Below are positions 1 through 64,000 of a stretch of 64,000 bases of DNA, one piece after another. The stretch is taken from NCBI GenBank assembly GCA_911728435.2, contig OU452202.1, forward strand, positions 25,957,135 to 26,021,134. Reading direction: 5' to 3'. Origin of the DNA: Apoderus coryli (taxonomy: Eukaryota; Arthropoda; Insecta; Coleoptera; Attelabidae). A model generated the notes under the pieces. It worked only from the letters and a program-made list of their open reading frames with translations. It was not told the DNA's origin and made no database searches. Made by a program: the position numbers and the translations under genes. The stretch's first letter is position 1; every line of letters begins with the position of its first letter.

Positions 1-317
1 AGGAGTTGCCACGTTGCATGTATTTCATAAATCGCCGACATATTAGTCTAAAACGTCGGGACTTTATGAATCTGTGATTCGCTTCACCCGAGTTATTCCG
101 AGCGGCTAATGTGTCGGCGAATTCCGAAAATGCGCGCCGGCCTCGGATGCTTTTAGAATGAGTGTCCACAGTTTTTCTTTACTTTTTTTTTGTTATTTTG
201 GAGTTGTATATTGAACAATTTACACTAAAAATCTCCCCAAAATAGTATATAAGCGTTTGCATGTAAAAATATACACATGGACAATAATAACAAACAGATT
301 TTATTTAAGGTTCTAAA
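1..317. other. Non-coding, nothing recognised
   Basis: Mixed-composition sequence with no supported reading frame, repeat or RNA. Confidence 0.5.
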
Positions 318-680
318 CTAATTGTCAAACTCAGAATCACTGAGCGTATTATCTTCTTCTGCGTCGCTAGTTTCGATGTTCTCCAGTGTTAATATAGGGA
401 GTAAAAGATTCAGGGTTTCTGAACTAAAATGCTTACTTCTTTTTCTTGGCTTTTGTCTATTGCTGCTGAAAAGTGGATCGGATGATAATAACAGCCTGTT
501 CAATATGTCTCTATTGCATTTTATTCTGTCAAATTTTCGAGAGAAGGTCTGCCTATACAGTCTGAAATGTTTGTCTCGGGCCTCGGCAGTTTCCTCCGAG
601 AGTTGTCCTATTGGCAATAATGAATGTTTAATGACGTAGCACCATGCTGCTGACATTGGATGCCACCCATACAACTGCAC
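318..680 (-). CDS. C-terminal fragment of a repeat-associated insect protein (uncharacterised)
   Basis: This 120-codon frame starts at a GTG and is preceded in frame by a TAA at 684-686, so it is a downstream piece rather than a full gene. It contains LYGWHPMS, LPIGQLSEE, EARDKHFR and LLLSSDPL, followed by a basic stretch (KPRKRSK) and an acidic tail ending SDSEFDN. I recall this motif order from the C-termini of uncharacterised insect proteins present in many copies, probably transposon-encoded; the function is unknown. On the minus strand the frame begins just after a CTAAC and a TGTGCAG, which could be a splice acceptor, but no upstream exon was found. The frame has no internal stop. Confidence 0.4.
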   Translation of the reverse strand: MQLYGWHPMSAAWCYVIKHSLLPIGQLSEETAEARDKHFRLYRQTFSRKFDRIKCNRDILNRLLLSSDPLFSSNRQKPRKRSKHFSSETLNLLLPILTLENIETSDAEEDNTLSDSEFDN

Positions 681-2820
681 AGGTTAGCAGTTTCATAAGC
701 ATCGCATCGAACATCTTTGCATCTATTGCATATCCGCTGGAAATTGTTTCAAGAATCACTTTGAATCTAAATATTAGGTTTTTGTCTATTCCTGTGATAG
801 GTGACGCAGTTTCCGGATCAGAAAAAAAGCGTTTCGAAGTAAAAGTTTAAAGTTCTTTGAGGTAATAATTTTTTTTCTAAAAATAAAAGTTTTAGATCCA
901 ATTTCTTATCCGGGGCATTCTTGTATTATATTATATAACTGCAATTTTGTCATAATCTTGAACATTCCGGAAGAATCTGAAAAGAAAGAAAATTAATTAT
1001 TTTAAAAACCAATACAAAATCCGAGTTTTAAAGTCATGCATGGAAAACAAAATGGCAGAAAAAAGCGGAACCATTTTAGTCTTGTCAAACTTTATATAAA
1101 AAAAAGTAGAATACTCGGAAGTACCTGGAAGTTATACAAAAATACTAATGTTTCAAAATTTTGTCAAGAAAATGTATTTTAACTGGACCCTCCTGGACGA
1201 TTATATTATTGTATTTATTAAACAATAACTTAAATACATTCTAAATTATTATTTTTAAAATACATACCTGCACCTTCCATATTCGTCTAAATGAACACAA
1301 TAACGATTCACAAAACAACTTAAACGGCTGCTGAAAATCACATAAAAAACGGAGAGCATAATCTATAAAACAACGTTTCTCATTAACTAACGACTGAGTT
1401 TCGGCTAATTCAGTGTCGCGCAGCGGATACTGAGGGGCAAGAGAGGAACAAAAAATATCATAGAGGGGTTATTTACTTAATAGAAACAGATAGTACCAAG
1501 GAGTTCCGCTATTCTTTTTAATTCCGACTTTTGACCAGGTTTTTAGTCTATATACTCCATTGTGCGTTGTTTTGTAGGAATTTAAAAAAAGCTAGAAAAA
1601 AAACTTCATTACATTTTTTAATACTTAATTATGTAATGCTACAAGTAGGTATATAAAATGTAATTTTAAAATTAAAAAACTTTTACACGGAAATGAGTTT
1701 CTTGATCGTGCTAGAGTATTTAAATTACTATTTTTAAATATAATCCACACATTAGTTCCACCAGTAGGTACAGACATTAATTAAATATTTCACGCCAAAT
1801 TCTTGAGAACTTTAAATGAAATAGTTTTGTTCTTTCTCGCAAAATACCGCAAAATGTAATAATGCTGCCTGCTGATTCATTTAGAAATAGTAGTGATTTC
1901 GTTTTTATCTAATTTTCTTTGCCATTCACACGTTAATGCCTTGAACACTAGGGATACCCAAAACTTATTCGATTTAATGAGAGTTAGAGACTAAGATAAA
2001 AAAAAAACTACTTGATTAGAAACGACTTACACATTCGTCGGAATCTGATTGAAAGAAATTTAATCAAGAACTAAAGATTTGTATTTACAAAATTGGTGAT
2101 ATTGATAAAACTCAAGCGTTTGTTGATCCGAAAGAGCTAAATAAAATATTTATTTTACAATACCTGTCGTGCTATTAGCCAGTGGAATAGTTGTTGGGCC
2201 TTGTTGTAACATGGGGTGGTACTTTAGATGCAGCAACAGCTATATTTTGGGCACCACTTTATTTTATTGTTTGTGGGTAAAAATGAAGAAAACCCCTGTC
2301 CGTTTTTGATACACTTGATTAATTTATTTCGCGCACTATAAAACTGTGAAGGGCCCAGTTAAAAACATACATCAGTAATCTAACAAATTCAATTAAACCC
2401 GTTACAACGGAACCGTTTCTTAATAACTATTTGCACTTTTATTATAATTATACCATAATATGATAATTAATAATTCAATAATATATACGAAAAAAAATCT
2501 AAACTCCCTTGGGCATGAGGTTTTTGCGCGTTTTCAACAACATCCGAAAACTACTTACTAAAACTACGCCGACAGGACTCGCTATCTATTAAAAACAGTC
2601 GGTATCGGCAGCACGCGTGAATATACGGTGCGCCAAAATATTTCGCGCTCTATATAAGTAATTAAATATTATACTTTACTTGTAAAGTGTAACCAAAACA
2701 ATTAAGTATTTTAAATTTAAACGATGAAGTGAATTTTCATTACACATCTATTTGGACGAGGGTTGCCTTTTAAATTTCCGGATTAGAGAACAAAAACAAA
2801 TATTAATCCCCATGAAGATC
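681..2820. other. AT-rich intergenic, nothing recognised
   Basis: About 2.1 kb of AT-rich sequence with many homopolymer runs. I see no reading frame with family resemblance, no tandem repeat and no paired inverted repeat. Confidence 0.45.
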
Positions 2821-2972
2821 TATAGATAGATAGATATATTTATTCACCATCTTATGTTACATAACATGTATAGTACGTCAAAAAAGAACAAAAATTAACA
2901 AATCAAAGTTACAGCAACAAAGAAAGGCTTACAAACCAATTAAAATAGCAACAACATAAAACAAACTAAAAT

Positions 2973-3782
2973 CTAGGAAAATCTTACAATATCGCTTCTG
3001 AAATAGTTCTCAAAGGTATAAAAAGCTTGAGATATCAAAAATGATTTAATACTTTTGTTAAACTGGACTTCACCAAGGTTCTTTATGTGAGACGGCAGCT
3101 TATTATAAAATTTAACACAATAATAGTCAGAACCTTTTCTAGTCCTCAATAGGCGGTGAAATTCAGGCAATATGTCATTGCGATTTCGCGTACCATAATT
3201 ATGCATATCAGAGTGAAGAGTGAAATGCGAGGCGTTAGTTCGAATGTAGCCAAGACAGTTTAAGATGTACAAGGAAGGCAAAGTAAGTAATCCGTGTTCA
3301 ACAAAATACTTTTTACAGCAGTCACGCCAACCGAGCCCCAACATTGTGCGTAAACATCTCATCTGTAGCTTGAAGATTTTCATTGTATGGGAACTATGTC
3401 CCCAGTTACCATACGACATACGGGAAACAAAATAACCATAATATACCGTCAACAGACTGGCGATTGAAACACTCTGCGCAAGCCTTCTGATGAGATATAT
3501 GACCCTGGACAGCGAGCACCCAAGTTCACGAACATGACTCTCCCAGGTTAATTTAGGATCAAGATGAACCCCAAGGAACTTCACGCGAACATCGCTCTGA
3601 AGATCGATAGGCGCAGAACGCAATGTAAAGTGCATGCTCTGAGTTTTAGCCTGATTCAAACTCAGTTCATTTGCCAGAAACCACTTGCCTATGTCAGTCT
3701 CAACAGCATTAACCAACTCCCCTAAAGGGTCGTTTGGTCGATATCTAATCAGACTAGTTGTGTCGTCAGCAAAGAGGATTAT
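2973..3782 (-). pseudogene. LINE family A reverse transcriptase, C-terminal part (copy 1)
   Basis: The frame reads from the ADD box of the RT (ADDTTSLIRY) through the thumb (KFLGVHLDPKLTW) to the end of the protein (FRSDIVRFS, stop at 2973). Compared with the copies at 42586-44385 and 49851-50645 it lacks two codons in SYG(IL)NWGHSS. Its upstream half lies beyond the retrozyme at 6316-6783. The catalytic ADD triplet sits directly against the insertion boundary. The frame runs on into retrozyme sequence as far as 3836, which is chimeric and not part of the LINE. Confidence 0.88.
3770..3782. repeat. Target-site duplication, left copy (retrozyme)
   Basis: The 13-mer CAAAGAGGATTAT occurs here and again at 6316-6328, flanking the retrozyme array. 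The outermost C may instead belong to the insert, so 12-13 bp is the supported length. Confidence 0.85.
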
Positions 3783-3831
3783 GAATTGGGCTTGTTTAAC
3801 AAAACAAGACTTAAAATCCGAGAGTTTGTCT

Positions 3832-3907
3832 GTCAACCACTATACTTTCACCAGACGGCCGTTTCGTCGATCCACGACTCATCAGTGGTGATCGGTCAGT
3901 AGTTGAC
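3832..3907 (-). ncRNA. Type I hammerhead ribozyme, minus copy 1
   Basis: On the minus strand the catalytic core reads CTGATGA (plus 3885-3879), stem II GTCG/CGAC with loop TGGAT, GAAAC, a minimal stem III with loop GGCC, then the cleavage triplet GTC. The scissile bond lies between 3854 and 3853. Stem I pairs GTCAACTACTG with the distal strand and TCACCA with TGGTGA, leaving an internal loop that could dock with loop II. All invariant core bases are present. The base at 3910, just outside stem I, differs from the other copies. Confidence 0.93.
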
Positions 3908-4164
3908 AGACAAACTCTCGTAAATAATGTGGTATATACCCCACAGGGTACAGAGATGTAAAAGAATGTGTTTGGCGACATCTAGTTTTTTCGTTGGTAG
4001 TACGCCGAGTGAACAACAGTTCCTATATCGGCTGCCTGGGAGGTCTCTGACCCCATGAAGCAACTACCAACACATAGACGCGCCGATACTCCCTTAAGCG
4101 GGATCGCATATATTTGAATTGGGCTTGTTTAACAAAACAAGACTTAAAATCCGAGAGTTTGTCT

Positions 4165-4240
4165 GTCAACCACTATACTTTCACCAGACGGCCGTTTCGT
4201 CGATCCACGACTCATCAGTGGTGATCGGTCAGTAGTTGAC
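4165..4240 (-). ncRNA. Type I hammerhead ribozyme, minus copy 2
   Basis: Same core and stems as the copy at 3832, displaced by exactly 333 bp. Predicted cleavage is between 4187 and 4186 on the minus strand. Confidence 0.93.
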
Positions 4241-4497
4241 AGCCAAACTCTCGTAAATAATGTGGTATATACCCCACAGGGTACAGAGATGTAAAAGAAT
4301 GTGTTTGGCGACATCTAGTTTTTTCGTTGGTAGTACGCCGAGTGAACAACAGTTCCTATATCGGCTGCCTGGGAGGTCTCTGACCCCATGAAGCAACTAC
4401 CAACACATAGACGCGCCGATACTCCCTTAAGCGGGATCGCATATATTTGAATTGGGCTTGTTTAACAAAACAAGACTTAAAATCCGAGAGTTTGTCT

Positions 4498-4573
4498 GTC
4501 AACCACTATACTTTCACCAGACGGCCGTTTCGTCGATCCACGACTCATCAGTGGTGATCGGTCAGTAGTTGAC
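4498..4573 (-). ncRNA. Type I hammerhead ribozyme, minus copy 3
   Basis: Third minus-strand ribozyme, 333 bp from the previous one. Predicted cleavage is between 4520 and 4519. It is the closest minus-strand copy to the inversion axis. Confidence 0.93.
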
Positions 4574-4781
4574 AGCCAAACTCTCGTAAATAATGTGGTA
4601 TATACCCCACAGGGTACAGAGATGTAAAAGAATGTGTTTGGCGACATCTAGTTTTTTCGTTGGTAGTACGCCGAGTGAACAACAGTTCCTATATCGGCTG
4701 CCTGGGAGGTCTCTGACCCCATGAAGCAACTACCAACACATAGACGCGCCGATACTCCCTTAAGCGGGATCGCATATATTT

Positions 4782-4826
4782 GAATTGGGCTTGTTTAACA
4801 AAACAAGACTTAAACAAGCCCAATTC
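4782..4826. repeat. Inversion axis of the retrozyme array
   Basis: Arms GAATTGGGCTTGTTTAA (4782-4798) and TTAAACAAGCCCAATTC (4810-4826) are exact reverse complements around an 11-bp centre. The complementarity then continues outward for about 1 kb on each side, since the two half-arrays are mirror images. Confidence 0.92.
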
Positions 4827-5034
4827 AAATATATGCGATCCCGCTTAAGGGAGTATCGGCGCGTCTATGTGTTGGTAGTTGCTTCATGGGGTCAGAGACC
4901 TCCCAGGCAGCCGATATAGGAACTGTTGTTCACTCGGCGTACTACCAACGAAAAAACTAGATGTCGCCAAACACATTCTTTTACATCTCTGTACCCTGTG
5001 GGGTATATACCACATTATTTACGAGAGTTTGGCT

Positions 5035-5110
5035 GTCAACTACTGACCGATCACCACTGATGAGTCGTGGATCGACGAAACGGCCGTCTGGTGAAAGTAT
5101 AGTGGTTGAC
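5035..5110 (+). ncRNA. Type I hammerhead ribozyme, plus copy 1
   Basis: CTGATGA is at 5057-5063, stem II GTCG/CGAC at 5064-5067 and 5073-5076, GAAAC at 5077-5081, stem III loop GGCC, and GTC ends at 5088, the predicted cleavage site. Stem I strands are 5035-5056 and 5089-5110, pairing 6 bp next to the core and about 11 bp distally. Confidence 0.94.
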
Positions 5111-5367
5111 AGACAAACTCTCGGATTTTAAGTCTTGTTTTGTTAAACAAGCCCAATTCAAATATATGCGATCCCGCTTAAGGGAGTATCGGCGCGTCTA
5201 TGTGTTGGTAGTTGCTTCATGGGGTCAGAGACCTCCCAGGCAGCCGATATAGGAACTGTTGTTCACTCGGCGTACTACCAACGAAAAAACTAGATGTCGC
5301 CAAACACATTCTTTTACATCTCTGTACCCTGTGGGGTATATACCACATTATTTACGAGAGTTTGGCT

Positions 5368-5443
5368 GTCAACTACTGACCGATCACCACTGATGAGTCG
5401 TGGATCGACGAAACGGCCGTCTGGTGAAAGTATAGTGGTTGAC
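5368..5443 (+). ncRNA. Type I hammerhead ribozyme, plus copy 2
   Basis: Repeats the ribozyme at 5035 with a 333-bp offset. Cleavage is predicted after 5421, so processing with the previous copy would release a 333-nt monomer. Confidence 0.94.
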
Positions 5444-5700
5444 AGACAAACTCTCGGATTTTAAGTCTTGTTTTGTTAAACAAGCCCAATTCAAATATAT
5501 GCGATCCCGCTTAAGGGAGTATCGGCGCGTCTATGTGTTGGTAGTTGCTTCATGGGGTCAGAGACCTCCCAGGCAGCCGATATAGGAACTGTTGTTCACT
5601 CGGCGTACTACCAACGAAAAAACTAGATGTCGCCAAACACATTCTTTTACATCTCTGTACCCTGTGGGGTATATACCACATTATTTACGAGAGTTTGGCT

Positions 5701-5776
5701 GTCAACTACTGACCGATCACCACTGATGAGTCGTGGATCGACGAAACGGCCGTCTGGTGAAAGTATAGTGGTTGAC
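5701..5776 (+). ncRNA. Type I hammerhead ribozyme, plus copy 3
   Basis: Third plus-strand copy with an intact core. Predicted cleavage is after 5754. Confidence 0.94.
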
Positions 5777-6033
5777 AGACAAACTCTCGGATTTTAAGTC
5801 TTGTTTTGTTAAACAAGCCCAATTCAAATATATGCGATCCCGCTTAAGGGAGTATCGGCGCGTCTATGTGTTGGTAGTTGCTTCATGGGGTCAGAGACCT
5901 CCCAGGCAGCCGATATAGGAACTGTTGTTCACTCGGCGTACTACCAACGAAAAAACTAGATGTCGCCAAACACATTCTTTTACATCTCTGTACCCTGTGG
6001 GGTATATACCACATTATTTACGAGAGTTTGGCT

Positions 6034-6109
6034 GTCAACTACTGACCGATCACCACTGATGAGTCGTGGATCGACGAAACGGCCGTCTGGTGAAAGTATA
6101 GTGGTTGAC
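6034..6109 (+). ncRNA. Type I hammerhead ribozyme, plus copy 4
   Basis: Fourth plus-strand copy; predicted cleavage after 6087. The partial unit that follows (6159-6315) ends before reaching another ribozyme. Confidence 0.94.
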
Positions 6110-6315
6110 AGACAAACTCTCGGATTTTAAGTCTTGTTTTGTTAAACAAGCCCAATTCAAATATATGCGATCCCGCTTAAGGGAGTATCGGCGCGTCTAT
6201 GTGTTGGTAGTTGCTTCATGGGGTCAGAGACCTCCCAGGCAGCCGATATAGGAACTGTTGTTCACTCGGCGTACTACCAACGAAAAAACTAGATGTCGCC
6301 AAACACATTCTTTTA

Positions 6316-6328
6316 CAAAGAGGATTAT
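6316..6328. repeat. Target-site duplication, right copy (retrozyme)
   Basis: Same 13-mer as at 3770-3782. Reading on from it, the LINE sequence resumes at the codons preceding the ADD box. Confidence 0.85.
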
Positions 6329-6783
6329 ATTTGACTCTTCTTTAAATTTGTATAAATCATTTACGTATATTAAAAACAATAAAGGTCCCAAAACCGACCC
6401 CTGGGGCACACCCCGTAAAACCCTTCGTCTCTCCGAGTATCGTCCCCCATCCAAAATGTGCTGAAAACGATCGCTGAGATAAGAGCCAACCAAGGCAACA
6501 CTGTCAACATCAAAGTTATAGTAAGAGAGTTTCTGAAGAAGGATCTCGTGTGAGACACAGTCAAAAGCATTAGTAAGGTCATAAAAGGAAGCAAAGGTGT
6601 CACAGCCCCGCTCCATGCCATCGGAAACATATTCCAAAAGGTTATTAATTGCAAGAGTAGTAGATCTCTTATTACGAAAGCCATATTGACCTTGCATAAA
6701 GAGATTATTTGCTTCAAAATATTCAGTTATTTGATTTTTAATAATAGACTCAAAGATTTTCGAAAAAATTGGCAAGATCGATC
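6316..6783 (-). pseudogene. LINE family A reverse transcriptase, upstream part (copy 1)
   Basis: Minus-strand RT segment from ILPIFSKIFESIIKNQ through FGFRNKRSTT-like (YGFRNKRSTT), AFDCVSHEILLQKL and the GVPQGSVLGPLLFL box to SNIILF, where the retrozyme begins. It differs from the copy at 42.6 kb by scattered substitutions (for example TNAFDCV for TKAFDCV). The open frame extends artificially into the retrozyme down to 6224 and into unrelated upstream DNA to 6859. Confidence 0.87.
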
Positions 6784-7947
6784 GATTTCTGATATTTGGT
6801 TGAAACGACCCCCGTATATCCTGTTTGTTTTTGGATTCTTTGAGCCAACCTCCAAACAAAAGTCTGCAAGTAAAGGGGGCGTTTCTACTTTCAACTTTAC
6901 TTGCAGAATTTTGTTTAGAGCAAATCTGTTCACTTTATACCCACAAAAAGTTATTTCTTTTATAAGCAAAAATGAACAGGGAATTTAAGAAAAAATAAAA
7001 AAATATATTTATTGTAATGGCGTAAAAATAGGGGCATAAAAAGTGTCACTAACCCCTATAGCATGCCACTGGTTCATTTTTCAATAATATTGATTATGTG
7101 AAAATATGACTTTTTTAAAGAACATAGCGGTCGCGAAATGTTATAAAAATATTTATAGGCGTTTTTGACTTATAGCAAATTTTCGATTTTAAATTTGATC
7201 CTTTGACACCCTGTACTTAGACAACTACCCCCTTTAAGGGTATATGTCCCTATATCAAAATACATGAATTAGCGAGAGCTTTCTGTGGTATATCGTTTTC
7301 GGTCGAATTTAGGAACACCCTGTATATATTTATATAGGATTCCTTCTTATATTAATCATGATTAAAAAAAAATCATACTCATTAAAATCTGATATTAATC
7401 GTGATTTTAATCATCTCAACCCTGTCGCAAATATTACACTTTTCAGATCTATCAAAATTAATTTCTATAAAAATGTTTGAATCTTTCGCCGAAACTGCTT
7501 CCTTTGCTTTTTCATCGCTCGTCAATTTCTGCCCAGCGCAGTTTTTATTTTTAATTTTTGGTACAAATTGAAGTATCAAGCGTTTCTAAAAACTAAGTAG
7601 TTAAGTAGAGCAATATCAGCTACTCAACGTATAATGAAGTAAGCTTTTGAAATTATAATTTTGTTCGTTTTGCTAGTGCTGAAAGTTTGCTAAGTAGCAA
7701 ATCTCTCCTCCGACTGTCTGATGAAATTTCCTTATCAAAGTTTAATATAATTTACCGTCGACGAGACATTGTCGCCGCAAAAGATGAGCACAGAAATACA
7801 CCGAGTGAAACATTGTATTACATAAATGAAAATTTGTTTTGAAACTCTAATAATACTAGGATACGAATATGGTGCATATTTCATAGAGACAAACAGTTAC
7901 TTTGTCGCATAGTATGTGTTCCCTAATCTACTTACACACTACGAGGG
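6784..7947. other. Intergenic, AT-rich
   Basis: No coding signal. A CACCCTGTA motif, which recurs through the window, is at 7316-7324. The short frame at 7382-7579 has no family resemblance. Confidence 0.4.
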
Positions 7948-8879
7948 TTATTGTTTTTCAAAATATTCCCCATGAAGATCTATACACTTTTGCATGCGTT
8001 TGAACCAACTGGCGAAGCACTTTTGCCACTCTGATTGAGGTATCTTCAAAAGATGCATTCTGAATGCAGCAACCGCTTCTTCAGGTGTCGAAAAACATTG
8101 ACCTCTCAGTTTGTTTTTTACGTACGGGAATAAAAAGAAGTCATTCGGTGCCAAGTCAGGACTATACGAAGAGTGATCCGTCTTCGGCGGTTGGTTTTCC
8201 TGATTTCTTGGAAGACAACTGGCAAACAAATGGTTGTGTACCACTCAGAATTGATCGTTCTGCGTTGTTCTAGTGGCACGGTTTTTCCGAAAAAACAGGC
8301 GACCATTTGCTTGGAAGTGTTTTGTGCGCGAACAACTTTTGTTGGAATTGGCTCATCTTGAAACACCCATACAGTCGACTGCTGTTTACTTTCGGGCTCA
8401 TACGCGTAAATCCACGATTCATCACCTGTCACGATGTCATAGACGTGTTTCGAAGCACCGCGATCGTATTTTTTGAGCATTTCTTTCGACCAATCGACAC
8501 GAGCCTTTTTTTAAGCAATTAACAAATTGTGTGGGATCCAACGCGAACAAATTATTTTGACACTCAAATCTTTATGCAATATTGAATGTATGCTGGTCCC
8601 ACTAATGCCTAAGGTTGTCTCAATCTCTTGATAGGTCACATGACGATCTTGCAATATCAGTTCGCGCACAGCATCAATGGTTTTCGGAACAACTGATTTT
8701 GGACGACCTTCACGAAATTCGTCTTGGAGTGAACTACGACCACGATTGAATTCAGCATACCAATCGAACACTGGTCCTTGATGGAGCTTCATCGCCAAAA
8801 AAGCACTGTTTTGCTGAGTTAATCCACGTCGAAAGTTTTAAAAAATAATCACACGAAAATGTTCACGATTTAATTCCAT
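7948..8879 (-). pseudogene. mariner transposase, inactivated
   Basis: The start MELNREHFR is at 8879 and the end GEYFEKQ-stop at 7948. Between them, in different frames, are the helix-turn-helix region (VTYQEIETTLGIS), SRWIPHNL, YDRGASKHVYDIV, the first catalytic aspartate in TGDESWIY, and the third in YSPDLAPNDFF. A stop follows MELNREHFRVIIF, and several frameshifts separate the blocks. Between the EIRKTN block and YSPDLAPND about 25 codons that should carry the second catalytic Asp (the HHDN motif) are missing. The enzyme normally makes the cut-and-paste transposition at TA sites; this copy cannot. No convincing terminal inverted repeats were identified. Confidence 0.92.
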
Positions 8880-9979
8880 TTTTGGGCTGAGATGAATCTC
8901 TTAAATTACTGTAAACAACACAAATTTTATCTTATAAAATGTTCGATTCTTCTGGATGACTATTTTTAAATTGGCACTACCTACTCATTAAGTTACTATG
9001 AATACTACATAAACATTTATGCAACAAAAACTTTTTTCAAGTTCTCTGTGAAAATAAAGGGAAACACAACAATCGTTTGTCAACGCAAATATTCATTTTT
9101 CTTTCAGCCGGTAGCGTCGACAAGACGTATTAGTCTCTGTTAAAACAAACCCCTTTGACCACAAATTGTCAAGATGCTCATGATGGATGAGCACCAAGAC
9201 GTGTTTGCCGACATCAAGTATTTATTTTCAAATTGCAACATGTTATTCTGGTGGATGGCAGAGAAGGGTTGGAAGTTTAGGTTTAGTTGTTGGATATATC
9301 GACTAATTTCAAAGTTTCACGGCGGCGCGGCGTTTGAATAAAAAAAGCTTGCAGGATATTTATAAACGTATAGAACAGTCGTGAAAATTTTTTTTATACG
9401 TTATACAAATACAAAATACTAAACTAAATAAATAAATTCACATCTAGAAACATGTACATGAAAATTAAGTAATTGTGGTGTCCTTTACAATAAAAATCCA
9501 AACTAAGATTAACTCGAATTTATCGGATGAAAGGGCTTTTATAGATCAAATTACGTACAAATACGTCAAAAGTTATTTTATAAAAAATAAACTGAAAACA
9601 AAATTTAACTTTGACGGATAGTACGAGGTTGGCTTGATATGTCAGTGAATTTTAAAGGAAACTATTTTTTTCTGAAATAATCCATTACAACAAGGAGCGG
9701 GATGTATTTACAAAACAATCAGAAATCAGAACTACATAAATATATTTTCTAAGATCTTTAATAGAAATGATTTACAAGAAAAATCATTTACATTAAATCA
9801 TTCACTATGGAATTGACTGTTTGCAATTGGTGTAATTAATTTTTAAGTTTTCTAAATTTTATCATTTGACCTCATTTAGTGTTTTTATACAATTGAATAG
9901 TTTTCACAAAATGTATTCATGTTTCGAAAATCCATGTATACGGCTTAGACACTAGGTAAGATTTTTGTAAATCTTATTA
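8880..9979. other. Intergenic, AT-rich
   Basis: Nothing recognised beyond simple AT-rich sequence. Confidence 0.4.
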
Positions 9980-10025
9980 ATGCCACTGATGATGGAACAG
10001 TGAGTTCCGAAACATGCTTGACTAA
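9980..10025 (+). other. Hammerhead-like relic hairpin
   Basis: CTGATGA (9986-9992), a GGAAC/GTTCC hairpin and GAAAC (10009-10013) occur in hammerhead order. One extra base sits between the core and the stem, and the sequence after GAAAC (ATGC) does not give a proper cleavage triplet, so activity is unlikely. One of several such motifs in the window. Confidence 0.45.
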
Positions 10026-10617
10026 GTGAACATCAACATAAAATATTTTGTGGTGTAGACGTCTTTGTTTTTGCAGAAACTATATTTGTTTTGCAAAATA
10101 TTTTTTTATTTTTCAACAAAATGATGAAGTGGGCACCCTGTATAGAAAATGTTACTTTGTATATCACATTCCCTTCCATTTCCTTTTATTCAAATGGTTT
10201 TCGGTGTATGTTTTCCACTACATAAATATTACATCAAGATATTTTCGCTTCTGTGCGAAAAGCTGGGCTTAAAACAATGAAACACCTGAATGTTTAGGTG
10301 TTGGAATGATGCTTTTGTTATTTTTTTATTCTTTTTTTTATTATTTGGGGAATAGGTATATGTGTATATGGTGTATTGCGGCCGTCAAGGCATCCACATA
10401 ACCATATTTCAAACATACATTGCCATCGTGTGTAGGTGTAAAGTCTGCAAAATTTCGATTATTAAGTTATATCGTGAAAAGTTTATTACAATAAATTGGT
10501 AAATGAAAGTCTGTCGCATCCACTAAATTGTTTTAATTATTAAAAACATGTTTCAACCCTAGCCAGGGTCTGAAGATGCTGTACCGGGCGGGAGTGTAAA
10601 TAATTAGTGAACACATT
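10026..10617. other. Intergenic with transposon-end motifs
   Basis: CACCCTG at 10134-10140. A CCCTAGCCAGGG palindrome near 10559 recurs at about 11504, on the far side of the next foldback element. Confidence 0.4.
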
Positions 10618-11504
10618 ATACAGGGTGTTAGTAAATAAGTGCGACAAACTTCAGGAGGTAATTCTGCATGAAAAAATAATAACAGTTTGCTATATAAACA
10701 CATGTCCGCAAATGCTTCGTTTTCTGCTGAGATACAGTTAAAGTTTTTCTTAAAAACTGAAGATTTATTGATTGCTCTGAAACCGGTGGAGCTATGCAAA
10801 TGAAATTTAGTGGGTTTTAATAGGTAGTTATTGCGCATTTTTTGACATGCAATGAAGAATTTTATGTTCGTCAGTGGCGCGCATACGGGTAATAATCTCA
10901 ATTTTTTTGGAGAAAAAAAGGGTACCCCACTGGAATTTTTTAAATTAAAAATCATTTTGGAATTCCTCGTTCAATTCTCGATAAAATATCTCTTGCTTTT
11001 TTATCGTAGGGGGTATTTGTGCAAAAAAATTAAAATATCTCGCGGCTACTGTCAACATTCTGTTATACGAATATTTCAACGAAATGTCAAATTAGCATTT
11101 CTTTACTATTAGTGTTTTTTCTCTTATTGTTTTGGTTTAATATTTATTGTATTAGATAGTTCTTGATAATGAATTACAGAAATGGAAAATACGGGGTAAG
11201 ATGTTTTATTTTTTTGCACAAAGACGATCCCCCTACGATAAAACAGCAAGAGAGATTTTTTATCACAAATTGAACGAGGAATTGCAAAATGATTTTTTAT
11301 TTGAAAAATTTCAGTGGCGTACCATTTTTTCTTTAAAAATATTGAGATAATTACCCGTACGCGCGCCACTGATGAACATACAATTCTTAATTGCTTGCCA
11401 AAAAATGCGTAATAACTACCTCTTAAAACCCACTAAATTTCATTTGCATATCTCCACCGGTTTCAGAGATATCAATAAATCTTCAGTTTTTAAGAAAAAC
11501 CCTA
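10618..11504. repeat. Foldback (long inverted repeat) element
   Basis: The left end begins TACAGGGTGTTAGTAAATAA. The arms are about 10743-11060 and 11165-11504. The left arm reads through ACCGGTGGAG, AAATTTAGTGGGTTTTAA, GGTAGTTATT and CAGTGGCGCGC; the right arm has the reverse complements of these with scattered mismatches. The loop of about 100 bp is AT-rich. Short frames inside (10533-10955, 10852-11112, 11124-11369) are mirror translations of the arms and not genes. The first 125 bp after TACAGGGTG have no counterpart on the right, so the element is asymmetric or truncated. Confidence 0.75.
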
Positions 11505-11640
11505 GCCAGGGTTATCATCAGTTGGATTCTGCAGAATACAACTGATGATAACCCTGGCTGTACATACAGTGTATGTTGTACAGTATATGTTGTATTCTGC
11601 AGAATCCAACTGATGATAACCCTGGCTAGCGTCAAAACAC
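11502..11640. repeat. Compound inverted/direct repeat
   Basis: CTAGCCAGGGTTATCATCAG with the following TTGGATTCTGCAGAATACAA is repeated as its reverse complement ending at about 11631. The block CAACTGATGATAACCCTGGC also occurs twice as a direct repeat (about 11540 and 11607). The middle holds TACATACAGTGTATGTTGTA. Probably a small hairpin transposon abutting the foldback element. Confidence 0.75.
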
Positions 11641-12662
11641 GTTTTTAGTAATTAAAACTACTTTGTTAAAATTTATTAAAATAGTTTTACGGTTTCTTAG
11701 AGTCTGCTAGATAGTGATAAGCTATTTATTTTGTTTGGAAATTCTAATATGTAAATAATCATTTTGATTTAAAAAACCTATAGTTATGTATTTTGGGTTT
11801 GTAAACCAAATGTTCATACACTGTATGTACAGCGTGGGCAAATTTCAATGTTTTTATACGGTATTGCCTCAAAACCGTAATAGTTGAGCAAAACTAAGTA
11901 ACACGTTGCGTTCCATTTTTTTCTTTTGCTATTACAGTTTAGGCTATACCGTATAAAAAAATCGAAATATGCCCACTATTTACACTAGAGTTTTGATGAA
12001 AAAATAAGCAAAACGTATTTCCTGGTCACTGAATGAAACCTTCAAACCAAACCCCATGAATATCAAAAGAAAGAAATGTTGGATTAAGGTTCAGGAGACC
12101 TTGTCCAAGACGGTGACTATGAGAACGACCCTTGGCGCATTGCTTCATATCCGTCTGTGTTTTCTAATTTCGGCTTTCCACCAAGCGGACCGGACAAAAA
12201 CAAAACTCAAATTCGGTCCGTTTGTAACAGTCCGCAAACAAAACTAAAACTGTTTGCGAACTTTTTTTTATTACATTTTTTCAATTATTTATCAAGTCAA
12301 TAAAACTTCTCAATTTAATCTGAATTATTAACCCAATAAACAGAAGTAATTTGTCAAAAGCATAAACAGAGGTACATTAAATTAACACACAAAAATACTA
12401 CATTTTGAAGATCTTCCTTTCTTTTTTAGGCTCCTACTCCACAGTTGACTCTTGCCATTGCTTAGTAGCAACTTTATATTATTTAAATTCCACCAGCACC
12501 AAGGAGGTTTTATTGACCAAACGGAACCATTTGCATAGGGATTTGATGCTGTTCTGTCAATAACCCTTTGTCCGGCACCATTTGTTTCCTCTCGTTTGGA
12601 TTCCAAACTTCGAAACAGCATTATCGGGGACCACAGGACTAACAGTGCATGTATTTGACAAA
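11641..12662. other. Intergenic, nothing recognised
   Basis: Two short frames (12056-12247 plus, 12382-12621 minus) have no recognisable motif and no coding-like context. Confidence 0.4.
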
Positions 12663-13256
12663 GTTGTCACAATGGAGTTGTCAGAGAGCTCTTACAAAAA
12701 TACAATTTACAAAGGCCGTTAAATCTTTCAGAATTATACATCTCGTTGCAAATGGGTATAATAACTGGTGTGTTCTTTAATTTGATGAGCAGTTAACTGT
12801 TCTCTTGGACTATAAATTAACAGTTTGTTGGCTGTTAGATTTATTGTGCTCAGTTTTGAAGTTGTCACAATGGAGTTGTCAGAGAGCTCTTACAAAAATA
12901 CAATTTACAAAGGCCGTTAAATCTTTCAGAATTATACATCTCGTTGCCAATGGGTATAATAACTGGTGTGTTCTTTAATTTGATGAGCAGTTAACTGTTC
13001 TCTTGGACTATAAATTAACAGTTTGTTGGCTGTTAGATTTATTGTGCTCAGTTTTGAAGTTGTCACAATGGAGTTGTCAGAGAGCTCTTACAAAAATACA
13101 ATTTACAAAGGCCGTTAAATCTTTCAGAATTATACATCTCGTTGCCAATGGGTATAATAATTGGTGTGTTCTTTAATTTGATGAGCAGTTAACTGTTCTC
13201 TTGAACTATAAATTAACAGTTTGTTGGCTGTTAGATTTATTGTGCTCAGTTTTGAA
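12663..13256. repeat. Tandem repeat, three 198-bp units
   Basis: The motif GTTGTCACAATGGAG starts units at 12663, 12861 and 13059, exactly 198 bp apart, each ending in GTGCTCAGTTTTGA. The units differ by only a few substitutions (CAAATGGG/CCAATGGG, AACTGG/AATTGG, TGGACT/TGAACT). No open frame runs through all three. Confidence 0.92.
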
Positions 13257-14975
13257 AATCATGTCTTTTAAACTAAGTAAGTAAACATAATTTTTTCTTT
13301 TCGATTAAATTTTTTCTTTTTGTTGACAAAACGCTTTATTAAATTTGCGAACCACACTTCTCTCTAAGCACATTTCTCGTTTGTAGAAATGCGAGATTTT
13401 TCCCTCGTTTGCACACCACGTCTCTTTTCAAGTGTATCAGTTACTCAATGAACAATAGAATTGTTTATTTCCCAAAACTCACGTTATTTCCTTTTATAAA
13501 ACCATCTCATCGCTTTCAACCAACTTTGTGATGAAAAACCATGATGATTTCCATCTAAAGGCTGTTTGACACGGTAATAGATTTAGTACTAAATTTAGTT
13601 TTTTTTTTTCAATCACAAATAAAAGCCAAATCTCCACAAAAATAAATTTAATAGAAATCCGTAACGGAAAAAATATTTATTACGTACCTTGTATTAATAA
13701 AAAATAAAATAAAATAAAATTAAGAACAGCTAACATTATTTTTGTTGTTTTTCATTTTCTTATTGTAGATCATGATAGTTTTTAAAGATTAATCAATCTG
13801 GAATTGTAATCCTTCAACTTCCAACAGAAATTGAAATATGAATTCATTCATTAATCCTTATAATTTTTAATCCTTATAATTTCTGATCGTGCTGTCTTTG
13901 TCGTCGAAAATCTGCAAAAAAACGACCGCTATCTATGTGACTTAACTTAAAGCTGCACCGAAGGTGCAGCCGCAGGTCTGTCTATATGAAAAATTTGTTT
14001 TTTGCTGCATTAATAACGTCCGCCGCTATTAACGTTAACGTAAATTTAACACCAACGATTTTCAAATAGAGAGATGTGGTAGTTCTAAAAAATAGCGTGA
14101 AGTAACAAATGATGAGCTTACCGAACACCCTGTATATGAAAAACATCTTATCCTAAGACGAATTCATTGAGGCATAAACAGCTAGTAACAGCTTCAATTA
14201 TATGAACTTATACCAGGCCAAGTAGTGACTTGAGCTCCAAACTTATCTCATTCTAAATGCAGTGAATGATATACTATTGAAAATGGCGAATTGTAAAAGT
14301 AATTCAACACACTCATACACATACACCGACAATTCAACAAAACTTTAACTGCGGAATCTTTCTTGCGTCCCCTTATAGCTATATATCTCGCTTTCTCCTG
14401 TTCAACCATTTTCAAGTGTATTGTAGGTACCTCATTTTTCAATGGAACACGATTTAAAAGAGTGCGGTTACATGAATCGCCTTTTTTAACGTCAATATTT
14501 CGATAGAAACAAATTGTAAGCAATTCGCCAAGGAAAACTATCCGTAATATCCTGCAATTCTTTTGCGGAGAGAAATATTTCAAAATAACAACTGATAAAT
14601 GATAAAATTTCAGTGAGTGAAAATAAATGATTAAGAGGGTTCTTGTTCAATCAAGCAATAAATAAATTGATCTTCCGACATCCGACACAAAATAAATGTT
14701 ATAGTTTTAATATTGTTTTGAATGTTTTTCTTTGAGAAGAAACAATCCACAATAATAAAACGGCTCTTATTCACTCTACTCTTTAATGAAAATAAGGTTA
14801 AGTTAGGGTAGAGTTTCTAAAAATCACAACAAAATCCATTTAATTATTTGAGTTTCCAACAGATTTAATTTATTTAACTTTCACAATAATAAAACAAATT
14901 TTAGTGTTTGAATGAAAGTCCACAAAATAAATTTAAGAATTCAGAATTTATCCGTCATTTTGATTTAAATTTAAA
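13257..14975. other. Intergenic, AT-rich
   Basis: A short hairpin GCTGCACC-GAA-GGTGCAGC lies near 13962. CACCCTGTA is at 14126. A 111-codon minus frame at 14248-14583 has no family signature. Confidence 0.4.
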
Positions 14976-15641
14976 TACAGGGTGAGTCACGAGGAATTGT
15001 ACATACTTCTACCATAAGTAGAGGCACGTTAGGGGATTATCAAATGACCATTAAAAAATGTCTCCTTGTTTTGACTATTAATATACAGGGTGAATTATGG
15101 ATCTTCACCAAAACAATGTTTCGTCATATCTTTTCAATGATTAAGTCGATTTATCTCACTTTTTTTTTTATAAAAGTGTGTATTGGTGTCTGGCAACTAA
15201 CTGACATATTCAGAATTTAAAAAAATCCAGGTCCGTCTTCGAGAAAATTTGTTGGACTGCTTCATATTCAACACTTCACCCTGTATATGATTTTTCAAAA
15301 ATGTGATATAATTTTTTCAGAGGGCATAAATAGACAGTTAGACCAGGGTATTTGAATTTTTTGTTACACTCACCTCACATTTCCAATTAAAGATTCATTT
15401 TAGAGACAAATTGAAAATTGGCAATAATGAAGTATCTTACTGTATAATAATGTTTAGATATTAAAAAGAAATCTTCAAAATAAACAGAAACGACACACAC
15501 TGTGCTCCAGTATGGTAAATACCATAATTTGAATTGATTTACAGGGCCGTTTATCCCAATAATTCACCCTGTATGTATCTTTTTCCACCCGTAATAGACA
15601 GAAAACAGATAAAAAATGTTTGTAATAACCTAGGTTTCTTA

Positions 15642-16125
15642 TTTGTTTGAGAAAAACTCATGTCTAATTATTTTAATCGGAATGAAATGAACAAGCCAGG
15701 GAAATGTTTATTCATAAATTAAGAAATAAAATAAAAAACAATAACCAAACAATAAAACAATTTTAACAATGTGGAACAAAGTAAAAAACAATTTAATAAA
15801 CATTACGATTATAAAAGATGTTCAAAATGAAATCAATCTGCCTCAATACACTTTTCTCGACGAATGTTTAAATGTGTAATGGACTTTCTGATTGTCAGTG
15901 GGTCCTTTCTGATAATATTGCAACAGTGAATAATTCTGTTAATGAGCTGTTGTGTTTTATAATCGTAATGATTGTTAAATTGTTTTTTACTTTTTTCCAC
16001 ATTGTTAAAACTGTTTTATTGTTTGGTTATTATTTTTTATTTTATTTCTTAAGTTATGATTAAACATTTCCCTGGCTTGTTCATTTCATTCCGATTAAAA
16101 TAATTAGAGTTTTCCTCAAACAAAT
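15642..16125. repeat. Inner hairpin element
   Basis: The arms (about 15642-15815 and 15955-16125) share TTTGTTTGAG/CTCAAACAAA, AACAAGCCAGGGAAATG and ATAACCAAACAATAAAAC as reverse complements. The roughly 140-bp loop encodes a peptide (SDCQWVLSDNIATVN) that may be a LINE endonuclease scrap, uncertain. The right arm abuts the LINE D fragment. Confidence 0.8.
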
Positions 16126-16130
16126 AATGT

Positions 16131-16754
16131 GGTGTACCACAGGGCTCAATTCTTGGCCCGATGTTGTTTTCTTTGTATACATCACAGTTCATTGGGGTCT
16201 TGAGACACTGCTCGGCACACTTATATGCTGATGACACTCAATTGTACATGTCCTTCAGGCCGGATAATATGGTTGACATCGCGAGGCTTATCAATGATGA
16301 TCTGGGACGTCTCGTGGAAATCTCTAATAAGCACTGCTTTACAATGAATCCCACTAAAACGCAATTGTTGCTGTTGGGTGCGCGTCGTGCTCGGTTGGAC
16401 TGCTCCGCTGGACTGAGACTTGATTTGGCGGGTTTTGAACTAAAATGTGTCAATGTTGTAAAAAGCCTGGGCCTGCACATCGATGCAGATTTGAGGTTTA
16501 GCGAGCATGTAAGTGCGTGTATTAAGAAGGCATTTTGTAATCTAAAATTGATCTATGGCCAGCGGGGACTACTGAGTCGGTCCATGAAGAAAATGCTTTG
16601 TGATAGCTTGGTCCTGTCACATTTTAATTTTGGCGATGTCGTCTATGGGCCTTGTCTGCTTGGTGTTGATGAGCGCAGGATACAGCTTATGCAGAATTCT
16701 TGCATTCGTCTAATAGCTGGCATTCGAAGAAGATTTTTAAATGCGGCCCTGTAA
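16131..16754 (+). pseudogene. LINE D reverse-transcriptase fragment
   Basis: The frame opens with the RT box [16 protein letters not shown] (16131 on), continues to [11 protein letters not shown], the catalytic YADD, and thumb sequence ([41 protein letters not shown]). It stops in [11 protein letters not shown]; the last few codons come from the flanking foldback arm, so the LINE ends near 16738. Both termini of the LINE protein are missing. It resembles the LINE at 37.3-38.4 kb (same FNY/FNFGD-VYGP block) but is clearly diverged from family A. The retained segment has no stop or frameshift. Confidence 0.85.
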
Positions 16755-16971
16755 ATCAATTCAAATTATGGTATTTACCATACTGGAGCACAGTGTGTGT
16801 CGTTTCTGTTTATTTTGAAACATTGTTTTGGTGAAAATCCATAATACACCCTGTATATTAATCAGAACAAGGAGACATTTTTTAATGGTCATTTGATAAT
16901 CCCCTAACCTGGCTCTACTTATGGTAGAAGTATGTACAGTTCCTCATGACTCACCCTGTATAATCACAGTT

Positions 16972-17110
16972 GTGTTTGGAAAGGCTCAGGAGAAGGTTGC
17001 TTTTAACATTCGGATTAGCGGGATTGGTCATTATCTGAATAGGGCGAAATCCGCGAGAAATCTGGGTATTATTTTGGATGTAACTTTTAAGATTTCCATG
17101 GATGTCCGAG
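16972..17110 (+). pseudogene. Small LINE reverse-transcriptase scrap
   Basis: FGKAQEKVAFNIRISG and AKSARNLGIILDVTF correspond to the RT thumb region (compare SARNLGVNMD in the LINE at 37.3 kb). After about 17110 the frame stays open to 17259 but loses resemblance. It begins immediately outside the foldback element's right end. Confidence 0.5.
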
Positions 17111-17499
17111 AATTCCTGGGATATACGAGGATGTACAGTGATGTCCGGGGATGCCTTAGAGAAAGAGGATGTCTGGTGTACAAATTTTGCCCAAGGGTTT
17201 ACCCCTCGTATTCAGATGAACTAAATCTGGCAGAAATGTTTTTAAATGACACAAGTTGACACAGTTGGCATTCGAATATGTCTATTTTACCGTCGTCACC
17301 ACCAATCTAGGTTCTGGGCAGCTGGGGACCAATAATACTTATGAAAGTCTAAAATAAACTAACGTAAACTCCATCAAGTGAAAATGCATAACTCATAGTA
17401 ACTAGGCTGTAGTTGAATTGCCTCAGCAAGAGCATGTAGGTATACAATTTCGCAACCCATGTTCAGTATTTACTTCTGTAGCATGCACCATAGTTTTTA
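17111..17499. other. Intergenic, nothing recognised
   Basis: No motif beyond the tail of an open frame that ends at 17259. Confidence 0.4.
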
Positions 17500-17962
17500 T
17501 GTGACTCCACTAATAGAAAACAAGCGTCGGGCGATCAAGGGGGCCACCTCATTCGAACACCCCGGCCCATCTATCTACTTGCGCAAAATGTGGGGAGCAC
17601 CATCGTGAACAAGCAACAAATGCTGCCTAAAGTCCAGATTAACTTCTTCGAGGAGTACCAGTAAATTATTACGCAAAAATTGTAAATAAAGAGCACCACT
17701 GAAACGATTTTCCAGAATGACAGGGCCAATAAGTACTTTATTTACAATTCCAGCCCAGTGACATGCGCATTTTCCAATGCCCAAGAATGCGTTTTGTGAA
17801 AATTGGCTCACCCATAACTAAAATGTTCATGGCAAGGTTTGGATTTAACTGCGGCTGACGTAACAACCACTCGCAAATGTTTAGTGTAAGCGGAAGATCC
17901 TTTGGAAGTAAGACTGCAAATGTCTTAGTGCTTATGCCAGGTTCAAAATTTGCTGCAGCCAT
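17500..17962 (-). pseudogene. Tc1/mariner-like (DUF4817-type) transposase remnant
   Basis: Minus-strand blocks in order: LPKDLPLTLNICEWLLRQ, NPNLAMNILVMGEPIFTK (where the family has a TDEA-type first aspartate, here replaced by MGE), GIVNKVLIGPVILENRFSG, YLQFLRNNL and VHDGAPH with the second catalytic Asp, then degenerate DRWAGV/GGPLDRP sequence. At least two frame changes separate them. This is an abundant insect IS630/Tc1-mariner-type family. The copy is dead, and its N-terminus is not adjacent. A related N-terminal fragment is at 20580-20890. Confidence 0.75.
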
Positions 17963-18899
17963 TGAATTTTTATGTGATTCTCCGTATGGACCTTCACTAA
18001 TTTCGTCAGCGAGAGAATGATGTCCATGATTAATCTCGTTATACCAACCTTTCAGGAGGATGCGGCTTCATCACCAAACGTTGACAATTTTTGTTGTTTT
18101 AATTCAGCTGATATGTAAAGAAGGTTGGGTTGAGGGGAATTATAAATCGACATCCACTCTTATTAGTAATGTTGCCGCATGTACTTGCATTAATGCTGAT
18201 ACGAAAAATGTCACGTTCTCTATTGAACCCAAGTGGTGTTTTTCGCGTTGACTTTTATTGCCGTTTGTGAATTATGGGGCTGCATGCCAGTGATTTGTTC
18301 ACGAAATTTATGTTTCTTTCAATATTATATATACGTACACCGACGCCTCGTAAAAGATTATCCACCCTCAGTGCTCTTAAAAAAATGATTGCTCTATTAT
18401 TTTTGTTCTTTTTAATAAAATTCGTCTAGAGATACTTATTGATTTTGATATTTTTTTTTCTAATAGTGTAGTAAGGTCATCGTAAATATAAATATACCGT
18501 GGTAAGGTGAACGAGATTAGGAAACATAAACCACCTTGTATTAACTTATGCTGAGGTTTCGTCGATATATTCCGACTTCTTCAGGGCTAAAATTAAAATG
18601 GTGATTAGTCATGAAGTTCTACAAACCAGGTCAAATGAAATAACAAACTACAGCATGTTAATTTAATTTGTGCAAAATATAATTTCACGTTGGATTGAGA
18701 TTGACGTGGCCAAAAAAAGCAACTTTTTTAGCTTCATTTTACACTATTCCATTTCGGAAGTTTCTTATTTGATTCACCATCCTGTCCAAGCGAGGAATTT
18801 TATGTTAGAAAATTATAAAGAAATAATAAACTGTTGCACTCGAGGCACGAATAGGTCTCCATATTTAAGTGTAAAACTCATAATTTTATGACTTTTTTT
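17963..18899. other. Intergenic with one hammerhead-like relic
   Basis: On the minus strand, CTGAAGA (plus 18584-18578), a GTCG/CGAC hairpin and GAAAC (plus 18560-18556) occur in hammerhead order with one extra base before the stem. Short frames at 18060-18251 and 18670-18891 are unsupported. Confidence 0.4.
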
Positions 18900-19610
18900 T
18901 CATTTATTTAAAATTTATATGTATTGTATATTATATGTATCGGGTTTTCTTCTTTTTTCTTCTCTTTGGAGGCACTATTTATATGTACATATTTTATATT
19001 TCAGATCTTCTACGCCAAGTTCCTGTACGCAAAAGAGTTGATTTTTTTTATTATAAACTTTATTTTGCCTCCTTTTCTACTATTTGCGAACGCCTATGTA
19101 AACAAAATTGTTATGCTGCATGTTGTAGGTTATCTTATATCAAAGCTATATATAATTAGCCAATTTTTCTGTTATATTTGGTTTTTTTTTTCCATTTTGA
19201 CCCTTTTTTACACTATTTTCGAACGCCTGTGTGAACCAGTTCATTTATGTAACATTTTTTAGGTTATCGTTCGTTCGTTCTTCGTTAATGGCCTTCACCA
19301 GTGGGTATTTAGCCAGTTTCTCGTTTAATCGTCTTTTCGGACGCCCATTAAAGGGCTGCTGGGCTGCTGCCCATATCCATTGTGTAATCTTCGTGGTTGT
19401 TTTTTTTTTATTATACTTAGTTTGGCGAGTGTGATTACGATTGTCTTCAATATTCTAATACTTCAAACTGAAAATGTTAGTTTAAGGAACATCAAGTTGA
19501 ACACATGCACATATAATAGATGGATTGCATAAATAATAAGTAGTAAAGTTGAAGATTCAGAGAGAAGGACAGAAATTTCTGTAACAAAGGACACACACAG
19601 TTAAAGACGC

Positions 19611-19805
19611 CACTCATTTAGGCGCAAAAAGTTAATAAGTGTTTTAAGTGATTCGTAGTTTAAGTCTTTTAATAAAGTTTGTACCGACATAGGAGCTCCA
19701 GCCTTTATGAGCTCAGAATATAGGTTTTGTCGATTATTAGGGCATTCAAAGATAATATGAGTTAGACTCCCTATTTGTCCACATTGACAGAAAGGATATT
19801 TTTTA
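19611..19805 (-). pseudogene. LINE C-terminal fragment with Cys/His knuckle
   Basis: Read on the minus strand this gives KYPFCQCGQIGSLTHIIFEC, then PNNRQNLYSELIKAG and a tail ending LRLNEWRL before the TAA at 19611. The C-x-C ... H ... C pattern and the tail resemble the extreme C-terminus of I/Jockey-group LINE proteins, after the RNase H region. There is no upstream RT here, so only the last 65 or so codons survive. It is free of stops. Confidence 0.65.
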
Positions 19806-19848
19806 GGTTATATTTTTAACTATGAAAAATCATTCCGTATTTCATACG

Positions 19849-19953
19849 CGTCCGTAAATAGTGTAAAAGGGGTCAAAATAAGAAAATATATACTTCCTAA
19901 GCTTAGAAGTATATATTTTCTTATTTTGACCCCTTTTACACTATTTACGGACG
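19849..19953. repeat. Near-perfect 105-bp palindrome
   Basis: The left arm from CGTCCGTAAATAGTG and the right arm to CACTATTTACGGACG are reverse complements around a centre at 19901 (CTAAG/CTTAG), with one missing base near the centre. The arms carry the cluster's own repeat motif, so it is an inverted duplication of that repeat. Confidence 0.9.
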
Positions 19954-20579
19954 CCTATGAAACCAAGTTATTTGTAACACATTTTATAGCTTATATTCTA
20001 TCAAAGCTATAAATAACTAGTCAATATTTCTGCTATTTTTAAAAAGTACGTTTTTTTCTAACTTTTTACCTCATTTTACACTTTATTCGTATGTCAATGT
20101 GGTTTAATTGTTTAGGTTAAATATTTTAGGTTATATTTAATTAAACGCACAAAACATTAATCACCATTTCAAATAAGTTTAAGAACTATGATTTTTTTAA
20201 TTTTTAAACCCCTTGCCTACGCTCAATGTTAATCACCACCTATAAATATCCTGTAGTATTTTCGTACCAAATATGGTTAAAATCCGTTAAGTGGTTTTTG
20301 AGTTATCACGGATACAAATTTTTTCTGGCCCTTCAATAGAATTTTCACGGACGCCTATGGTATATTAATTTTTGTCATGTATTTTTAACACCAATTCAAT
20401 TAGTTAAATATAAAATTTTTTACATTTTAAAATATGTTTTTATTTTACCCCCTTTTCTACTATTTACGAACGCCTATGTAAATAAAAAATGAAAACTGCA
20501 TTTTGTAGGTTATCTTATATCAAAGCCAACCCTGTACTACTGGATGTCTCACCGTTACCAATGCAATGGTGTAATGAGA

Positions 20580-20890
20580 TTTCAGAGAACATGTAGATTA
20601 TTTAAAGAGATGTATCCGAATGTACCGCAAATGAAGCAAAAAGCATTTAATCGAATACAAAATAATTATGTTAATTATAATTAACACAATTATTATATGG
20701 CTCTAAATTGAAGATAGAGCGAAAGTTACAAAAACCAGAAACCAGTCCTGAATGTTTTGGATTATTTTTTGGCAAATCCTCAGTCTTCACTTTATAGTGC
20801 TGCATACGATTTGGGGTTATCATATTATGGTGTGCAAAAGATTTTGAATTATCATCATATGCATCCTTTTAAATTAACAAAATTGCTTCT
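20580..20890 (+). pseudogene. N-terminal fragment of a DUF4817-type transposase
   Basis: RTCRLFKEMYPNVPQ (20580-20670) resembles the first helix-turn-helix module of this family, and NVLDYFLANPQSS with SAAYDLGLSYYGVQKIL and HHMHPFKLTK (20751-20890) resembles the second DNA-binding module. The two are in different frames. No catalytic domain follows. It is probably the same superfamily as 17500-17962, but a different insertion. Confidence 0.55.
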
Positions 20891-21480
20891 GATATATTTG
20901 GGAGACGTTTTTTTTTCGTTTTTGACCCTTTTTTTAAACTATTTTCGTACGCCTGTGTGAATCAATTCTTTTATGGAATATTTTTTAGCTTATATTGTAT
21001 CAAAACCATGAAAAAATTATTCCATATCTCGAATAAGTTTAGGAAATATATGTTTTTTATGTTTTGACCCCTTTTCCACTATTTACGAACGCCTATGAAA
21101 GTAAGTTATTTATGACACATTTTATAGGTTATATTCTATCAAAACTATAAATAACTAGTTAATATTTCTGCTATGTTTAAGAAATACGTTTTTTTTAAAT
21201 CTTTTTTACCCCATTTTACACTATTTTCGAACGCCAATATGGTCTAATATTTTAGGTTATATTCAATTAAATGCGTAAAAAATTATGCAGTATTTCGGAT
21301 AAGTTTAAGAACTATGAATTTTTTAAATTTTTGAACCCTCTTTTAAACCCCTTGCCTACGCTCAATGTTTCCCAAAATTTACTCAGCTCCGTGCCATGTC
21401 CAATAGTATTTTTGTACCAAAATTGGTTAAAATCTGTTAAGTTCAGACAGACATACAGACACACAGACAGGCAGATATTT

Positions 21481-22495
21481 TTTTAAAACTACTTAATTAT
21501 GAATCAAGACAAAAAACATTCATCATAATCAGTATTATGTTATAAGAATAATAATTCTTTGTTGCTATATTATCCTGTCGACAATCACGTTATTAAGGAA
21601 AAAGTTTAAACCCTAATCACTAAAAAACACTTTAGAACAGCCAAAAGTTCACCCTAGTTATGTTTGTAAAAAAAAAAGAAACCATCACCCACTTTCCAGA
21701 TTATTACGGTTCTTTTAAAGTTTTGAAAGCTGTTTTTCCTTAGGGAGCCTTTAAGAGCTTCATATAGAAAACTTTTGGAAATCAGCTTCAAGGTCTTGTT
21801 AGACACTGGCATCCATTCTGAATAGGTATATTAGAATTTTTATGGCGTGATGCTGTGGTCTTGAGACGGAAACTTAGATTACCACACATTTGGAGAGGAT
21901 AAGTTTTGGGAAAGCAATCGGAAGTAAGTACCTATTTGAATTCACAATTTACATTTTGCTTTAGTGTTAGGAAAATTATCAATAATAGAAAAACAGGGTC
22001 GTAAAACTTAAAACTGAAATTGTGTGTGAAAAACTCGCTTGACAAATAGTTTGGTTTTTCTATACGGAATAATGCTGATGTTTATATCAAAGAACCGGAG
22101 ACACGTTCTATTTTTATTACAAAATCACACACACTCTCTGACTGTTATATAATGTATGTGACTCTCTCGGCAAACCTGAAGAGACTGTCGTTATTGCAGT
22201 CTGGATAGTCATATTTTATTCTTATTTCAGAAATTATTTTCCACAGCATTTTTCAATATGTACAAGGGTTAGATCGAACAAACTATTCTATTGCTTTGCA
22301 AAATATTCGTATTTATGGTTTATACAATTTTATATTATGTCTTTTGCCAACAACTGTATCTGATAGGGTAGCAGAGTTTGACCGCTTTGCTGCCTATAGG
22401 CAGGGCAAAATATACACAGGATTTTTATTTTATAATTTATTAAAACAAAACAAATTATATTTTATTTTTAATACCTATACTTAGTCTATTTACAT
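21481..22495. other. Intergenic, nothing recognised
   Basis: AT-rich. A 62-codon frame at 22296-22484 has no recognisable motif. Confidence 0.4.
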
Positions 22496-23160
22496 AGATA
22501 GACAGATAGATAGATCTTTATTTACCATAGTAGCAATTACAAAAATTTGACAATTACAATTTACAGCACGTCCAAATAGAAAATTTACAATTCAACTTGT
22601 AAAATCTTTGTATAACATATATGTATGTATAAAAAACAATCACGATTACATTTTACAAACAAATTTCAAAATATTTTATCTCAAATCCAATAAGGCGTAT
22701 AGACCATCATTTTCAAAATGAGTGTGACATGTATTCATCAACTGAATAAAAACAGTTACTTAAGAGCAGTTCCTTTATTTTTCTTTTAAATTTATTCTGG
22801 TTTAAAATTTCGAAGCTAGCAGGAAGCAATATTTCCCACTTTAACACACTGTTGTCTACCAGTGAGATAGGACTTTATAAGATTCCAAGGAACACCTCTC
22901 ACACCGTAAAAACGCAACTTTTCCAAAAGAATAGTATGCGGGACACAGTCGAACGCCCTGGCAAGGTCACACACCATCAACGATGCGTGCTCCCCCCGCT
23001 CAAAGGCATCAACTATGCCTGCGACACTGCTTTGACCGTGCTCCGTCCGGATCGAAAACCAAACTGAGCAGAGGCAAACAGGTCATGTTCTTCAAAATAT
23101 TCTATTAGTCTATTTTTCAGCAGTACCTCAATGACTTGAGAGAAGATTTTATTTTTTTCC
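22496..23160 (-). mobile_element. LINE B remnant, internally deleted
   Basis: The 3' end with a (GATA)n tail lies at about 22496 and the 5' truncation near 23160. Minus-strand coding parts: SQVIEVLLKNRLIEYFEE and AQFGFRSGRST (23013-23155), a frameshift, then VDAFERGEHASLMVCDLARAF-type palm sequence with AFDCVPHTILLEKL and SYLTGR, followed directly by C-terminal sequence FKRKIKELLLSNCFYSVDEY ending at a TGA at 22713. Everything from the GVPQGS box to past the YADD box has been deleted at about 22850. The tail resembles that of family A but the sequence is diverged. Confidence 0.85.
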
Positions 23161-23935
23161 GTGTAGTAGTATAGTGTGGCAAATGGATCTGTAACAGCGC
23201 TAGGGTCTACGCACCAATTAGAATCGTTCGGGCGGCGTCTAAACACCCATTAACCACACTAGTAGTATCAAGTATACAGTTCAGTATGTCAGTAATATAG
23301 TAAAGAAGTGCAGTGTCGCAAAATTAGAATAAAATTTGAATTTTATCAGTCTATTTTTTCACACTCGCATATATGAATATCCACATGTACATAATAGGTA
23401 AAATTAAACACATTGTCACAATTACACTAGAAAAACTGCATTTTCCTGGATTTTTTTTATCGCTGTTACTCGCGTTCTGTTCACATAATGAAGTGGTATG
23501 ATGCACAACATAACGACATCGTATATCCAACTCTTCAGCTCGCTCAAGTGCCTCGATGAATAATAAAAAGGAAAATTAATTAGGTTGGAAGCCCTTAAAT
23601 GTCTGTTTTATACCTCATGACATCCCAGCTTCGTTGCTTAAATCGGGCACGTCTACGTCAAAAATGTGCTTTTCTCTCGGCGGATTTTTTTTTTATTTTT
23701 CATCTTTGTTTATATGAGCCCCTCATAAAAAATTTCAGCTTTTGAAATAATTTACTCATTATGAAAATCGTGCTTTTGCGAATTCACTTATTATCTTTTA
23801 CGAGTTTCACGTGAGGTAATGGTATTGAGTATAACCAGATCCTGCTACTGTTGTTAATATTTTAATCTAGAAATTGGCATTTATTTAATCTAACAAGCAA
23901 TAGTTATTATTTTAATAAGCGGCTAATATTTATTT
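23161..23935. other. Intergenic, AT-rich
   Basis: Nothing recognised. The open frame 23013-23246 reads from LINE B into this stretch and is chimeric. Confidence 0.4.
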
Positions 23936-25290
23936 ATTTTTTTTTATTTTTATTTATTTATTGTCCTTACATGTCATTACCAAAAAAGGTTTACACAAGT
24001 CATATTAACTACTAAAATATTACATAAAACATAGAAATGTATATAACTTAATCAAAACAGAAAGTCAATGCTGAGGAATTCATCAATGGAGTAAAAAGCC
24101 TGGCCAATTAAGTGGTTTTTTAATCTATTTTTGAACACTGCAAGGATCAGTGTTTTCAAACTATCTGGCATATGATTATAGCATGTGGGACCATAATAAT
24201 TTACAGAATTTCTGCTTCTACCCAACCTCATATATTCAGGAAGAATGTCATTTTTGTTTCTGGTATTGTGGTTGTGAACTTCATCATGCCTTATGTACAG
24301 ATTGTAATTATTTTTCACATACATAATTGAATTATAGATATATTGACACGGGAGTGTAATTATTTTACATTCTTTAAATTTAGGTCTGACATCCTCTCTA
24401 AACTTTAAATCTGTCATTATTCGAACCACTCGTCTTTGGATTGCGATTTCAAAACATTAAAAGAGACTTCACCCTTCAAGCTTCGCAACATAAACACAAC
24501 CTTAGACAACTTGGCAATGGTAACCTCGACATGACCCGTCCAGGTTAGCTTTTGGTCCAAAGTCAACAAGGGCTGAGAAGACTTTGACTCAAACATCGTT
24601 ACAACACTCCTACCAGTGAGATAGGAACTCAGCAAACGAATCGATTTCGCACGCATACCGTATCGCTCCAGTTTACCCAACAAGATATCGTGTGAGACGC
24701 AATCAAACGCCTTTGTTAAATCAAGAAAAGAAGCCCCCACAAGCATTCTTCTCTCAAAAGCGGTTATAACGCTATTTATAAAGTTTTCTATAGCTGAAAC
24801 GGTGTTAAGTTTCGGTCTAAATCCAAATTGTTTCGGAGAAAGTAAATTATTTCTTTCAAAATAGTTGGCTAATTGTTTAAAGAGTATCTTTTCAAAAAAT
24901 TTGCCTAGAACAGGCACTATAGAAATGGGGTGATAGTTGTTCAATTCATCTGGAGATCCTTTTTTGAATAGCGGTATAATTTTGCAAAATTTCAGACAAC
25001 TCAGAAACATACCGGAATTAATCAATATTGTCAATGGTATAATTATTATATCCTTAATATATTTAATGATTACGATATTCAAATCAAAAATGTCTTTCGA
25101 GCTTTTATTTTTAAAAGAGTTTATTATATCTCTCATCTCAATAAAAGATATTTCATTAAACTCAAATAGACTAAGTTACAGATCTTGAGTGCCATTATTT
25201 TATCTCAAATAATGTACTAAACGATTTTGCCACAGCTTATTAGATAAAGAATCAAAAAAACTATCGACAGATTTATTACGTGGCAGCTCT
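23936..25290 (-). mobile_element. LINE C, inactive, with (TTTA)n-type tail
   Basis: Minus-strand LINE: the 3' tail and UTR are at 23936-24051 and the coding remnant at 24052-25136. Weak coding resemblance continues upstream (SLFEFNEISFIEM, with a stop before it) to about 25290. The 5' end is not identified. Confidence 0.82.
24052..25136 (-). pseudogene. LINE C reverse transcriptase with catalytic core deleted
   Basis: Upstream part: KIIPLFKKGSPDELNNYHPI (fingers), FGFRPKLNTVSAIENF, AFDCVSHDILLGKL and SYLTGRSV. It then jumps to LDQKLTWTGHVE, past the GVPQGS and YADD boxes, which are absent. A second junction plus frameshift near 24420 leads from FNVLKSQ to RVVRIMTDLKFRED and on to the C-terminus (HNHNTRNKNDILPEY, FYSIDEFLSIDF). 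Thus two internal deletions and at least one frameshift. It cannot make an active RT. Confidence 0.87.
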
Positions 25291-26415
25291 ACTTTACAAA
25301 TTTTTATAATTTGCATGATGGTAACACATGTGGACATTGACTTTTGTTATCCTTCAAAGCCAATATCAGCATTTTTATTTGTTCAAAATTAGTTACGTAG
25401 CAAATGAGCCACAATTGACCGTATCACTTCAGTCCAACTGAACATAGAATTGAGCTTTAGCTGTGCTAATTTAATAGACTTTGCTTCCTCTCAAAATTGT
25501 TCTACTCCAACCCAACCGTGTATACAGCCACCACATTGAAATCATCATCAATCATCTTAAAGATTTGATACCGAATATTTTAAATAACCTAGAATTCATT
25601 CTCTTCGGATGATCAGAACCACACGGAAGGTCATAGAGGAGATATTTACTTGAATAATATTAGAAAACACTGCGTGTTTTTTATAAGATTTCCCAACCAA
25701 AGACCTGCACTAATTAACCTTACCATAGTACCTACTAAACTTGCCGTTTAAAATTGATCGATAATCGACACTTTCACCAAAAAAATGTTTTAAATTTCGA
25801 CGTACATTGCGCTAACACTGTTAGCATCCTCAGGAAGAATAAATTATTAAAGTTCACTGAAAAAAATTCTAAAAATGAACCCTAGTAAATAATTATTTGG
25901 CTTTTATTTGTTTAACTTAAACAAAATTTATTTGACTCAAATAAACAGTGTTTGTCAGGAATAAATAGAGTTATTTGATTTTTTAAATATATTTATTTAA
26001 CCTGGGCTGCTTTGACAGAAAAAAATATTTATTTAATTTAAATAACAGATCAGAGTTAATTCATGGTTATTTGAAACAAGTCCATCGTTATTTGAATCAA
26101 ATACATAATAATAATAAAATGAGCCGACGCCCATGGCTGTTGGGGATTCAACAATCGAACAAATCATATATTTAATATATTTTTTTTTCAGAATAAACAA
26201 ATATTTATTTATTCCAAGTAGCAGCACCTTTGGGCCAAGTACATGGAACCTTTCTTCTAAATGACTCTAGTTAGTTCAAGCAAACAAATATATCCTTACA
26301 TTTTCGGGACTTGTTAACAAGTAAGTATAAGTACTAAGTCAAATAAATATTTATTTAAATCAAATACTCGTACATATTATTTTATGAAATAATCCATTCA
26401 AAGAGGAGCGATGAT
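25291..26415. other. AT-rich intergenic with TTATTTGA motif cluster
   Basis: Between 25908 and 26400 the motif TTATTTGA and near-palindromic TTATTTGAATCAAATA variants recur several times. A hammerhead-like relic on the minus strand covers 25794-25836 (CCTGAGGATGCTAACAG...TTAGC...CGAAAT order). No gene is seen; the frame at 26033-26227 is unsupported. Confidence 0.45.
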
Positions 26416-26870
26416 TAATATATAAATCAAACGGCGCCGGCGTCTGCTCCACAAAACAAATATATTTCTATATCAAAAATCAAGGCACATTGCCTATGTC
26501 AGTCAGACATGTTTCGAGAAAATTAAATTTTCATCATCAGTGACAATCAAGTACAAGATGAACAATTTCAGCATTATGCCATCAAATAATGTTAATTTCT
26601 AATTTAGTTTAAATTTTTATTTTAATTTTGAATTCATATAAAACACAGTGTTTTAACTTTAATTTACATAAAATCTTCACATAACCTTTTTCACAAAATG
26701 AATATGTTACATTAGTAAAACTGAAATTGTTCATCTTGTACTTGATTGTCACTGATGATGAGAATTTAATTTTCTCGAAACATGTCTGACTGACATAGGC
26801 AATGTGCCTTGATTTTTGATATAGAAATATATTTGTTTTGTGGAGCAGACGCCGTTTGATTTATATATTA
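26416..26870. mobile_element. Hairpin MITE with hammerhead-like motifs in both arms
   Basis: Ends TAATATATAAATCAAAC (26416) and GTTTGATTTATATATTA (ending 26870) are inverted. The arms of about 157 bp (26416-26572 and 26714-26870) pair almost throughout, around a 140-bp AT-rich loop. The right arm contains CTGATGA (26752-26758), a GAGAA/TTCTC hairpin, GAAAC (26777-26781) and GTC (26784-26786) followed by TGAC, which can pair with GTCA before the core. The left arm has the same motif on the minus strand (26501-26548). A one-base insertion before stem II departs from the hammerhead consensus. Confidence 0.82.
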
Positions 26871-27757
26871 AATAAATATTAGTTGAATGTTTCAAATAAA
26901 CCATATATTTGTCTCAAGTACATGGGTTGTTTGACGTATACCGAAGAAATATTTGTTTGGTTCAACTCCATTTTTTTTTTATCCAAACAAACCTTTTTTT
27001 CAGTGTAGATGAATAGATAACGGTTGTCTACTCCATGGAGTAGATTTGCTTTTGACCTGGGATTCATTATGTAACCATTTGCAATAAAGTAGATACATAA
27101 AAGCAGCTCTAATAATACGATTCCTACATTCAAACATTTCTATTTCTATTCATTTGTGCTACCTGAAGCGAGTGACGTAACGCGACCACAACATCAAGTT
27201 CGTCTGTCACACATATAGCCGACGCGACGTATTCCACCGTGTGTGTATGTTCCTATTTCCTTGCCACATTATCCCCTTAGCCTGAATAAAATGGAAAAGT
27301 AAAATGCACACAAACGAATGAGACAACAACAACAAGAAAAAAACTGGAGTAAAATTGAGGGGATTTTTGGTGAAAATGTGCGACAGATATCTATGGGGTT
27401 ACGAATAAGTGTTAAATTTGATTAGAAAATCTGTGGTTGCGGCTTTATTTGTGCCTCGAAGTTCGATATTAGGAAAATACGAAACAAGACATTTTCGCCT
27501 CTCTGTGCTGATGCTTAACAAAGTATAAATAAACTGATATCAGTGTGTTAATCCAAGGAATTTGGCACAAGTTTGTATTGCTTTGTTGGATTTTATGTGA
27601 CACATAATATCGATAAGCTTTATACAGTCTTATCGATTTTTTAGTGGATGGATTTAAATCGCTCTCATTTTTTGCATGCAGTAAACAGATAAGAGTTTTT
27701 TAAACATTTCTTTGGTTCGTTGATATAAAGCTTATGGCACTGTTAATTTAACTTTCT
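26871..27757. other. Intergenic, nothing recognised
   Basis: A minus frame at 26879-27133 lacks any recognisable motif. Confidence 0.4.
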
Positions 27758-28170
27758 TAGGGCTTGAATGATAGCGTTCTATAGTCCAATACCGAGCAAA
27801 AGCATCAAAAAATTTAAATTTTTTCCGTGCCTCAAGGGTTGTGAAATTTAGACAGGACAATGATATTATGAAGGGCTATTTGCATGCCAAACGACATGCG
27901 AAGACAGTGTCATTAAGAATAGTTTTTTAGGGCTTGAATGATAGCGTTCTATAGTCCAATACCGAGCAAAAGCATCAAAAAATTGAAATTTGTTCCTTGC
28001 CTGAAGGGTTGTGAAATTTAGACAGGACAATGATATTATGAAGGGCTATTTGCATGCCAAACGACATGCGAAGACAGTGTCATTAGGGATAGTTCCTTAG
28101 GTCTTGAATGATAGCGTTCTATAGTCCTATACCGAGCAACAGCATCAAAAAATTTAAATTTTTTCCTTGT
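27758..28170. repeat. Tandem 170-bp repeat (family R)
   Basis: GGCTTGAATGATAGCGTTCT starts at 27761 and 27931, and GTCTTGAATG at 28101, giving a 170-bp period and about 2.4 units. The unit also holds GGGTTGTGAAATTTAGACAG and GCATGCCAAACGACATGCG. Single copies of the same family are at 28555-28700, 35758-35880 and 45728-45820. Confidence 0.88.
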
Positions 28171-28292
28171 ATTATAATAAAGTTTGGTTCAAACTGACGT
28201 TAATCTTTCCTTAGGCCTAAAGATCAGTGCATATTATCATCATATTTAAATAATTATCCACTGTTAATATTTGACGTGACGAGTGTTATTGT

Positions 28293-28358
28293 AAACAAAA
28301 CAGTGCACCAAACGGATACATTCAATTGAATGTATCCGTTTGGTGCACTGTTTTGTTT
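28293..28358. repeat. Perfect 66-bp palindrome, no loop
   Basis: The arms of 33 bp begin AAACAAAACAGTGCACCAAA and meet at CATTCAA|TTGAATG (centre 28325/28326). Every base pairs. A TGACGAG motif lies just outside both ends. Confidence 0.95.
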
Positions 28359-28554
28359 GACGAGGATGCTCAAAATGTCAACTTTCTCTCATTAATAGAG
28401 ACGCAAGAAATGTGTCGATAAATTCGAATCGAAATAAATTTGTTTTTAAGGTAGAACTACATCCTCGAGGACTATGCATTGTATCACTGTATCATTGTCC
28501 AGAGTAAATATCACGACCCCATTATTAGGGAACCAGATTTCAATTTTTTGGGGC

Positions 28555-28700
28555 CTTGGTTTGGTATAGGACGCTATCATACAGGACCTAATCAAGACCT
28601 AAGAAACTATCCTTGATGACCGTTCCGAAGAATGTCGTTTGGCATGCAAATAGCCCTTCATAATATCATTTTCCTGCGTACATTTCACGGCCCCATTATT
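28555..28700. repeat. Family R repeat, inverted copy
   Basis: Reads TTTGGTATAGGACGCTATCA, then AGACCTAAGAAACTATCCTT and GTCGTTTGGCATGCAAATAG, the reverse complement of the tandem repeat at 27.8 kb. A flanking phrase, CCCCATTATTAGG with CAGATTTCAATTTTTTGG, occurs at both ends (about 28517 and 28690). Confidence 0.7.
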
Positions 28701-30781
28701 AGGAAAACAGATTTCAATTTTTTGGCAGCTTGTATATTTTTGTAAAGCATGTGACAATTTTAAAAAATATACCCTTATGTGCGAAACAAAATTGAATGTA
28801 TGCATACAATCTATATTTACTGAGAAATAGGCGAATAAAGCATTTTTCTCGAATATGTGCACACATGTCGTAGTTCTTTCACACTTCACTAAGAACTATT
28901 AAATTGCCAAACCACTTAAAAATTGCAAATGCTGTGGAAAATTTATTGTCGACGATATAGCTATAAAACAGAGCATAAAATAGAATATTCACCTAGTTTC
29001 CTCCAAGATAACAATATACTTGCACGAAATCGACTAAATCTGCTGGCTATAGCATATTTCAAACGCTCGATCGATTACCATAGTGTCCCCTATAAATATA
29101 GCATAGTGGAGGTATATTATTATCTTCTGGATACTCGTTAGTTACTAGAAGAAAAAACGTGTTGCGTGGTCACAACATTCATGTGCTTAGGAGGTTGTTT
29201 GTGAAAAGATACATTTTATTGAGTTTTTCATACGATATATTCAGTAGTCATACCCCTAGGGTCTTGATAATACCGAGATAATTTTGTCATAGAGAATGCC
29301 GCAAGCGTGTTGCTTGATAATAGCCAAAGGCCGCAGGCCAATTTGTGTAACCCTAATTTTACTCAATCTCGCCGGAGCTACACATATATACCAAGCTAGC
29401 TGAGTCGCAAGAGTTCGACCCCGTGGTCAGCGAGATTGATGGACAAGAAATGAAGCGAAGGACCGTCAGAAACAATGGGCGCCAGTCGTGTTTCTATTTT
29501 TATTTTTACCAATTAAAATGAAACAGACAAACAAAAAAATTGTTATACCAAGACTTCACAAATGTCCTGTCTCTGACATTCCTCAACCCCAATTCATATC
29601 CCTGATGAGAACTAAAAGTTCGAAATGATCACTCTCTTTTAGATGGCAGGTTGATGAAATCAAAACAAGAAATTTAATTTTTTCTAAAATTATATTCAGA
29701 AGAGCAATACTAATGATTTAAAATTGACAAATTTCTTTAACAACGAATCAATGTTCAAATGTTCGTAAATATCACAGTTACAATTAATTTGATGAAATGT
29801 CTTTCGTCACTGAGTGTGAGACTTATAACAATTTATTTAGTAATGCAGTACAGTTTTGTTACCTACAATGACGTACTCTCTAGATGAAAACCACACACGT
29901 TCTCTATTACAAGATCTTATGTATTTGTCTGTGAACAAGCAGCTACTTTGACTCCAAGCCAATCTTCCCACTGGATGGTATCGTGATTATAATCTTATGT
30001 TGCCCTACTCAATTCGGACACAATGATTAATCTACGTGCTTGGGCTTGTATAGTGTATCACTTGAACTTGAACCAGATCAATTCTCCATCATCATCGGAC
30101 ACGGTCTCATATGCAAAAGAGAGATAGTGTTTTAGCTTTATCGCTAGCACATCTGAGGCACAGTCAAAAGAGTTCGTAAACACTTGCACTTGTACAAAGC
30201 ATCACTTGCAGAATGATTACTCAGTTCTGTTTATAATCAAAATAATGTTCATAGAAAATTTTATCTACTGTGATATTAAAGTTCAGAAGTGATGAGTTTG
30301 AGCTCCTCTAAATCCTTAAGATTATTTTACAAATGAAAATGAAAATTACAAGTTAAAATTTACAATGAAAATTTAAAGATGAGAATTTCCAAATGAATAA
30401 AGAATATTCAAGAAAAATTGAATTATATATTACAAGAATTTGAAATGAATTCAGAATAATAAATTGCAAAAGAAATTATCAGGAAATATTGCTAGATGTT
30501 ACATTATAAATCAGGCAAGCTGTAGTGACTACAACAAGGAGCAGAATCTCAACTGACTGTGACTCAATAAGACAACTTGAACAAGCCAGGAAATAATAAA
30601 TATTGTTTATGACAATCACATTAAAGTTTAAGTAAATTCTAAGACATTTACTCCTCCTAGATTATTCAAGTTATGAACGTACTACGTTCTTTTGTTGAAC
30701 CGCCTTTGGCTATTATCCTTGAGCAATTCGCTTGAAGGATTGAGCAATTCGCTTGAAGGAACTGTTTTTGAATAAATAATT
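28701..30781. other. Intergenic with short repeats
   Basis: CCCCTAGGGTCTTGATAATA at about 29264, with the following 40 bp, recurs at 46903. A 21-bp unit (TTGAGCAATTCGCTTGAAGGA) is tandemly duplicated near 30718-30760. Short frames at 28599-28889 and 28923-29141 show no family resemblance. Confidence 0.45.
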
Positions 30782-31041
30782 TTTCTGCCGACACTATGAG
30801 AAAATTGAATTTTACTGCTTCTATAGGGACGAGAAAGTATGCATTTCTAAGGCTAGCGCTACAAAACACTCAAAAATGGCTAGGCAAGAAAATTATATTT
30901 ATCTATTTGTAATAGATGGCGGCACAATAATAAAAGCTATTAACAATGATGACAGTCCAATGTGACAGTGGTTGTCAAAAATCGAGCGCTTCTTAAAATA
31001 TTCAATTTGAATTTGATTCATCATTTATAGGTATAATAAGC

Positions 31042-31527
31042 ATGGAATATCTGATTGATCGTAGTGACGAGGAAATTGAATACTGTACCCCGCCTGAAAT
31101 TCACGAGAAAGCGAACAAAGTTTCGATGAATTTTCAGCCGGAAAAATCAAGTACCAAATATGAACTTCAGTATAAACTGTTTATCAATTAGTGTAGTGCT
31201 AAAAACGTTAAAACCTATAGTGAAAACGTAATTTTGACGTATTTATCGGATCTTTCACAAAAATACCAATCTTCAACACTGTGGTCAATTCCTTCCATGT
31301 TAAAATCTACGCTATTAGTTAAAAATAACGTAAAGAAGAAATCTGTTGGCCACATTGCTAAAAAGTCAAAAATTTTCGACCAACCGGATATTGAAGAATT
31401 TCTTGAAACTGCACCGGATGAAATACATTTAATGACAAAGAAAAGCAATCATATTTTCTTTTCTTTTTTGTATTACCTACAATTGTACGGTGCCGGCAGA
31501 AAAATAATGTGTAAACCATGGCGGTAA
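31042..31527 (+). pseudogene. Tyrosine recombinase N-terminal domain, copy 1 (broken)
   Basis: Same protein as at 31899, but a TGG codon has become TAG at 31189-31191 (FIN-stop-CSAKN), and 13 residues around IRNFNKVTAFL are deleted without loss of frame. The downstream part reads TYLSDLSQKYQSSTL, KKSVGHIAKKSKIFDQPDIE and ends CKPWR. It is the decayed member of the duplicated pair. Confidence 0.8.
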
Positions 31528-31898
31528 AGTGATTTTTTCAGGCTTCAAGAAGTGTCCGGGCTCGCTAAAGCTCGCCCGTACATTTCTTCTCTCAGCCTTA
31601 AAAAATGACACTTTACCGCCTAGGAATACAATATACTATTTCTGCCGACACTATGAGAAAATTGAATTTTACTGCTTCCATAGGGACGAGAAAGTATGCA
31701 TTTCTAAGGCTAGCGCTACAAAACACTCAAAAATGGCTAGGCAAGAAAATTAATTTTATGTATTTGTATTAGATGGCGGCACAATAATAAAAGCTATTAA
31801 CAATGATGACAGTCCAATGTGACAGTGGTTGTCAAAAATCGAGCGCGTCTTAAAATATTCAATTTGAATTTGATTCATCATTTATAGGTATAATAAGC

Positions 31899-32420
31899 AT
31901 GGAATCTCTGATTGATCGTAGTGACGAGGAAATTGAGTATTGTACCCCGCCTGAAATTCACGAGAAAGCGAACGAAGTTTCGATGAATTTGCTGCCGGAA
32001 AAATCAAGTACCACATATGAACTTCAGTATAAACTGTTTATGAGTTGGTGTAGTGCTAAAAACGTTAAAAACTATAGTGAAAATGTGATTTTGACGTATT
32101 TATCGGATCTTTCACACAAATATCAATCTTCAACACTGTGTTCAATTCATTCCATGTTAAAATCTACGCTATTAATTAAAAATATCGTAAACATTAGAAA
32201 TTTTAACAAAGTGACTGCTTTTTTAAAGAAGAAATCTGTTGGCCACATTGCTAAAAAATCAAAAATTTTCGACCAACCGGATATTGAAAAATTTCTTGAA
32301 ACTGTACCGGATGAAATACATTTAATGACAAAGGAAAGCAATCATATTTTCTTTTCTTTTTTGTATTACCTACAATTGTACGGTGCCTGCAGAAAAATAA
32401 TGTGTAAACCATGGCGGTAA
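31899..32420 (+). CDS. Tyrosine recombinase N-terminal (core-binding) domain, copy 2
   Basis: An open frame of 173 codons starting at an ATG (MESLIDRSDEE). YELQYKLFMSWCSAKNVKNY, ILTYLSDLSHKYQSSTL, SMLKSTLLIK and AFLKKKSVGHIAKKSKIF match the SAM-like core-binding region of insect Crypton-type tyrosine recombinases; such domains hold DNA next to the catalytic domain. The catalytic Arg/His/Tyr domain is absent: the frame ends in LQLYGACRKIMCKPWR, within the terminal hairpin of the repeat. Hence a truncated transposon gene that happens to remain open. Whether it is expressed cannot be judged. Confidence 0.6.
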   Translation: MESLIDRSDEEIEYCTPPEIHEKANEVSMNLLPEKSSTTYELQYKLFMSWCSAKNVKNYSENVILTYLSDLSHKYQSSTLCSIHSMLKSTLLIKNIVNIRNFNKVTAFLKKKSVGHIAKKSKIFDQPDIEKFLETVPDEIHLMTKESNHIFFSFLYYLQLYGACRKIMCKPWR

Positions 32421-32505
32421 AGTGATTTTTTCAGGCTTCAAGAAGTGTTCTTTCAGCCTTAAAAAATGACACTTTACCGCCTAGGAATACAATATACTAT
32501 AGTTT

Positions 32506-35500
32506 CAAATTTTTTTTTTGGCTCAAAAGGGTCTCCGGAAAATAATCAAAATATTCGCTATTTTCGTCACCTGAATAGACAAACTCTTGGAATGTTGACG
32601 GTAGTTGAAGAACATCTTAGAAAAATCAATTAACTTGATACATTGACCCAAAAGTTTACAGGGTGGTCGCAAACTACTGTAATGTGATATACTAATAAAA
32701 ATAGGCATAACTCAATTTCCTCAAACGGAACACCCTGTATATTATCTAATATTCTGAAAGCGAATGAAATTCCTTTTCAAGTGATATGATATGCCTTACC
32801 TTAAATAGCAGGGTTTTGGAAATAAAAGCCAGTTTCGTGAAAAATTGGATTACGTAATTTTTCAATTCAGTTGAGTAAAAATTATTAACTTATTAATTGG
32901 TAGAAGTAGTGGAGTGATAAATTATTATCCAGACATCAAAGTCGCAACTCCATAAATATCTCTCTTAAGAGAAAACTGCAGTTGATAGCTGGGACAGCCA
33001 CTGAAGATGAGCGAATGTGCTCGAACCATCTATGGACTTTAAAATAAAATTGAACATAAAGAGTTATTTGTAGAGTTTCGACTTTCAGTTTTGAATATAT
33101 TTTTTTTTTGAGTTTTGACCCTCTTTTTATACGCCTTGCCTAGACCCTATGACTCCCAAAATGGAATCAGTTCCTCACTTTGTCCATTAGTATTGTTGTA
33201 TTAAATTTGGGTAAACTTCGTTGGACCGGTTTGTAGTAATTGTATATACCTACACTGTGTCCAAGATAAAACAAAACAAATATTTTCTTATCTTGGACAC
33301 ACTATATACGGTCTGACAGAATGAAAAATACTTATTTACGTCTAAAATGACGGAAAACACGTATTTGATTTGAAACAATTCCCTCTTTTAGTTCTCCAGA
33401 ACTCTTATAATAAGACACTCAACGTGAATCACTCTATTTAACATTATGGCATTTAAATAAATCACGGAGAACCACCCTGTAGGTATAACTCATGTACAGC
33501 AAAATAGTTCATTTCTATTTTTTCCTTCCTATAGCTTATCGGCTTAAGTTTGGCATTTTGGCACCGTTATATCCAATATGTTCTAATTAATAGCGTAATG
33601 GTCAAGCGATCGAACGATTTATCATCCAATATTATTTACAAAAAGAGCGATAGAAAAAAAGTGACACACACAGCCAATATCAGTAAAGAGCTTTAGAGTC
33701 AGATAGGCGATAAAGCTAACTAATGGCTGAGACTTTTCTATTGAACGGGAAGGCCGTGAATTGAGGCTAATTATTTTTTGTCCGAGAATAGATAGTTAGG
33801 ATCAAGCAATCTGTGTGTGCGTAACAATAGTTAGCTACCAACAAACCAGACTAAATAATAAAAAAACCATCGACCAAACAGGAATGTGAATAAAAATGAA
33901 TTATCTTTGGTTTCTTCATATCTTAACAAACCGACGTTGTGGAGCTGAACAAAATAATCATAAACATATTATTAAATCAGGTAATTAACAAATTGAGGTT
34001 CAGTTTACTTCTTAAAAACAAATTGGTAGTAATAGTCGAAGCTAGATCGCATAGTTTTAGATGGATACTCACAATCTCACAAGACCAGTAATTGGTGTTA
34101 AAAGGAACAGTGTTTTAGTATTTTATTTTGTGAAGATGAAAGAGAAATGTGTAATTTAGCAATCTTTAAAGTCAAAAGGTGTGATAGGATTGGTGTTATA
34201 AGTAGGAAATGTATCAATATTATGTCATTATTGTTATTAACTGAGTATGTCAAGAAAAGAAACTGATATGGAAATATGAATTGGTGCATGTTAGTGAAAT
34301 TGTGAGGTGAGGATTTAAATATTCATCGCTCCTCCAATATTTTTGCTATCCTGTATTCGGCAGAATTAAAAATGCCCCCTCACGTAAATAAATTTAATTT
34401 CATTCAAATATTATTAAAAGGAATTATTATAACGGACATTTTCTATATAAATATTGCCCTAAAATGTTAGAACACTTGGAAAGCACTTAAATGGTAAACT
34501 CAATAACCGTCATGATATTTTAAGTTTATAAATTATAGATGAGATTCCTACTCTTTTATAAGTGTTGGAAAAATACAGTTCACTCTGACATTAAATATTT
34601 AATAAGCGGCAATGACATGGAAAATGAGGCTCGTTAATCCAAAAGTTTGTGCGACATGATTCTTTAATAAGTTTATTTCCAGTAGAGTTTTTTTTTTCAT
34701 ATAAGTACATTTATGTGTGTAAATGATTTTCTTTTTAATAGAAATAAGTAAGTGGTATACAGGGTATCCGGAATTCTATTACTTCTCTTTATTTTAGCAT
34801 TTTATTTTGTATAGATTTATTAACAATTTAGGGAAATACGATCATATATTACCTCATACTTATGTAAGTGTAATGAGGTTGACAATGGATCACCGTTGGC
34901 ATTTTCATTTGGGTAACTTTCTTTTTACTGTTCTTAAAGTGTGCGGCGTCCTTTCATCTATAAATTTTACAACTTCTATTCATTAACGCAATATTAGGTA
35001 GATATGCAAAACTTGAAAAGCAAAAAAATAGAATGCTCCCAAAAATATTATTTTCTTCGTAATTTCTACTAATAATAAATACTATGATACTATCGCCTGT
35101 CGGTGGAAGTAAAATTTCCTGCAAACTTACATATATTACTATGATTTTCATACAGAATATATAAAGTCAAGCGAGAAACTTTAGAGTAAACAAAATGAAT
35201 TCGTAGTATATTTTCGCAAAACTGCCATAAATAACTAGACGTCAAAAACAGCCATAAATATGGTCACATAAGTTATTCAGTGAATTATGGTCTACGTGTG
35301 GCATCTCAAAACAGAAGGACGTGTCTAAAGGAAAATTGATAGTATATTTTAGTAGAAGGGATGTTCAGATTTCAATTCCAGAACCAATAAAGTCAATATT
35401 TTTTGGCATATAGGACTACAACTTTAAAAAGGAAAAGAGTTTTTGTTTTCTAAATTTAGCTGTACTACATGTTTCAAGATTATCCAGATATTCATTCCAA

Positions 35501-36810
35501 GTCGGCAAATAAAGTGAAAAGAACACAAAACTAATTTGTTATTGACAATTTTAGTCCCTAATGTTTGACATATACAGGTTGGCTCAAATTATTTCTCAGG
35601 AAGAAGACTATATGCGGGGGTCGTTTCAAACAAAATATCAGGCCATCTATGTTAATATATCAAGGGGTATACCTCGTAACCCAGAAAGTGTAACGCATTC
35701 TCACTAGGCTCAAATTATTTCTCAGAGAGAGAGGACTATTAGAAAACAAATGTTAAGGACTTTGTTTGGTATAGGACGCTATCATTCAAGACCTATGAAA
35801 CTATCCTTAATTTTCACACCACGCATGTCGTTTGGCGTGCAGATATCCGTTCATAATATCATTGTCCTGCCTAAATTATGAATTTTTATGAGTTGTATAT
35901 ATACTTTGTATTATCCAAATCCAAATAACCTAGTAGTTTAAGATGTGTAATATTTAATTCAATATTCTAAATCATTTTCACATTCACAGGCTGTTTGCAG
36001 GCAAGTGAAATACAACAGCCCCAGTTAGCTTAAGAAAATATTCAAATCACGATCTTACTAATATTTTACGGTTGTTAGCTTTGTGCAGCGATGCTGCCAG
36101 TGACAACAGCAGCAGTCGCCGCCATGCCGCCATCCAAGCAGGCCGAGTGCTAGCAACACAAACACATACACACACGTATATATGCGATGCGATACTCCTG
36201 CTGTTGCCACAATAATAAACCGCCAATAGCAGGACTTTTGTTCGGTTTCAGAAATAGTACAATGCTGCTGCTCCTGGAATGTCCGTGATCGGAATTAAGA
36301 TGACTTCGATTTTGCTTCAGTAACACAAATAGAAAAAAAAATGGAAATGATGAAATTTACATTTTGTTCAATGGGGAATATTGTTCCACGTCGTTCTATT
36401 TGATTCACCTAAAGACTTTTATGGAGGAAAGGTTATACGGGGTGTTGTAATAGAAGCCTTTTTCAATTATGTACCTAATATAAATTGTTAGAAACATTCG
36501 TCGAGATAATAGTCAAGGTTTCCCAAAAAACACATGTAGTGGAAGTTAGCAACAGATTTAGATTTACTTTTTTACAGTGGACGCTGTCAAGCATTGGGCA
36601 TGAATTATTAAATCGGTTTTATCTCAAATTATGGATAATAGATAAGATAAAAAAAAAGGATTTTTAAGGTTTGTTAAACTAGAAAGTAAAGTAATTAAGA
36701 AATTCAACCAAATTGCATTAAAGTAAGCAAGTTGACGGTTTATATTTTTCAAAATTTAATTTGGCGAGAAGCCCACGGTATCAAGTGGAGTGAGAAATCA
36801 TTTAAATCAA
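32506..36810. other. Long intergenic stretch with scattered repeats
   Basis: CACCCTGTA-type motifs at 32731 and 33472 and TACAGGGTATCC at about 34758. A block at 33100-33240 repeats the CTTGCCTA...CCCAAAATGG...TTTGTCCA unit of the 20-21 kb cluster. A hairpin, GTGTCCAAGATAA with its inverse, lies at 33257-33301. At 33001-33025 there is a hammerhead-like relic (CTGAAGATGAGC...GCTCGAAC). A family R copy, inverted, is at 35758-35880. At 36060-36260 there is a GC-richer stretch with short ORFs of no known family. No gene is recognised. Confidence 0.45.
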
Positions 36811-36880
36811 AATTATAGCGGATGGATTCGTAAAAACGGGACAATTCGGTGGCAACCAAACAGTCTAGATTTAAGATTGA
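36811..36880 (+). pseudogene. Possible DUF4817-type transposase scrap
   Basis: NYSGWIRKNGTIRWQPNSLD resembles the D-x-W-I-G-R-x-G-P-I-x-W-P-x-R-S-P-D-L segment holding the third acidic residue of the family at 17.5 kb. Only about 22 codons are visible. It is weak but ordered. Confidence 0.35.
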
Positions 36881-36971
36881 GTTTCATCACTTACAGCCCT
36901 ATAACTTTTTGAAATCCCCTTCAACTTTGCTCTTAAACAGCATCCAAGTATCATAAAATATGACAGTATTA

Positions 36972-38418
36972 ATATTATAATAATAATAATAATAAATCGT
37001 CTTTATTTTTGAAGGTAACAATATCATAACACTATACCTACATATAACACAGTTAAAAGTCAATAGATAGGGCGAAGTCTAGCTTAGAGCTACTCTACTC
37101 AACCCTAAATAGCAACCAACATGAGTTAAACAATATTACACAAATACAAAAAATTAACACTATTCTTCCATATCATTTGCCTATCTATAAATCACCGTGT
37201 GCGAAATAAAAAAAATAAAAAATAGATCACCCTGTGATTGCACGATTCCACTCTCAAAGGACAAGATTCTACTATAAATTTAAAAGGAATACAAGTGAAA
37301 TAATAAGAAAGATAATCAATTAATGGTATCGATTAAGAAGGTATCTCTGAAAATTAATTTTAAACCTAGCTGGACTCAATATCCGGAACCCCTTAGGAAT
37401 AGTATTATAGAGCTTTATGGCGTTGTATGTAAAACCCCTCTGAAAAAGCGATGTGCGATGATGTGGCAAGGTAAGGCGGTCAATGTGTCGAACATCTCTA
37501 TCATGAATATCCCTCCTAGGTACAAGTTTTTCTCTAATATCAGAAGGAGCATCTGAATCAAACGTTATATGAATAACAAAATTCCCAAGATGCAGAAGGC
37601 GACGATCCTCCATTCTCAGCCAGCCCATATCATGGATTACATCGGACACGCGATTATACTTTCTAAGACCCTTTACAAATCTAGCACAACAGTTCTGAAC
37701 TCTTTGTATGCGTTCACGATCCATGCTGTCCAACAGAGGACCGTAAACAAAATCACAATAATTAAAGGTAGATAAAACCAATGCTTCACATAGTGATTGA
37801 CGCAACCCCCGGCCCAAAATATGTTTATTTGAATACAAGAGTTTTAAGGTAACGTGCTCCCGACATCTCAATGAAATATCCATATTCACACCCAAATTCC
37901 TTGCAGATTTGACACATTGGACAACATTACTATTTATTACAACTCTAAAATTGTCTTTGAGAAAATCTACATCATTTCTATTGCTAAACAGTAGCAGGTT
38001 TGATTTTGATGGATTCAACTTCAAATTATGATTCCTGGAGAGGGTGTACAATACATGAAGATCGGCGTTGACGTTCTGTTGGGCTTCCATATAATTATTA
38101 GTGGGAAACGAGTAATAGATTTGAGTATCGTCAGCAAAGGCCTGAATTTTACAATAATTTAAGGATCTCAAAATATCAGAGGTGTATATTAAAAATAAAA
38201 GAGGTCCCAATATTGAACCCTAGGGAACTCCAGAGGTTACATCAATAACATTGGATCACTGGCCCCCATAAGACACTCTCTGTTTTCTTGAGGATAAATA
38301 AGATTCAAATAAAGATCGTGATGAATCATAAAATCCATAAAACCTTAATTTAGCGGCCAACAACTTATGGTTAATAGTATCAAAAGCTTTTGGAAAGTCC
38401 AACAAAACAACAGCCGTA
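36972..38418 (-). mobile_element. LINE E, 5'-truncated, (ATT)n tail
   Basis: The minus-strand LINE ends in a TAA/ATT microsatellite at 36972-36995 (plus-strand AATAATAAT). The UTR is 36996-37319, and coding remnants reach 38413. It is related to LINE D at 16.1 kb. Confidence 0.87.
37320..38413 (-). pseudogene. LINE E reverse transcriptase, two nonsense codons
   Basis: The upstream part reads TAVVLLDFPKAFDTINHKLL, then SYLSSRKQRVSYGGQ, a TGA stop, DVTSGVP, a TAG replacing the Gln of GVPQGS, then GSILGPLLFLIYTSDI, AFADDTQIYYSF (catalytic ADD retained), SARNLGVNMD, LVLSTFNYCDFVYGP, LFQRGFTYNAIKLYNTIP and the end FQRYLLNRYH. From 38210 to 37320 the frame is open for 296 codons. Sequence upstream of the palm's first aspartate region is missing. 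Confidence 0.87.
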
Positions 38419-39222
38419 TTGTGTTATGTTCAGTTGCAACAAGTTCAATAAATTACTTTTCATATAAAAACTACATAATCCGCTTTAATTATTATTCTAT
38501 CATTAAGTCTCTTTTACCTCCATTCACTAACTAAAATCTCTATTCCATTAGTTAAAATTCACTAATATTATTTTATAATTCCCAACATTTTAGAGTCAAA
38601 CTGTAAATCTGTTAAATAATCAAATCGAAATTTACAATTTAAACATCTTTTCCAATTTAGCTTCTGTTGTTTGAAGCTCACCAAATTTATTATGAAATTT
38701 GCAAATTTGATTAATCCGTTTTAATGTTCGATTTAAAATTCGCCCCCAGAAGGCACTCAATTTCTAGTTAATTTAAAGTTCAGAAATAACTCCCCAAGTT
38801 ATTCCTGCCTGGAACCTAATAACAAAAGTCAAGCTGTGGATTGCTCACATTCTTTTTCCTTCTCCAATTCTGTTATTAAAAGTTTGTTTTTAAAACGGTT
38901 GAGAAATCTATATCAATTATGTCTAGAGGAGAACTTTTTCTTTATTCAGTTGGCATGGCTAAAAATTGTGTTTTGGGAAGGAAGTAAAAAAATAAAGTGA
39001 AATTGTGCATGAAATTTTAATTATACCCGCCATTCAATAGAATAATATTTTTATTTTATTTTTATTTTATTTAAAATGACTCGACAGCGATTTCAACCAA
39101 ATAGGTACTAATGGGTTCATCCTAGGACTGCCCCAAACTCATACACGAAAATTTATGATAATGGAGAGGGAATAATTTGTCAATATTTGTTAGGCATTCT
39201 GTGTTCGCAAGAATTTAAAGTG
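38419..39222. other. Intergenic, AT-rich
   Basis: Nothing recognised. Confidence 0.4.
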
Positions 39223-39300
39223 CCAAAATATTTTGCGAACTGGTTCGAACGTATGCAAAAGTTTATAAACCATAAAGGCGAATATTTTGAAAAGCAATAA
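39223..39300 (+). pseudogene. mariner transposase C-terminus, 25 codons
   Basis: PKYFANWFERMQKFI and NHKGEYFEKQ with a TAA at 39298-39300 match the last residues of the mariner at 7948 (FASWFKRMQKCI, GEYFEKQ). Nothing further upstream is preserved. Confidence 0.75.
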
Positions 39301-40905
39301 AATAGTTTGTTCCCAAAGGCTTTGCTTTCTTTCCAGATTTTCTAAAATGCAAATAGAAATTTTCTCTGTTATTTGCTGTCGATTTTTTGTTTATGATCAT
39401 CGCTAATTTTAATGAGTGTGGGCCATGATTTAAAGAAATCATCTAAAATACAACTACGCATAATATAAGATTACAGGAGGAATTCCATTTCAAAAATAAG
39501 ACAATATACCACATAACTATAAAAATACAATACAATAATTTAATCGAAACAAAACTTACCTTGCTGGATCTTTTGGAAACGTGAAAAACGCTAAGTTACA
39601 GTTATGACTCTTGTTCGCACAGCCTTTCGCGGAACACAATACGCCACACTTCATTCATGTTAACGGAAAAACGATAAGAATGTAAATTTCGCAATCACAC
39701 AATATCTCACTTGCAATCGAAAATCTCAGATTAACGCTGCCACTGAATATCTGTTTGCTCGCAACTGTCTAAACTCAGTACGTCACCGAATGCCTCTGCG
39801 CGAATGAGGTGCGCAAACTAGCCGCGCCCACCAGACTTTATATTCTCTCCCTTAATTGTTCTGTGCTGTAGCTGTAATCAAGGTCACGGAGCTCAAGCTC
39901 TCCCACTTCTAAGTGCCGACAATATAGTCGTTTTACCGTATATATGCTGTGGTGATAGATTGGATTGACATGAGTAATCATTTAGCATAGTTTTCCCAAA
40001 ACTTCTAACGTGCCATCGACCAACAATCACCGTGTATACTCGCATTGATCACATACGACAGAACAACATAGCGTCCTTGTATATTCACTACACATATGTC
40101 TGGCTAGTTTATCCTGGTTACTTGATTTAATTGATTAAGTTCCACCGCTAATTAATTAAACCTGTTTACTTACCGTAATTGTTGGGAAACTTCATCAGTA
40201 TTTGATAGTTAGGCATCGCTCCCTACCTTCGCTATCTATCTATCTATTTGTATGTACATACACAGCGAAATGTGGATAATCCATTTTTCCCTTTTTCGTG
40301 GAACAAAGAGTTTTTGGGTAATGCATTAAAAAAACAAACAACACTCACCAAATTCATGCTTGGTTGGATCTGTTAAACTGGGATTCGCGTCGGGTGTAGC
40401 AATTTTTGAATGTTTGAAAAAGTCGGCAGCTTTTTTTTTTAACATTCTCACTGCTAGGTCAAACAAAGTTTTGTTGATTTCCATGTTTCAACTGAAGCTT
40501 TTGCAGTATTGAAATAGATTTATAGATTTAATAAATGAGAGAAGTACAATAATAATTTAAGTACGAAAGAGAATTGCATGCAGCTTGCCAATCTATTATT
40601 GAAGTATTTGATTATGCTGGTTACAAATAATGCTATGGAATTATTAGTATGGTTGTCTTTGATGTTTTTATACAAGATTTGAGTAGGAAAAAAAGCACAG
40701 TTGAAATTTGGTTGGGAATCATTTGGGGAACTCTTCATCCAAGTCTAGAATTAATCGTGATGCATCATATTGGTCTTGAAATGATGCAATAGGTCCATGA
40801 AGGCTGAAAGTATGACATTCGTATTCGCCAGGGACTAAAATCAGAGCGTATTGAGGTGTGCGAATGGAAGACCAGAAAGATGTTTCAAAAATAGGGTCAT
40901 AAGTC
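39301..40905. other. Intergenic
   Basis: A TATC microsatellite lies near 40232-40248. The minus frame at 40520-40738 has no motif. ATAAGTC at 40899-40905 is the left target-site duplication of the next LINE. Confidence 0.45.
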
Positions 40906-42101
40906 GGTGTCTTGCTGAGTAAGCTGCATGTGTTTGGATTTCATTCGAACTTGATAGCTTTGTGTGACTCTTATTTACAAAACCGTAACCAATATGTATT
41001 TTACAACGGGTTTAAATCTAATATTTATTCTGCGACCTCAGGGATTCCGCAGGGCTCTAATTTGGGTCCATTATTGTTTAATCTATTTATCAATGACCTG
41101 GATCAATGTCTGTTCGAACGCAGGTTGTTTTTTGCGGACGACCTGAAAATCTTTGCTTCCGTGGACACAATAACGGATTGCATTGGATTGCAGAGTGATT
41201 TATATGCTCTTCAAACATGGTGTGACCATAATAGATTGACTCTCAATATTCAAAAATGCAAATGCCTTAGTTTCACGCGAAGGGCTACGCTTATTGACTA
41301 CCGTACACCATTTCCGAAATTCAGCTTGAGCGTTGTCATGCATTCATCGAATTTGGGTGTCACATTCGATCACAAATTTTTATTCCTGGACCACATCAAT
41401 AGAGTGACATCTGAGGCGTCACGTATGTATGGCTTCATAATGCGTAACTGTAGAGGCTTTGATAGTGTTTCTGTGCTCATTACTCTGTTTAACACATATG
41501 TCAGATCGAAACTAGAGTACTCGTCTATTGTCTGGTATCCTCAGTATAATGCTCACAAGTTGGAGATCGAAAAAATACAACGCCGGTTTCTAAAGTATCT
41601 AGTTTTTAAAACAGATGGGGTTTATCCTGTTAGAGGAATCGATCATTGTTTGTTGCTGTCTCGTTTTAATATGCAGAGCTTGGAATATAGAAGAATTCAG
41701 TGTTCATTAGTAATGTTATATAAATTATTGCGAGGTAAGATAGACTGTTCTTCCTTGTTATCAAGTATAAATTTTTTAGTTCCTAGATTGAATACTAGAT
41801 CAAATGCGACATTTTATTTAGACAGAGCTAGAACTAATGTGTTATTGAGATCTCCTGTACATATTATGTGCAATAATTTTGATTCGATTTCTGGTAGATG
41901 TGACATTTTTACAGCGTCAGAATATAACCTTAAAATGTTAGCTGCAGAAACATTTATAGTGTAAACATTTATAGTGTAAACGTGTGTATTGTAAGTTTTC
42001 TTTGTGTATGTAATTAATTTAATAGTTATTGATTTTGTATGTATTGTCCTATAATTGGGAAACTGTTGGGCAATAAATGCTTTATTATTATTATTATTAT
42101 T
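40906..42101 (+). mobile_element. LINE F, 5'-truncated, (TTA)n tail, 7-bp TSD
   Basis: The element begins inside its RT coding region and ends in (TTA)n at 42081-42101. ATAAGTC occurs at both edges (40899-40905 and 42102-42108), consistent with target-primed insertion. Just after the ORF a 16-bp stretch (ACATTTATAGTGTAA) is duplicated in tandem at about 41949-41980. Confidence 0.88.
40912..41964 (+). CDS. LINE F reverse transcriptase, C-terminal 350 residues (partial)
   Basis: The frame opens with LLSKLHVFGFHSNLIAL, then the GIPQGSNLGPLLFNLFINDL box, FFADDLKIFASVD with the catalytic ADD, SNLGVTFDHKF, a SKLEYSSIVWYPQY block and IQRRFLKYLV, ending AAETFIV at 41964. The fingers and the whole endonuclease half are lost by 5' truncation. 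No stop or frameshift, so a fairly young insertion, but not autonomous. Its sequence is distinct from families A to E here. The SKLEY-S-VW-P block is typical of insect LINE ORF2 proteins. Confidence 0.87.
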   Translation: MLSKLHVFGFHSNLIALCDSYLQNRNQYVFYNGFKSNIYSATSGIPQGSNLGPLLFNLFINDLDQCLFERRLFFADDLKIFASVDTITDCIGLQSDLYALQTWCDHNRLTLNIQKCKCLSFTRRATLIDYRTPFPKFSLSVVMHSSNLGVTFDHKFLFLDHINRVTSEASRMYGFIMRNCRGFDSVSVLITLFNTYVRSKLEYSSIVWYPQYNAHKLEIEKIQRRFLKYLVFKTDGVYPVRGIDHCLLLSRFNMQSLEYRRIQCSLVMLYKLLRGKIDCSSLLSSINFLVPRLNTRSNATFYLDRARTNVLLRSPVHIMCNNFDSISGRCDIFTASEYNLKMLAAETFIV

Positions 42102-42108
42102 ATAAGTC

Positions 42109-42559
42109 ATTATAATTTCAAAAAGCCATATCTAATCTGAAAATTATGATTTTAAAATATTTAAAAAATTAAAACGAAACGTTATACACCCTATATAAAC
42201 AAAAATAATGCTAGCAACATGGCATCTAAACTAACTGCACTAATCAGAATAAAGTTAAACATCACTATTTCTCCTGGTTAGAGCAGGAATTGATTGGTGT
42301 AACATCGCTACAATACAAACCAAATTTGCTAATAATGCGGTACATCCTGTGTGAGTGCCTCTGTGCTATATCGATAGGATTGCTGACGATTGCCTACATC
42401 CGTATTAGCTACTATTCACATTGTGGCCAATGATATAAATGTATAATGGCAAATGGATTTTGAGAGAGAAGACGACTGATTCCTGTCCGATATATATGGG
42501 TTGGCCATTGGCGTTCTTAAAAAACAATTTTATTATTATATGACAATTTTATTAAATTG
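42109..42559. other. Intergenic
   Basis: A CACCCTATATA motif at about 42188; otherwise nothing recognised. Confidence 0.4.
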
Positions 42560-44465
42560 ATCCTTCAAAATCAGCATCAAAGTTAATGTTATGGAAAAAA
42601 TGTTGTTGTTTGTATGAACTTTCTAAGGCCAAAAGAAGGGCTTATGAGGAGTATATTGCATCCGCTATTAATAGGCCTGCTGCTGTGTGGAGACTGGTCA
42701 AGGATTGGGAATCAACTCCAAATCTCGGGACAGCTGAGAACTTGACTGCGCATATTTTAAATGACTACTTTACAACTGCGGCTGATGATATCATAAAACA
42801 GCTACCAGCCACATCGGTCACTTTTGAGAAATATATGTCTCGCACTAGAGCTGCTGGATTTAGTTTGAGAACGGTAACCTTTAATGAAGTACGTGAAAAA
42901 CTATCAGGTATGAAAAACACAAAAAGCTCGGATTGTTATGAGCTTAATGTTAGGATTATTGGGACTTTAAAGAATCTGCTAGTGGTGCCGCTTAGTAAGT
43001 TGATAAACCATTGCATTGGTGACGCTGTATTTCCGGCGGTCTTGAAGAAGGCAAGGGTTATTCCAATTTACAAAAATAAAGGATCGGGTGATGGTCCCAG
43101 TAACTACCGACCAATATCGATCTTGCCAATTTTTTCGAAAATCTTTGAGTCTATTATTAAAAATCAAATAACTGAATATTTTGAAGCAAATAATCTCTTT
43201 ATGCAAGGTCAATATGGCTTTCGTAATAAGAGATCTACTACTCTTGCAATTAATAACCTTTTGGAATATGTTTCGGATGGCATGGAGCGGGGCTGTGACA
43301 CCTTTGCTTTCTTTTATGACCTCACTAAGGCTTTTGACTGTGTCTCACACGAGATACTTCTTCAGAAACTCTCTTACTATAACTTTAATGTTGACAGTGT
43401 TGCCTTGGTTGGCTCTTATCTCAGCGATCGTTTTCAGCACGTTTTGTATGGGGGACGATACTCGGAGAGACGAAGGGTTGGACGGGGTGTGCCCCAGGGG
43501 TCGGTTTTGGGACCTTTATTGTTTTTAATATACGTAAATGATTTATACAAATTTCAAGAAGAGTCAAATATAATCGTCTTTGCTGACGACACAACTAGTC
43601 TGATTAGATATCGACCAAACGACCCTTTAGGGGAGTTGGTTAATGCTGTTGGGACTGACATAGCCAATTGGTTTCTGGCAAATGAACTGAGCTTGAATCA
43701 GGCTAAAACTCAGAGTATGAACTTTACATTGCGTTCTGCGCCTATCGATCTTCAGAGCGATGTTCGCGTGAAGTTCCTTGGGGTTCATCTTGATCCTAAA
43801 TTAACCTGGTAGAGTCATGCTCGAGAACTTGGGTGCTCGCTGTCCAGGGTCATATATCTGATCAGAAGGCTTGCGCAGAGTGTTTCAATCGCCAGTCTGT
43901 TGACGGTATATCATGGTTATTTTGTTTCCCGTATGTCGTATGGTATTTTGAACTGGGGACATAGTTCCCATGCAATGAAAATCTTCAAGCTACAGAGGAG
44001 ATGTTTACGTACAATGTTGGGGCTCGGTTGGCGTGACTGCTGTAAAAAGTATTTTGTTGAACATGGACTACTTACTTTGCCTTCCTTGTACATCTTAAAC
44101 TGTCTTGGCTACATTCGAACCAATGCCTCGCATTTCACTCTTCACTCTGATATGCATAATTATGGTACGCGAAATCGCAATGACATATTGCCTGAGTTTC
44201 ACCGCCTGTTCAGGACTAGGAAAGGTTCTGACTATTATTGTGTCAAATTTTATAATAAGCTGCCGTCTCACATAAAGAACCTTGGTGAAGTCCAATTTAC
44301 CAAATGTATTAAATCATTTTTGATATCTCAAACTTTTTATACCTTTGAGGACTATTTCAGAAGCGATATTGTAAGATTTTTTTAGATTTTAGTTTGTTTT
44401 ATGTGCTATTTTAATTTGTTTGTAAGCCTTTCTTTGTTGCTGTAACTTTGATTAATTTTTGTTAT
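42560..44465 (+). mobile_element. LINE family A, copy 2 (longest copy)
   Basis: Covers the connector region before RT through the C-terminus and the first part of the 3' UTR, to about 44465. The UTR loses homology before the (TATC)n tail seen in copy 3. The 5' edge near 42560 is approximate. The endonuclease domain is absent. Confidence 0.85.
42586..44385 (+). pseudogene. LINE family A reverse transcriptase, single nonsense codon
   Basis: About 600 codons in one frame. Order: basic helical connector (SKAKRRAYEEYIASAINRP), RVIPIYKNKGSGDGPSNYRP (fingers), YGFRNKRSTT, FFYDLTKAFDCVSHEILL (first catalytic Asp), GVPQGSVLGPLLFLIYVNDL, VFADDTTSLI (catalytic Asp pair), KFLGVHLDPKLTW, then TAG at 43810-43812 where copies 1 and 3 have GAG, and continuation in frame through SRMSYGILNWGHSSHAMKIF, HNYGTRNRNDILPEF and the end FRSDIVRFF. 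All RT catalytic residues are intact. The only visible lesion in this part is the nonsense codon. The N-terminal half of the protein is lost. Confidence 0.9.
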
Positions 44466-44767
44466 AGCAGCAAATTGTAATATGGTGGGTATTAGTAACA
44501 ACATATTCCCCGCCGAAACAGTTCACCGCACAACATGTTTCTGTCAATTATAACTCCTTAATATATAGATCAAATTATCAGAGGCCACAAAATGAATAGA
44601 ACACCACTCTGCAACGTATGATTAAGCAATCTGCCACCGCCCATTGTTCGTCAATTAGCACCAGTACAATTAGAATAATACAGTTGAAATTCTGTTTGTA
44701 ACAGTGATCTTTGAAACTTAATAGTAATGGATCCAGAATATAGACAATCAGACATTTACAAGTGCTG
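44466..44767. other. Intergenic
   Basis: Nothing recognised. Confidence 0.4.
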
Positions 44768-44839
44768 AAACGAATTTTTAGTGAATTTATTCGAACGTAT
44801 ATGCGAAAAAACCATCAAGGCGAATATCTTGAAAAGTAA
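44768..44839 (+). pseudogene. mariner-like transposase C-terminal scrap
   Basis: KRIFSEFIRTYMRKNHQGEY-LEK and a TAA at 44837 resemble the mariner ends at 39223-39300. Both copies are followed by AATAAAATAGTTTG, so they are likely of the same family. Confidence 0.5.
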
Positions 44840-46614
44840 TAAAATAGTTTGCCCATAAAAATGTTGTATTCATCCTAGATTTTGTAAAAACATAGCATCG
44901 TATATTATTCTACATTTTGCGGACACGTTGCAAATCCTTTAGAGCGAAAGATTTTACACAATCTAAACTTTGAATTTAATGAGAAATTCAAACATATATT
45001 AATATACCGGGTGTCCAGGAACATGTGGGAAAATTCTGGGATTTATGGATAGCATGAAAAAATAAGATTTTTTACACACAGGTTCTCCTAAAGCACACCG
45101 CTGGATAACTTTTAAAGTCGTTCGTTTTATGTCATAAAAATATAATGGAACCCACTTAAAAATACTAATTTAGCGTTTTTAATTAACCAGGGGCGGAGTA
45201 AGTAATTCTACACCCTAATGCTTAAATTTTCATAAATGATAATGATTTAAACTACAAAAAGTTATTGTTTATTGTCGATAAAATGGACCACTTTCGAGGA
45301 AAAAATACTTTAAACATTGTAAATAAATTCACTAGACTTTATCTTCACACGTAGGCAATGCAGGAGATTTATATGCATAGAAACAGAATATTTTGCCAAT
45401 ACAGCTATCCCACTGACCGCAGAGCAACCCTCGATTTTAATACTTTAAAAGCCTGCCATCAATTCTCGATCCAACTTTTTGCTTTTCATGCCATACAGGG
45501 GTGAACGTTATTTAATTCGAATAGACCCCAATTTAAAATTCTTTACCTGTTGGAATAATAAAATCTAAAATTGTAGCTGATCGAGTTTTTACTAAAAAAG
45601 GAATGACACGTTTTGAGAACTCTGTTGATGGCGAAAAGAATTTGCTAAATATAAAACAAATTCAGAAATTATATTTAGACAGGGTCAGACAAGAGTGTGA
45701 AGTCGAATGAGTAGTCGTTCGATTCTGATACATGGGGTTGTGAAATTTAGGCAGGACAATGATGCATGCCAAACGACATGCGTGGTGTTGGTCATTAGGG
45801 GTAGTTTCATAGGTCTTGAACTCACTTCTCTGTTGAGCACGTTCCTTTTGCAAATTTGATTGACAGTTTTTAAGTCTTTCTATACTTAAAATAGTCGTAA
45901 TTCTATGATCTATTTATTTATTAAAACAAATAAATCAGCAGTGTCACAATCATGACTCACTCTAAAACCTGCTTGATTCAGAGTATTTTGTGTACCAAAT
46001 TTTTCAACGATAAATAGTTTTTGTATTAAAGTTCGATTCAACTGTAGTGGGCTTCAAAATTCAATTTATTATCTTTGAGCGATAAAATGGGTTTAAGTAA
46101 ATATTGCCCACTCTGTATGTACTTGCAGCTAACAGGCCACAGGCGGTCCATCGACTTCTGGCTCAGATATGGAGCGAGAGAGAACAGATGCGTGTCGATC
46201 TTAACAAGCCGCCGAATAATTGGAAAAGCCCCGGGAAATAAAACCCGTGTGCATCACGCGCTAAAACACCCAATCCAATAATCCCAGATTAACTCTGTGC
46301 AAAAAAATAATAGGACTGCACTACTAATAAATGAATGGAAATGCAGTGGTGTAGAATTGTAACGCATTGTTCATATATTTTAGGCAGTGATAATTGAGAT
46401 GTACAGTAGGCAGGGTTGGGTTGGGTTGTCTAGAGCTCTTTTCTTCAGGTAGTAATGGATATTCTTCTTTGTTTATTGTAGGATATAATAACATATATGT
46501 GAAAAAATGAAAGGAGGTTAGAGCTTAAATGATTAATATTGACGCAAGCTTCTTTCTTCTTCAAAATTATCAAAAATAGCCAGTAACTTTTTCCATTTGT
46601 AAACTGTTTGATAT
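44840..46614. other. Intergenic with repeat scraps
   Basis: ACCGGGTGTCC, a variant of the recurrent end motif, is at about 45007. A family R copy (GGTTGTGAAATTTAGGCAGG, CATGCCAAACGACATGCG) is at 45728-45820. A 68-codon plus frame at 46075-46281 is GC-richer than its surroundings but matches nothing I know. Confidence 0.4.
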
Positions 46615-46896
46615 ATTAAAGTAGTAAAGCTGTAGAAATTGGTTTTAGCAACTGTAGAAAATCTTCAGCCATTCTTTTAATAAAGATATCTGAAACTTGT
46701 TTATAATTCACTGGATCAATTTGATCTGTATGCTCGTCACATAATAATAACAATTTTGGTCACTCATTTACATAGATAGCAAGACAGTCTGAAAGTGTAT
46801 TCCAAAGAACATCCTGAGTAATCTTCACCTCCTTTTTTTTTCTTCATATACTGACCATGTTGCTCGCCATATCAGTCACAATACTGGTAACGAAGT
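46615..46896 (-). pseudogene. hAT transposase remnant
   Basis: Minus strand: FVTSIVTDMASNMVSI, resembling the VTDNAxNM segment of hAT transposases, a stop, then TQDVLWNTLSDCLAIYVNE (the RWNTxxD segment), a TGA where a Trp is expected, PKLLLLCDEHTDQIDPVNY, IKRMAEDFLQLLKPISTALL. After this the frame is lost. At least two stops. Only about 90 residues of the catalytic domain survive. Confidence 0.6.
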
Positions 46897-46958
46897 AATA
46901 CCCCTAGGGTCTTGATAATACCGAGATAATTTTGTCATAGAGAATGCCGAAAACGTGT
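46897..46958. repeat. Repeat shared with 29.26 kb
   Basis: CCCCTAGGGTCTTGATAATA to ATAGAGAATGCCG matches 29264-29310 almost exactly. It lies between the hAT remnant and the Crypton-like element and may be the end of a transposon. Confidence 0.75.
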
Positions 46959-47065
46959 TGATAATTTTTTACTTTGTAGATATCAAAAATTTGATTGTCA
47001 ATCTGACGTTTAATAATTTTCAATACAAAATGTATTAGTTTTAATCAAACAAATATTATTCATTT

Positions 47066-48063
47066 TTATTTAAAACTACAGTTGTGAAAAGTACAATTCG
47101 TAAATATTAAATTGGAAGAAGAGTTTGCTGAAGTTGACGGATTGTTAATTTCCACTGTTGAAGAAATTCCTCGCATGGTGTTGTTTATTTCACCATGGCG
47201 TTCTTGGTTAATATTCAAGTACGGTTTAATTGAATTAGAGCTGCTATGTCCTGTTATTTTTATTAATTGCTGTTCAGGAATTCCTTTATTTGCCAAATGG
47301 CTAACTGCAGTTGCTCTGTTCGAATGATTGGATATCTTTTTACACTTAGTGCCAAACCAATAGCTTGCACGGATGATTTGGTCCACATATTAATTGTGTT
47401 CTTGCCTACCGGTATATTGGCAAACCATGTGTCACTTTCGGATTTCCAGAAACGAATTGGTATCAAGAATAGGCGACTGGATGTAATATTTTTCACCCTT
47501 TTGGACAATAATTTATGGAATACCCGAACAGGGCATGCACTTTCGTTTGCAATATTTGGAACAAGCCACTTACTATTTGTACAACTTTTCGATCCTCCTT
47601 GCATTCATCCCATAATCCAATGATTTTAGCCAAATCACTTGAACTCAAATTTGATGAACTGCATTTTCGTTTGTTTGGATCCTGCTGTAATCTTTTACGT
47701 TTTGCATTTCTTGCATCTCGCGCATTTTAGAATATCACACTGGTAAACGGGTCGAATACAATTTTGAAGTCATTGAAGTATTTTTCCTGGAGTAGCCTAC
47801 TCGTAGTATTCCAAATTGTTTTTACAGTTGCTTCTTTATATTTAGTTCCGTCAGCTGTTCTCATATTTACCACATAATCTTTCAATATATTAGCCAAATT
47901 ATCCAAACTCGTTTCAGCATTCAGTTCGTATTCTCTGGTCGCACAAAACTCGAGAAATATTTTCTATACATATTTTTTTGATTTCATTGTATTTTTTGGT
48001 ATATTATTAGATATAATATCATTAATTGCTTCGTTAGATGCAATACCAAATCTTCGCGACATT
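47066..48063 (-). pseudogene. Crypton-like tyrosine recombinase, inactivated
   Basis: Starts MSRRFGIASNEAIND at 48063. A TAG follows MKSKKYV, then KIFLEFCATREYEL, LDNLANILKDYVV and KEATVKTIWNTTSRLL (core-binding domain), a TAA after PFTSVIF, NARDARNAKRKRLQQDPNKR, and a gap where the family has the segment with the first catalytic Arg. Then CPVRVFHKLLSKR, WFANIPVGKNTINMW, a frameshift near 47330, SNHSNRATAVSHLANKG (the HxxR motif), IKITGHSS (GH) and IKPYLNIN with the tyrosine nucleophile, ending in TNCTFHNCSF. Cryptons integrate by tyrosine-recombinase chemistry without terminal inverted repeats. A TTGTC-A/G-T/C-TTGACG-type phrase flanks the gene directly (about 46998 and 48075). Two stops, one frameshift and one deletion. 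Confidence 0.82.
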
Positions 48064-48343
48064 TTTAAACCAGTTGTCAGTTTGACGTTTAATTAATTTT
48101 TAATAAAAAAAAAAGACCAAACTGAAAACACCACATGTACGGTATTATCGCTGTAATCCAGAGGTGATTGGATGAAATTTGACACATGACTTAAAATTAA
48201 GTAATTTGATTGGGGTTGTTTCGATTTGTACTTGTACTATTACTATTTCTGGTTACTTAAAAAAACAAATAATAAGCAAATAGAATCATTTGCAAAACTA
48301 GTAAAAATTTTAAAAATTAACGATTTTTTAAAAAAAAATAGAG
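48064..48343. other. Intergenic
   Basis: Contains the right member (TTGTCAGTTTGACGTTTAAT, about 48075) of the direct repeat flanking the Crypton-like gene, and CGGTATTATC at about 48141, an inverted match to GATAATACCG at 46914. Confidence 0.5.
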
Positions 48344-48514
48344 GGAAAGCGTGGTCCTGGTCGCCGAAGAACATCGTGGCTCACGAATCTTCGCCAGTGG
48401 TATGGAGTAAGCACTACGAAACTGTTTAGGTCTGCTGTGGACAAAGTGAAGATCATGCGACTGATCTCCAATGTTCTGGGAGGACACGGCACTTGAAGAA
48501 GAAGAAGAAGAAAT
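48344..48514 (+). pseudogene. RTE-like LINE C-terminus with (GAA)n tail
   Basis: GKRGPGRRRTSWLTNLRQWY, GVSTTKLFRSAVDKVKIMRL and ISNVLGGHGT with a TGA at 48494-48496, followed by GAAGAAGAAGAAGAAGAA. A GKRG-PGRRR-SWL-NLR-W tail followed by a short repeat tail is what I recall for RTE-type insect retrotransposons. Everything before the last 50 codons is missing (5' truncation). Confidence 0.7.
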
Positions 48515-48544
48515 TATTTGAAACGAAATTGACGAAAACACCTC

Positions 48545-49155
48545 CAAATCTACGGACAGACCAGTAATTACCTCTCTAGTGTCATTGCCTCAGCCCTCTA
48601 TGATGTACTCTCAAAATTTGATTTTTCGGAAGACATTACTACTGTTCGTCTTTTTGCTGATGGGTGCGCAGGTCAAAATAAGAAATCAATTGTTATTGGG
48701 ATACTCATTGCATGGCTTCATAGCGTTGCCCCAAAACAAATCTCTAAAATAGAATTTATATTTCCTGTTGTCGGACATTCTTATATGCCTCCTGATCGTG
48801 TATTTGGCCTAATTGAACGAAAAATAAAAAAGCTACCAGCAATTATTATAAATCCTGAAGAATAGTTCAAAATAATAAAGGAATTTTCCAGTATCCAGGT
48901 TCTGGGAAAAGACTGGAATGCTTATAAATGGAAGGAAGCAACTATGTCGGTCCTTAAACTTCCTACAAATTGGCATTTTCAGTTAACTGTCCCAAATCAT
49001 TTATTTTGGAAAAGACAGCATATAACAATGTTGTTACGGTACGTGGCGAAGCAAATTATAAAAACGATTGTGGAGTTTCAAAAAGCACTTTTAAACGTGG
49101 GAAATCATCAACTATGTTGAATCCTGATGTTATGCATAGGATTTTGCAGGTGTAA
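48545..49155 (+). pseudogene. DDE-like transposon protein fragment (uncharacterised family)
   Basis: An open stretch of 106 codons reads YLSSVIASALYDVLSKFDF, TTVRLFADGCAGQNKKSIVI, KIEFIFPVVGHSYMPPDRVF and GLIERKIKKLP, then a TAG at 48863-48865 (NPEE-stop). It continues in frame to TNWHFQ, then shifts frame near 48985 to SVNCPKSFILEKTAYNNV, RGEANYKNDCGVSKSTFKRG. The D-G-x-x-G-Q-N-K and H-x-PPDR-FG blocks recur in many-copy insect proteins whose fold I believe is DDE/RNase H-like; the family name and mechanism are unknown to me. The N-terminus is cut, apparently at the RTE-like insertion. Confidence 0.6.
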
Positions 49156-49782
49156 GCCTATGATGAAAGATCATTGTGGGTGGAAAAATCATGAAGAATG
49201 TCTTGAAAAAAAATTACACATACAGGGTGTCCACAACCTAAACTGACATACGAAGACAGCAGATCATAGGGAGGATGTCATGCCGATGTTGTTTTAAATT
49301 ACTCCAGAAAGTTAAATTATTGTTGCAAACATAGCAATGTTGGCACCCTTACATATTTTCCAACTAGCTACTGATGCGTCACTGAAAACAAATCAGTCGT
49401 TATGCATTGAAAAGTTGCAACTATTTGGTATAGAATAGAGGGCTTTATGCATGTAATAGAGATTACACATTTAATTACTCAACCACAGTTTATTATAGGT
49501 TGGTATTTCGTTTTTTCTATTGTGTAATGGCGCTTAAATTACGTATTTTTGTTTTGTGAATATGCAGTGCATATAACGGTTCACAATTGAAAATATGTTT
49601 TTGGACTGAATTCCATTTGTACCTTCATTTTAATTTTTTGGTTGGGTGGTTGGTTCGTTCGCCTTAATCGCCGTGATTTTGTCAGCAAAGTTTTGTTAAT
49701 AATGCCAATATTGTTGATATTATAATCATTATAGTCAATAAGTATCCGGATGAATTTCTAGGGACATCCGTTGAGCTCCAAT
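49156..49782. other. Intergenic
   Basis: TACAGGGTGTCC at 49221 is another recurrent end motif. Nothing coding. Confidence 0.4.
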
Positions 49783-49830
49783 ATCATCCACAGAGTCGAA
49801 CGCCTTGACAAGGTCTATAAAACCCATGTA
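49783..49830 (-). pseudogene. LINE reverse-transcriptase scrap
   Basis: Minus-strand YMGFIDLVKAFDSVDD is the F-x-D-x-x-K-A-F-D motif of the RT palm. Only 16 codons are recognisable, ending next to a MITE, which may have split the element. Confidence 0.6.
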
Positions 49831-49850
49831 CATGGTGCCCCAAACTCGGC

Positions 49851-50645
49851 ACAACTAGTCTGATTAGATATGGACCAAACGACCCTTTAGGGGAGTTGGT
49901 TAATGCTGTGGAGACTAACATAGGCAATTGGTTTCTGGCAAATGAACTGAGCTTGAATCAGGCTAAAACTCAGAGCATGAACTTTATTTTGCGTTCTGCG
50001 CCTATCGATCTTCAGAGCGATGTTCGCGTGAAGTTCCTTGGTGTTCATCTTGATCCTAAATTAACCTGGGAGAGTCATGTTCGAGAGCTTGGGTGCTCGC
50101 TGTCCAGGGTCATATATCTCGTCAGAAAGCTTGCGCAGAGTGTTTCAATTGCCAGTCTGTTGACGGTATATTACGGTTATTTTGTTTCCCGTATGTCGTA
50201 TGGTATTTTGAACTGGGGACATAGTTCCCATGCAATGAAAATCTTTAAGCTACAGAAGAGATGTTTACGTACAATGTTGGGGCTCGGTTGGCGTGACTGC
50301 TGTAAAAAATATTTTGTTGAACACGGACTACTTACTTTGCCTTCCTTGTACATCTTAAACTGTCTTGGCTATATTCGAACCAATGCCTCGCATTTCACTA
50401 TTCACTCTGATATGCATAATTATGGTACGCGAAATCGAAATGACATATTGTCTGAATTTCACCGCCTATTGAGGACTAGGAAAGATTCTGACTATGATTG
50501 TGTTAAATTTTATAATAAGCTGCCGTCTCACATAAAGAACCTTGGTGAAGTCCAGTTTAACAAAAGTATTAAATCATTTTTGATATCTCAAGCTTTTTAT
50601 ACCTTTGAGGACTATTTCAGAAGCGATATTGTAAGATTTTTCTAG
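49851..50645 (+). pseudogene. LINE family A C-terminal coding region (copy 3)
   Basis: Reads TTSLIRYGPNDPLGELVNAV from 49851, then LANELSLNQAKTQSMNF, KFLGVHLDPKLTWESHVREL, LNWGHSSHAMKIFKLQKRCL, RNRNDILSEFHRL and ends FRSDIVRFF at 50645. No stop or frameshift, and GAG is present where copy 2 has TAG. It lacks the RT catalytic residues because of truncation. Confidence 0.85.
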
Positions 50646-50799
50646 ATTTTAGTTTATTTTATGTTGTTGCTATTTTAATTTGTTTGTAAGCCTTTCTTTG
50701 TTGCTGTAACTTTGATTGATTTTTGTTCTTTTTTGACGTACCTACTATACATGTTTTGTAACATAATATGGTGAATAAATATATATCTATCTATCTATC
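49851..50799 (+). mobile_element. LINE family A, copy 3
   Basis: A 5'-truncated copy beginning just after the ADD box and ending in (TATC)n. The target shows CGGC on both sides (49847-49850 and 50799-50802), a very short duplication. It supplies the full 3' UTR of the family, with AATAAA in GTGAATAAATATAT. Confidence 0.88.
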
Positions 50800-50994
50800 G
50801 GCGCCCCAGGCCTATTGTATGAAAACCAAATAAGATAATAAAAATCTTTTTTAAAAGGTCCATTTTGGGAAAGCAAATTATTTTTTTGGCGTAAAATATA
50901 CCTGAATGCAACACAATTTACATCACTTCAAAAGTTTTTTAACATCTTATTCCGTTTTCATACAATAGGCCTGGAGCGCCGAGTTTGGGACACC

Positions 50995-52603
50995 CGGTAC
51001 AAAGTAGCACTATGTCGAATCCTTCCTGGCTAAAGCCACTCGAATGTATTGCTTAGAAACTTCAATCACAGAGAAGAGAAGAGTAAAACCCAATTACATA
51101 AAACAAAAGGAGTTCGAAACCATTAACTGTTAACATTTCCATGAAAAACTGTGTACAAGCCAGAGATTTGTCTCGTTTAAAACTTTCCAGCCAAACCAAA
51201 GAATAGACATAAATAATCCAATTATAAAACTTACAGTTCCCAGTATAACAAACACCCATAACTAATGCGTAAGTGTAGCAACTATTACGATATAAATTTA
51301 AACGGCCAAATTGAAGCGAGCGACGCTCGAGGCTTTTAATATACGACATACGCCTCATGAGAGAAGAGACAAGAAGGAGGAAAGATCGTTGGTGGTCCCC
51401 GCACCGTAAACTACTTGGTGATTTATCTCCATTCGCCAAATTGATATTGACTTGAAAAGTCTGCCGCTTCATAAGGCTGGCCAAGATTAAATTAAAAATG
51501 TTTTGGGCAAAAGTTTCTTCTTCGCGAAATCCGTTTTAATTATGAAATGCCTCGCTATACTGGCTTTAAACTTATTAAGACAAATAACTTTTAAATTGTT
51601 TGAAAGACGTGCGGTTATAAAAAGTTTTGTACTTTATTGGATGCAACTACGTATTTAAAGGATTGGTCGTAATAATTGTACAAATTAGAGATGTTTAGTT
51701 TAGTTTTTTGTATCAGATTATCATAAAATTAGTGATAAAAATAATTTGTCATCGATAGGATTCCTTTTGAATCCTCAACAGTGAGTTTTCCGGCTGAATG
51801 TCCGGACCAGGATACCACTACAAAGGTCGAAAAATGCACGAGAACATTATTGGACTGACCCCTTTTACTCTGTGCATTTGTTCAAGCTAGAAACATCTCA
51901 GCAAATAAAGAATATTTTAATTTCTTTAGACAGGAGCGTAGTGACCAGTGTTCCGCGTGTTCCACGGAATCCTCAAGGAGCCCGGTACTGCATTCTGCAT
52001 CTTTTCCATAATAAATAAATACCTATACATTTCAGGATTTTTTTACATTTAATTGACTTGATTTCCAATTTTCTTTAGTTAGTACGGTACTGCCTATTCA
52101 AGATTCCCTGATTCCTCTGCACTGTGCTGTCCTCTACTTGAGTCTCGCTCAAGTACGAAATGTGTTACTAATAATGCCCTCTAAAATACTTTATTTTCGC
52201 TCAGCAAAAATAATGCAGGTCGGTATCACGGAAAAATCATTGATGATGAATACTATCGAATCGAAACGTCGAGATCATACTTGAATTACACCTTGTGGCC
52301 TCCCTTTTTGGTCGCCACGGACTAAGGGGCCACTATGAAATAAGAATGCTGGCTTAACCAGCGGACTGCACAATCACGTCTCCCCAAGGCCAACTGCTGG
52401 TTCAAAGCTAGCTCGCCGAGAGAGGTCGCAGGTCGAGGAGCTACTTCTATTTAACAGTCGCCACCCATTTTTAGAGCCCAACGAGAAGCCCAACAGCCGA
52501 GATATAATCATAAAAATGGGAAAATTGCCTAGGGTATCTTACGGGAAGGATAATTGACACTCCACTGTTTCCGTAATAACAATTGTAAATATAATATATA
52601 ATT
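50995..52603. other. Intergenic with one unassigned ORF
   Basis: A 140-codon minus frame (51062-51484) contains SLMRRMSYIKSLERRSLQFG and a hydrophobic C-terminal half; I do not recognise it and cannot say whether it is coding. A hammerhead-like relic (TGATGATGAATACT...CGAAACGTCG) is at 52241-52270. The rest is unremarkable. Confidence 0.4.
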
Positions 52604-52690
52604 AAGTTTGTAAATAAATTTGTAAATTAATATGTAAATAGATGTGTAAATAAATATGTAGATAGATATGTAAATAAATATGTAAATATA
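52604..52690. repeat. 12-bp AT-rich minisatellite
   Basis: About seven imperfect copies of ATGTAAATAAAT (variants with AGAT and TTGT). The minus frame through it reads YIFIYISIYIFIYTSIYI and is repeat-derived. Confidence 0.85.
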
Positions 52691-54522
52691 TGTACTTATG
52701 TGACTATGTGAATATATGTGACGAAACAAACAAATAAAGCTATTCACAAAGAAGCAATCTAAATACTTAATTCAAAATACTAATAACTAACAAGCCAATA
52801 TGTGGCCATAAACTAGCAACATTATACTACAGGGGCCTTAGCTCTCAGTCGAAGAGGTATGATTTAAACCAAAAAAAAGAAGAAGCGTTTAACAGGTGAT
52901 TAACCTAACCTATAATAAAATATTTAATAAAAATCTGTTGATAACCGAATATTAACAAAAAAAAACAATGACCAACTGTCCTCTCCAACTGCACAAACCA
53001 AGATATAAAGATATTACGGTGAGTAATTTGATACCGCAACTCACAATAAGTTTAAATAACAAGTAGGTATCCATAACTGTTACAGGTAAAGAAAAGCCCT
53101 GTTTCAATAAAAAGGTTAAACCCAGCACCCAAAATACGAACCGATAACGTTATCTCGCCGCTAACAACTTGGTATCTGGTGGTTACAAGTGATATTACGT
53201 ATAATCATGTAAATATTAACCTAAATTTATATAAGAAAAATAAAAAATACACCATTACAGAAACACCTTGACACAATAAACAGTTCACACCACACTATAA
53301 ATACAGTTCAATTATACGGGATAGTATATATTTAGAAATAAAATGTAACTATTAAAATTGACCTGGGAGCCCGGATAGTCGTGGGCTCAATCCCAATCCT
53401 ATCGCCAGGGTCCTGTTGGTAATCCCTAAATCTGCAATTCTAGGTCGTTATTGGAATTGCCATACACCATACCACATGGCCAGCACCAACCACACGTAGA
53501 ACTACGTTGGCTTAAGAAGCCCTCCGCCAAGGGACGTTACACCACTGATGGTTTAGTGTAATCCACAGTTATACATGCAATAAAGCATAAACAAACAGGC
53601 CTAAAAAGCGGAATTCAAGGCGTAAGCAAAAGCAAGCTACAAATATTACCAAGCACGACAAATACAAAATGAAACTATAGTATGACCTACCTTGGATGTT
53701 GGGTGGCCTTTCAGAGAAGTACCGGGTACTGTTTTTGTTGTAAAGAGGCGTTATTGTCTACAAATTAAATCCAAAAATTGAGTGGAGCACCCACAAGACT
53801 ACTATAAGAGTGCCTCCACTATATATTTGCAGCACTTCACAAATAACGCTCTTTACCTGTCCAAATCCCGCAACAAAATGGCTCTTGAAAACCTACGACA
53901 GGCCGGGCATGAAGTGTTACCATCCTTATGGAAAACATGCATTTTACAGTACAGTCCGGTATATTTGGAAAACCAATAGAAGTTGGTGCAATTGATTTTG
54001 GAAGACGTTTGTTATGACAGACCGACAGAAGGTACCTACTCAAACTGATAGGCCTCATAATAACACAAACGTAAACAATGAAGCGATGTTTAAATGATGA
54101 AATTGGCCAAATCCTCACCAGTTAAATGTATTAAGGGTAAGATTCCGATGGAAAATCGTTTCATTAATTTTATATTGCCGGTATTTTGCGTTTAAAAATG
54201 ATGTTACTGATATTCAAAATATAACCCTGAATCCCTATAATTTTTAGGTAAACAAACACAATACCCACAAAGGGCTTAGTGCTAAACTCAAGCTTCCAGC
54301 GTTAACAAGCATGAAATAAGAAGTATATCGAAAATAAGTATTATGAGAAACAGTGGGGTGTCTATCTCGCAAGTAAACCGACACAATAAGGTCAGCTACC
54401 GCGAGTGTTTTGCTTTTGATCTACAGGTAAGTTAAGTCTAAGTGATTCAATATTATCGGCGAGTTGCAAATTTAATCGATAGGGTCCGAAACAGTGTAGG
54501 CGGCATTTTCAACCCGTAACAA
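52691..54522. other. Intergenic left of the satellite
   Basis: Around 53370-53410 GAGCCCGGATAGTCGTGGGC followed by TCAATCCCAA is faintly like the tRNA-related head of a SINE, not certain. The frames at 53782-54118 are unsupported. The edge with the satellite at 54523 is abrupt. Confidence 0.4.
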
Positions 54523-57500
54523 CGTCGATTATGTCATTTACATCGTTTATGTCATTTACGTCGTTTATGTCATTTACATCGTTTATGTCATTTACATCGT
54601 TTATGTCATTTACGTCGTTTATGTCATTTACGTCGTTTATGTCATTTACATCGTTTATGTCATTTACGTGGTTTATGTCATTTACATCGTTTATGTCATT
54701 TACGTGGTTTATGTCATTTACATCGTTTATGTCATTTACGTGGTTTATGTCATTTACATCGTTTATGTCATTTACGTCGATTATGTCATTTACATCGTTT
54801 ATGTCATTTACGTCGTTTATGTCATTTACATCGTTTATGTCATTTACGTCGTTTATGTCATTTACATCGTTTATGTCATTTACATCGTTTATGTCATTTA
54901 CATCGTTTATGTCATTTACGTCGTTTATGTCATTTACATCGTTTATGTCATTTACATCGTTTATGTCATTTACGTCGTTTATGTCATTTACGTCGTTTAT
55001 GTCATTTACGTCGTTTATGTCATTTACGTCGATTATGTCATTTACATCGTTTATGTCATTTACGTCGTTTATGTCATTTACATCGTTTATGTCATTTACG
55101 TCGTTTATGTCATTTACGTCGATTATGTCATTTACATCGTTTATGTCATTTACGTCGTTTATGTCATTTACATCGTTTATGTCATTTACGTCGTTTATGT
55201 CATTTACATCGTTTATGTCATTTACATCGTTTATGTCATTTACATCGTTTATGTCATTTACGTCGTTTATGTCATTTACATCGTTTATGTCATTTACATC
55301 GTTTATGTCATTTACGTCGTTTATGTCATTTACGTCGTTTATGTCATTTACATCGTTTATGTCATTTACGTCGTTTATGTCATTTACATCGTTTATGTCA
55401 TTTACGTCGTTTATATCATGTACATCGTTTATGTCATTTACGTCGTTTATGTCATGTACATCGTTTATGTAATTTACGTCGTTTATGTCATTTACATCGT
55501 TTATGTCATTTACGTCGTTTATGTCATGTACATCGTTTATGTCATTTACGTCGTTTATGTCATTTACGTCGTTTATGTCATGTACATCGTTTATGTCATT
55601 TACGTCGTTTATGTCATTTACATCGTTTATGTCATTTACGTCGTTTATGTCATGTACAGCGTTTATGTCATTTACGTCGTTTATGTCATTTACATCGTTT
55701 TTGTCATTTACATCGTTTATGTCATTTACATCGTTTATGTCATTTACGTCGTTTATGTCATGTACAGCGTTTATGTCATTTACGTCGTTTATGTCATTTA
55801 CATCGTTTTTGTCATTTACATCGTTTATGTCATTTACATCGTTTATGTCATTTACGTCGTTTATGTCATTTACATCGTTTATGTCATTTACGTGGTTTAT
55901 GTCATTTACATCGTTTATGTCATTTACGTGGTTTATGTCATTTACATCGTTTATGTCATTTACGTCGTTTATGTCATTTACATCGTTTATGTCATTTACG
56001 TCGTTTATGTCATTTACATCGTTTATGTCATTTACGTCGTTTATGTCATTTACATCGTTTATGTCATTTACGTCGTTTATGTCATTTACATCGTTTATGT
56101 CATTTACATCGTTTATGTCATTTACGTCGTTTATGTCATTTACATCGTTTATGTCATTTACGTCGTTTATGTCATTTACATCGTTTTTGTCATTTACATC
56201 GTTTATGTCATTTACATCGTTTATGTCATTTACGTCGTTTATGTCATTTACATCGTTTTTGTCATTTACATCGTTTATGTCATTTACATCGTTTATGTCA
56301 TTTACGTTGTTTATGTCATTTACATCGTTTATGTCATTTACGTCGTTTATGTCATGTACATCGTTTATGTCATTTACATCGTTTATGTCATTTACGTCGT
56401 TTATGTCATGTACAGCGTTTATGTCATTTACGTCGTTTATGTCATTTACATCGTTTTTGTCATTTACATCGTTTATGTCATTTACATCGTTTATGTCATT
56501 TACGTCGTTTATGTCATTTACATCGTTTATGTCATTTACGTGGTTTATGTCATTTACATCGTTTATGTCATTTACGTGGTTTATGTCATTTACATCGTTT
56601 ATGTCATTTACGTCGTTTATGTCATTTACATCGTTTATGTCATTTACGTCGTTTATGTCATTTACATCGTTTATGTCATTTACGTCGTTTATGTCATTTA
56701 CATCGTTTATGTCATTTACGTCGTTTATGTCATTTACATCGTTTATGTCATTTACATCGTTTATGTCATTTACGTCGTTTATGTCATTTACATCGTTTAT
56801 GTCATTTACGTCGTTTATGTCATTTACATCGTTTTTGTCATTTACATCGTTTATGTCATTTACATCGTTTATGTCATTTACGTTGTTTATGTCATTTACA
56901 TCGTTTATGTCATTTACGTCGTTTATGTCATTTACATCGTTTATGTCATTTACGTCGTTTATGTCATTTACATCGTTTATGTCATTTACGTCGTTTATGT
57001 CATTTACATCGTTTATGTCATTTACATCGTTTATGTCATTTACGTCGTTTATGTCATTTACATCGTTTATGTCATTTACGTCGTTTATGTCATTTACATC
57101 GTTTTTGTCATTTACATCGTTTATGTCATGTACATCATTTATGTCATTTACGTCCTTTATGTCATTTACATCGTTTATGTCATTTACGTCGTTTATGTCA
57201 TTTACATCGTTTATGTCATTTACGTCGTTTATGTCATTTACATCGTTTATGTCATTTACGTCGTTTATGTCATTTACATCGTTTTTGTCATTTACATCGT
57301 TTATGTCATTACGTCGTTTATGTCATGTACATCGTTTATGTCATTTACGTCGTTTATGTCATTTACATCGTTTATGTCATTTACGTCGTTTATGTCATTT
57401 ACATCGTTTATGTCATTTACGTCGTTTATGTCATTTACGTCGTTTATGTCATTTACATCGTTTATGTCATTTACGTCGTTTATGTCATTTACATCGTTTA

Positions 57501-58379
57501 TGTCATTTACGTCGTTTATGTCATTTACATCGTTTATGTCATTTACATCGTTTATGTCATTTACGTCGTTTATGTCATTTACATCGTTTATGTCATTTAC
57601 GTCGTTTATGTCATTTACATCGTTTATGTCATTTACGTCGTTTATGTCATTTACATCGTTTATGTCATTTACGTCGTTTATGTCATTTACATCGTTTATG
57701 TCATTTACATCGTTTATGTCATTTACGTCGTTTATGTCATTTACATCGTTTATGTCATTTACATCGTTTATGTCATTTACATCGTTTATGTCATTTACGT
57801 CGTTTATGTCATTTACATCGTTTATGTCATTTACGTCGTTTATGTCATTTACATCGTTTATGTCATTTACATCGTTTATGTCATTTACGTCGTTTATGTC
57901 ATTTACATCGTTTATGTCATTTACGTCGTTTATGTCATGTACATCGTTTATGTCATTTACATCGTTTATGTCATTTACGTCGTTTATGTCATGTACATCG
58001 TTTATGTCATTTACGTCGTTTATGTCATTTACATCGTTTTTGTCATTTACATCGTTTATGTCATGTACATCATTTATGTCATTTACGTCCTTTATGTCAT
58101 TTACATCGTTTATGTCATTTACGTCGTTTATGTCATTTACATCGTTTATGTCATTTACGTCGTTTATGTCATTTACATCGTTTTTGTCATTTACATCGTT
58201 TATGTCATGTACATCATTTATGTCATTTACGTCCTTTATGTCATTTACATCGTTTATGTCATTTACGTCGTTTATGTCATTTACATCGTTTATGTCATTT
58301 ACGTCGTTTATGTCATTTACATCGTTTATGTCATGTACATCGTTTATGTCATTTACGTCGTTTATGTCATTTACATCGT

Positions 58380-61300
58380 TTATGTCATTTACGTCGTTTA
58401 TGTCATTTACATCGTTTTTGTCATTTACATCGTTTATGTCATGTACATCATTTATGTCATTTACGTCCTTTATGTCATTTACATCGTTTATGTCATTTAC
58501 GTCGTTTATGTCATTTACATCGTTTATGTCATGTACATAGTTTATGTCATTTACGTCGTTTATGTCATTTACATCGTTTTTGTCATTTACATCGTTTATG
58601 TCATGTACATCATTTATGTCATTTACGTCCTTTATGTCATTTACATCGTTTATGTCATTTACGTCGTTTATGTCATTTACATCGTTTATGTCATTTACGT
58701 CGTTTATGTCATTTACATCGTTTATGTCATGTACATCGTTTATGTCATTTACGTCGTTTATGTCATTTACATCGTTTTTGTCATTTACATCGTTTATGTC
58801 ATGTACATCATTTATGTCATTTACGTCCTTTATGTCATTTACATCGTTTATGTCATTTACGTCGTTTTTGTCATTTACATCGTTTATGTCATGTACATCA
58901 TTTATGTCATTTACGTCCTTTATGTCATTTACATCGTTTATGTCATTTACGTCGTTTATGTCATTTACATCGTTTATGTCATGTACATCGTTTATGTCAT
59001 TTACGTCGTTTATGTCATTTACATCGTTTTTGTCATTTACATCGTTTATGTCATGTACATCATTTATGTCATTTACGTCCTTTATGTCATTTACATCGTT
59101 TATGTCATTTACGTCGTTTATGTCATTTACATCGTTTATGTCATTTACGTCGTTTATGTCATTTACATCGTTTTTGTCATTTACATCGTTTATGTCAGGT
59201 ACATCATTTATGTCATTTACGTCCTTTATGTCATTTACATCGTTTATGTAATTTACGTCGTTTATATCATTTGCATCGTTTTTGTCATTTACATCGTTTA
59301 TGTCATTTACGTCGTTTATGTCATTTACATCGTTTATGTCATTTACATCGTTTATGTCATTTACGTCGTTTATGTCATTTACATCGTTTTTGTCATTTAC
59401 ATCGTTTATGTCATTTACATCGTTTATGTCATTTACGTCGTTTATGTCATTTACATCGTTTATGTCATTTACGTGGTTTATGTCATTTACATCGTTTATG
59501 TCATTTACGTCGTTTATGTCATTTACATCGTTTATGTCATTTACGTCGTTTATGTCATTTACATCGTTTATGTCATTTACATCGTTTATGTCATTTACGT
59601 CGTTTATGTCATTTACATCGTTTATGTCATTTACGTCGTTTATGTCATTTACATCGTTTATGTCATTTACATCGTTTATGTCATTTACGTCGTTTATGTC
59701 ATTTACGTCGTTTATGTCATGTACATCGTTTATGTCATTTACGTCGTTTATGTCATTTACGTCGTTTATGTCATTTACATCGTTTTTGTCATTTGCGTCG
59801 TTTATGTCATGTACATCGTTTATGTCATTTACGTCGTTTATGTCATTTACATCGTTTATGTCATTTACGTCGTTTATGTCATGTACAGCGTTTATGTCAT
59901 TTACGTCGTTTATGTCATTTACATCGTTTTTGTCATTTACATCGTTTATGTCATTTACGTCGTTTATGTCATTTACATCGTTTATGTCATTTACGTCGTT
60001 TATGTCATTTACATCGTTTATGTCATTTACGTCGTTTATGTCATTTACGTCGTTTTTGTCATTTACATCGTTTATGTCATTTACGTCGTTTATGTCATTT
60101 ACGTCGTTTATGTCATTTACATCGTTTCTGTCATTTTGTCGTTTATGTCATTTACATCGTTTATGTCATTTACGTCGTTTATGTCATTTACATCGTTTAT
60201 GTCATTTACGTCGTTTATGTCATTTACATCGTTTTTGCCATTTACATCGTTTATGTCATTTACATCGTTTATGTCATTTACGTCCTTTATGTCATTTACA
60301 TCGTTTATGTCATTTACGTCGTTTATGTCATTTACATCGTTTATGTCATTTACGTCGTTTATGTCATTTACATCGTTTATGTCATGTACATCGTTTATGT
60401 CATTTACGTCGTTTATGTCATTTACGTCGTTTATGTCATTTACATCGTTTTTGTCATTTACATCGTTTATGTCATGTACATCATTTATGTCATTTACGTC
60501 CTTTATGTCATTTACATCGTTTATGTCATTTACGTCGTTTATGTCATTTACATCGTTTATGTCATGTACATAGTTTATGTCATTTACGTCGTTTATGTCA
60601 TTTACATCGTTTTTGTCATTTACATCGTTTATGTCATGTACATCATTTATGTCATTTACGTCCTTTATGTCATTTACATCGTTTATGTCATTTACGTCGT
60701 TTATGTCATTTACATCGTTTATGTCATTTACGTCGTTTATGTCATTTACATCGTTTATGTCATGTACATCGTTTATGTCATTTACGTCGTTTATGTCATT
60801 TACATCGTTTTTGTCATTTACATCGTTTATGTCATGTACATCATTTATGTCATTTACGTCCTTTATGTCATTTACATCGTTTATGTCATTTACGTCGTTT
60901 TTGTCATTTACATCGTTTATGTCATGTACATCATTTATGTCATTTACGTCCTTTATGTCATTTACATCGTTTATGTCATTTACGTCGTTTATGTCATTTA
61001 CATCGTTTATGTCATGTACATCGTTTATGTCATTTACGTCGTTTATGTCATTTACATCGTTTTTGTCATTTACATCGTTTATGTCATGTACATCATTTAT
61101 GTTATTTACGTCCTTTATGTCATTTACATCGTTTATGTCATTTACGTCGTTTATGTCATTTACATCGTTTATGTCATTTACGTCGTTTATGTCATTTACA
61201 TCGTTTTTGTCATTTACATCGTTTATGTCATGTACATCATTTATGTCATTTACGTCCTTTATGTCATTTACATCGTTTATGTAATTTACGTCGTTTATAT

Positions 61301-62330
61301 CATTTGCATCGTTTTTGTCATTTACATCGTTTATGTCATTTACGTCGTTTATGTCATTTACATCGTTTATGTCATTTACATCGTTTATGTCATTTACGTC
61401 GTTTATGTCATTTACATCGTTTTTGTCATTTACATCGTTTATGTCATTTACATCGTTTATGTCATTTACGTCGTTTATGTCATTTACATCGTTTATGTCA
61501 TTTACGTGGTTTATGTCATTTACATCGTTTATGTCATTTACGTCGTTTATGTCATTTACATCGTTTATGTCATTTACGTCATTTATGTCATTTACATCGT
61601 TTATGTCATTTACATCGTTTATGTCATTTACGTCGTTTATGTCATTTACATCGTTTATGTCATTTACGTCGTTTATGTCATTTACATCGTTTATGTCATT
61701 TACATCGTTTATGTCATTTACGTCGTTTATGTCATTTACGTCGTTTATGTCATGTACATCGTTTATGTCATTTACGTCGTTTATGTCATTTACGTCGTTT
61801 ATGTCATTTACATCGTTTTTGTCATTTGCGTCGTTTATGTCATGTACATCGTTTATGTCATTTACGTCGTTTATGTCATTTACATCGTTTATGTCATTTA
61901 CGTCGTTTATGTCATGTACAGCGTTTATGTCATTTACGTCGTTTATGTCATTTACATCGTTTTTGTCATTTACATCGTTTATGTCATTTACGTCGTTTAT
62001 GTCATTTACATCGTTTATGTCATTTACGTCGTTTATGTCATTTACATCGTTTATGTCATTTACGTCGTTTATGTCATTTACGTCGTTTTTGTCATTTACA
62101 TCGTTTATGTCATTTACGTCGTTTATGTCATTTACGTCGTTTATGTCATTTACATCGTTTATGTCATTTTGTCGTTTATGTCATTTACATCGTTTATGTC
62201 ATTTACGTCGTTTATGTCATTTACATCGTTTATGTCATTTACGTCGTTTATGTCATTTACATCGTTTTTGCCATTTACATCGTTTATGTCATTTACATCG
62301 TTTATGTCATTTACGTCGTTTATGTCATTT
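58380..62330. repeat. Higher-order duplication inside the satellite, 2033-bp offset
   Basis: About 58380-60300 matches about 60413-62330 at a constant offset of 2033 bp (113 units minus one base). Shared markers are TACATAG at 58533/60566, TTTATATCATTTGCATCG at 59261/61294, TCATTTTGTC at 60131/62164 and TTTTTGCCATTTAC at about 60232/62265. Differences are few, for example CAGGTACATC at about 59195, GTTATTTACG at about 61101 and TTTCTGTC at 60125. The boundaries are approximate. Confidence 0.85.
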
Positions 62331-63674
62331 ACATCGTTTATGTCATTTACGTCGTTTATGTCATTTACGTCGTTTATGTCATGTACATCGTTTATGTCAT
62401 TTACATCGTTTATGTCATTTACGTCGTTTATGTCATTTACGTCGTTTATGTCATGTACATCGTTTATGTCATTTACGTCGTTTATGTCATTTACATCGTT
62501 TATGTCATTTACGTCGTTTATGTCATTTACATCGTTTATGTCATTTACGTCGTTTATGTCATGTACAGCGTTTATGTCATTCACGTCGTTTATGTCATTT
62601 ATATCGTTTTTGTCTTTTACATCGTTTATGTCATTTACGTCGTTTATGTCATTTACATCGTTTATGTCATTTACGTCGTTTATGTCATTTACGTCGTTTA
62701 TGTCATTTACATCGTTTATGTAATTTACGTCGTTTATGTCATTTACGTCGTTTATGTCATTTACATCGTTTTTGTCATTTACATCGTTTGTCATTTACAT
62801 CGTTTATGTCATTTACATCGTTTATGTCATTTACGTCGTTTATGTCATGTACATCGTTTATGTCATTTACGTCGTTTATGTCATTTACATCGTTTATGTC
62901 ATTTACGTCGTTTATGTCATGTACATCGTTTATGTCATTTACGTCGTTTATGTCATGTACATCGTTTATGTCATTTACGTCGTTTATGTCATTTACATCG
63001 TTTATGTCATTTACGTCGTTTATGTCATGTACAGCGTTTATGTCATTTACGTCGTTTATGTCATTTACATCGTTTTTGTCATTTACATCGTTTATGTCAT
63101 TTACGTCGTTTATGTCATTTACATCGTTTATGTCATTTACGTCGTTTATGTCATTTACATCGTTTATGTCATTTACGTCGTTTATGTCATTTACGTCGTT
63201 TTTGTCATTTACATCGTTTATGTCATTTACGTCGTTTATGTCATTTACGTCGTTTATGTCATTTACATCGTTTATGTCATTTACGTCGTTTATGTCATTT
63301 ACATCGTTTATGTCATTTACGTCGTTTATGTCATTTACATCGTTTATGTCATTTACGTCGTTTATGTCATTTACATCGTTTTTGCCATTTACATCGTTTA
63401 TGTCATTTACATCGTTTATGTCATTTACGTCGTTTATGTCATTTACATCGTTTATGTCATTTACGTCGTTTATGTCATTTACGTCGTTTATGTCATGTAC
63501 ATCGTTTATGTCATTTACATCGTTTATGTCATTTACGTCGTTTATGTCATTTACGTCGTTTATGTCATGTACATCGTTTATGTCATTTACGTCGTTTATG
63601 TCATTTACATCGTTTATGTCATTTACGTCGTTTATGTCATTTACATCGTTTATGTCATTTACGTCGTTTATGTC
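61900..63674. repeat. Second higher-order duplication, offset about 1114 bp
   Basis: Variant monomers in about 61900-62560 recur in about 63013-63674: ATGTACAGCG at 61914/63027, TTTTTGCCATTTAC at about 62265/63379 and ATGTACATCG at 62381/63495. The offset is 1113-1114, changing by the single-base deletion near 62167. Confidence 0.7.
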
Positions 63675-64000
63675 ATTTACATCGTTTATGTCATTTACGT
63701 CGTTTATGTCATTTACATCGTTTATGTCATTTACGTCGTTTATGTCATTTACATCGTTTATGTCATTTACATCGTTTATGTCATTTACGTCGTTTATGTC
63801 ATTTACATCGTTTTTGTCATTTACATCGTTTATGTCATTTACGTCGTTTATGTCATTTACATCGTTTATGTCATGTATGTCGTTTATGTCATTTACATCG
63901 TTTATGTCATTTACGTCGTTTATGTCATTTACATCGTTTTTGTCATTTACATCGTTTATGTCATTTACGTCGTTTATGTCATTCACATCGTTTATGTCAT

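Follow-up and report, generated by a model that had tools for sequence, protein, structure and literature searches.

Opposed retrozyme multimers within one target-site duplication: a candidate twin-primed insertion from circular RNA in an insect LINE

Introduction

Tandem repeats carrying type I hammerhead ribozymes are known from many invertebrate phyla, and insects are named among the hosts, though without details (PMC7229834). According to the published model for these retrozymes, tandem cDNA is produced from RNA circles by a rolling-circle mode, and the same paper favours Penelope-like elements as their movers (PMC7229834). The animal repeats themselves are described as showing no motif that would reveal which autonomous element is used (PMC7761336). 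In Nematostella, hammerhead repeats are flanked by 15-bp duplications, which were likened to those of LINEs (PMC4918200).

Two further systems are relevant here because their insertions can be inverted. In the rotifer Adineta vaga, inverted Penelope copies are reported to lie mostly head-to-head, with palindromes at the junctions and duplications of 8, 9 and 10 bp, and the single case of a non-LTR element in that study came without a duplication (PMC3846280). Hammerheads in Penelope-like elements have been reported as well, in papers other than the rotifer study (PMC3846280). The 5' inversions of L1 have been attributed to priming at both nicked strands, and most are accompanied by duplications of 10-20 bp; apart from L1 in human cells, a single Nimb-2 insert is the only inversion case in that study (PMC4245944).

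Here, we analysed a 64-kb stretch of DNA from Apoderus coryli (hereafter the window), in which a short array of 333-bp hammerhead units interrupts a LINE. The 333-nt unit fits the metazoan non-LTR retrozymes as described in PMC7229834 and, given that type I hammerhead repeats are known from many phyla, it is of an already known kind. The arrangement of the units is the subject of the following analysis.

Results and discussion

The array occupies positions 3783-6317 (2,535 bp) and is made up of two opposed strings of 333-bp units that meet head to head. When the boundaries were set by extension against one reference unit, the left half (3783-4814, minus strand as sense) comprised 1032 bp or 3.10 units and the right half (4810-6317, plus strand as sense) 1508 bp or 4.53 units, the latter without any substitution relative to that reference; Tandem Repeats Finder placed 333-bp units at 3782-4814 and 4810-6317. 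Both halves have the five nucleotides TTAAA at the inversion junction (4810-4814) in common, and a central microhomology of at least 5 nt has a chance probability of 0.1% or 0.5%, depending on how the junction is counted. A single substitution was found across the whole array, at 3910 in the outermost left unit, and the near-identity of all units fits one monomer that was copied many times. The array ends in partial units without a tail on either side. Counted from the predicted ribozyme cut, the outer ends lie at monomer nucleotides 71 and 230 and the inner ends of the halves at nucleotides 39 and 55 (16 nt apart, a proximity with a chance of about 10%), so that no array end coincides with the cut itself. 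The GC content of the unit is 45.6%, below the 50% that PMC7229834 gives in its text for metazoan retrozymes and slightly over the stricter 45% in one of its figure legends. The longest reading frame lying wholly within the array spans 56 amino acids, and no long frame that could encode a reverse transcriptase with a GIY-YIG endonuclease is present there.

Seven identical type I hammerheads with complete cores are present. Three are on the minus strand (3848-3891, 4181-4224 and 4514-4557, with predicted cuts at 3854/3853, 4187/4186 and 4520/4519, respectively) and four on the plus strand (5051-5094, 5384-5427, 5717-5760 and 6050-6093, with predicted cuts after 5088, 5421, 5754 and 6087). By our own assignment, the motif consists of a 6-bp stem I prolonged by long flanking arms, a 4-bp stem II with a 5-nt loop and a 2-bp stem III closed by the loop GGCC. 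PMC7229834 likens a 2-bp stem III with a tetraloop to the hammerheads of invertebrates and describes a palindromic tetraloop for the axolotl. The substitution at 3910 is located distally in the arm that prolongs stem I, where it appears to convert a G-A mismatch into a pair.

A Hammerhead_1 covariance search had been proposed as a check in an earlier note on this DNA. Its outcome was split: at Rfam gathering thresholds, we obtained no match in the whole window, while a permissive scan, which covered 3700-6400 and 6400-54500, recovered all seven motifs in 3700-6400 as full-model matches with 33.8 bits (E 5.2e-6), 0.2 bit below the Rfam cut-off of 34. In the same region, microRNA families also matched the central palindrome (best E 7.3e-6), the three best of them 23 to 38 bits below their own cut-offs. 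Since such matches reach similar E-values, the E-value of the hammerhead is not decisive by itself, and the case is instead carried by the near-cut-off score combined with the complete core: a 32-base core pattern matched seven times in the window and not once in 100 dinucleotide-preserving shuffles. On the basis of the covariance match and the shuffles, we rejected a chance motif. The 333-nt circle folds with -117.0 kcal/mol (z -5.9; none of 150 shuffles was equally stable), and 63% of the monomer nucleotides are paired, less than the 70% given in PMC4918200. For a local 97-nt segment and for the circle, an alternative fold is 8.7 kcal/mol better than the hammerhead fold under a model that leaves tertiary contacts aside, which makes slow or dimeric cleavage possible.

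The observation that the earlier note had made from the letters of the sequence holds. Its retrozyme array is confirmed with a right end that moves from 6315 to 6317, and the head-to-head layout, with the ribozymes of three units pointing one way and of four the other, is reproduced by the three minus-strand and four plus-strand cores. The seven complete type I hammerheads it listed were recovered both by the core pattern (7/7) and as full-model matches, in keeping with its identification of a retrozyme, and the cut it predicted after 5088 falls at the GUC position. Its view that the near-identity of the units reflects recent activity agrees with the single substitution across 2,535 bp. The partial units at the array ends, the target-site duplication and the empty site come in addition to what that note contains.

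The array interrupts a LINE copy on the minus strand (2900-6859), whose reverse-transcriptase frame lies on both sides of it (open reading frames 2973-3836 and 6224-6859, both minus) and which is 95-97% identical to two other copies in the window. It is flanked by a 13-bp target-site duplication, the left copy of which (3770-3782) is identical to the right one (6316-6328). The first two bases of the right copy also continue the unit, and the outer junctions share one nucleotide with the target on the left and two on the right. By a simple count, a duplication of this length would arise by chance with a probability of about 2e-7. A LINE paralogue on the plus strand (43116-44453; open reading frame 42586-43812, RVT_1, E 1e-32) lacks the insertion and provides the empty site: after the flanks were rejoined with one copy of the 13 bp, they formed a gap-free alignment over 400 bp with the LINE at about 43.3-43.9 kb, in which 13 positions mismatched, one of them within the duplicated stretch. 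The similarity of the third LINE copy (49847-50717) stops about 17 bp short of the insertion point, and this copy is uninformative on the empty site. The array is one clean, recent insertion, and the duplication together with the empty site indicates a single event that postdates the divergence of these LINE copies. As for the host LINE itself, the best 120 of 6,795 protein matches of its reverse transcriptase include a top three of 51-53% identity. Eight of the 120 listed carry an organism, namely seven from beetles (Acanthoscelides, 46%; Callosobruchus, three entries with 48, 40 and 35%; Photinus, 39%; Tribolium, 37%; Gonioctena, 42%) plus a single entry labelled as a Rickettsia endosymbiont of the weevil Ceutorhynchus (40%). 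These relatives lend indirect support to the insect genome named in the earlier note and make a beetle the probable host.

Assembly artefacts can take the form of perfect palindromes, and a head-to-tail insertion misassembled into an inverted form, for example by a long read turned back on itself, would fit the head-to-head layout. However, the inversion is bounded by the 13-bp duplication with different halves of one LINE outside, the two halves are unequal (3.10 versus 4.53 units) and an empty site exists. We thus regard an artefact, the rival that the earlier note itself had raised, as highly improbable. The duplication and the empty site also speak against satellite DNA that arose in place. 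Hammerhead satellites do occur in insects, as described for pDo500 in Dolichopoda cave crickets (PMC2837043), but a short array placed cleanly inside a LINE within a target-site duplication, with no match to the unit at E <0.3 elsewhere in the 64-kb window, makes ordinary satellite DNA in place of a mobile element barely credible. A third possibility is that a head-to-tail array was partly inverted after its insertion, by recombination or repair between the repeats. Tandem repeats recombine, and the central microhomology would also fit end joining; however, given a single substitution in 2,535 bp, little time was available for such a rearrangement, and the inversion would have to begin exactly at the array edge, sparing the duplication and the purity of both halves. 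A rearrangement at the DNA level therefore appears improbable to us.

What can be read directly from the locus are opposed tandem multimers of one monomer, a 13-bp duplication, an empty site and a 5-nt microhomology. We interpret them as the trace of a single recent retrozyme insertion of the metazoan non-LTR type, generated by target-primed reverse transcription from both nicks on a circular RNA, and assign this reading a probability of roughly 0.55. Following this proposal, transcripts would cut themselves at the GUC site and be ligated to 333-nt circles. A target-primed reverse transcriptase, supplied in trans by a Penelope-like element or a LINE, would cut the two strands of the host LINE at positions 13 bp apart, and the 3' end at each nick would serve as a primer on the circle. 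Synthesis would then run round the template about 3.1 times for one half and 4.5 times for the other, before the resulting cDNA multimers were joined via the 5-nt microhomology TTAAA.

Three properties of the array point in this direction. The RNA 3' sides of both halves face outwards and the 5' sides meet at the centre; read as cDNA, the halves thus carry the RNA 3' sides at their outer edges, so both syntheses should have begun at the edges and run inwards, and this geometry is that of twin priming. In known twin-primed inversions of L1, a single linear RNA gives rise to both parts, with no sequence repeated between them, and a poly(A) tail is present. From a linear RNA, twin-primed halves would not cover the same sequence repeatedly, while here both halves repeat one sequence, 3.1 and 4.5 times, which argues for a template that was either circular or an uncut multimer. 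Finally, the lack of an end at the predicted cut argues against a linear, cut monomer as template. Twin priming accounts for the orientation, for the repeated coverage by both halves and for ends away from the ribozyme cut, although a linear multimer that had not been cut could also have served as the template.

The layout could also have been produced by copying back. A single target-primed reaction from the right would have run for about 4.5 rounds before the 3' end of the cDNA switched template via TTAAA, jumping either to a site one unit upstream in the same cDNA or to an antisense RNA, so that the shorter left half was synthesised and joined to the left flank. The right half can indeed serve as template for the left one (1032 bp with one mismatch, with 1191 bp available from the switch point). 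The opposite direction, in which the right half is copied from the left, was rejected as impossible, since it would account for 1016 of 1508 bp at best. Copying back has a precedent in that the authors of the rotifer study explain the palindromic head-to-head Penelope copies by self-priming on an antisense template and not by twin priming (PMC3846280). By our own reading, the substitution at 3910, from a G-A mismatch to a pair, is what a template switch within a hairpin would yield; as one event, it is no proof. Against copying back stands the extra switching step that it needs, whereas the orientation follows directly from priming at both nicks. We consider copying back rather unlikely and rank twin priming first, as it requires, in our judgement, one step fewer.

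Which enzyme would prime from both nicks? For a Penelope-like element speaks that the array has the pattern of such elements, i.e. head-to-head copies, a palindromic junction and a short target-site duplication. A purified Penelope-like protein from a lizard cuts and extends both strands and starts at one RNA region on both of them (PMC11167929). A single start site of this type for both halves was tried and failed, as the outer starts are 159 nt apart (nucleotide 71 versus 230). The pattern of L1-type twin priming is present as well, with an inversion, a duplication of 13 bp that falls in the range of 10-20 bp and a 5-nt microhomology. The 15-bp duplications of the Nematostella repeats likewise speak for a LINE; the near-restriction of inversions to L1 in human cells in the L1 study speaks against one. 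RNAs moved by LINEs often have a tail or a LINE-like 3' end; the unit is without similarity to the LINE copies in the window, and a poly(A) tail is absent at both array ends. Either a Penelope-like enzyme or a LINE may have been the mover.

Other hammerhead-like elements and repeats in the window

An inverted-repeat element at 26415-26871 has 139-nt arms that are 98% complementary, with a hammerhead-like core in each arm, again head to head. The right-arm motif (26752) combines a 4-bp stem I, a 5-bp stem II behind an extra T and the self-complementary ACATGT as stem III; it passes a descriptor scan in which 30 first-order resampled windows yielded nothing. In the left-arm motif (26540, minus strand), the core is present with an unpaired stem II, and the descriptor scan is failed. 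The permissive Rfam scan gave no hammerhead match for the element, no target-site duplication was found around it and its fold is unremarkable (z -0.8). It is possibly a Penelope-like minimal hammerhead pair. A weakly similar motif at 9986-10030 (73% over 45 bp, E 0.07) shares the CTGATGATG...CGAAACATG frame with it, has a stem II that differs yet is paired (GGAAC/GTTCC) and, by our own reading, no proper cleavage triplet, and may be a diverged relative of this element. Apart from these, an 18-bp tandem repeat (TCGTTTATGTCATTTACA; reported periods of 36 and 54) takes up about 9.5 kb at 54525-64000, reaching the window end, and a 198-bp unit is present in three copies (12661-13256, 99% matching), for which Rfam gave no match at E up to 1.

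Relatives were also sought in other sequence collections. The exact core pattern of the array hammerhead had no match among viral contigs. A looser version matched five viral contigs, once each; none of the five had an Rfam match at gathering thresholds and 26-33 nt were common with the unit, and we judged them unrelated. Among genome contigs, the looser pattern remained without match, as did the 333-bp unit in a distant-similarity search against plasmids. A pattern built for the second hammerhead-like family (26415-26871) hit two viral contigs inside open reading frames, and both hits were judged to be due to chance.

Comparison with known systems

The value of the insertion lies in what it preserves: with almost no divergence, it retains both outer ends and the junction of the inversion, along with the duplication and the empty site, and is therefore nearly a direct trace of a single event. 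The shape of this scar suggests a route by which such RNAs are turned back into DNA, and we judge the layout to be telling, even with one copy only and the main step inferred. If our reading is right, other genomes can be surveyed for such footprints, each consisting of opposed multimers in one duplication, a central microhomology and outer ends away from the ribozyme cut. We further propose, tentatively, that animal retrozymes in general enter the genome by rolling-circle twin priming, with head-to-head multimers in one duplication as the footprint of the circle, a proposal whose chances we put a little short of even. If true, a set of such footprints would identify the enzyme that mobilises animal retrozymes.

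With the metazoan non-LTR retrozymes as described, the array shares the type I hammerhead, tandem units of about 150-450 bp, a GC content <50%, the lack of any described LTR, duplications of >4 bp when present and a highly paired monomer (PMC7229834). What sets it apart is that a single target-site duplication encloses two opposed multimers. The main text of PMC7229834 contains none of the words 'inverted', 'head-to-head' and 'orientation', and our searches of open-licence papers turned up no description of inverted retrozyme arrays. The plant LTR retrozymes are likewise non-autonomous hammerhead elements that spread through circular RNA, but they are reported with type III hammerheads, LTRs and 4-bp duplications (PMC4918200). 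Compared by its description only, pDo500 of Dolichopoda cave crickets is also an insect tandem repeat with a hammerhead per unit, yet it is a satellite family for which that description includes no inverted insertion (PMC2837043). The 5' inversions of L1 resemble the array in that an inversion lies in one duplication of 10-20 bp and is joined by microhomology (PMC4245944). The Penelope-like elements of Adineta vaga, with their inverted pseudo-LTRs, share the head-to-head copies, the palindromes at the junctions and the short duplications (PMC3846280). The array is unlike them in its lack of an RT-GIY-YIG frame, its 333-bp unit, its canonical two-pair stem III, its many tandem units on both sides and its 13-bp duplication. 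The layout is unusual for retrozymes as described so far, yet like one known for Penelope-like elements, and opposed multimers within one duplication are an unusual form that is informative on the mechanism.
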